Part shown: positions 1 to 35,604 of the stretch, one piece after another | Position numbering within the stretch: position 1 is the stretch's first letter | Layout of the letters: the number at the start of each line of letters is the position of its first letter | Origin: Steroidobacteraceae bacterium | GTDB taxonomy: Bacteria; Chloroflexota; Limnocylindria; QHBO01 | Direction of reading: 5' to 3' | Assembly: GCA_025935615.1 (NCBI GenBank) | Contig: JAICUY010000011.1 | Coordinates: 1 to 35,604, forward strand | Length of the DNA: 35,604 nucleotides | Position numbers and translations under genes: made by a program | The notes under the pieces: generated by a model | What the model was told of the DNA's origin: nothing | What the model saw: the letters and a program-made list of their open reading frames with translations, nothing else | Databases searched by the model: none

Positions 1-1
1 C

Positions 2-589
<588 letters not shown>

Positions 590-644
590 ATGTCGTCGAG
601 GCCCGTCGCCACTTCCCCTCGGCACTCCCCGGGAGCAGTACCTG

Positions 645-1055
645 ATGCCTCTTCAGCTTGAGATCGTGAGTCCGGAGCGGCGGGCGTTCACCGATGAGGT
701 GGACATGGTCGTCGTGCCCGGCGTCGAGGGCCAACTCGGCATCCTGCCGAACCACACCCGCCTGATCAGCGCCCTGGGCACCGGCGAGCTGAAGATCAAG
801 AAGGGTGGCACCGAGCAGCTGATGCTGATCAGCGGGGGCTTCGTCGAGGTGCGGCCGGACAAGGTCATCGTCATGGCGGACCTGGCCGAGCACTCCGACG
901 AGATCGATGAGGCGCGCGCCGTCGAGGCGCGCCGTCGTGCCGAGGCCGAGCTCGAGAGCGCGAAGGATCCGGTCGACATCGCCCGCGTCCGCGCCGCCTT
1001 GCAGACCGCGTTGATGCGGGAGCGGATCGCGACCCGTCGCCGCTCGCGCGGCTAG
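645..1055 (+). CDS. atpC: F1F0 ATP synthase subunit epsilon
   Basis: MPLQLEIVSPERRAFTDEVDMVVVPGVEGQLGILPNHTRLISAL; position after atpD. Confidence 0.95.
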   Translation: MPLQLEIVSPERRAFTDEVDMVVVPGVEGQLGILPNHTRLISALGTGELKIKKGGTEQLMLISGGFVEVRPDKVIVMADLAEHSDEIDEARAVEARRRAEAELESAKDPVDIARVRAALQTALMRERIATRRRSRG

Positions 1056-1092
1056 CCTCGCCGGCCCTCTCCAGGGTCGCGAGCCGACGCTT

Positions 1093-1252
1093 GGAACGCT
1101 GAGCGAGCGAATCAGCGGCGGAGGGAACGGGAGAGCCGTCACGAACCGCGAATCGGCCCCAGCCGAGGCCGTTCCGTCGCCATGTGGCTCGCTGAGCGTT
1201 CGAAAACGCCGAGAAGCGTGGCTGCTTCGCCAGTTCGCTCGCTGCGCGTTCC
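1093..1252. repeat. Inverted repeat set in the atpC-ORF1571 intergenic region (GGAACGCTGAGCGAGCGAA / TTCGCTCGCTGCGCGTTCC, plus CTCGCTGAGCGTTCG)
   Basis: 1093-1111 against reverse complement of 1234-1252: 17/19 identical; third partial inverted copy at 1188-1202. Confidence 0.7.
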
Positions 1253-1309
1253 ATCGGCCGCCGGGATTCGTCAGATCGAAGTGATACTCACGCCGCCGGT
1301 CCGCGAAGG

Positions 1310-1453
1310 TGCAGATGGCGGCCTGGTGAGCGTTAACTCCGTGGAGCCTGCTCCCGACCGCCCCGACAGGCCATTGCTGAGCACGAATCACCCGCGAATC
1401 GCCGCGACCGGTCCCTCGCGGCGGCGTTAGCGTGCACACACGCGCCATCTGCA
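1310..1453. repeat. Intergenic repeat family, copy C (terminal inverted repeats TGCAGATGGCG...CGCCATCTGCA)
   Basis: Perfect 11-bp IR at 1310-1320/1443-1453 inside a ~33-bp imperfect TIR; shares architecture with 3695-3827 and 5588-5731. Confidence 0.65.
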
Positions 1454-1570
1454 GCGTCAACGGCCCGCGAAGGCGCTTAGGGCGCCGAGGGCAGCGTTAG
1501 CACCGTCAGGCGCGCCCTAGGCGGGCGGCAAGCTCAGGACCGAGGTTCGCGGTAGCATCGGTCGTGACCT

Positions 1571-1897
1571 ATGCAGACCTGTGATCAGTGCGGCACCCGG
1601 GCGCCGCAGCTGCCGGTGAGGATCGAGATCGTGCGTGAGAGCGGCCCGATCGGTCCCATCGGCGCACCCGGCCCCGGCGAGACGATCAACTTCACCAAGG
1701 GATACGCGTTCTGTCAGCCCGATCACGCCTACGAGTGGGCGCGCGAGCGGCGCTACATGCTCTGCAACCGCGAGCCGACGTCGTTCGAGGCGGGCATGCA
1801 GCCGTATCTGCCCAGCCGCCACATGGGCGGGAGGCTGGGACTGTGCGACGGCCACCATACCGGCCCGCACGAATGGAAGGAAGCCTGGCCGGGCTAG
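1571..1897 (+). CDS. Small CxxC-containing hypothetical protein
   Basis: ORF of 108 aa, MQTCDQCGTRAPQLPVRIEI..., cysteine/histidine-rich, in-operon orientation before murA. Confidence 0.7.
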   Translation: MQTCDQCGTRAPQLPVRIEIVRESGPIGPIGAPGPGETINFTKGYAFCQPDHAYEWARERRYMLCNREPTSFEAGMQPYLPSRHMGGRLGLCDGHHTGPHEWKEAWPG

Positions 1898-1941
1898 CGG
1901 TCACTGGACCACGCCCGGTCGCGGGCTAGACTGACCGCTCC

Positions 1942-3222
1942 ATGCAGAAGTTCATCGTCACCGGCGGCACGCCGCTTCGCGGCGAGGTGCGCATCGCGGG
2001 TGCCAAGAATGCCGTGCTGAAGCTGATGGCCGCATCGGTCCTGACCAGCGAGCCGTGCCTGCTGAGAAACGTCCCGCGCATCAGCGACGTGATGATCATG
2101 CGCGAGACCATGACCGACATCGGCTTCGACGTCCGGCGCGTGGGCGCCGACGCCCTGCGCATCACCGCGACCGATGCGGACTGGCTCTTCGTCCCCCTGG
2201 AAGCCGCGGCAAAGATGCGCGCCTCCTTCATCCTGCTCGGCCCGCTGCTGGCCCGATTTGGGCGCGTCATCATCTCGAACCCTGGCGGCGATCGGATCGG
2301 GCGGAGGCCGGTCGACCTGCACGTGGCGGCCATGGAGTCGCTCGGCGCCCGGGTCGAGTACAAGAACGGCTACTACTTCGCGCAGGCGCCGTCCGGGTTG
2401 CGCGGCGGGCACATCGAGTTTCCTTACGTGACCGTGATGGGAACCGAGAACGCCGTCTTGGCCGCGGTCCTGGCGCGCGGCTCCACGGTGATCGACAACG
2501 CCGCGCAGGAGCCGGAGGTCGATGACCTGATCGCCATGCTGTGCGCCATGGGCGCGCGGATCGAGCGCGTGGCACCGCATCGGCTGGAGATCAAGGGCGT
2601 CGAGTCGCTGGGCGGGGCGGAGCACGCCGTGATGGGCGATCGCCTGGAGGCCGGGACGTTCGCGATTGCGGCTGCGGTCACCGGCGGTGACGTCACGGTT
2701 CGCGGTGTGGCGCCCGAGCACCTGGGTGCCTTCCTCGAGGTCCTGGACTGCATGGGCGTCCCGGTCGAGATCCTTCCCCCTTCGGAGACCGATGCGCCCG
2801 GGCTCCGCGTGCGCGCTGCCGGCACCTACGCGCCGGTCGCGGTCGAGACGCAGCCCTATCCCGGGTTCGCGACCGACCTGCAGGCGCCGACTGCGGTGCT
2901 CATGACCCAGGCCGATGGCGTCTCCACCATCCACGAAACGATCTACGAGGATCGGCTCGACTACACCACCGAGCTCGGCAAGATGGGCGCGGTGATCGAG
3001 GTCCTCGATGAGCGCCACTGTCAGATTGCCGGCCCCACGGCGCTCCACGGCCGCGAGGTCGAGATCGCCGACCTCCGGGCCGGCGCGACGCTGGTGCTCG
3101 CCGCCCTGGCGGCCTCCGAGACGTCGGTCATCTCCGGCGTCGAGCACGTCGACCGCGGCTACGAGCAGATCGAGTCGAAGCTCGTGGCGCTCGGCGCGCA
3201 GATCCACCGCATCGATGCCTGA
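1942..3222 (+). CDS. murA: UDP-N-acetylglucosamine 1-carboxyvinyltransferase
   Basis: MQKFIVTGGTPLRGEVRIAGAKNAVLKLMAASVLTSEPC... full-length MurA-like sequence. Confidence 0.95.
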   Translation: MQKFIVTGGTPLRGEVRIAGAKNAVLKLMAASVLTSEPCLLRNVPRISDVMIMRETMTDIGFDVRRVGADALRITATDADWLFVPLEAAAKMRASFILLGPLLARFGRVIISNPGGDRIGRRPVDLHVAAMESLGARVEYKNGYYFAQAPSGLRGGHIEFPYVTVMGTENAVLAAVLARGSTVIDNAAQEPEVDDLIAMLCAMGARIERVAPHRLEIKGVESLGGAEHAVMGDRLEAGTFAIAAAVTGGDVTVRGVAPEHLGAFLEVLDCMGVPVEILPPSETDAPGLRVRAAGTYAPVAVETQPYPGFATDLQAPTAVLMTQADGVSTIHETIYEDRLDYTTELGKMGAVIEVLDERHCQIAGPTALHGREVEIADLRAGATLVLAALAASETSVISGVEHVDRGYEQIESKLVALGAQIHRIDA

Positions 3223-3673
3223 CGGGGAGCTGCGTTTCCGGGCCGTGATCGAGGCTGCTCGGGGCGGCGGCGCGGTCGCTCTGATCCCCGGCGATGTTGC
3301 CGCTGCGTTGGGCGGCCTGCGCCAGCTGCGGGTGCTGGGGTCCGTGGCCGGCACCTCGTTCCGCAGCAGCACCATGCCGTATCGCGGCGCCCTCTACCTC
3401 GGCGTCCACAAGGCGACCCGCGAGGCGGCCGGCCTGTCGATCGGCGAGGAGGCGGAATTCGCGCTCGTGCGCGACACGTCGCCGCGAATCCTGGAACTCG
3501 CGCCGGAGCTCGAGGCAGCGTTTACGGACGCGCCGGAGCTCCGCGAGCGATTCGACGCCCTGTCCTTCAGCCGCCGGCGTGATCTGGCCGCGCCGATCTC
3601 CGCGGCGAAGCGCCCCGAAACCCGCGCCGCCCGCCTGGCGAAGGCGTTGGACGGGCTCCGCGCGCTCGGTTAG
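3215..3673 (+). CDS. YdeI/OmdA-type protein with DUF1905-like N-terminus
   Basis: MPDGELRFRAVIEAARGGGAVALIPGDVAAALGG...; start overlaps murA stop (ATGCCTGA). Confidence 0.7.
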   Translation: MPDGELRFRAVIEAARGGGAVALIPGDVAAALGGLRQLRVLGSVAGTSFRSSTMPYRGALYLGVHKATREAAGLSIGEEAEFALVRDTSPRILELAPELEAAFTDAPELRERFDALSFSRRRDLAAPISAAKRPETRAARLAKALDGLRALG

Positions 3674-3694
3674 AACGCCGCCTGTCCGCGACGT

Positions 3695-3827
3695 TGCATT
3701 TGGCGATGCTGTGAGCACTACCGCCGTCCGCGGTCGCTGAATCAGCGGTTTTCAGCTGGTCCACGCTCATGGCCACCGTGGCTGTGGGGCGTCGACGGCG
3801 TTACCGTGCACCGGCGCGCCAAATGCA
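3695..3827. repeat. Intergenic repeat family, copy A (TIR TGCATTTGGCG...CGCCAAATGCA)
   Basis: Perfect 11-bp IR at 3695-3705/3817-3827; about 36-bp imperfect TIR; left end 24/28 identical to copy B left end. Confidence 0.7.
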
Positions 3828-3892
3828 CCGTCGGGAGTGCCCGACGGCGCTACCGCTCACCGGAGCGCCCTTAGCGCCCTCCGTGCCGCCGG

Positions 3893-4693
3893 CTATGGCT
3901 GGCAGCGCGGGCACCAGTACGTCATTCGCGCGCCGTCCCCCTGCCGCCGCCCCAGGATCAACGTCCCGCACCGACGGCACGGCCGGCCGCCGCGACCGTA
4001 GACCCACAGCTGCTGGCCGGGTCGGCCTCGCCCGGTGGTCACCCGCGCCCCGCCGCCCACGTTCGCTCCCAACAACCGATGCGCCGTGGCCACCACTCCC
4101 CGAACGACCTCCTCCTCCAGCTCCCCGACAGGTCGCCACGGGCTGACGCCCTCGAGGAAACAGATCTCGCTCTTGTAGACGTTGCCCACGCCCGCCATCA
4201 GCCGCTGGTCGAGCAGCGCCTCGCCGATCTCGCGTCGGCCGTCGGACCGCAGTCGCCGCACGGCTTCATCGGCATCGAACGACCGCGACAGCAGGTCCGG
4301 CCCGAGCGCGGTCAGCTGCGGGTGGCGTGCGAGGCCCGCATCGGTCATGAGCTCGACTTCCGGCACGTCGAAGGCGACGGCAACAGTGGTCGCCGTCTCG
4401 AGCACCGCGCTGGCCTGGCTGGCTGGCCGGCGCCAGCTGTCACCCACGCGGTACCGATGCCACGCGCCCCGCATCCGCAGGTGCGTTCGCAGCGTGAGCC
4501 CGTTGTCGAAACCGATCAGCAGGTGCTTCCCGCGCGCCTCGACGCTGCTGACCAGGCTCCCGACCAGCGGCGCCAGGTCCGGCACGCGCCGCAATCCCGG
4601 CCGGGGCTGAGCGTAGGCGCGCGTGATCTGGGCGCCGAGCAGCGCCTGCCGCAGCACCTCGGCGATGCGGAAGATCGTGTCCCCCTCTGGCAT
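3893..4693 (-). CDS. Fpg/Nei-family DNA glycosylase (endonuclease VIII-like)
   Basis: MPEGDTIFRIAEVLRQALLG... (MPEGDTI N-terminus) and C-terminal zinc finger CRRCGTLILGRRQGDGARMTYWCPRCQ. Confidence 0.92.
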   Translation of the reverse strand: MPEGDTIFRIAEVLRQALLGAQITRAYAQPRPGLRRVPDLAPLVGSLVSSVEARGKHLLIGFDNGLTLRTHLRMRGAWHRYRVGDSWRRPASQASAVLETATTVAVAFDVPEVELMTDAGLARHPQLTALGPDLLSRSFDADEAVRRLRSDGRREIGEALLDQRLMAGVGNVYKSEICFLEGVSPWRPVGELEEEVVRGVVATAHRLLGANVGGGARVTTGRGRPGQQLWVYGRGGRPCRRCGTLILGRRQGDGARMTYWCPRCQP

Positions 4694-4725
4694 GCTGCCG
4701 ATGGTAGGCGACCGCGCAGCGCATC

Positions 4726-4769
4726 GGTAAGCCGGTGGTAAGTGGACGGTAAGCGGCTGGTAATGGCCG
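4726..4769. promoter_or_regulatory. Four 11-bp-phased direct repeats GGTAAGCCGGT-GGTAAGTGGAC-GGTAAGCGGCT-GGTAATGGCCG
   Basis: GGTAA(G/T) at 4726, 4737, 4748, 4759, exactly 11-bp spacing, inside the divergent nei/HTH-nuclease intergenic region. Confidence 0.75.
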
Positions 4770-4787
4770 CCGCGGCATCATTGCCCG

Positions 4788-5531
4788 ATGCTGAACGCTG
4801 AACTCGGCAGGATCGCCCGGTCGATCCGACATCGGCTGCGCTTGCGACAGGAGGATGTGGCAGCGAGGGCGCGGGTGCATCGGTCAGCGGTGAGCCGTCT
4901 CGAGCACGGGATGATTGGGACGATCGATGTCGACGTGGTCCGCGCCATCTTCGACGCCCTGGGGGCCAAGCTGGAGCTTCGCGTCCTGTGGCATGGGCCG
5001 GAACTGGCGCGGATGATGGACGAGGCGCATGCGGTTCTGGCGGCCGCATGGAAGGCGCGGCTCGAGCGATGGGGCTGGCTCGTCCGGGTCGAGGTGAGCT
5101 ACAGCCGCTACGGCGAGCGCGGCCGAATCGACCTCCTCGCGTTTCATCCGGCGTTGCGGATCGTGCTGGTTATCGAAGTCAAGACGGACATGGTCGACGC
5201 GCAGGGCCTGCTCGGCCCTTTGGACGTGAAGCTTCGACTGGCCCGCGCAATTGCCGCCGATCTGGGGTGGGCGGCGCCGGCTCTCGTTGTGCCTGTTGTC
5301 CTGTTCCGCGACGACACCACCATCCGCCGCCGGGTCGCCCGCTTGGCGCCGCTCTTCGCAGACCTCGACCTCGTCGGCCGCGGCGCTACGGCATGGCTCC
5401 GCTCACCGTCCCTCGAGCGCGGTCCTCGAGGCCTCCTGCTCTTCTCGGCCCTGGTCCATGGCGACGGACGTCCGCCGTCGGTCGCACGGGAACGGATTCG
5501 GGTCCGGCAAGCGCCGGAGCGAGCGGGCTGA
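4788..5531 (+). CDS. XRE-type HTH fused to a PD-(D/E)XK nuclease-like domain
   Basis: HTH: RSIRHRLRLRQEDVAARARVHRSAVSRLEHG; nuclease-like core: RIDLLAFHPALRIVLVIEVKTDMVDAQGLLGPLDVKLRLA (D...EVK). Confidence 0.7.
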   Translation: MLNAELGRIARSIRHRLRLRQEDVAARARVHRSAVSRLEHGMIGTIDVDVVRAIFDALGAKLELRVLWHGPELARMMDEAHAVLAAAWKARLERWGWLVRVEVSYSRYGERGRIDLLAFHPALRIVLVIEVKTDMVDAQGLLGPLDVKLRLARAIAADLGWAAPALVVPVVLFRDDTTIRRRVARLAPLFADLDLVGRGATAWLRSPSLERGPRGLLLFSALVHGDGRPPSVARERIRVRQAPERAG

Positions 5532-5587
5532 TTGGCCTGGCCCGCGCAAACGTTGGGCGAGGGCGCGAGGTAGCGGGCGCGCGAAGT

Positions 5588-5731
5588 TGCAAATGTCGAT
5601 GCGGTGAGCACTAATCGTTTCGAGCGAACGCGCTGGCGTCCCCAAGCCGCTGATCCACGCTCGCCCCGCCTCGCCAAGCACCGAACTGACCCGATTCGGC
5701 GGCGTTAGTGTGCGTAGGATCGCCAAATGCG
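5588..5731. repeat. Intergenic repeat family, copy B (decayed TIR TGCAAATGTCG...CGCCAAATGCG)
   Basis: Left end GTTGCAAATGTCGATGCGGTGAGCACTA vs copy A GTTGCATTTGGCGATGCTGTGAGCACTA (24/28); right end GGCGTTAGTGTGC...CGCCAAATGC. Confidence 0.65.
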
Positions 5732-5776
5732 CCCTCGAGCTGCACCGAGAACGCTAATGCTCCAGTGAGCATCACA

Positions 5777-5827
5777 AGCGCCGTCGCGAGCGCCGTCGCG
5801 AGCGCCATTACGAGCTCGCGACGGCGC
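5777..5827. repeat. 12-bp tandem repeat (AGCGCCGTCGCG)x2.5 ending in a 13-bp perfect inverted repeat
   Basis: AGCGCCGTCGCG at 5777 and 5789, partial at 5801; GCGCCGTCGCGAG (5790-5802) pairs with CTCGCGACGGCGC (5815-5827). Confidence 0.8.
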
Positions 5828-5832
5828 ATCGG

Positions 5833-5838
5833 TATACT
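5833..5838 (+). promoter_or_regulatory. Candidate -10 element TATACT upstream of mreB-like gene
   Basis: GGTATACTGC immediately after the hairpin; no convincing -35. Confidence 0.4.
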
Positions 5839-5901
5839 GCGGGCGCCCCTGAGCCGACGCGCCATGGGGAACAACCCACCCACACGCAACACGGACTGCG
5901 C

Positions 5902-6897
5902 ATGAAGATCGGCATCGACCTGGGCACCGCCAACATCCTCGTCTACGTCAAGGGCAAGGGCGTCGTGCTCAATGAGCCGAGCGTGGTGGCCATCTCGGAC
6001 GACGACAACCGCCTCGTTGCCGTGGGCGAAGAGGCAAGGGAGATGATCGGCCGCACGCCCGGCAACGTACGGGCCATCCGACCGATGCGCGACGGCGTCA
6101 TCGCCGACTACCTGATCACCGAGGCGATGCTGCGCTACGTGATCAACAAGGTGGCCCGCGTGCGGCTCTTCAAGCCCGACGTGATGATCAGCGTCCCCTC
6201 CGGCGTGACCAGCGTCGAGAAGCGGGCCGTCCGGGACGCGGCGCTGAAGGCCGGTGCCAAGGAGGCGTTCCTGATCGAGGAGCCGCTGGCGGCCGCCATC
6301 GGCTCGAACGTGCCGATCTCCGGGCCGAGCGGCAACATGATCATCGACATCGGCGGCGGGACGAGCGAGATCGCGGTGATCGCGCTCGGCGGCATCGTCG
6401 TGAGCGACTCGGTCCGCGTTGGCGGCAATCGTTTCGACGAGGCGATCGCGAACTACATCAGGCGCAAGTACAACCTGATGATCGGGGACCGCACGGCCGA
6501 GGAGGTCAAGATCGAGATTGGCTCGGCCCTGCCACTCGACAAGCCGATGACGATGGAGGTCAAAGGCCGCGACATGATCGCCGGCCTACCGCGGACCATT
6601 CCGATCACGTCGACCGAGGTGACCGAGGCGATCGAGCAGCCGCTGCAGAACATCGTCACCGCCGTGCGCAACGTGCTGGAGCAGACGCCCCCTGAGCTCA
6701 GCAGCGACATCATCGACAAGGGCATGGTGATGTCCGGGGGTGGTTCGCTGCTGCGCAACCTCGACACGCTGCTCACCCAGGTCACCGGCATTCCGTGCCA
6801 CGTCGCCGAGAACGCGCTCAATTCCGTGGCGGTCGGCACCGGGCTTGCGCTGGAGCACTTCGGTACGTTCCGCAAGAGCCTGGTGAACGCCTCATGA
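5902..6897 (+). CDS. mreB: MreB/Mbl-family rod-shape actin homologue
   Basis: [31 protein letters not shown]... Confidence 0.95.
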
Positions 6898-6952
6898 CGA
6901 TCATTCCGCCCGCCATGGACCGATGCAGCGGCAACCGGACGTCGCGCTGTCC

Positions 6953-7858
6953 ATGAGCGCCGCTGCGCCGGCAGCGGCGCGGGCCCCCGGCGCATCGGTC
7001 GCATCGGTCAGGGAGAAGACGGGTGGTGAGCCGCCGGCCAGGCGCGTCTTCGCCGACTTCCATATCCATACCCGGTTCAGTCGCGATTCCATCCTTTCCG
7101 AGGAGAAGTTCATCAGGATCGCGCTGGAACGCGGGCTGACGCACGTGGCCATCACCAACCACAACAACGTCGAAGGCGCCATGGCGGTCCGCGACAAGGT
7201 CGTCGAGCTGGGGCTCACCGATCGCCTCACCGTCATCCTGGGCGAGGAGGTCTCAACGGCCGATGGGGAAGTGGTGGGCCTCTTCCTGACCCGCACCATC
7301 CCTCGCGGCCTCTCGGCCGACGCGACCGCGGATGCCATCCACGCCCAGGGCGGCCTGGTCAGCATCCCGCATCCCTTCGACCCCTTCCGTGCCTCGCACA
7401 TCCGGGAGGAACCGCTCATCAAGCTGGCCGAGGCCGGCAAGATCGACGCGGTCGAGGTCTTCAACAGCCGCGTCGTCCTGCAGCGTCACAACCAGCAGGC
7501 CGCGGAGTTCGCGGCGCGGTACCACATCCCGGGAATCGCCTGCAGCGACACGCACTCCAGCTTCGAGATCGCCATGAGCTTCAACGCTCTTGCGCCCTTC
7601 GACTCGGCCGAAACGCTCCGTGAGAACCTGCCCGACAACGACTGGCACGGCAGCCGCTCGACCGTCTTCATCCACCTCACCACCCGCTGGGCAGTGTGGA
7701 GCAACCTTATTCGCAAATGGCTGGGCCGCGAGACGGCGACCGCGCCGGCCCTGGGACCGGAGCCGCCGAAGCAGGTCGAGAAGGAGCCGGTGGCGCGGCC
7801 CACGCCGGCGGAGCTGCCGAATCCGCAGGACGCCGAATCGGGCAGCGATCGTGGCTGA
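6953..7858 (+). CDS. PHP-domain (polymerase/histidinol phosphatase-like) metal-dependent hydrolase; start could be 6923
   Basis: FADFHIHTRFSRDSILSEEKFIRIALERGLTHVAITNHNNVEGA; IPHPFDPFR; CSDTHSSFE. Confidence 0.88.
   Translation: MSAAAPAAARAPGASVASVREKTGGEPPARRVFADFHIHTRFSRDSILSEEKFIRIALERGLTHVAITNHNNVEGAMAVRDKVVELGLTDRLTVILGEEVSTADGEVVGLFLTRTIPRGLSADATADAIHAQGGLVSIPHPFDPFRASHIREEPLIKLAEAGKIDAVEVFNSRVVLQRHNQQAAEFAARYHIPGIACSDTHSSFEIAMSFNALAPFDSAETLRENLPDNDWHGSRSTVFIHLTTRWAVWSNLIRKWLGRETATAPALGPEPPKQVEKEPVARPTPAELPNPQDAESGSDRG
6992..7009. repeat. Head-to-tail pair of the 9-mer GCATCGGTC
   Basis: GCATCGGTCGCATCGGTC; encodes ASVASV in the PHP ORF. Confidence 0.95.
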
Positions 7859-8933
7859 GCTCGATTTCCCGGATCACGTCCCCGATCCGATCCCCGAACG
7901 CGACGTCACCCTCGCCCGGCGCCTGCTGAACTGGCGCACCATCGGCTCGCTGGTCTTCGCCGTCGCGCTGGTGGTGCTGCTGGTGATCGCCGTCGGCGAC
8001 CGCATCGGCGAGACGCTGCACGCCATCTCGCATGCCAACCCGCTGTTCCTGGTGGCGGCCTTCGCGGTCTATTACCTGACCTTCCCGCTGCGCGGGCTGC
8101 GCTGGAACTTCATCCTGCGGCGCAGCGGCGAGCGCCTGCCGTACCTGCCCACCACCGAGATCCTGTTCCTCTCCTGGTTCGTCAACTGCGTGGTGCCGGC
8201 CAAGCTGGGGGACCTCTATCGGGCCTACCTGCTCAAGGGCAACTACGGCGCGTCGATCTCGCGCACGGTGGGCACGATCTTCATCGAGCGCATCGCCGAC
8301 ATCATCGTGATCTTCGCCCTGGCCCTGGCCGCCGGCTTCTGGAGCTTCCGCGGGAGGAACCGGCCCGATGTCGACACCATCTTCCTGTTCGGCTTCTTCA
8401 TCGCCCTGGCGCTGGTGGTGCTCGTCGTCGCCCTGCGCTTCCATGGCCACCGGCTGACGCGCTTCCTGCCCGGCCGCGTGGCGCATCTCTACGAGCGCTT
8501 CCACGAGGGCAGCACCGGCGCGCTGACCATGCGCAGCCTGCCGATGATCATCGTCCTGACCGGCGTCATCTGGGTCCTCGAAGGGCTGCGGCTCTACTTC
8601 GTGATCCGCGCCCTGGCACTGCCCGAGGTGGGGCTCGGCATCAGCTCGTCGATCTTCGTGGCGCTGATCGGATCGCTGCTCACCGCGGTGCCGCTGACGC
8701 CCGGCGGACTGGGCCTCGTGCAGGCCGGCGTGACCGGCGTCCTGTACACCGTCTACGGCGTGGCGACGCAGTACGGGCTGGCCGTGGCCGCCACCGACGG
8801 CGCGATTGCAACCCTGAGCGTAATTGTCATCGGCGGTGCGTTGTACGTGACGTCCGATAAGGTGCGCCGCGCGCACGGTATCGCTGTGCCCAAGCGTGTC
8901 ACGAGCGACGCGCCGCCATCGGCCCAGGCTTAG
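7851..8933 (+). CDS. YbhN/UPF0104 (LPG synthase TM/flippase-like) integral membrane protein
   Basis: In frame with the 7590 ORF; GTG start at 7851; LRWNFILRRSGERLPYLPTTEILFLSWFVNCVVPAKLGDLYRAYLLK...; VPLTPGGLGLVQAG. Confidence 0.85.
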   Translation: MAELDFPDHVPDPIPERDVTLARRLLNWRTIGSLVFAVALVVLLVIAVGDRIGETLHAISHANPLFLVAAFAVYYLTFPLRGLRWNFILRRSGERLPYLPTTEILFLSWFVNCVVPAKLGDLYRAYLLKGNYGASISRTVGTIFIERIADIIVIFALALAAGFWSFRGRNRPDVDTIFLFGFFIALALVVLVVALRFHGHRLTRFLPGRVAHLYERFHEGSTGALTMRSLPMIIVLTGVIWVLEGLRLYFVIRALALPEVGLGISSSIFVALIGSLLTAVPLTPGGLGLVQAGVTGVLYTVYGVATQYGLAVAATDGAIATLSVIVIGGALYVTSDKVRRAHGIAVPKRVTSDAPPSAQA

Positions 8934-9021
8934 GTACCTTCGTCCCATTGAGCGCGCGGGGGGTGGCTGCGATGCTGCGGTTGCTCGTACGCACCACCGG
9001 CCCGAGTCGCATCGGTGGCGT

Positions 9022-9459
9022 ATGACCTACGAAAGGCGCCGAATGACGCTTCAGCCGCCGCGATCCTTCAACAGCTGGCTGCGAGGCCAGCTGAAGGAAA
9101 AGAAGATGAGCCAGCGCCAGCTTGCGCTGCAGTCGGGGGTCGACCACTCGACCATCTCCCGACTCATCAAGGGCGACCGCATGCCGTCGCTCGGAACGGC
9201 CACCAAGCTTGCCCGCGGGCTGCGTGAGATCAGCGACGAGTCCGAAGGTCCGGCGTATTTCGCCAGCCTGGCGCAGCGCCACGTGCTGCCCACCACGCGC
9301 GTCGAATACGCCCTGCGTGGTGACGAGGCACTCACCGAGGCAGACGTCCGTGAGCTGATGCAGGCGTATATCAGCGTCCGTGCGCGCCGCGTGCGCTCTC
9401 CCGAGACCAACGGCTTCGGCTCGCACAGCAGCCTCAAGGACTACCGCCGCGGCGCCTAG
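9022..9459 (+). CDS. XRE-family HTH protein
   Basis: FNSWLRGQLKEKKMSQRQLALQSGVDHSTISRLIKGDRMPSLGTATKLARGL. Confidence 0.85.
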   Translation: MTYERRRMTLQPPRSFNSWLRGQLKEKKMSQRQLALQSGVDHSTISRLIKGDRMPSLGTATKLARGLREISDESEGPAYFASLAQRHVLPTTRVEYALRGDEALTEADVRELMQAYISVRARRVRSPETNGFGSHSSLKDYRRGA

Positions 9460-10502
9460 CCCGCCGCCTCCTGCTCCTCCGTCTTCCTGACCGATACGGC
9501 CGACGCCGCCGATGCGGGCATTGCCGCCCGCTTCGGTCGCTGCCCGCGCACCGCGCGCCGGTTGAGCTTGAACGCCCTGGGGGGCAGCAGCGGCAGCTCT
9601 GTCGCGCCCTGGTACAGCAACCACGCCCGACGCAGGTTGACCGCGTCGTAGCCCTCTTCGACACCGGGCGTCTCCATCACGAAGGTCGTGTGCCGCAGCC
9701 GCGGATCGCGCAGCAGCGCAGCCATGCCGCTTGGCCCGATCTGTCCAGCTCCGACGTGCTCATGCCGGTCATTGCGCGAGCCGCGCTGCGAGCGCGAGTC
9801 GTTGAGGTGGATGAGCTTCAGGCGGTCGAGCCCGATCAGCTCGTCGAAGCGGCTGATGACCTGGTCGACGCCATAGGCGGGCGAGATGCCGTATCCCGCG
9901 CCCCACAGGTGAGCGGTGTCGAGGCAGAAGGCCAGGCGGTTCGCTCCGTGCCGCGTCCGCTCCAGGAGCGTCGCCAGCTCCTCGATGCTGGCGCCGATCG
10001 TGTCGCCGCCGCCGGCCGAGTTCTCGAGGGCGAGGGTGACTCGCTCGCTCTCGTCGAGCACATGCTCCACGTTGGCCACGATCCGTGCGATCCCTTCTCG
10101 GTGGCCCATTCCGCGGTGCGACCCGATGTGCGTGTTGACGATGCTGGCACCCCACTGCGGTGCCCGGCGCATCTCGTACAGCAGGCCCTCGCGCGACTGG
10201 GTGGCGAACGGCTCGGCGCCGCCGCCCAGGTTGATGAGATAGCTTGCGTGGATGACGACCGGATGGATTCCCTCCACGCCGCAGTAGCCGATGAACCGGT
10301 CGGCGTCCTTGGGCGGCTCCGGCCGCCGTCGCCAGGCGGTCGGGTTGTCGCTGAAGATCTGCAGCGCCGTGGCACCGATCGTCCGGGCGCGCTGCGCCGC
10401 CTTGAGCAGCCCGGTGTGCACGCCGAGATGGATGCCGACACGCGGCGCATCGGCGGGCCAGGTGAGTCGCCGGCGGGGCACGCGTGCTACCGTGCGCGCC
10501 AT
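9456..10502 (-). CDS. nfo: Deoxyribonuclease IV (AP endonuclease IV)
   Basis: VGIHLGVHTGLLKAAQRARTIGATALQIFSDNP..., HPVVIHASYLINL, FCLDTAHLWGAGY, HLNDS, FVMETPG. Confidence 0.92.
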   Translation of the reverse strand: MARTVARVPRRRLTWPADAPRVGIHLGVHTGLLKAAQRARTIGATALQIFSDNPTAWRRRPEPPKDADRFIGYCGVEGIHPVVIHASYLINLGGGAEPFATQSREGLLYEMRRAPQWGASIVNTHIGSHRGMGHREGIARIVANVEHVLDESERVTLALENSAGGGDTIGASIEELATLLERTRHGANRLAFCLDTAHLWGAGYGISPAYGVDQVISRFDELIGLDRLKLIHLNDSRSQRGSRNDRHEHVGAGQIGPSGMAALLRDPRLRHTTFVMETPGVEEGYDAVNLRRAWLLYQGATELPLLPPRAFKLNRRAVRGQRPKRAAMPASAASAVSVRKTEEQEAAG

Positions 10503-10620
10503 GGAGTCCCGAGCCGACCTGCTGACGATCGCGCTGCTCGTCTTCTTCGTGTCGATGATCGTGATCGTCGCCGCGCTGCTCGTCCTGCCGATGGTCGTTC
10601 CCGGATTCGCCGCCGCCTGA
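10501..10620 (+). CDS. 39-aa single-TM small protein
   Basis: MESRADLLTIALLVFFVSMIVIVAALLVLPMVVPGFAAA; preceded by TACCGT 7 nt upstream of ATG. Confidence 0.5.
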   Translation: MESRADLLTIALLVFFVSMIVIVAALLVLPMVVPGFAAA

Positions 10621-10644
10621 CGGCGAACAGCGGACGCAGGCCGG

Positions 10645-11235
10645 TCAGCGCCCGCGCCGCCGGTCGTCGAGGACCGGCTCGATCAGCCCATAGCTCCCGT
10701 CGTTGCGCCGATACAGGACGTTGATCGTCTCGCTGTCGGCGTTGAGGAAGACGAAGAACGCGTGGCCCAGCTCCTCCATGCGGTCGATGGCGTCCTCCTC
10801 GAACATCGGCACCATGTCGAAGCGCTTGAGCTTCACGATCTCGGGACGCGTCTCCTCCTGCTCGTCGGGCCCAGCCACGCTGCCCAGCGCCTCGCGCGCG
10901 GTGATGGCCTGGGTCGCCTCGGCGGTGCGACCGCGACCGCTGCGCGGTCGCTCCTTGCTGCGCACCACCTGGCGCTCCAGCTTGTCGAGCAGCGCGTCGA
11001 GGGCGGCGATCGGGTTGGAGCCGGCCGATTGTGAGCGCACCACCTCGCCGTCGTTGCGCAGCGTCACCTCGGCGACGTGAGACTGGTCGTTGGCCCGCGA
11101 GGCGTTGGCGATCAGCTCGACCGTCGCCTCGGCGTCCGGATGCGAGATCCGGTCGAGCCGGCGCAGCTTCTTCTCGATGTCCGCTCGCAGGCGATCGCTG
11201 AGCTCGAGGTTCCGGGCCTTGACGTTGGTCTTCAC
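10645..11235 (-). CDS. hpf: Ribosome hibernation promoting factor / sigma-54 modulation protein (long form)
   Basis: VKTNVKARNLELSDRLRADIEKKLRRLDRISHPDAEATVEL..., C-terminal VKLKRFDMVPMFEEDAIDRMEELGHAFFVFLNADSETINVLYRRNDGSYGLIEP; AGGA before GTG at 11235. Confidence 0.93.
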   Translation of the reverse strand: MKTNVKARNLELSDRLRADIEKKLRRLDRISHPDAEATVELIANASRANDQSHVAEVTLRNDGEVVRSQSAGSNPIAALDALLDKLERQVVRSKERPRSGRGRTAEATQAITAREALGSVAGPDEQEETRPEIVKLKRFDMVPMFEEDAIDRMEELGHAFFVFLNADSETINVLYRRNDGSYGLIEPVLDDRRRGR

Positions 11236-11294
11236 GTCCGATCCTCCGCTGCGGCTGGTCTCCATACCGTAGCACCGGCCGTGAACAGGGTCAC

Positions 11295-11945
11295 TCACAC
11301 CTCTCGGCCGATGGCAAAGCCGTACACATGCATCACGCCTGCCTCGCGCAGGACCGATGCGCACGTCTCCAGCGTCGCGGACGTCGTCAGGATGTCGTCG
11401 ACCACGATGACCGTCGGAGGCGGACGTGCGGCGGCGTTGACCGCGAAGGCGCCGCGCAGGTTCCGCAGCCGCCCTGCCCGGTCGAGCCGATGCTGCTTGG
11501 TGGTCGCCACCTGCCGCACCAGCAGCGTTCCGGCGCGGGTCGAGGTGCAGCGCGCCAGCTCTCGGGCCAGCAGCTCCGCCTGGTTGTAGCCGCGCTCTCG
11601 CTGCCGTTCCACGTGCACCGGCACGGGGATCAGGAGGGCCGGCCCGCTGAGGCGCAGCAGGGTGCGCAGTGCAGGCGCGGCCGCATCGGCCAGTGGTCGG
11701 GCCAGGCGCGAGGCGCCCATGTACTTCAGGCGCTGCAGGATTCGGCGCAGCGTGGGCTCGTAGGCGAAGGCAGCCAGCGCGAGCGCGAGCGCGTCGCCGA
11801 TCAGCGTTCCAGCATCGGCAGCGTAGAAGCGGTCGACGGGATCGGCCGGCGGGCGCAGTCGTCGCAGGCAGCGTGCACAGACGAGGTCGCCGGACCGGCC
11901 ACAGCCGGCGCACGCGGGTGGCAGCAGCAGATCGAGCAGGGCCAT
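11295..11945 (-). CDS. comF: ComF-family phosphoribosyltransferase-like protein
   Basis: CAGCGRSGDLVCARCLRRLRPP; LLIPVPVHVERQRERGYNQAELLARELAR; TVIVVDDILTTSATLETCASVLREAG. Confidence 0.9.
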   Translation of the reverse strand: MALLDLLLPPACAGCGRSGDLVCARCLRRLRPPADPVDRFYAADAGTLIGDALALALAAFAYEPTLRRILQRLKYMGASRLARPLADAAAPALRTLLRLSGPALLIPVPVHVERQRERGYNQAELLARELARCTSTRAGTLLVRQVATTKQHRLDRAGRLRNLRGAFAVNAAARPPPTVIVVDDILTTSATLETCASVLREAGVMHVYGFAIGREV

Positions 11946-11969
11946 GCCGTAAAGGCTGCCAGAGCACCC

Positions 11970-12002
11970 CTTACCGGCCGCTTACCGCTGGCTTATCGGC
12001 TT
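11970..12002. promoter_or_regulatory. Three 11-bp-phased repeats CTTACCGGCCG-CTTACCGCTGG-CTTATCGGCTT (reverse complement of the GGTAAG-N5 array)
   Basis: CTTA(C/T)C at 11970, 11981, 11992, immediately upstream of comF; a fourth TAAG occurs 8 bp beyond. Confidence 0.7.
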
Positions 12003-12372
12003 AGGGGCTGGGGAGGTCTTCGAAGGCCAGCACATCGCCTGCGACCGTTCCGGACGCCGCTGCGGCCCCGGCCGGCAGCTCCAGGCAGTCCCGGCCGCCG
12101 AAGGTGCGGACCACCATTCGCCAAGGAACCAGATCCGGCACCACCCGCGTCACGCGCCGTGAGCGATCGAGGAAGACGAGGTCGATGGGATAGCCCATGA
12201 ACGTGGTGTCGATGGTCGTCGCCCCGGGCAGGAGCAGTCCTTCTCCGGGCTGCAACCGCGGAAGAAGATGAAGCCCAAGGACCCGTTCACGGAGTCCCTG
12301 GGCAATCTTGCAGGTGACGGCAACCTCCGTATCGCGACTCACGTTATGGACGTGGACGTCGCGGTACGTCAC
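12001..12372 (-). CDS. DUF192-family protein
   Basis: CKIAQGLRERVLGLHLLPRLQPGEGLLLPGATTIDTTFMGYPIDLVFLDRSRRVTRVVPDLVPWR. Confidence 0.85.
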   Translation of the reverse strand: MTYRDVHVHNVSRDTEVAVTCKIAQGLRERVLGLHLLPRLQPGEGLLLPGATTIDTTFMGYPIDLVFLDRSRRVTRVVPDLVPWRMVVRTFGGRDCLELPAGAAAASGTVAGDVLAFEDLPSP

Positions 12373-12379
12373 CGAGAAC

Positions 12380-14206
12380 CTACGAGCACGACCCTGCTGT
12401 CAGGACACACGGCTCGATCAGATACGGGAACCCGTCCCCCGGACCGTCGAACGTCTGCGTCACATTCGTACCGCCGTTGAACGTGAACGTCCACGCGATG
12501 AGTTGGCCAACGCCCGCATGATTTGGCTGACCGGCGATGGAGACGTTGTCATGAGGCGCATACGTGACGCCCTGCCATGACAAGCCGGCGCCGGAATTGA
12601 CCTGGATGACGGTGGTGTCGATTTGGGCGTAGCCGACCTGATCAGGCTTCAGCACGTACAGCGCGATGCCGACGCCGTACAGCGTGGGGTTCGATTCCTG
12701 CCCAGCCTGGTACACCCACTTCGACCCGTTGAACGCGTAAGGGCGGGTGCCCTTGGTCGTCCAACCGCCGAGCTTGAGGTCGTCTCCGGCGGTGTCGATG
12801 TTACCCAGACCGCGGTTCAGGTCCATGACGCCGCCGCTGCCGGGCGAGAACTGGGCGCCACCACCGCCCGACTTTGGCCGGATCACGACGGTCACGCCGT
12901 CGCCGACAATCAGCGCACTGTTGCGGACATCAACCGTATCGGTCACGTAGAACACACCGGGCTGCTGGTTCGATCCGATGAACGTTGCGGTTCCACCGCC
13001 CGGGCTGTTCGGGTTGGAGTGCGAGCGGATGGGATCGAGTACGACACAGGAGCCGTTCTGGACTGTGATGTTGCGGTAGGTCCCCGGCCCGAGCATTGGC
13101 GCTGTGGCGATGGTTCCATCGGATCCGACGCACTTGCCCGAGCTGTTCACCGTTCCGGTGTTGATGTTGATGTCAGGCGGCGACCCACTGAAGGGCGCAC
13201 CTGCCGTATCACCATTCGGCACGTCGGGGAAGGCCGAGTTGTTGATGAACGAGGTCGGCCATGCTCCTGTGTCATTGGGAATCGGCGCGTAGTTCGGGTC
13301 ATTGACGAACGAGGGCAGCTTCTTCGCGCTGATCGGGTTGTTGCTGCCGTCGACGATCTGTCCCGGTGACCAGCAGGAGCTGCCGCACGAGACATAGTCG
13401 ATCAGGTAGACGTTTGCTTCGTCGGCTGCGCTGGAGCTCATGACCTTCAGCCGTGAGCCCGAGCCGGGCATGGTCATGCCGTAGTTGCCGCCCACGTCGC
13501 CGTCGATCACCGTGAGGGTCGACCCTGAACCGGCGATCTTGATGTCCTTCGTGTTTGACGGACCCGAATCGATGTCGGACCCGCCCTGGCCACGGCGCAG
13601 GGTAATCACCGCGAAGCGGTTGGGGAAGATTCCAGCCGTCGACCATGCGGACACCGTGAAGCCGTTGGGGACGAAGATCTTGCCGAAGAAGGTGTCGCGG
13701 CGCTTGTCGACGCGCACGAACAGGACGCTGTTGGACGTGCCGACCGTGCTCATCGAGGATGCCGAGCCGGCACCATTGGGCGGGGTCGAGACCCAGACGG
13801 TGTATGGATCCGTACTGGTCGCTGGCGCGGCCTGCCCTGCGGCTCCGGTATTGCTCGCCGCATAGCCGCTGATGTCCGCGGCGGTCAGCCCCAGATTGAG
13901 GTGATCGTTCAGGTAGTTCCAGGCAGCGGTGCGGGCGCAGGTCCACTTGTCGGTGGACCCGCCGCCGTCTGCGCACGGATCCCCGAGCGGACGTGTCAGG
14001 TAGTTGGCGCCAGCCAGGGCGGCCGCATCGGTCGCGTTCTGGTAGTCGCGGCGCGCGACGTAGAGCGCGCCGACATCGACGGTGAGCGCTGCAAAGCCGA
14101 GGAAGGCGATCAGGCCGAATGCGAAGATGACCAGGATCTGCCCGCGTCCGTCACGGGCATGGCGGCTCGGCGCAGAGCCGAACCGTCGGCGAAGGCGGCC
14201 GAACAT
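12380..14206 (-). CDS. TadG-like Flp-pilus-associated protein with large extracellular C-terminal region
   Basis: MFGRLRRRFGSAPSRHARDGRGQILVIFAFGLIAFLGFAALTVDVGALYVARRDYQNATDAAALAGA; start overlaps tadE stop (TGATG). Confidence 0.85.
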   Translation of the reverse strand: MFGRLRRRFGSAPSRHARDGRGQILVIFAFGLIAFLGFAALTVDVGALYVARRDYQNATDAAALAGANYLTRPLGDPCADGGGSTDKWTCARTAAWNYLNDHLNLGLTAADISGYAASNTGAAGQAAPATSTDPYTVWVSTPPNGAGSASSMSTVGTSNSVLFVRVDKRRDTFFGKIFVPNGFTVSAWSTAGIFPNRFAVITLRRGQGGSDIDSGPSNTKDIKIAGSGSTLTVIDGDVGGNYGMTMPGSGSRLKVMSSSAADEANVYLIDYVSCGSSCWSPGQIVDGSNNPISAKKLPSFVNDPNYAPIPNDTGAWPTSFINNSAFPDVPNGDTAGAPFSGSPPDININTGTVNSSGKCVGSDGTIATAPMLGPGTYRNITVQNGSCVVLDPIRSHSNPNSPGGGTATFIGSNQQPGVFYVTDTVDVRNSALIVGDGVTVVIRPKSGGGGAQFSPGSGGVMDLNRGLGNIDTAGDDLKLGGWTTKGTRPYAFNGSKWVYQAGQESNPTLYGVGIALYVLKPDQVGYAQIDTTVIQVNSGAGLSWQGVTYAPHDNVSIAGQPNHAGVGQLIAWTFTFNGGTNVTQTFDGPGDGFPYLIEPCVLTAGSCS

Positions 14207-14760
14207 CAGCAGTTCACCGTCTGGCTGAGCGACGGGTTCGTCGTCAGCAGCGGGTTCTCTACGCGCATCGCTTCGGTTGCGCCGAGCTGGAACTTGCTGT
14301 CGCTGGCCCCGTCGAGCCCATCGATGATGTTGCTGACGATGGGAATGAGGAGCGGGTGCTGATACTCGATGTGGACCGTCATGCGGACCGAGTAGGTCGG
14401 GGTTGAGTCGTGCGGATCCGAATATGACTCGTAGGTCACGTATGTCGCCCCCGACTGCTTGACGTTGGAGAGCGAGTAGCCCGGAACGCGGCTCATGGCA
14501 TTCGGAGTGGTCGATGCCGTGCCGAGCAGGTAGTTGCATACCTTGGCGCCGGCGCCGGACGCGCCAGACGCGTCACTGACGGGCGATGTGGAGCCATACC
14601 GGGTCGCTTCCCGGACGGCATTGATCACGCCGATCTGGCCCGAGAAGAGCAGGCCGAACTGGATGATGCCCATGAGAATGAGCAGGGCGATGGGAAGGAT
14701 GAGTGCGAACTCGACGAGCGCTTGTCCGCGCTCATCTCGGCTCAGGATTCGCTTGTTCAT
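14206..14760 (-). CDS. tadE: TadE-like pseudopilin
   Basis: MNKRILSRDERGQALVEFALILPIALLILMGIIQFGLLFSGQIGVINAVREATRYG. Confidence 0.9.
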   Translation of the reverse strand: MNKRILSRDERGQALVEFALILPIALLILMGIIQFGLLFSGQIGVINAVREATRYGSTSPVSDASGASGAGAKVCNYLLGTASTTPNAMSRVPGYSLSNVKQSGATYVTYESYSDPHDSTPTYSVRMTVHIEYQHPLLIPIVSNIIDGLDGASDSKFQLGATEAMRVENPLLTTNPSLSQTVNC

Positions 14761-14869
14761 GGATGGCAGCTACCTGCTACGAAGGCCTGCATGCTAGGAA
14801 AGGCACCTTACGCGTCGCCTTGCAGGCTAAGTGAACGAGCGTGGGCGGTCGGTAGTACCTTCGTTCGCC

Positions 14870-16429
14870 TCACTCGATCGCCGCCGCCGATTCGTTGATC
14901 AATTCGCCCTCTGCCTCGCGCGGCTCCGCAGGCAGGAAGACGCGGAACGTGGTTCCGACGCCCTGCTTGCTCTCGACCGCCATCGAGCCGCCCATGATCC
15001 TGGCCAATCCTCGGGCAGCATACAGACCGATGCCGCTTCCATCCGGTGCCGCATCGCGCGCCGCGGCCGAGCGGTAGAACTGCTCGAACGCGTGTGACAG
15101 CGCCTCGGCGTCCATGCCGAACCCCTCGTCGCTGACCCACAGCTCGGCGACCAGATCGCTCGGGACGGCATCCGCCCGCAGGCGCCGATCTTCGGCGTCT
15201 CGCCGATGGCTCTCGATCCCGACTCGGATCTCACTGCCTTGGCCGTACTTCAGTGCGTTGTCGAGCAGCGCCCACACGATCTGCTCCACGCGGTCCGGAT
15301 CGGCGACGATCAACGGCTCATCCGACTCGAGCTTCAGCTCTCGCGTGTCCGACACGAGAGCCCGCCATGTCCGCCGAACGATCGGCTCGGCTCGGAAGAC
15401 GTCCTGGCGGGCGACGAGAGCGCCGGCATCCAGCCGGGTGACCGCCAGCAGCTGTCCAACCATGCGACGCAAGCGATCGGCCTGGTGCTGGATGACCTCG
15501 AGATCGGCGCGGCCGGCAGCATCCAGGTCCGCCCGCGCGCTGAACTCACCGGCGATGGCGCCGATGCTGGTAAGGGGCGTCTGCAGGTCATGCGTCACCC
15601 CGCGCAGGAAGTCGCGCTGGACCTCCGCCAGGCGATGCAGCTCATCGGCCTGCGAACGAACGCGTGCGTAGAGCAGCGCGTGCTCGAGCGCATTGCCGAC
15701 GTGCTGGCCGAGCAGGCTGTAGACGTTGCGATCTGCGGTCGACGGCTCAGCGCGGCCCTCCCATGGCGCGAGCAGCATCGCAGTCACGTCCTCACCCCCC
15801 GCGAGATCGATTACCAGGAAACCGCCCCACGGGCCCTCGATCTGACGCACGTCACTCGTCGTCTTGTCGCCCGCCGACGCGACGGATGCCCAGCGATGCA
15901 CCTCCTCGAGGGGCGCGGGTTCGTCGCGTTCGGGTACGTAGACGCCGGGGACCAGGGCCACACTTTCGGCGACGTGAAGGACGGCCAGGCTCCAGGTCGC
16001 GTCGCCGGTTGCCGCGCGAGCGGCGGCAACGATCGAGCGGGCGACCATGCCCGCATCGGCTCCAATCGCGACCTGCCGTACTTCGGATGCCAGTGAGGCG
16101 ATCTGCCGGTTGCGTTCGTCGAGCGCTGCCGCCATCCGGCGCTGGGCTTCACCGCCGCCACCGGAATCTGCCTCCCGAGTGCGCCGGCCGCGCTCCGCGA
16201 GCCGAACCATGGTGCGCAGGTCATCGCCCAGCCGGCGCGAACCGGCCACCGTCAGGATTCCGATCCAGATCAACGCGGCAAGTGTGACCAACAGGAGGGC
16301 TGACCCCACGCCCGCCTGGGCCACCCAGTCGCCGGCGACGAACATGACGACGGCGAATACGACGAGGACCGGGACGACGGCGACCAGCAACAGCGCCAGC
16401 AGGCGCAGCGCCAGGCGACCGCCGTCCAT
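14870..16429 (-). CDS. Membrane sensor histidine kinase (two N-terminal TM segments, GAF-like region, HisKA/HATPase)
   Basis: FLRGVTHDLQTPLTSIGAIAGEFSA; WALLDNALKYGQGSEIRVGIE; SGIGLYAARGLARIMGGSMAVESKQGVGTTFRVFLP. Confidence 0.92.
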   Translation of the reverse strand: MDGGRLALRLLALLLVAVVPVLVVFAVVMFVAGDWVAQAGVGSALLLVTLAALIWIGILTVAGSRRLGDDLRTMVRLAERGRRTREADSGGGGEAQRRMAAALDERNRQIASLASEVRQVAIGADAGMVARSIVAAARAATGDATWSLAVLHVAESVALVPGVYVPERDEPAPLEEVHRWASVASAGDKTTSDVRQIEGPWGGFLVIDLAGGEDVTAMLLAPWEGRAEPSTADRNVYSLLGQHVGNALEHALLYARVRSQADELHRLAEVQRDFLRGVTHDLQTPLTSIGAIAGEFSARADLDAAGRADLEVIQHQADRLRRMVGQLLAVTRLDAGALVARQDVFRAEPIVRRTWRALVSDTRELKLESDEPLIVADPDRVEQIVWALLDNALKYGQGSEIRVGIESHRRDAEDRRLRADAVPSDLVAELWVSDEGFGMDAEALSHAFEQFYRSAAARDAAPDGSGIGLYAARGLARIMGGSMAVESKQGVGTTFRVFLPAEPREAEGELINESAAAIE

Positions 16430-16431
16430 TG

Positions 16432-17142
16432 TCAGGCCGGCTGCGCGGTCGTCGCGGCCGAGACGAGGCGGTAGCCGATCCCCCGCTCAGTCAACAGGTA
16501 GCGTGGATGATCGGGGTCGAGCTCGACCTTGCGGCGAAGGCGCCGGATGCTGACCCACACGTACGACGGGTCAGCACCGTCTGCGTCCGACCAGACGCGG
16601 TCGAGCAGCGTCTCGGTCGGGACGACGTGGTCGATGGACCCGATCAGAACCTGGAGCAGCCGAATCTCGGTAGGGGTCAACGGCGACGAGCCGGCCGGTG
16701 TCACGACGCGTTTCGCGGCCAGGTCGATCTCCAGCTCGCCGTCGTCGAGGTTGATCTGCGGCCGTCCGACACGCACCCGGCGCATGACGCGCTGCACGCG
16801 GGCGACGAGCTCGTCCGGGTTGAACGGCTTGGTGATGTAGTCCTCGGCATAGTCCTCGAGGGCGCGGACCTTGGAGGTGTCCTCGGAGACCGCCGACAGC
16901 ACGATGATCGGCAGGTCGGCGATGCGCTTCACCCGCCGGCACAGTTCCCAGCCGTCCATGCCCGGCATCATGAGGTCGACGACCAGCAGGCTGGGCCAGC
17001 TGCGTTCGAGCGCGGTGAGGGCACTCGCTCCTGAAGGAGCGGTCCGAACCTCGTACCCCTCCCGCGTCAGCCGGCGCGCAAGGACCGATAGAAGTGTCGC
17101 GTCATCATCGACCAGCAGGATCCCCGGTCGAAGATGGGGCAT
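16432..17142 (-). CDS. OmpR/PhoB-family response regulator
   Basis: GILLVDDDATLLSVLARRLTREGYEVRTAPSG...VDLMMPGMDGWELCRR...KPFNPDELVARV + winged-helix LTPTEIRLLQVLI...YVWVSIRRLRRKVELDPDHPRYLLTERGIGYRL. Confidence 0.95.
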   Translation of the reverse strand: MPHLRPGILLVDDDATLLSVLARRLTREGYEVRTAPSGASALTALERSWPSLLVVDLMMPGMDGWELCRRVKRIADLPIIVLSAVSEDTSKVRALEDYAEDYITKPFNPDELVARVQRVMRRVRVGRPQINLDDGELEIDLAAKRVVTPAGSSPLTPTEIRLLQVLIGSIDHVVPTETLLDRVWSDADGADPSYVWVSIRRLRRKVELDPDHPRYLLTERGIGYRLVSAATTAQPA

Positions 17143-17146
17143 CACC

Positions 17147-18070
17147 TCAAATGCCGCCCCCGACGCCGCCACCCATGACGGTCACCACGGCCGGACCGAG
17201 AATCACGATGAAGATCGTCGGGAAGATGCAGCCTACCATCGGGAACAGCATCTTGACGGGTGCCTTCGCTGCGGCCTCCTCAGCCCGCTGGCGGCGCTCG
17301 ATACGCAGCTGCTGCGACTGGATCTGGAGCACCTTGGCGATAGGAACGCCGAGCTGCTCAGCCTGGACGATGGCGCCGATGAAGTTCGAGATCGGCTGGG
17401 CATCCGAGCGCGTGGCGACGTCGCGCAGTGCGTCGCGCCGGGTGCGTCCCATCCGGACCTCGGCCAGTGCCTGGCGGAACTCCTCGACGAGCGGCCCTTC
17501 CATCTTTTCGACCACCTTTGCGAGCGCCGCGTCGAAGCCGAGGCCGGCTTCGACCGAGATCGTCAGCAGGTCGAGTGCGTCGGGCAGCTGCAGGACCATC
17601 TCGAAGGCCCGTCCGCGGATCTTGCGGCCGAGCCAGAACTCGGGCGCCATGAATCCGATCGGCAGCCCGATCAGGCCAAAGAAGAGACCGCCCTGCACTC
17701 CGGCGATGAGCGACAGCAGCAGGAAGAAGAGCACGCCGAAGACGATTGCCGAGAGGATCTTGACGCCCATCCAGTCGGCGCCTCGCAGGCCGCCCGGGTA
17801 GCCAGCCTTTTCGAGCTTGGCATCCGTCCGCGCGATGATCCCACCCTGGTCGCCGCGACGGCCGACCTTGGAGAGTCGCTTGATGACGGGACGAAGCGTG
17901 CGCTCGAAGAACGGCTGGCCGAGCTCGTACTCCTCGAGCGTCTTGGGCTGGACGACGAGCTGTTCGAGCCGAGCCTGCACCGCGTCCTTGCCTGGACGCG
18001 CGGCGATGCCGAATGTGATGAGCAGGACCGCAAGCGAGGCGAGAACGGCGATCAGGATCTGTGGAGGCAT
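17147..18070 (-). CDS. tadC: TadC-like type II/Flp secretion inner-membrane protein
   Basis: LPDALDLLTISVEAGLGFDAALAKVVEKMEGPLVEEFRQALAEVRMGRTRRDALRDVATRSD...QSQQLRIERRQRAEEAAAKAPVKMLFPMVGCIFPTIFIVILGPA. Confidence 0.92.
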   Translation of the reverse strand: MPPQILIAVLASLAVLLITFGIAARPGKDAVQARLEQLVVQPKTLEEYELGQPFFERTLRPVIKRLSKVGRRGDQGGIIARTDAKLEKAGYPGGLRGADWMGVKILSAIVFGVLFFLLLSLIAGVQGGLFFGLIGLPIGFMAPEFWLGRKIRGRAFEMVLQLPDALDLLTISVEAGLGFDAALAKVVEKMEGPLVEEFRQALAEVRMGRTRRDALRDVATRSDAQPISNFIGAIVQAEQLGVPIAKVLQIQSQQLRIERRQRAEEAAAKAPVKMLFPMVGCIFPTIFIVILGPAVVTVMGGGVGGGI

Positions 18071-18077
18071 GACTGGC

Positions 18078-19070
18078 TTACACCTTGATGTCGACGATGC
18101 GGCGGATGAGCAGGTACCCGATGCCCATGCTGATCAAGCCGACAATGAAGAAGACGATACCCATCGGAAGCCCGAACATCTCGGGTGGCTTGTTGATCAT
18201 TGCCCCGATGTACGACGGGCTGATGAGGAACAGGATCCCTGCGAGGCCCACCGGCAGCAGCGTGATGACGTAGCCGCTGTAGCGCTGCATGGCGGTCAGT
18301 GTCTGGATCTCCCCCTGGATCCGGATCCGCTCGCGAATCGTGAACGCGATCGAGTCGAGCACGGTGGCGAGATTGCCGCCGACCTGGCTCTGGATATTGA
18401 TCGCGGTGACCATCAGCTCGAGATCTTCGGACTTCACCCGACGAGACATGTTGTTGAGGGCAGGCTGGAGTGCGACGCCCAGACTCATCTCGCGCACCAC
18501 GCGTTCGAACTCGGTGCTGATCGGGGGCCGAGCTTCGCGGGTCACCAGCTCGACGCCCTGAAGGAACGAAGATCCCGCGCGCAGCGAGTTGGCGAGCAGG
18601 GTGATGGTGTCGGGCAGCTGTGTACCGAACTCCTTGACCCGCTTGTTCTGGCGATATCGCAGGTAGAAGCGGGGGAAGTAGGCACCGATCAGGAACGCGA
18701 GAGCAAGGGCGATCGGATTACGGAGGCCAGCGAACACGAAGCTCAGCACGAACGCACCGGCCGCGAACGCGAATGGCGACGCGATCCACATCAGGATGAA
18801 TTCCGCCGGCTTCAGCTTCATGTCCGCGCGGGCCAGTTCGGTGCTGAGCCGAGCCGACATGTCCTGCCGCTCGATGACGCGACTCAGGCCGGCAACGACC
18901 GCAGACTCGCGGTCCTCGTCACCCCCGCTGGAGGGCTCCCCGGCGTTCGCCGACGCGTACCGCTCGAGGCGTGACGACACGGCGCCGCCACCGCCACCGC
19001 TCATGGCGATGCCGATCGCGATCAGCAGGACCGCGCCTGCGGAAAGGCCGGCGATGACGATTGGCAGCAT
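18078..19070 (-). CDS. tadB: TadB-like type II/Flp secretion inner-membrane protein
   Basis: LPDTITLLANSLRAGSSFLQGVELVTREARPPISTEFERVVREMSLGVALQPALNNMSRRV. Confidence 0.92.
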   Translation of the reverse strand: MLPIVIAGLSAGAVLLIAIGIAMSGGGGGAVSSRLERYASANAGEPSSGGDEDRESAVVAGLSRVIERQDMSARLSTELARADMKLKPAEFILMWIASPFAFAAGAFVLSFVFAGLRNPIALALAFLIGAYFPRFYLRYRQNKRVKEFGTQLPDTITLLANSLRAGSSFLQGVELVTREARPPISTEFERVVREMSLGVALQPALNNMSRRVKSEDLELMVTAINIQSQVGGNLATVLDSIAFTIRERIRIQGEIQTLTAMQRYSGYVITLLPVGLAGILFLISPSYIGAMINKPPEMFGLPMGIVFFIVGLISMGIGYLLIRRIVDIKV

Positions 19071-19092
19071 CTGGGATTTGGCTCCTCGGTGA

Positions 19093-20571
<1,479 letters not shown>

Positions 20572-20587
20572 GGTGAGTTCCTTCCCC

Positions 20588-21808
20588 TTAGCGGCGTGCG
20601 AAGAGTCCGCGCTTGGCTGACTTCTCTGTGGACTTGTTGGCGGCGGGCTCTCCCGCGAGCGTACGAGCGAGCTTGGCGATATCGCGCGACAGCGCGCTAT
20701 CCGGGTGGGATACGACGAACGGAACGCCGCGATTCACCGCGAGCACGGCAAGGCGGCCATCGGAAACGATGGTGCCGTCGATCGAGCGGCGGATGGAAGC
20801 CTCCACGTCGCCGATCCGGATCCCCTGGGCAGTGTCGGAGCGGTTGATCACGAGACGAATCTTCGACCGATCGTACTCGAGTTGGTCGGCAACCTCCAGG
20901 AACAGGCGGACGTTCTTGATGGTGGTGATCTCGAGAGCGGAGAGCACTACGATCTGATCGGCCGCGTCCATGACCCCCAGGCTGTGGTCGGTCAGCGCCG
21001 CAGGCAGGTCGACGATGACGTAGTCGTGGTTGACTCGGAGCTGATCGACCATCTTCCGCAGGTAGGCGGGAGTCACGAGGTCCGCTCCCTCAGGCGCCGG
21101 AGGCGCGAGCAGCACCCGGATTCCCGTGGAATGGTCGATCACCACCGAATTGATGATGTCCGCATCCGGCTCGCCACCTTCGACCGCGTCGAGCATCGAG
21201 CGGTTCTTGGGGTTGAGGTTGAGCAATACACCGATGTCGCCGAACTGCAGGTTCGCGTCGATCAGGCACACCCGGCTCTTCGTCTCGCGCTGAATGGCCA
21301 GCGCCAGGTTGGTGGCGATCGTCGTTCGGCCGGCGCCGCCCTTCGGCGAGAACATGGCGATGACCTGATGGTCCTCGATGTTCTCGGACTGGCCGCCCGG
21401 GGTGGGCGGAATGACGACCTGCAGCTGCTCGCGGCGCGCCAGCTCCTTGCCGAAGACGCTGTGGATGGTGGTGCTGAACTCATCGGCCGAGAACGGCTTG
21501 ACGAGGAACTCGCGAGCCCCGGCCGCAATGGCGCGACGGAGCTGCTCGGCCTCGCCGTGGACGCTCATCATGATGATCGGCGAGGTGGGCAGCCGCTGCG
21601 AGATGAACTCGGCGGCGGCCACCCCATCCATGCCCGGCATGTTGATGTCCATGACGATGACGTCGGGGCGCACCTCCATGGCGAGCCTGATCGCCTCCTC
21701 CCCGGAGCCGGCGGTGGCCACCACGTCGATCTCCTGCTCGGTGGCGAGGAGCTTGGTCAAGTGGTCACGCGTCTCGGGGATGTCGTCGACGATCAGGACC
21801 TTGATCAC
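20588..21808 (-). CDS. cpaE: CpaE-like protein: intact receiver domain + MinD/ParA-type ATPase
   Basis: MIKVLIVDDIPETRDHLTKLL...VMDINMPGMDG...KPFSADEF + MFSPKGGAGRTTIATNLALAIQRETKSRVCLIDANLQFGDIGVLLNL. Confidence 0.93.
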   Translation of the reverse strand: MIKVLIVDDIPETRDHLTKLLATEQEIDVVATAGSGEEAIRLAMEVRPDVIVMDINMPGMDGVAAAEFISQRLPTSPIIMMSVHGEAEQLRRAIAAGAREFLVKPFSADEFSTTIHSVFGKELARREQLQVVIPPTPGGQSENIEDHQVIAMFSPKGGAGRTTIATNLALAIQRETKSRVCLIDANLQFGDIGVLLNLNPKNRSMLDAVEGGEPDADIINSVVIDHSTGIRVLLAPPAPEGADLVTPAYLRKMVDQLRVNHDYVIVDLPAALTDHSLGVMDAADQIVVLSALEITTIKNVRLFLEVADQLEYDRSKIRLVINRSDTAQGIRIGDVEASIRRSIDGTIVSDGRLAVLAVNRGVPFVVSHPDSALSRDIAKLARTLAGEPAANKSTEKSAKRGLFARR

Positions 21809-21834
21809 GGTCAGGACTCCAGCGTCAGGGGTGC

Positions 21835-22725
21835 TCAGCGACCGGGCTTGGTCTTACCGCCGCCGACCTGCTCCACGATGCCCGGCACCGGGAGGCCATA
21901 GTCGTCGACCAGGCGGTCGATGGTGATACCGGTCGTGCGCTCGTTATCCGTGTCCTGGGTCGCGCGGATCGTGACCGAGAACAGGCGAGCCCCGGATGCC
22001 TCGACCGCATCGCGCTGAGCGAACTTGATCAGCTCGGCGTCCTGGTCGGTGCCGGCGAAGACGATCAGCACGGTATCGGTCAACTGCGGCTGAGCGGCAG
22101 CGGGCTGCTCTGCTCCCGGACTTGGCGTTGCCGCGGTCTGGGTAGCCCGCGACTGGCTCACGTACAGCACGCGCTTGTTCTGGAGCACCGTCTTCACGGT
22201 GCGCGCGGCCGACAGCCCGGTGACCGGCTCGAAACGCGGATTCTGAGCGGTTGAGTCGGACGACGGCTGCAGGACTTGCACGTCCTGAGCGATGACAACG
22301 TCGATCACGTCCCCTGGCTTCACCAGGAAGTCGGCGCCGGTCGTGCGGTCGAGCTGCAGCGTCACGGCCTTCTCGCCGGGCTTCAGCTGCCCGGGGATAT
22401 TCACGACGAGCAGTCCTTCGCCGAACGTTTCCTTGCTCACCTGGGCCCCAGCCGGAACGGCCACAACGGCGGGACGGCCGCCGACCTGCGAGGGATCGGT
22501 GAGGGCGGTACCCGAGACGCCGGTCGGCGGGACGAGCTTCGTCTGCACCATGTCAGGCGTGACCGGCTGCCCGATCGCGATGTCTTCCTTGGCGACCAGG
22601 ACGGTGGCCTGCACTTCCTGCTGCGGAGCGCCCGGCCCCTGGTTCAAGAAGACAACAATCGCGATGAACGCGAGGACGGCGAGCAGCACACCAACCAGGA
22701 TCACCAGGCGATTAGACCGCTTCAC
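21835..22725 (-). CDS. cpaB: CpaB/RcpC-like Flp pilus assembly protein (SAF domain)
   Basis: VKRSNRLVILVGVLLAVLAFIAIVVFLNQGPGAPQQEVQATVLVAKEDIAIGQPVTPDMVQTKLVPP; GTG start with AAGGGG upstream. Confidence 0.88.
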   Translation of the reverse strand: MKRSNRLVILVGVLLAVLAFIAIVVFLNQGPGAPQQEVQATVLVAKEDIAIGQPVTPDMVQTKLVPPTGVSGTALTDPSQVGGRPAVVAVPAGAQVSKETFGEGLLVVNIPGQLKPGEKAVTLQLDRTTGADFLVKPGDVIDVVIAQDVQVLQPSSDSTAQNPRFEPVTGLSAARTVKTVLQNKRVLYVSQSRATQTAATPSPGAEQPAAAQPQLTDTVLIVFAGTDQDAELIKFAQRDAVEASGARLFSVTIRATQDTDNERTTGITIDRLVDDYGLPVPGIVEQVGGGKTKPGR

Positions 22726-22794
22726 AGATGTACCCCTTAGAGCTCGGAATGGGTGGTCGATAAGGCCAGGGAATGATGCAGCCGTTGTGACTGC

Positions 22795-22804
22795 GGTCAA
22801 CAGT
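22795..22804 (-). promoter_or_regulatory. Candidate promoter -35 region (minus strand ACTGTTGACC) upstream of cpaB
   Basis: TTGACC, ~16 nt spacer, CATCAT; 10-mer shared with 25398 and 34295. Confidence 0.45.
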
Positions 22805-22874
22805 CTAGGTGCAGTGTCCAGCAGCGTTCGAGCGGACTTGTGGGCTATGCCGAAGTACTACCCGGCGCCCAGAA

Positions 22875-22932
22875 ATGCCCGACACGACCCGGGCATGACA
22901 GAGCCCCGCGCCGAGTTGACGCGGGGCTCTGT
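22875..22932. terminator. Two tandem hairpins downstream of flp (ATGCCC/GGGCAT; ACAGAGCCCCGCG-9nt-CGCGGGGCTCTGT)
   Basis: 13-bp perfect stem 22898-22910/22920-22932 plus a shorter stem; no strong U-tract, so could be a processing/stability element. Confidence 0.65.
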
Positions 22933-22952
22933 GGTGTCGAAACGACCTGAGG

Positions 22953-23147
22953 TTAGACCTGCAGGCTGGTGCCGACGTTCTGGAAGATCCGGCTCACGAT
23001 CGGGCCAAGGAAGATCAGGGCCACGATCACGATGATCGCGATGAGGGCGAGCAGAAGCCCGTACTCAACCAGGGTCTGGCCTTCCTCGTCGTCGTTACGG
23101 AACTTTGAGAGAAGAGTGCTGATGTAAGAACCGACGAACTGAAGCAT
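22953..23147 (-). CDS. flp: Flp-type (class III) prepilin
   Basis: MLQFVGSYISTLLSKFRNDDEEGQTLVEYGLLLALIAIIVIVALIFLGPIVSRIFQNVGTSLQV; G^QTLVEY processing motif; AAAGGAGG upstream. Confidence 0.95.
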   Translation of the reverse strand: MLQFVGSYISTLLSKFRNDDEEGQTLVEYGLLLALIAIIVIVALIFLGPIVSRIFQNVGTSLQV

Positions 23148-23272
23148 ATTGGCAAAACCTCCTTTCCTCGAAGATTTGCGGGCAGCGTACGGAACGCTGC
23201 AGAGGTCGTGTATGGCCTCATGGTCCTATCCGACACTTGCCGGGAGCGTACTGTGGTTCGGACCGCCCCGTT

Positions 23273-23278
23273 TGTCAA
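23273..23278 (-). promoter_or_regulatory. Candidate -35 TTGACA for flp
   Basis: Perfect TTGACA on the minus strand ~125 bp upstream of flp ATG; -10 (CACAGT at 17 nt) is weak. Confidence 0.35.
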
Positions 23279-23342
23279 GGTTCCCAACCACTCTGTCCCT
23301 CTCAAGATCCTGTCGCATCGGTCGCCTGTGACGGGAGAGGAA

Positions 23343-23372
23343 GGGAGCCGTGTCTGCTGCGACACGGCTCCC
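23343..23372. terminator. Strong hairpin GGGAGCCGTGTC-tgctgc-GACACGGCTCCC between the NarL-type regulator and flp
   Basis: 12-bp perfect stem, 6-nt loop, followed on the minus strand by TTCCTCTCCC. Confidence 0.6.
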
Positions 23373-23531
23373 GCACCGGAGGAGGAGACCCGAGGGTCAG
23401 GCTTGGAGGCCCTTCCCTCGTTGGGATGACGCCGCCCGCGGATACCCTTGGACGACTTGCCTGCAGGCTACGGAGCCCTGCGATCTCTCACCATGGCACT
23501 CCAGTACTCATCCTTGCGGGACTTGCGGCGG

Positions 23532-24317
23532 TCAGTCCTCGGGGATCTTGATCCAGCCTTGGCGCATGGCGTAGACCACGGCCTGGGTGCGGTCGTTGAC
23601 CGACAGCTTGCGCAGGATCGAGCTCATGTGGTTCTTGACGGTCTGCTCGCTGATCGACAGCGCGTAGGCCACCTGCTTGTTGGTCATTCCCTGGGCGATG
23701 TTGTCCAGGATCTCGACCTCGCGGGGTGACAGCGGCGCGAAGATCGGCTGCGCGTCGTTGCCGTAGACGGCCAGCTCGCGGAACTCCTTGAGGACGCGCG
23801 AGGCGACGGCGGGCTTGCTGAAGACCTTGTCGTTGATGAGGTACTCGCCCGACCGGACGCGGCGGATGATGCCGATCAGGTCGGTCGGATCGATGTCCTT
23901 CAGGACGTAGGCGGCGGCGCCGGCCTTGATGGCATCGAACAGCTGATCCTCGTCGTCGTTGTTGGCCAGCACGATGACGCCGGTATGCGGCAGCTCGCGC
24001 TTGAGGCGCTGCGTCGTCTCGATCCCGTTCGGCGCGGGTAGCCCGAGATCCATGAGGACCACCTCGGGGGTCAGCTCCTCGACGACTGCCAAGGCTTCCC
24101 GCCCGTTGCCGGCCTCACCAACGACCTCCATGTCGTTCTCGAGCTCCAGGATGTTGCGGACGCCGCGACGGAACAGCGTGTGGCCGTCGACGATCACGAT
24201 CCGCGCCTTGCCGGACGCCCGTCGATCACCGCCGCGACGTCGTTCCTCTACCTGGGTTTCCATGCGCTCCTCCATCTGCTCCTTCATGACTCGGGTTGCT
24301 CGGGTTGCTCGGTTCAT
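23532..24317 (-). CDS. NarL/LuxR-family response regulator with atypical receiver
   Basis: IVIVDGHTLFRRGVRNILELENDMEVVGEAGNGREALAVV...LMDLGLPAPNG...; HTH LSPREVEILDNIAQGMTNKQVAYALSISEQTVKNHMSSILRKL. Confidence 0.93.
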   Translation of the reverse strand: MNRATRATRVMKEQMEERMETQVEERRRGGDRRASGKARIVIVDGHTLFRRGVRNILELENDMEVVGEAGNGREALAVVEELTPEVVLMDLGLPAPNGIETTQRLKRELPHTGVIVLANNDDEDQLFDAIKAGAAAYVLKDIDPTDLIGIIRRVRSGEYLINDKVFSKPAVASRVLKEFRELAVYGNDAQPIFAPLSPREVEILDNIAQGMTNKQVAYALSISEQTVKNHMSSILRKLSVNDRTQAVVYAMRQGWIKIPED

Positions 24318-25321
24318 GCTTTCTTGGCAGGCAGCGAGAGCAGGATTCGCGTCCCCTCTCCCTGCCGCGACTCGATTTGAAGCTGGGAGCCCAGCAGCTC
24401 GGCGCGCTCGCGCATGAACTGCAGGCCGAAGTTGCGGCTGGCGCCGGATGCGAGGCGCATCACGTCGAAGCCACGCCCGTTGTCGACGATGGTCAATTGA
24501 TCGCCCTCAAGACCGATACACACCTCGGTGGCGGCGGCATGCTTGCGCACGTTCTGCAGGGCCTCCTGCGCGATCCGCAGGACCGATGCTTTCTGTTGTG
24601 GATTGAGCCGGGCGTCGACGCCGTTGACGTTGACCTGCACGGCGATCCCGTTGCGGGCCTGGAAGTCGGCGGCCTGATCGGCCAGCGCCTGGGCCAGCCC
24701 GACGTCGACGACCGGCGGGCGCAGGCTGCTGATGAAGGCCCGTACCTCGTCGAGGCCGTCGCGCAGCATGGTCCGCAGGAAGCCGAGCTCGGCCTTGGCG
24801 GTGCGCGGCACGTCGGACAGGACGCGGTCGAGGTACTCCACCTGGAAGATGGCGTTGGTCAGCACCTGGGCAGGTCCGTCATGGATCTCCTCGGCCAGGC
24901 GTTGGCGCTCCCCTTCCTGGGCCTGGATGACCCGCAGCTGGAGCGCGGCCGGCGATTCGTCGGCATCGCTCAGCGTCGGTTCCGGGACGGACGGGTCCGG
25001 GTCTGCCAGGTACTTGCAGAGAAGATCCAGCTGGCGCTCGGCGACGTCGAGCCGCTTGAGCCGGCCGCGCAGGATGGCGACCTCGCGACCCAGCTGCTCG
25101 TGCTCGCCGCGCAGCGCATCGGTCGCGCCCGGTCGGTTCGGGGAGCGCTGGTCGAGCCGCGCGCGCAGCTGCATCCAGTCCTCGAGCCGATGCCGGTACT
25201 GTTCGCGGTAGCGCTCCACCAGCTCGTGCACCCGGCGCGTGTCGCGCCGGACACTGTCGCCCGCCTGGTCGTAGACGCGCTCCAGACTGACCGATGGATT
25301 GCCGGTGCCGGGACCTGCCAA
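24314..25321 (-). CDS. Cytosolic DegS-like sensor histidine kinase (HisKA_3); longest ORF extends to 25375
   Basis: GERQRLAEEIHDGPAQVLTNAIFQVEYLDRVL...; VDNGRGFDVMRLASGASRNFGLQFMRERAELLGSQLQIESRQGEGTRILLSLP; AGAGGA before TTG at 25321. Confidence 0.88.
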   Translation of the reverse strand: MAGPGTGNPSVSLERVYDQAGDSVRRDTRRVHELVERYREQYRHRLEDWMQLRARLDQRSPNRPGATDALRGEHEQLGREVAILRGRLKRLDVAERQLDLLCKYLADPDPSVPEPTLSDADESPAALQLRVIQAQEGERQRLAEEIHDGPAQVLTNAIFQVEYLDRVLSDVPRTAKAELGFLRTMLRDGLDEVRAFISSLRPPVVDVGLAQALADQAADFQARNGIAVQVNVNGVDARLNPQQKASVLRIAQEALQNVRKHAAATEVCIGLEGDQLTIVDNGRGFDVMRLASGASRNFGLQFMRERAELLGSQLQIESRQGEGTRILLSLPAKKA

Positions 25322-25397
25322 GCCGATTCCTCTCGCGAGTACCGGGTCAGATCTAGTACCTGACCTCGCGCCCATGCTCGGCGGGCATTGTGCGGGC

Positions 25398-25410
25398 GGT
25401 CAACAGTACT
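25398..25410 (-). promoter_or_regulatory. GGTCAACAGTACT element (minus strand AGTACTGTTGACC)
   Basis: 13-bp identical to 34295-34307; upstream of sensor kinase gene. Confidence 0.45.
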
Positions 25411-25428
25411 TCGCGCGCCGAAAGTACT
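25405..25428. promoter_or_regulatory. Inverted repeat AGTACTT-10nt-AAGTACT (candidate operator)
   Basis: Two AGTACT palindromes forming a 7-bp dyad in the 25376-25607 intergenic region. Confidence 0.45.
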
Positions 25429-25607
25429 AGAGGGAGCGCGGTCCACGCTTGCGCGTGCCGGGCGTCGAGTGTGTTCCGCTGCCGCCGAACTGCCTTTCGG
25501 CTTCTCACCAACACCATCGGTGGGACGAGGGAATCGAGCCCGTCCGCGTGCCGCTCGGGCTCAAAAGTTCCGCTTTGCACCAACGGTATTGGTATCGCGC
25601 GGAATGG

Positions 25608-27212
25608 TCACGGCACGACTCGGTAAACGCGCACGCCGGGCGCCTCGAACCTCGGATCCGACTCGAGGAACGAGGCGCTGTTCCCCTCGGAGTCAACGGA
25701 TTCGGCTCCCTCCCACAGCGCGAGCGGATCCGGCAACGAGGGATCGCGGCGGGTCACGACGACCCACTCAACGCCGTACGCGCGGATCACCCGCTCGATT
25801 ACCGGATACGGATCGAACGGGAAGGCGACGCCCGGGTTCCGGCTCACCTGCCAGAGGGCGACGGGGTCGTCGGACATGACGGTCGCATCGGTCAGGTCGT
25901 GCGAGGTGAAGAAGCCGCCGGCAGCTTCGTCCAGGCGGTGCGAGCCAGCCCAATCCACGTAGAGGCTGGCCGATGCGACGAGGGACAGCACCACAGCCCC
26001 AACGATCCCGACGACCAGCACGAACCGATGCGTCGCCGGCCGGCCCAGAAACCGCCACCAGCGGGCCGCCGCGGTGGCGACAGGCGGAATGGCGGCCACG
26101 GCCATCGGCATGGCGAACGGAAGCCACGACTGTGAGGAGTGGTAGAACGCGCCCTTCGGTCCGTGGAACGTGAACAGCGCGCCCATCACCACGAACATGA
26201 CGACGAAGTAGGCGACAAGCGGCAGCAGGTCGCGCCGGCGCCGAGCGAGCCACAGGCCGCCCACGAAGAAGATGAGGAAGATGCCGCCGGTCAGCACCGC
26301 GGTCCGGCCCAGCAGCTCGACCCACGCCGCCAGGCGGGATCCGACGATGTCGATCATCGACGTGGACGCGAGGTAGCTGGCGACCGACACGTCGTGGCCG
26401 ATCGAGAACTGCTCGTTATACGAATGGATCCACAGCATGTGCGCGCTGGCAGATGGAAACGGGCTGCCGAAGGTCGCCACGTTGCGGGCCAGCCATGGCG
26501 TCAGGACCAGCACAAACCCGCCGGCACTCGCTGCTCCCCACGCGAGCGCGCCAACCAATCGCCGCCGGTCCAGGATCAGAACCCACGCCACGGCGGGCGC
26601 CACCGTCAGGAGCACGCCGTCGACCCGGGTCAACGTCGCCAACCCGGCCGCGACCCCGGCGCCCACCAGCAGGAGCTCCGGCCGGTCAACGCTCACCGCG
26701 CGGCAGCTGAGGTATAGGCACAACGCGCCCGTGACCCCGAACAGCGCGTAGTTCGCAACCAGCGGCGAGGCGATGAGCAACGGCCCGCCGAGCAGCGCCA
26801 GCACGCCACCGCCCAGTGCGACCGTGCGAGAACGCCAGAACTGCCAGCCGATGAGGTAGGTGAACGGCACCAGTGCCGTGCTGAGGAGCACGAACGGCAC
26901 CTGCCCGGCTCGCCAGCCGGGGCCGAACAGCGCCATCCCGGTCGCCGCCACCACCGAGGTGAGCGGCATCCAGTGCCCGTTCGAGGCGACGGGCAACGAC
27001 GGATCGATCGGAATGCGCGAACCGACTTCCAGGAAGCTCCAGATGACCGGCGCGGTGAAGCCGTGCCCGGTCACCAGTTGCTGGGCGACCATGTCGTAGT
27101 AGCCCGGATCGGTATAGGGCGGCCACGGAACAAGCTGCGCGGCGACCACGCGCAGCAGCAGCGCGACGATCGTCAGGACGAGCAGGTCACGGACGATCGG
27201 TCGGTTGCTCAC
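25608..27212 (-). CDS. Polytopic membrane protein, GT39/ArnT-like glycosyltransferase style
   Basis: PWPPYTDPGYYDMVAQQLVTGHGFTAPVIWSFLEVG...; ~10 hydrophobic segments; GTG start. Confidence 0.7.
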   Translation of the reverse strand: MSNRPIVRDLLVLTIVALLLRVVAAQLVPWPPYTDPGYYDMVAQQLVTGHGFTAPVIWSFLEVGSRIPIDPSLPVASNGHWMPLTSVVAATGMALFGPGWRAGQVPFVLLSTALVPFTYLIGWQFWRSRTVALGGGVLALLGGPLLIASPLVANYALFGVTGALCLYLSCRAVSVDRPELLLVGAGVAAGLATLTRVDGVLLTVAPAVAWVLILDRRRLVGALAWGAASAGGFVLVLTPWLARNVATFGSPFPSASAHMLWIHSYNEQFSIGHDVSVASYLASTSMIDIVGSRLAAWVELLGRTAVLTGGIFLIFFVGGLWLARRRRDLLPLVAYFVVMFVVMGALFTFHGPKGAFYHSSQSWLPFAMPMAVAAIPPVATAAARWWRFLGRPATHRFVLVVGIVGAVVLSLVASASLYVDWAGSHRLDEAAGGFFTSHDLTDATVMSDDPVALWQVSRNPGVAFPFDPYPVIERVIRAYGVEWVVVTRRDPSLPDPLALWEGAESVDSEGNSASFLESDPRFEAPGVRVYRVVP

Positions 27213-27218
27213 CGCCGC

Positions 27219-27235
27219 AGGGTACCCGGTAGACT
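27219..27235. promoter_or_regulatory. Overlapping divergent -10 elements (minus TACCCT 27224-27219; plus TAGACT 27230-27235)
   Basis: Only 31 bp separate divergent starts at 27212 and 27244; each -10-like hexamer lies 6-8 nt from its start codon. Confidence 0.5.
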
Positions 27236-27243
27236 CCGCGCCG

Positions 27244-28710
27244 ATGTCCTCGCCCGAGCGCCCATCGGTCCCGCGCTCAGCGGTGCCTCGCTGGCTGCCC
27301 TCTCCGCTCGTCCTCGTGCTGGCCGTCGTGACGGTTGTCCTGGTGTTGGTCGGGCTGGCGCACGGCCTGACCGATGCGGACTACTTCTGGCACCTCACCA
27401 CGGGGCGCCTGATCGTGAGCTCCGGCAGCGTTCCGAGCGCCGATCCGTATTCCTTTACCTATGCGGGCCAGCCGTGGACGCCGCACGAGTGGCTGGGCGA
27501 GGTGCTCATCTACCTGTCGGTCAGCACGCTGGGTGGCACGCTGACGAGCATCGTCTTCGCGGGAGTAGCGGCTGTATCACTGTGGCTGGCCGCCACGGCC
27601 GCACGGCGGCTGGGCGCGTCGACGGTTGCCATCGCGCTGGCGACCATGCTCGCGGCGCTGGTCCTCCTTCCGTACATCACCGTGCGGCCGCAGGCGTTCT
27701 CATGGCTCCTGCTGGGCCTGCTCAGCCTCTTCCTGCTGACCATCGACGCCTCGCGACCCAAGCGCGTGCTCTGGCTCATCCCGCTTTTCGTCGTCTGGGC
27801 CAACCTCCACGGGCTGTATGTCGTTGGGCTCGGAGTGGTGGCGCTCTACACGCTGTTCACGCTGGTTGGCCGCTCTGCGATGGCGCCGGCGCTGCGCTGG
27901 ATGGTCGTGGCCGCGATCGGCGCCGGGCTGGCGTCGATGCTCACGCCGGCCGGCCCCGCCGGTCTCCTCTACCCGCTGCGCTACCTGGAGCCGGATGACT
28001 GGGGTCTCTCGCACATCGTCGAGTGGCAGTCACCGAACTTCCACGACCCGGCCAACATCGGGCTCCTGCTGCTCGTCGTTGCGCTGGCGGCGGTCGGCAG
28101 CCGCGGCGCGCCGGGCTGGATGGCGGTGCTGGCCTGGCTCGGCGTTGCCATGAGCCTGCTCTCACTGCGCAACGAGCCGCTCGCCGGTATCTGGTCGCTG
28201 CCGGTGCTGGCCGCCGCGCTGACCGCTCGCCTTCCGAAACCGACTCCCCGACGTCACCAGGCACTGGGCCGCCGGATGATCGAGGCGGTGGCCGCCGCGG
28301 CGGTCAGCGTGGGCGCCGTGGTCATCATCGCTCCACAGATCGCCTCGCCCGCCGAGGCGCTCGAGCGGGCAGACCTGCCCGTGGCCGGCGTCGACCAGCT
28401 GACACGCACCGACCCGGGCGCGCACGTCTTCGCCGAATACGGGTGGGCCGGCTACGTCATATCGAGGCTGTACGACTCCGGCGGCCGCGTCTTCGTCGAC
28501 GGACGGAACGACATGTATCCGCAGTCGATCCTGGAGGACTACTCCAGCATCCGGGAGGCGGCCGCCGACTGGTCGTCGAAGCTGGACCGATACGGCGCAT
28601 CGGCCATCCTCCTTCCGCCTGATGCACCGCTGGTGCGAGCGGCGGGCGAAGGCGGGTGGTGCGAGAAGGTGCGGACCGACCACGAGGTGCTGCTCACGCC
28701 CTGCTCCTGA
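27244..28710 (+). CDS. Polytopic membrane hypothetical protein with large extracytoplasmic C-terminal region
   Basis: MSSPERPSVPRS...HGLTDADYFWHLTTGRLIVSSGSVPSADPYSFTYAGQPWTPHEWLGEVLIYL; ...VFVDGRNDMYPQSILEDY. Confidence 0.8.
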   Translation: MSSPERPSVPRSAVPRWLPSPLVLVLAVVTVVLVLVGLAHGLTDADYFWHLTTGRLIVSSGSVPSADPYSFTYAGQPWTPHEWLGEVLIYLSVSTLGGTLTSIVFAGVAAVSLWLAATAARRLGASTVAIALATMLAALVLLPYITVRPQAFSWLLLGLLSLFLLTIDASRPKRVLWLIPLFVVWANLHGLYVVGLGVVALYTLFTLVGRSAMAPALRWMVVAAIGAGLASMLTPAGPAGLLYPLRYLEPDDWGLSHIVEWQSPNFHDPANIGLLLLVVALAAVGSRGAPGWMAVLAWLGVAMSLLSLRNEPLAGIWSLPVLAAALTARLPKPTPRRHQALGRRMIEAVAAAAVSVGAVVIIAPQIASPAEALERADLPVAGVDQLTRTDPGAHVFAEYGWAGYVISRLYDSGGRVFVDGRNDMYPQSILEDYSSIREAAADWSSKLDRYGASAILLPPDAPLVRAAGEGGWCEKVRTDHEVLLTPCS

Positions 28711-29620
28711 GCCAATCTCGGGCGCCGTTGGGATCGACGGCGGCACCTCGCCGGTCCGGGATCCCGCGCAGCAGGGCGATGATCCCGACTAGCAGGCTCG
28801 GCGCGGAGAACCAGGGAACGGGAAGGGCGAGGAAGCAGGCGACCACCACCGTCCAGCGCCAGCCTCGCAGGGCGCCGGCAATCACGATCAGCGCCGCCAG
28901 TCCCAGCCGCAGCCACAGCGGCCAGGTGATTGACAGCGAGTCGGCCGGGATGCGAACGCCGGAGTTGCGGCGCAGCGAATCGGCCCATTCGAACCACAGG
29001 TGCGGGGCGACCACGAACGAGACGAGGCTGATGGCAGCCGTGACGCCGACGGCCAGGGCCAGCGCGCGCCATTCGCGGCGGACCGCGAACCACAGCAACC
29101 CGACGCCTGGCGTGACCTTGGTGAGCAGGTTGAACGCCCACGCCTGCGGGTAGCGGAAGCCGACGACCGCCGCCGCGGCGATGAGCAGGTGCAGGTTGCC
29201 GGTGCTGATCTCGTCCGCGACCGGCGAGCCGGGGAAGAGCAGCAGCACGATGCCAATCCGCGGGCCGGCCAACCAGGCCAGCACCGCCAGGTTCAGCGCC
29301 GACCACAGGCCGCGGAACCACTCCCAAGGCAGGATGCCGAAGGGAGCGAACAGCTGCGCGAAGGCCGGCGAGTAGAGATAGGCGTCGCGGCCACCGACCG
29401 TGCCTCGCTCGTAGAGGTTGGCGAAGTCAAAGCGCCAGTAGACCCGCGCGTCCTGCATGAAGTCGCGCTGGTTGACGTTGAGCCAGATCCAGGCGAAGAC
29501 GAAGCCGCCCCAGGCCAGCATGGTGATCGCCGTGCCGAGCAGGCGCCGTTGACGCGGGCTCATGGCGCGTCCGGCCAGTCGGGGCATCCTTGCGGATTCC
29601 CGATCAACGACCACGGCCAC
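28694..29620 (-). CDS. DUF2029/GT87-like membrane protein
   Basis: FMQDARVYWRFDFANLYERGTVGGRDAYLYSPAFAQLFAPFGILPWEWFRGLWSALNLAVLAWL. Confidence 0.75.
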   Translation of the reverse strand: MAVVVDRESARMPRLAGRAMSPRQRRLLGTAITMLAWGGFVFAWIWLNVNQRDFMQDARVYWRFDFANLYERGTVGGRDAYLYSPAFAQLFAPFGILPWEWFRGLWSALNLAVLAWLAGPRIGIVLLLFPGSPVADEISTGNLHLLIAAAAVVGFRYPQAWAFNLLTKVTPGVGLLWFAVRREWRALALAVGVTAAISLVSFVVAPHLWFEWADSLRRNSGVRIPADSLSITWPLWLRLGLAALIVIAGALRGWRWTVVVACFLALPVPWFSAPSLLVGIIALLRGIPDRRGAAVDPNGARDWLRSRA

Positions 29621-31752
29621 GGTCGATCCGGCTCGGGCAGCACCAGGCTGTCGGGCGGGTCGTATGAGCTGAGTGCGTCCTCGCGATAGACGTGCTCGCG
29701 AACGATCGTCAGCTGGCTCGGGAGCTCAGGCCTGAACGGACCGAGGACGGAGGTGAGCGCGTCGTATCGATCCCGATCGCAGGTCATCCGCGCCACGGCC
29801 TGTGCGGCGCGCAGCGCCGAGCGGTCGTACGGAGCCGATCGCAAGGCATCGGCCGCGGCCGCTCGCGCCTCGGCGGCATTGCCGTGCGCCGCGAGGGAAA
29901 CTGCCTGCCAGGGCAGTCCCAGGCTCTGGTCGAACCCACCGCCGAGGAGGTCGAGGTCCCACCGCACACCGTCCGACGAGAGACCGGCCTGCGGCGCGAG
30001 CGTGTCCACGATGCGACCGATCTCGTCCAGCACTTCGCCGCCAGCCGCGATGGCGCCGTCAGGGCCGAACTGGTGCATCAGCTGCCGGTCGAGGATCACC
30101 GCAATGGCGTAGGCCTGGATCGCCTCCGCGTGTCTTCCCGCGGCGTCCAGTTGACCGCCGAGGGCGAAGGCATATCGCGGGTCGCTGATCGTGCGGCGGG
30201 CCGCCGCATCCAGGAGGCGGATCTTCCCGTCGCGGTCCGAGGTCAGCGCCGCGAGCGCGCCATACGGTCGCGGATCGCCGGGACTGAGCAGGCGCGCCTG
30301 CTCATACGCGAGCTTGGCCGTCGTCGATCCACGCTCCGAAAGGGCCAGCCCGAGGCCCAGCCAGTAGCCGGCATTGGACGGATACGCATCGGTCGCCTCA
30401 CTGAACTGCTGGCTGGCCGCTTCCCAGTCGCCTCGGACCGCCGCTTCGCGACCTGCCGCCGCAGCCACGCGTGCGCGATCGACGCCGACAACCGGAATGA
30501 CGACCGCCACCGCCACGACCGCCAGCGCCGCGGCCAAGGGGAAGCGGCGACGGCCAGCGGGTGCCAAGGACGTCTCAGGCGGGACGGTCCACGCTGCCAG
30601 CGTCACGACCACCGCCATGACCGCCGGGAGCGAGCTGAAGTCATCGAACAGGGATGCCGCCGCGAAACCGACCAGCACCGCGAACGCGGTTCGACGCTGC
30701 GCATCGGCCAGATGCGAGCGTGCGGCGATGGCGAATACCATCAGCAGGCTTGCGAAGGCGATGAAAAGGATGAGCCCGCCGTCGGCCAGGGTCAGCAGCG
30801 GGACGTCGTGGGCGAGCCGCACCTGGATCGGATCGGTATAGGCCGGGACATGCGTCAGGCGCAGCCAGGGATAGGTTGACGGGCCGCCGCCGGTGAGCGG
30901 GTCGCCCAGGAAGATGGCGACCGCCTGCTGCCAGATCGGCCCGCGGCCGTCGAGCGCCGCCGCCATCAGGGCGTCGAACCGCGTCGCGACGTACTGCGTC
31001 ACGGCGACCAGGGCGAGAAGGGCCACGACGCCGGCCGGAATCAGTGCCCGTCGTTCCCGAAGCCACCGCGCAACGCCACCCGCCCACCGCCACCCCGAGA
31101 GCCAGTCGTAGACGACGAGCGCGACCACCATGCCAACCCACCCGGCGCGGCCGTTCGAGAGCGGAATCACGACGACCGACGCGACGGCCCAGACGATGAC
31201 CAGGCCGCGCCGTCCTGGACCTGGTGGCTGCCAGCGCAGCAGTGGGACGCACAGCAGCGACAGGATGGGGAAGACGTTGGTGGTGCCCCAGATGAAGACC
31301 TGCGCGGACTCGATGTCCGGCATGCTGCCGAAGACCGAGACCCAGGCGACCTTCTCCTGGATCCACCAGATGGCCGTCATCGCCAGCCAGAAGACGAGCC
31401 CGATACTGGCGGCGATGGCCATCGCCGTCCTGAGACGCGGCACGGTTCCCAGCTCGCGCATGGCGAAGAAGGTCAGCGCATAGGCCAGCGCCAGGCCGAC
31501 CGATCCAAGGGATCCCTGCACATCCGCGCTGAAGAACGAGACGAGCAGCAGCGCGCCGAGCGCGACCAGGACCGCCCAGCCGAGGCGGTCCCCGGGTCCG
31601 CGAAGCCGGAGCGCCGCCCACACCAGCAGCGGAGCCACGAACAGCAGCTGCGCGGCGATCCGCAGGACCGGGTACGAGCCGAGCAGCTCGCTGCCGAAGA
31701 AGCCGACGAAGAGAAGCGTCCAGACCTGCAGAGCCAGAACGAGGAGGGTCAT
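29560..31752 (-). CDS. O-antigen ligase (Wzy/WaaL)-like membrane protein with C-terminal TPR region
   Basis: Polytopic N-terminus; PLSNGRAGWVGMVVALVVYDWL; GDPLTGGGPSTYPWLRLTH; TPR-like AVRGDWEAASQQFSEATDAYPSNAGYWLGLGLALSERG. Confidence 0.75.
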   Translation of the reverse strand: MTLLVLALQVWTLLFVGFFGSELLGSYPVLRIAAQLLFVAPLLVWAALRLRGPGDRLGWAVLVALGALLLVSFFSADVQGSLGSVGLALAYALTFFAMRELGTVPRLRTAMAIAASIGLVFWLAMTAIWWIQEKVAWVSVFGSMPDIESAQVFIWGTTNVFPILSLLCVPLLRWQPPGPGRRGLVIVWAVASVVVIPLSNGRAGWVGMVVALVVYDWLSGWRWAGGVARWLRERRALIPAGVVALLALVAVTQYVATRFDALMAAALDGRGPIWQQAVAIFLGDPLTGGGPSTYPWLRLTHVPAYTDPIQVRLAHDVPLLTLADGGLILFIAFASLLMVFAIAARSHLADAQRRTAFAVLVGFAAASLFDDFSSLPAVMAVVVTLAAWTVPPETSLAPAGRRRFPLAAALAVVAVAVVIPVVGVDRARVAAAAGREAAVRGDWEAASQQFSEATDAYPSNAGYWLGLGLALSERGSTTAKLAYEQARLLSPGDPRPYGALAALTSDRDGKIRLLDAAARRTISDPRYAFALGGQLDAAGRHAEAIQAYAIAVILDRQLMHQFGPDGAIAAGGEVLDEIGRIVDTLAPQAGLSSDGVRWDLDLLGGGFDQSLGLPWQAVSLAAHGNAAEARAAAADALRSAPYDRSALRAAQAVARMTCDRDRYDALTSVLGPFRPELPSQLTIVREHVYREDALSSYDPPDSLVLPEPDRPWPWSLIGNPQGCPDWPDAP

Positions 31753-34265
31753 GCCTCCGCGGCGGTGGATGGCGCGAGCTCCGCAGCGAGCCGAGCCCGC
31801 AACGTCTCGTCCTCCCCCGCCTTCGCCAGCGTCTCGAGCTCTCGCGCTCGGTCGCAGATCACCCCGCGCCCGGGCGCGGGTCGCGAGGAGCGCGCAATCA
31901 GCAGGAATGGCTCGCCGGTCTCGACCGCCTCCTCATCGGGGCCGAACAGCGTCTCCTCCAGCTTCTCGCCGGGCCGCAGGCCGGTGAAGACGACCTGGAT
32001 GTCCTTCTCGCCGCTCGGCGACGACAGGCGGATGAGGTCGCGGGCGAGGTCGATGATCCGGATCGGCTGGCCCATGTTCAGCACATGCACGTCGCCGGTT
32101 CGGCCGACGGCGCCGGCATGCAGGATCAGGCGCACCGCCTCGGGGATCGTCATGAAGTAGCGGGTCATCTCCGGATCGGTGATGGTGACCGGGCCACCGT
32201 CGGCGATCTGCTGCCGGAACAGCTCGAGGACCGATCCCTGCGAGCCCATCACGTTCCCGAAACGGACGATCACGAACCGCCCATCCACGCCGGCGCCGAT
32301 CTCGCGCACCAGCTCCTCACCCAGCCGCTTCGTGGCGCCCATGACCGATGCGGGGTCGACCGCCTTATCGGTGCTGATGAAGATGAAGGCCTGGCAGCCA
32401 TGGGCCGATGCGGCCTGCGCCACGACGCGCGTGCCGCGGACGTTGGTCCAGACCGCGGAGGCGACGTTCGACTCCGACAACGGCACGTGTTTCTGGGCCG
32501 CCGCGTGGAAGACGACCGCTGGTGATTCGCGGTCGAAGACGCGCTCGACGGCCGCCTCGTCGGTGACGTCGCCGATCACCGGCTGTACCTCGGCCGCCGG
32601 GAAGCGGCGGCGCAGCTCCTCGTCGATGTAGAACAGCGGCGTCTCGGCGCGCTCGAAGAGCACGACCCGCCTGGCTCCCAGCGCGGCGACCTGGCGGCAC
32701 AGCTCGGAGCCGATGCTCCCGCCGGCCCCGGTGATCAGCACGGTGCGGTCGGCGACCAGCTGGCGCATCGGCTCAGGAGGGATGGCGACCGATTCGCGCC
32801 GGAGCAGGTCCTCGACGCGGACGGCCCGGATGCGGTTGACGTTGACCGTGTCATCGAGCAGCTCGTTGACGGCGGGAAGGGTGCGGATCGGAACGCCCGC
32901 CGTCTCGGACAGCGCGACGATGGCGCGCAGGCGATCGCCGCCGACGCGGGGGAGGGCGACGATGACCTCGGCCACGTCGCGTTCGGCGACGACCCGCGGC
33001 AGCTCGGCGCCGGTGCCGACAACGTCGATGCCGTAGACGCGATGGCCGACCTTGTTGACGTCGTCGTCGATGAACGCCACCGGCTCAAGTCGCAGCGCCC
33101 GGTTACGGCGCATCTCGCGGGCCAGCATTGCGCCCGCCTCGCCGGCGCCGTAGATGAGGACCGGCCGGGGCGGACCGGCCAACGGGGTCATCGCGCCCTC
33201 GTCGAGTCCTTCCTGGCGGACGCGGGCGGCGAAGCGGATGCCGCCCAGCACCAGGATCGACACGATCAGCTCGATGACGATCGCGCTGCGCGGGAAGCCG
33301 GCGGTCCCGGGCACGGCCCACGGCTGGCCGACCACGAAGATGGCCAGCGCCATGACGACCGAGCCCGCGACCAGCGAGGAAACGACCAGGGCCACGTCGG
33401 AGACGGTCGGGTAGCGCCAGACGCGCAGGTAGGCGCCGGACAGGAGGAAGCCCGCCGGCCGAATCACGGCCGCGAGCGGCACGAAGATCCAGTAGGCGGC
33501 CACGGCGGCGAGGATGTTGTTGCGATCGATGCGCAGGCCCACCGCCAGGACCGCTGCAACCGCGGCCAGCGCCGCATCCAGCAGGATCGGTCCCAGACGG
33601 GCACTTGCGAACCGCTCGCCGAGCGTGTAACGGCGGCGCGGCCGGTTGGAGCGGCGCTCGGTCCCGGAGAAGATGCCGGCGACCGTCTTCCACAGGATCG
33701 CCAGGTCGCGGCGCAGCGTGTAGCGACGGACGTAATCAAGGTCCATGGCCAGCTTGGCGTGGATCAGGTCGCGCTCGTAGACCTCGTCCGGGTCCCCCTC
33801 GAGCTGCTCCTCCTCGTCGATGTAGGCGACCTGTGTCGGCCCGGTGATGCCCGGTCGGACGTCGAGCACCTGGCGCTCTTCATCGGTCCAGTGCTCGACG
33901 TAGCGCGGAGCTTCCGGACGCGGGCCGACCAGGGACATCTGACCGGCCAGCACGTTGACCAGCTGCGGCAGCTCGTCGAGCTTCGTGCGGCGCAGGACCG
34001 CGCCAACGCGCGTGACCCGCCAGTCGAAGCTCCCGGTCACGGCCGGACCGACCTTGTCGGCACCGCGCGCCATGGACCGGAACTTCCACATCGTGAACTC
34101 GTGGCCGCGGCGGCCCACGCGCCGTGCGCCGTAGATGACCGGGCCGGACGAGTCGAGCGCCACGGCGACGGCGACCAGCGCCATGACGGGCAGCAGGACG
34201 ACGAAGGCGATGGCGCCGAGCAGCAGGTCGAGGCCGCGCTTGATGGCGGCCTGCCACGGTTTCAC
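31749..34265 (-). CDS. Fusion: bacterial sugar transferase (UndP-sugar phosphotransferase) + CapD/WbpM/PglF-type membrane NDP-sugar 4,6-dehydratase
   Basis: N-term KRGLDLLLGAIAFVVLLPVMALVAVAVALDSSGPVIYGARRVGRRGHEFTMWKFRSM...KLDELPQLVNVLAGQMSLVGPRPEAP; C-term VLITGAGGSIGSELCRQVAALGARRVVLFERAE...HAAAQKHVPLSE...STDKAVDPASVMGATKRLGE. Confidence 0.93.
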   Translation of the reverse strand: MKPWQAAIKRGLDLLLGAIAFVVLLPVMALVAVAVALDSSGPVIYGARRVGRRGHEFTMWKFRSMARGADKVGPAVTGSFDWRVTRVGAVLRRTKLDELPQLVNVLAGQMSLVGPRPEAPRYVEHWTDEERQVLDVRPGITGPTQVAYIDEEEQLEGDPDEVYERDLIHAKLAMDLDYVRRYTLRRDLAILWKTVAGIFSGTERRSNRPRRRYTLGERFASARLGPILLDAALAAVAAVLAVGLRIDRNNILAAVAAYWIFVPLAAVIRPAGFLLSGAYLRVWRYPTVSDVALVVSSLVAGSVVMALAIFVVGQPWAVPGTAGFPRSAIVIELIVSILVLGGIRFAARVRQEGLDEGAMTPLAGPPRPVLIYGAGEAGAMLAREMRRNRALRLEPVAFIDDDVNKVGHRVYGIDVVGTGAELPRVVAERDVAEVIVALPRVGGDRLRAIVALSETAGVPIRTLPAVNELLDDTVNVNRIRAVRVEDLLRRESVAIPPEPMRQLVADRTVLITGAGGSIGSELCRQVAALGARRVVLFERAETPLFYIDEELRRRFPAAEVQPVIGDVTDEAAVERVFDRESPAVVFHAAAQKHVPLSESNVASAVWTNVRGTRVVAQAASAHGCQAFIFISTDKAVDPASVMGATKRLGEELVREIGAGVDGRFVIVRFGNVMGSQGSVLELFRQQIADGGPVTITDPEMTRYFMTIPEAVRLILHAGAVGRTGDVHVLNMGQPIRIIDLARDLIRLSSPSGEKDIQVVFTGLRPGEKLEETLFGPDEEAVETGEPFLLIARSSRPAPGRGVICDRARELETLAKAGEDETLRARLAAELAPSTAAEA

Positions 34266-34294
34266 GCGCTGCAGGCTAGATCATCGGTGCCGAT

Positions 34295-34307
34295 GGTCAA
34301 CAGTACT
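34295..34307 (-). promoter_or_regulatory. GGTCAACAGTACT element (minus strand AGTACTGTTGACC), candidate -35 for the fusion gene
   Basis: TTGACC - 16 nt - TAGCCT on the minus strand, ~30 bp upstream of ATG. Confidence 0.45.
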
Positions 34308-34375
34308 ACCGGTCGAGCAGCTGCCGGCGTCCCTTCCAGGACGTGAACGTGGAGCGCTAACAGCTCCGCGTCAAA

Positions 34376-34927
34376 TTAGGGGACCGCGATCTTGACCCTC
34401 GCCGGATGCCCGATGTCGAAGAAGTCCGGCTGATACTCAAGAGTCAGCTTCTTGGTTTTCTTCGGGACCTCGAAGTTCACCCAACCGGTCACCTTGTCAC
34501 CCGGATCGAGGTTATTGCCGGACTGCAGTTGTGGCTCCTCCCCAAAGGCTGAGAAGTTGTATTCGAATCCCTTGGGATCCTTGACCGTAAAGAAGAACGG
34601 GTTGTAGGACGCTCCGTCCTTGCTGATGCCTTCAATCTGAACCTTCACGGCGACAATCTTGTTGCCCGGATCGGCCTTGATGAACCCGTTTCCGTTCCAG
34701 AGCTTCACCTTCTGGACCGTGATGTACTGGTCCTCTCCGATCTTGATCTTGTCGTTGACCTTGAACGCTCCTGAATCACCTTGGGGAGCCCTACGGCCAG
34801 CAGCTGTCGCCGTCGCGCTCGACTGGCCTCCCTCGTTCTGCACGAGACTGGTCCCGCCGGAACATGCCGCCAAGAGAATGGCGAGCAGCAATGCGCACGC
34901 AGGCAATAGCCGGCGAAAACGTGACAC
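34376..34927 (-). CDS. Secreted lipoprotein, DUF4352-like
   Basis: MSRFRRLLPACALLLAILLAACSGG lipobox; GAFKVNDKIKIGEDQYITVQKVKLWNGNGF...; AGGAGG upstream of GTG. Confidence 0.85.
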   Translation of the reverse strand: MSRFRRLLPACALLLAILLAACSGGTSLVQNEGGQSSATATAAGRRAPQGDSGAFKVNDKIKIGEDQYITVQKVKLWNGNGFIKADPGNKIVAVKVQIEGISKDGASYNPFFFTVKDPKGFEYNFSAFGEEPQLQSGNNLDPGDKVTGWVNFEVPKKTKKLTLEYQPDFFDIGHPARVKIAVP

Positions 34928-35026
34928 GGGTCCCTCCTATCGTTGGCTGCCGGGCAGTGGCAGTGGGCGGGCGCGCTCAGATGTATGGGCCGGGCCAGAG
35001 CGCGTCCCGACGGTTGTAGCACGAAT

Positions 35027-35604
35027 TCAGGCGGCCGACGAGACAATTTCCAAGAGCGATGTGGCTACACGGTCGACCTGTTCGTCGCTCATTCCCGGCC
35101 AGATCGGCAGCGAGATGGAGCGTTCATAGAGCCGCTCGGCGTTGGGAAAGTCGCCGGGCTTGTAGCCGAATTCGCGCTGATACCAGGGATGCAGATGCAA
35201 CGGGATGAAATGGACCGATGCGCCGATTCCCGCCTCGGCCAGCCGCTCCATCACCTGCGCACGGTCGATCGCCAGCTCCTCGAGTCGCAGACGCACGACG
35301 TAGAGGTGCCATGCATGCTGATCGCCTGCGCGTCGCGGCGGAACTTCGATGAGATTGGACCCAGCGAAGGAGGCGTCGTAGCGGGCCGCGATGGCGGTTC
35401 GCGCATCGGCCAGTTCGTCCAGGCGGTCGAGCTGGACCAGCCCGATAGCTGCCGCCAGGTCGGTCAGGTTGTACTTGAAGCCCGGCTCGATGACCTCGTA
35501 GAACCAGCGGCCGCCGGCCCCGTATCGGTTCCAGGCGTCCGAGCTGATGCCGTGCAGGCGCATGGTGCGGGCGCGGTCGGCGATGGCGTCATCATCGGTG
35601 ACGA
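35027..35604 (-). CDS. DegT/DnrJ/EryC1/StrS-family aminotransferase (5' end beyond window)
   Basis: MRLHGISSDAWNRYGAGGRWFYEVIEPGFKYNLTDLAAAIGLVQLDRLDELADARTAIAARYD...; frame open to window edge (VTDDDAIADRART). Confidence 0.93.
   Translation of the reverse strand, partial: VTDDDAIADRARTMRLHGISSDAWNRYGAGGRWFYEVIEPGFKYNLTDLAAAIGLVQLDRLDELADARTAIAARYDASFAGSNLIEVPPRRAGDQHAWHLYVVRLRLEELAIDRAQVMERLAEAGIGASVHFIPLHLHPWYQREFGYKPGDFPNAERLYERSISLPIWPGMSDEQVDRVATSLLEIVSSAA

Follow-up and report, generated by a model that had tools for sequence, protein, structure and literature searches.

Tandem 11-bp repeat arrays precede competence and recombination genes in an uncultured Chloroflexota lineage and may form the operator of a peptide-gated regulator

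Background

The PHO box consists of two 11-nt direct repeats, to which a response regulator binds head to tail (PMC4415409). Operators of this kind, including those of PhoB, PhoP and PmrA type, are built of tandem 11-bp repeats, in each of which a stretch of six or seven bases is conserved and the spacer is loose; they vary in copy number and are found at the place of the -35 element. The arrays described in this work are alike in all these respects, but they carry the sequence GGTAAG and precede a putative regulon for DNA uptake and recombination.

The core SigX competence regulon of streptococci lists radA, comFC, yfiA, comEA, comEC, radC, ssbB and recA (PMC5069739). In the ComR-ComS (XIP)/SigX system the peptide precursor gene lies beside that of a regulator with XRE-HTH and TPR-type domains, and the peptide is autoinduced. 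Both traits have predicted counterparts here, and the gene lists overlap (comEA, comEC, comFC, yfiA, radA, radC, ssb, recA, topA). Unlike that system, the present one is found in Chloroflexota, has two co-varying peptide genes with classical signal-peptide leaders, and shows a direct-repeat operator on the com genes rather than a sigma-X box, with no alternative sigma factor seen. The ComK regulon of Bacillus is similar in that one activator serves uptake and recombination genes, but ComK boxes are AT-boxes. PafBC of mycobacteria acts at RecA-NDp, a non-palindromic activator motif near a TANNNT -10, on recA and other DNA repair genes; it differs from the system reported here in having a single motif in place of tandem 11-bp repeats, a WYL regulator and no com core. 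RRNPP peptide signalling has been treated as a Firmicutes matter (PMC9765709, PMC10075063). In the literature searched, no paper was found that connects competence and RRNPP-type signalling with Chloroflexi, and two RRNPP surveys make no mention of Chloroflexi.

The window analyzed here is a stretch of 35,604 nucleotides from a 1.88-Mb draft genome that is 68% complete; all genomes compared are draft MAGs. Judging from the two contrasting families that PMC13212565 describes for Limnocylindria, this is probably the class concerned. The family of the window is designated f1, and f2 to f5 are the other families compared.

Results and discussion

Repeat arrays in the window

Array 1 (4726-4769, plus strand) has four 11-bp direct repeats GGTAAG-N5, which start at 4726 (GGTAAGCCGGT), 4737 (GGTAAGTGGAC), 4748 (GGTAAGCGGCT) and 4759 (GGTAATGGCCG). 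It sits between two divergent gene starts, that of a Nei/Fpg-family DNA glycosylase at 4693 (3893-4693, minus strand; Pfam and NCBIfam) and that of a 247-aa protein with an XRE-type HTH (Pfam HTH_31/HTH_3) and a PD-(D/E)XK-like nuclease part at 4788 (4788-5531, plus strand), called here the HTH-nuclease, towards which the array reads. The repeats and their place between the two genes had been pointed out in a preliminary description of this DNA, and the repeat positions given there proved to be exact. The 11-bp period is clean: TRF reports period 11 with 3.5 copies, and the array matches itself at 20 of 27 positions with period 11 and at 12 of 27 or fewer with the other periods from 8 to 15. 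Chance is a remote explanation, as the pattern (GGTAA-N6)x3 with up to three mismatches occurs four times in the window against 0.02 expected from dinucleotide shuffling, two of the four matches being exact in-register copies of array 1.

In a position weight matrix (PWM) scan, just two places stood out clearly from 200 shuffled windows, whose best score was 12.1: array 1 (37.4) and a second array (38.2) that is absent from the preliminary description. Since the matrix was partly trained on these two arrays themselves, the independent evidence is a search of the whole genome with the bare pattern (GGTAA-N6)x3, at most two mismatches, which gave 24 matches against one in the reversed control. 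Array 2 (GATAAGCCAGC GGTAAGCGGCC GGTAA; 11971-11997, minus strand; PWM match 11969-11997) lies 25 nt before the start of comFC (11295-11945, minus strand), which encodes a ComF-family phosphoribosyltransferase with a DZR_2 zinc ribbon (NCBIfam TIGR00201, 7.6e-28, below the curated cut-off). Directly after comFC there is a reading frame named from its sequence as a ribosome hibernation factor, hpf/yfiA-like (10645-11265, minus strand); yfiA is on the streptococcal list as well.

The idea of a local operator shared by the glycosylase and HTH-nuclease genes did not hold. In locus L116 (public contig JAPSGM010000076.1) an array stands 24 nt before the HTH-nuclease gene while nei lies upstream in the same direction; in L136 nei is divergent, as in the window. 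The array thus travels with the HTH-nuclease gene and belongs to it rather than to nei, whose orientation is not conserved and which is probably not a target of array 1; moreover, the same array occurs before competence genes genome-wide.

Genes preceded by arrays

Random occurrence in coding sequence, which the preliminary description named as a refutation, was not what the genome-wide search showed: its matches are found at gene starts. About 20 are near-identical arrays, and a sequence model built from 45 sites additionally finds those of comEA and topA. In this genome arrays lead six HTH-nuclease genes, comFC, comEA-comEC, comM, radC, recJ, recA (behind a small basic ORF), two PcrA/UvrD-like helicase genes, topA, the gene for an exported LTD-domain protein, a GntR gene and a few unnamed genes. 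In relatives they lead radA, ssb, comEA, comFC, recJ, recA, comM, yraN and more HTH-nuclease genes. Profiles confirmed recJ, comM, radC, comEA, comEC (243 bits, cut-off 190), topA, recA, radA, UPF0102/YraN and the PcrA/UvrD-like helicases, and ssb was named by sequence and orthology. All of comEA/comEC, comF, ssb, recA, radA and radC, a competence set, are array-led in this genome or in relatives. Judged from gene content, the array-led set is a competence and recombination regulon.

A few matches, L011, L013 and L019, are located inside genes or ahead of genes of unrelated function; two of them, L011, inside a dnaE-like frame, and L019, were judged to be due to chance and rejected as true sites.

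The presence of recA, radA, recJ, ssb and uvrD/pcrA-like genes, all repair genes, and the position of nei next to array 1 would also fit the operator of a LexA-independent DNA-damage activator resembling PafBC, with the com genes as passengers of a repair regulon; PafBC likewise activates through a non-palindromic promoter motif (PMC6789036). However, the array-led genes comEA-comEC, comFC, comM and radC play no part in the damage response of known systems, and no uvrA, uvrB, ruv, recN, dinB or lexA was recognized among the array genes of this genome, which is 68% complete. There is a large overlap between the gene list and the core SigX regulon of streptococci (PMC5069739), and the peptide-receptor pair described below fits signalling, not damage. 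We consider a damage regulon unlikely, and prefer to read the set as a competence regulon, although no array was seen on dprA, coiA or pilus genes.

The small ORF before recA is very basic (MAKGRDRPRKEPKRKAKEKAPK...) and lies directly behind the array in L022, L030, L031, L044 and L048, which belong to several genera. In genome G018 (L045, L062, L063, L064, L067 and L069) a perfect palindrome, AGTGTTCAAGA[G/C]TCTTGAACACT, is present about 20 bp downstream of the arrays, often before genes unrelated to competence; it may represent a family of repeats or serve as a second operator. The arrays of L023, L028, L051 and L110 read into a short conserved stretch, GYGTGCCCTGC. In L028 and L051 the arrays are directed away from a gene for a 5'-3' exonuclease. 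Past the conserved stretch, the sequence of L023, L028 and L051 runs antisense to the last part of a methylmalonyl-CoA-mutase-like gene. These four arrays could serve a small RNA or a divergent promoter.

Promoter geometry and the array format

An alignment of 51 sites, pooled from the window's genome and its relatives, shows that TAA is invariant in repeats 1 and 2 and nearly so in repeat 3, and that the arrays are oriented towards the genes they precede. A conserved GG-A---T element follows the last GGTAA by about 12 bp, the -10-like hexamer beginning 12-13 bp after it, and in these pooled sites the last repeat lies about 17 bp before the TANNNT-like -10. An ATG or GTG is found 23-25 nt after the last repeat in 25 of the 51 sites; offsets of 6, 8, 15 and 16 also stand out, and most others hold 0-3 sites. 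This spacing suggests that the last repeat replaces the -35 element and places the start codon near the point where transcription is expected to begin. In the window, the predicted -10 of the HTH-nuclease gene is CATCAT (4776-4781, plus strand), 12 bp after the last GGTAA; the start codon follows 6 bp on, and a leaderless mRNA is therefore predicted. The predicted -10 of comFC, CAGCCT (11953-11958, minus strand), is at the corresponding position of the alignment.

Direct repeats of 11 bp with 6-7 conserved bp and a variable spacer, overlapping the -35 position at a fixed distance from the -10, are features of OmpR/PhoB-type operators that the aligned sites share, and the array resembles the site of a class II activator in the style of PhoB, placed at leaderless promoters. 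The proposal of an OmpR/PhoB-style site in the preliminary description is thus upheld for the regulatory 11-bp direct-repeat array of hexamer-N5 format, to which the class II activator position is now added; of the two proteins that it offered for binding assays, the XRE protein and the OmpR-type regulator, neither was singled out by the present comparisons. The format of the array (hexamer-N5, 11 bp, variable number, replacing the -35), which is that of the PHO box (PMC4415409), favours an OmpR-family regulator as the binder; the peptide described below might then act through the kinase of that regulator or at an earlier step. Such regulators are present in all genomes, seven of them in that of the window, and the OmpR-type regulator at 16432-17172 is a possible candidate. 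However, no candidate was singled out, the gene at 16432-17172 has no array upstream, and OmpR-type regulators are also numerous in f2 and f4, where arrays are not seen. This assignment is kept as a tentative one, somewhat less likely than not. SARP/BTAD activators also bind 11-bp direct repeats, but were rejected as binders, PF03704 being absent from this genome and sporadic in relatives.

The OmpR-type regulator gene and a histidine kinase gene (14870-17172) are part of a pilus cluster, tad-type as judged by eye, that occupies 12380-23500 of the window. Tad pili are able to serve DNA uptake in other bacteria. No array was found on this cluster.

The HTH-nuclease family

All six members of the HTH-nuclease family in the window's genome are array-led. 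Alignment A2 of the family has the motif E102, D115 and E130-x-K132; the lysine of ExK is lost in one subgroup (rows L001, L003 and L010), which may be catalytically dead. The predicted model of the protein encoded at 4788 has an alpha-beta-beta-beta-alpha-beta core after the HTH (pLDDT 74.5). A Foldseek search with this model matched only the HTH with confidence, so that the PD-(D/E)XK assignment rests on the motif and on the strand order. Apart from one weak match, relatives of the protein were found only in Chloroflexi MAGs.

Since the protein has an HTH domain and all six members stand behind arrays, it could itself be the array-binding regulator, controlling its own synthesis. This would require six divergent paralogs with different recognition helices to share one site; furthermore, the f1 genome G021 (59% complete) has arrays without the family, which is also missing from the f5 genomes. 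Such autoregulation appears very improbable. The HTH-nuclease proteins look like members of the regulon, and we infer that they may handle incoming DNA.

Conservation across families

The preliminary description had proposed that a real operator should be kept upstream of orthologs, and footprinting of the HTH-nuclease, ssb and comFC genes bears this out. In nearly every f1 genome, few or none of 200 shuffles reach the tandem score found upstream of ssb and comFC, and the repeats stand at the same distance from the start codon; the comFC array is kept in 11 of the 12 f1 genomes with usable upstream sequence. The HTH-nuclease genes of f1 genomes that have no strict arrays are preceded by degenerate ones at about -50. 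Many f3 genomes have degenerate GATRAG repeats upstream of ssb and comFC, and the f3 HTH-nuclease genes have two-repeat versions. No repeats were detected by footprinting upstream of the ssb and comFC orthologs of f2 and f4. In f5, GRTACG-N5 repeats lie upstream of ssb and comFC, but the signal is weak (7/200, 8/200 and 14/200 shuffles); they are possible variant arrays, in a family whose genomes G029 and G037 lack both the receptor described below and the HTH-nucleases.

Across the phylum the three-repeat model matched only 6 of 400 genomes, which had suggested a restriction to one family; this was discarded, as footprinting found the two-repeat versions of f3, invisible to that model. As far as these upstream regions indicate, the regulon is kept in f1, degenerate in f3 and not seen in f2 and f4.

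Peptide genes and the XRE-TPR receptor

In at least seven array loci a small ORF of 38-48 residues, peptide A, lies about 76-90 nt after the array. It is signal-peptide-like, with a basic start, a hydrophobic stretch and a short tail, such as ATGGGDFPRLL or ACSNGNGFPS. A profile search recovered the type A ORFs and a second set of paralogs without arrays, type B. In the nine genomes having both, the eight-residue cores of A and B are identical at 68 of 72 positions (G001, whose two cores differ at two positions, is counted among the nine), and only 4 of 362,880 re-pairings reach this value. The leaders of the same pairs are identical at 43 of 180 positions (mean 38.6, not significant). Common descent by itself would be expected to leave its mark on leader and core equally, and we therefore read the co-variation of the cores as selection for one signal and one receptor.

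Peptide B is an ORF of 37-41 aa, signal-peptide-like as judged by eye, that is divergent from the gene for a 432-aa protein with an XRE HTH and TPRs (HTH_3/HTH_31 and TPR_12), the putative receptor, in ten f1 genomes; the scan did not find a peptide ORF beside the receptor in G002, G003, G005, G007, G011 and G014. In several f3 genomes, too, the receptor has a signal-peptide-like ORF next to it, the last three residues being an aromatic or hydrophobic one, a proline, and a basic residue or Gln. Examples are ALA-GSTGGPWPK, VFA-GGGGTIFPR and ALA-GGGGGPWPQ, where the hyphen marks the predicted cleavage point as read by us. Among PDB sequences the best receptor-family match is the HTH of PlcR (1e-5), and the TPR part matches kinesin light chain. 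An N-terminal HTH with a TPR receptor domain and an adjoining small propeptide ORF of secreted type are features of RRNPP(A) systems, in the layout of the ComR-ComS and Rgg-SHP pairs. We propose by analogy that the pair would work like RRNPP(A) quorum sensing, and claim no membership by descent. A second, more distant copy of the receptor (about 1e-125) is present in G001, G005, G007, G011, G013, G018 and G019.

Homologs of the receptor were found in 19 of 22 f1 genomes and in 57 f3 genomes, the greater part of that family, but in none of f2, f4 and f5 at E<=1e-60; more distant XRE-TPR proteins occur in f2 and f4 (best 3e-42). This is broadly the range of the arrays, and with peptide B next to the receptor gene and peptide A under an array, the peptide-loaded receptor might itself bind the arrays, as ComR binds its box after XIP. 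However, XRE dimers usually bind inverted repeats, and the region between the receptor and peptide B genes has no GGTAAG array. Moreover, none of the five genomes of genus g11 in f3 has the receptor, nor do G039 and G049, and (variant) repeats nonetheless persist in G039 and in the g11 genomes examined. The receptor is therefore probably not the sole array binder, and direct binding seems to us rather doubtful.

A proposed competence circuit

We consider it likely that the array is the operator of a positive competence regulator in this Chloroflexota lineage, and that this regulator is probably peptide-gated. Direct binding by the receptor and binding by an OmpR-family regulator are both sub-cases of this explanation, and the confidence given to each is not exclusive of the other. 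The activator would occupy the 11-bp direct repeats in head-to-tail order along a single face of the double helix and, from the last repeat in the -35 place, recruit sigma-70 RNA polymerase to a TANNNT-like -10 at mostly leaderless promoters. It would switch on comEA-comEC, comFC-hpf, comM, radC, recA, ssb, radA, recJ, topA and the helicase genes, together with the HTH-nuclease family, including the gene at 4788. A secreted peptide probably gates the programme: peptide B, without an array, would be made beside the XRE-TPR receptor, and peptide A, under an array, would provide positive feedback. What can be read from sequence is the array-led gene set with its conservation, the promoter geometry, both peptide genes, the gene of the receptor and the co-variation of the cores; activation rather than repression, peptide export and sensing, competence itself and the array binder are put forward on that basis.

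Several observations weigh against this explanation. The repeats of g11 and G039 persist without the receptor, arrays were not seen on dprA, coiA or pilus genes, the tad cluster of the window included, and the repair genes recA, radA, recJ and those of uvrD type would suit a damage regulon as well. All comparisons are based on draft MAGs, the window's genome being 68% complete, and a few array matches lie in coding sequence or before unrelated genes.

Conclusions

On balance, we lean towards the view that a peptide pheromone controls natural transformation in this uncultured Chloroflexota class, with constitutive and array-inducible precursors, a species-specific core (TGGGDFPR, SNGNGFP), an XRE-TPR receptor and an 11-bp operator reached directly or via an activator. 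It would be a ComRS-like system outside Firmicutes, with its own operator and pheromone family. The control site is shared within a group of soil and freshwater bacteria that have not been cultured. If the proposal is true, the operator would provide a ready list of competence genes for the whole uncultured class, the HTH-nuclease family would be a candidate new component of transformation, and the short peptides would be synthesizable chemicals, testable as a competence switch in enrichments.

Follow-up and report, generated by a model that had tools for sequence, protein, structure and literature searches.

The core SigX regulon of streptococci includes radA, comFC, comEA, comEC, dprA, radC, ssbB and recA (PMC5069739). 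In Haemophilus, the Sxy/CRP-S regulon co-regulates comF, comM, radC, dprA, ssb and comEA-type genes, and its CRP-S sites, at which CRP acts together with Sxy, are inverted repeats. The MtrA box of Corynebacterium glutamicum has the sequence (A/G)TAACAATttn(A/G)TAACAAT (PMC3353115). In actinobacteria, comF lies in a neighbourhood of the order mtrA-mtrB-lpqB-comF-hpf. Soils commonly harbour Chloroflexi (PMC7305173), and one survey recorded a ComEC-type protein in each of its Chloroflexi strains (PMC6299819); the literature searched yielded no description of a competence control system in this phylum. Here we analyse a window of 35,604 nt, meaning the whole stretch of DNA under study, which constitutes contig C77 of a 1.88-Mb metagenome-assembled genome (MAG) of 115 contigs and 68% completeness. 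Comparative sequence analysis of draft MAGs leads us to propose that a phased repeat array upstream of comF is the activator-dependent promoter operator that coordinates a regulon for natural transformation (competence) and recombination in two families belonging to a single class of Chloroflexota. We consider this reading likely (probability roughly 0.8); it is inferred from sequence, without binding, expression or transformation data.

The comF gene (11295..11945, minus strand) encodes a ComF-family, phosphoribosyltransferase-like protein with a DZR_2 zinc ribbon, which matches TIGR00201 (7.6e-28) with 97.7 bits, under the strict cut-off of that model, and whose closest named relative (64% identity) comes from a Chloroflexi MAG from Antarctic soil; on this basis we assign the organism to Chloroflexota. 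Between comF and a DUF192 gene (12001-12372) lies the array (11970..12002, minus strand), interpreted as an operator from its sequence, from the genome-wide pattern and from arrays at comF in relatives. It consists of three units in 11-bp phase, on the forward strand CTTACCGGCCG (11970-11980), CTTACCGCTGG (11981-11991) and CTTATCGGCTT (11992-12002), reading CGATAAGCCAG-CGGTAAGCGGC-CGGTAAGG in the sense of comF. The array ends about 25 nt 5' of the comF ATG (11945), and a -10-like hexamer, CAGCCT (11953..11958, minus strand), is located 11 nt past the last GGTAAG; we predict that transcription starts at or adjoining the ATG, giving a near-leaderless message. A second array, of four units (4726..4764, plus strand), is followed 11 nt past its last unit (GGTAAT) by the -10-like hexamer CATCAT (4776..4781, plus strand) and by a gene for an XRE-type HTH protein (4788..5531, plus strand; HTH_31/HTH_3) with a PD-(D/E)XK-like motif (RIDLL...VIEVK); the gene for an Fpg glycosylase (3893-4693) adjoins this array. 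A preliminary description of the window had placed 11-bp-phased units beginning at 11970, 11981 and 11992 directly upstream of a competence-family comF, and both the coordinates, which are exact, and the gene assignment held. It matched these units to GGTAAGCGGCY; the most upstream unit reads GATAAG rather than GGTAAG. The second locus had been described as lying upstream of a DNA glycosylase/HTH-nuclease pair; the Fpg and XRE-HTH calls were confirmed, while the nuclease call rests on the EVK motif recognised by eye. Its statement that no further such array had been found by eye in the window also stood when at most one mismatch was allowed to GGTAAG-N5-GGTAAG, a search that returned only these two loci.

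The source genome has about six XRE-type genes under array control, among them the one at 4788-5531; its paralogues carry their own arrays on contigs C5, C8, C37, C68 and C76. As separate observations, these proteins form a multi-copy family of which some members carry the PD-(D/E)XK-like motif, and the divergent Fpg/XRE pair is seen again in genome G018 (contig C186, L325). A comparison of the XRE proteins with PADLOC gave weak HTH matches only.

When up to three mismatches were allowed, the window contained 16 matches to GGTAAG-N5-GGTAAG, compared to 7.05 +/- 2.5 in shuffled sequences. Across the source genome, the two-unit pattern with at most one mismatch occurred 26 times, against 6 for a reversed-pattern control, and a three-unit pattern with at most three mismatches occurred 21 times (about 19 distinct loci) against none for the reversed control. 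Because of this last comparison, together with the shuffles in the window, we reject chance or low-complexity repeats as the origin of the arrays. The matches at C51:27732 of the source genome and at L118, L126 and L413 lie antisense within a dnaE-like coding region and were judged to be chance matches kept by coding conservation. In family f1, to which the source genome belongs, three-unit matches were found in 21 of 22 genomes, and genera such as g1, g2, g3, g5 and g8 clearly exceed the control. Exact GGTAAG arrays are concentrated in this family, and no enrichment was seen across the rest of the phylum. A matrix trained on f1 arrays only, with a hit defined as a score over the 95% shuffle level, recognised the region upstream of comF in 25 of 28 cases in family f3 (reverse strand, 5/28) and upstream of comM in 17 of 18 (reverse strand, 1/18); on recJ of families f2, f4 and f5 it scored 2 hits in 13. 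The f3 units are looser (GRTRAG), with the -10 spacing unchanged where it is readable, for example at comF of G086 and comM of G083.

An alignment of 104 distinct f1 arrays, anchored on the last unit, shows that conservation begins at -24 and spans exactly three units, each made up of GGTAAGC and then four G+C-rich bases that are less strictly kept. In 72 of the 104 arrays, a YANNNT hexamer begins at +16/+17, counted from where the last unit starts, other positions accounting for 0-4 each, which leaves 10-11 nt between the last GGTAAG and the -10-like element. Apart from the repeats, no conservation that would indicate a separate -35 element was detected in these 104 arrays. The shared architecture is thus three head-to-tail 11-bp units in sense orientation followed by YANNNT, without a separate conserved -35, although extra units occur and the number of units varies. 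The recJ promoter displays the same layout in 18 relatives as a phylogenetic footprint, typically with CGATAACGGAA as unit 1, CGGTAAGCGGC as unit 2 and CTACCATGG as the -10. Because the direct repeat is triple and 11-bp phased, stands at a fixed distance from the -10 and is accompanied by no separately conserved -35, it resembles an activator site, and we infer, from sequence alone and without binding data, that the geometry is that of activator-dependent promoters. It also fulfils the sequence criterion for an OmpR/PhoB-type operator, namely head-to-tail direct repeats with a period of 10-11 bp that lie 5' of the -10 where a -35 would otherwise stand. Start codons often lie only 7-15 nt past the hexamer, and many of the array-driven transcripts are therefore probably leaderless, again as judged from sequence alone.

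Arrays detected by pattern only lie in sense orientation upstream of genes for DNA import (comF, comEA-comEC), for ssDNA handling and recombination (comM-dprA, recA, radA, ssb, radC, recJ, topA and uvrD-type genes) and for a surface protein with nucleic-acid-binding folds. In the source genome the targets are comF, comM, radC, recJ, topA (two units with wider spacing), recA (array about 285 nt 5' of the ATG, with a small basic ORF in between), two UvrD-type helicases, the six XRE-type HTH genes, an LTD/OB-fold surface protein and a GntR/FCD regulator, along with a few genes of unknown function. Among relatives, an array precedes comEA-comEC in G001 and G007, comEA also in G010, G011, G017, G019 and G021, the comM-dprA operon in G015, and comF in G004, G005, G012, G017 and G019; yraN, parA and dnaB are targets as well. 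Counted over genomes, including the source, arrays were found at radA in 7, ssb in 6, recA in at least 7, radC in 5, comF in 6 and the LTD protein in about 10. Target identities were established with Pfam and NCBIfam on examples, which confirmed ComM, DprA, ComEC, ComEA, RadC, RecA, both UvrD proteins, SSB and TopA, with DprA (TIGR00732) and ComEC (TIGR00361) exceeding the NCBIfam cut-offs; RadA was recognised by its N-terminal zinc ribbon only and the rest by eye. If a competence regulon is taken to require comEA/comEC and DprA under a common control element, the arrays satisfy this (G007/G001 and G015). Eight array targets coincide with the core streptococcal SigX regulon (PMC5069739), and we therefore favour competence over an SOS response. 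The preliminary description had proposed a shared regulon with a DNA theme and predicted that a genome-wide listing of the genes downstream of arrays would bring up competence, repair and recombination genes; such a listing did so, and the theme can be narrowed to competence and recombination. What it had called an operator can be specified as an activator-type site, with binding and regulation inferred only.

Several further features accompany the arrays. The LTD/OB-fold protein (853 aa; L420 2229-4790, source contig C51) has a weak LTD match, a nucleic-acid-binding domain of the OB-fold type and a hydrophobic segment at its C terminus, recurs in about 10 genomes and could possibly act as a surface DNA receptor. 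One array drives a putative structured RNA of roughly 75-100 nt (L044 822-970, source contig C91; also L090, L100, L111, L125 and L146) that carries an invariant GCGTGCCCTGC inside its outer stem, shows compensatory changes in 11 of 32 predicted pairs and ends near a convergent mutase-like gene; a comparison of this hairpin RNA with Rfam returned no match. In G018, the palindrome GTGTTCAAGACTCTTGAACAC, with one-base variants, follows many array promoters near the predicted start (L075, L076, L078, L080, L083, L084, L094) and might be either the site of a second regulator or a mobile repeat.

At some arrays, a large gene is missing from the usual distance. Instead, in 15 of the 22 genomes of f1, an ORF of 15-48 codons begins downstream of the array at an ATG that usually has a Shine-Dalgarno sequence, and these ORFs share the C terminus [ST][GN]G[GSAN](D)[FW]P. 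Examples end in ...TACSNGNGFPS (source contig C95, L011/L033, from C95:8890 onward), ...AAVTGGGDFPRS (G015) and ...AASGGADFPLRR (G017); the peptides of G003 and G005 read MHRLQRPVSNGSGWPR and MSTHTRATTGGGFPG. The motif was first spotted post hoc, by eye, at array loci that lacked a large gene, and the remainder served to test it. In a search window of 60-125 nt past the array start, the criteria were met by 15 hits (14 peptides) among 143 distinct array sequences, compared to a single unrelated sequence among 40,000 random windows; a second background sequence proved to be a true member, adjoining a two-unit array in G019. Among five members from genus g2, differences at the three codon positions number 126/101/245, which indicates selection on a protein. 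A short ORF with a Shine-Dalgarno sequence and a conserved C terminus downstream of a regulon promoter is thus present in 15 genomes. In the longer forms, the C-terminal core is preceded by a hydrophobic segment that is absent from the short forms. Neighbouring genes often encode an EamA-type transporter or an E1 dehydrogenase; the latter gene, intended as the anchor for a peptide search in f3, was not found in that family. The peptide is a possible competence pheromone precursor, its secretion and activity being inferred; that it would be exported and feed back on the system is a proposal that could as well prove wrong as right.

A candidate reader of the arrays is encoded 4.5 kb upstream of comF, within a Tad/Flp pilus cluster that adjoins it. 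It is an OmpR/PhoB-type response regulator (16432..17172, minus strand; Response_reg and Trans_reg_C) closest to MtrA, with MtrA 2GWR as the best PDB hit, and it scores 187.5 bits against the MtrA model NF040689, short of the equivalog cut-off of 300. The adjoining histidine kinase (14870..16429, minus strand; HisKA and HATPase_c) has a hydrophobic N-terminus and, judged by hydropathy, no large outside domain. Of the Tad genes, the one nearest comF encodes a TadG/TadE-like Flp pilus protein (12380..14539, minus strand; PF13400), and two T2SSF membrane proteins, a TadA/CpaF ATPase, a CpaE-like ATPase and CpaB are encoded at 17147..22800 (minus strand). As an observation on the locus itself, the order over 10645-17172 is response regulator, kinase, (TadG, DUF192), comF, hpf. 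Orthologues of the regulator (63-77%) occur in 16 of 22 f1 genomes, and many f3 genomes encode relatives; the listed f2, f4 and f5 genomes have none, so that among the sampled families of the class the gene is confined to f1 and f3, the same families as the operator. It is absent from six f1 assemblies (G008, G010, G015, G018, G020 and G021; 59-92% complete), some of which are rich in arrays. In the proposed mechanism, a winged-helix activator of the OmpR/PhoB type would occupy neighbouring units along the same face of the double helix and, once bound, would replace the -35 contact and recruit RNA polymerase. The MtrA-like regulator is the best candidate for this activator, but because common descent alone could account for its distribution and six f1 assemblies lack the gene, the odds lean slightly against it; the assignment is an inference without binding data.

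Whether another protein reads the operator, be it a different OmpR/PhoB-type, a SARP-type or a peptide-responsive regulator, is in our judgement an evenly balanced question. Most genomes encode several Trans_reg_C proteins, six f1 assemblies lack the candidate, and SARP sites are likewise spaced by 11 bp; on the other side stand the position of the candidate in the pilus cluster beside comF and its f1 and f3 distribution matching that of the arrays, although common descent of the two families would give the same picture. An alternative sigma factor of the SigX/ComX kind, as used by streptococcal competence regulons (PMC5069739), appears very unlikely, as three helically phased repeats in variable number, with extra units, ahead of an ordinary YANNNT -10 do not make a two-block sigma site.

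A DNA-damage regulon, SOS-like or PafBC-like, into which competence genes are drawn since imported DNA serves repair, is a further alternative. It is supported by recA, recJ, topA, ssb and two UvrD-type helicases among the targets and by Fpg beside one array, and recA, ssb, topA, recJ and uvrD would also fit a damage response. We nonetheless regard it as unlikely: comEA-comEC, comF, comM-dprA and radC do not belong to the classical SOS genes, the units are direct repeats in one orientation rather than an inverted repeat of the LexA type, and the array is unlike the PafBC motif, which is TTGTCRGTG-N8-TANNNT. No lexA, uvrA or dinB was recognised among the array targets. A point against the competence reading itself is that some arrays drive parA, a pyruvate-dehydrogenase-like E1 gene and XRE genes, which have no known role in transformation. 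Finally, short repeated words near competence genes could be DNA-uptake signal sequences or a mobile repeat rather than operators. Uptake sequences number hundreds to thousands of copies and show no promoter bias, while the 1.88-Mb genome has only about 19 array loci, which are mostly intergenic, have a defined orientation and stand at a fixed distance from a -10; this all but rules the reading out.

Under the preferred reading, an operator for natural transformation and recombination genes, the regulon suggests a natural-transformation programme in two families of uncultured Chloroflexota that is undescribed in the literature searched, an inference from comparative data. The operator would provide a direct, testable inventory of the natural-transformation parts of soil lineages that are uncultured, and in the conserved short peptides there is a specific candidate for a signal, accessible by synthesis, which could open these bacteria to genetic work. 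A bolder version, which we put forward tentatively and with less than even confidence, is a self-amplifying, peptide-signalled competence programme in Chloroflexota of this class, in which the exported [ST][GN]G[GSAN](D)[FW]P peptide would act via a PhoB/MtrA-type regulator on triple GGTAAGC operators and so switch on the peptide gene itself along with genes for DNA uptake, recombination and surface DNA binding.

Like the streptococcal SigX/ComX regulon (PMC5069739), the proposed regulon would bring comEA, comEC, comFC, dprA, ssb, recA, radA and radC under one control; in contrast, it would do so through phased activator-type sites with no sigma-factor box, adds recJ, topA, uvrD-type genes, comM and XRE proteins, and has a Tad cluster beside comF instead of a comG pilus. 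Its targets overlap with those of the Haemophilus Sxy/CRP-S regulon, whereas its repeats are direct and CRP-S sites inverted. Tad/Flp pilus genes are likewise tied to competence in the high-GC bacterium Micrococcus luteus, whose transformation depends on the Flp/Tad pilus (PMC4322843); in the literature searched, no comparable operator was described for it. With the ComRS/ComCDE pheromones it shares a short peptide gene inside the competence regulon as a candidate for positive feedback, although the peptides, with their C-terminal [ST][GN]G[GSAN](D)[FW]P, are unrelated in sequence. The operator itself comes closest to the MtrA box of C. glutamicum and other Actinobacteria (PMC3353115; PMC5650626), also a direct repeat of 11-bp period with an RTAA core, read by an OmpR/PhoB-type regulator that activates when bound upstream. 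It does not qualify as an MtrA box, since the units read GRTAAGC instead of RTAACAAT, with G rather than C following RTAA, and number three rather than two; furthermore, the targets are competence genes and the regulator encoded in the window falls under the MtrA equivalog cut-off. That regulator is nevertheless closest to MtrA, and the gene order in which it stands resembles the actinobacterial arrangement from mtrA to hpf.
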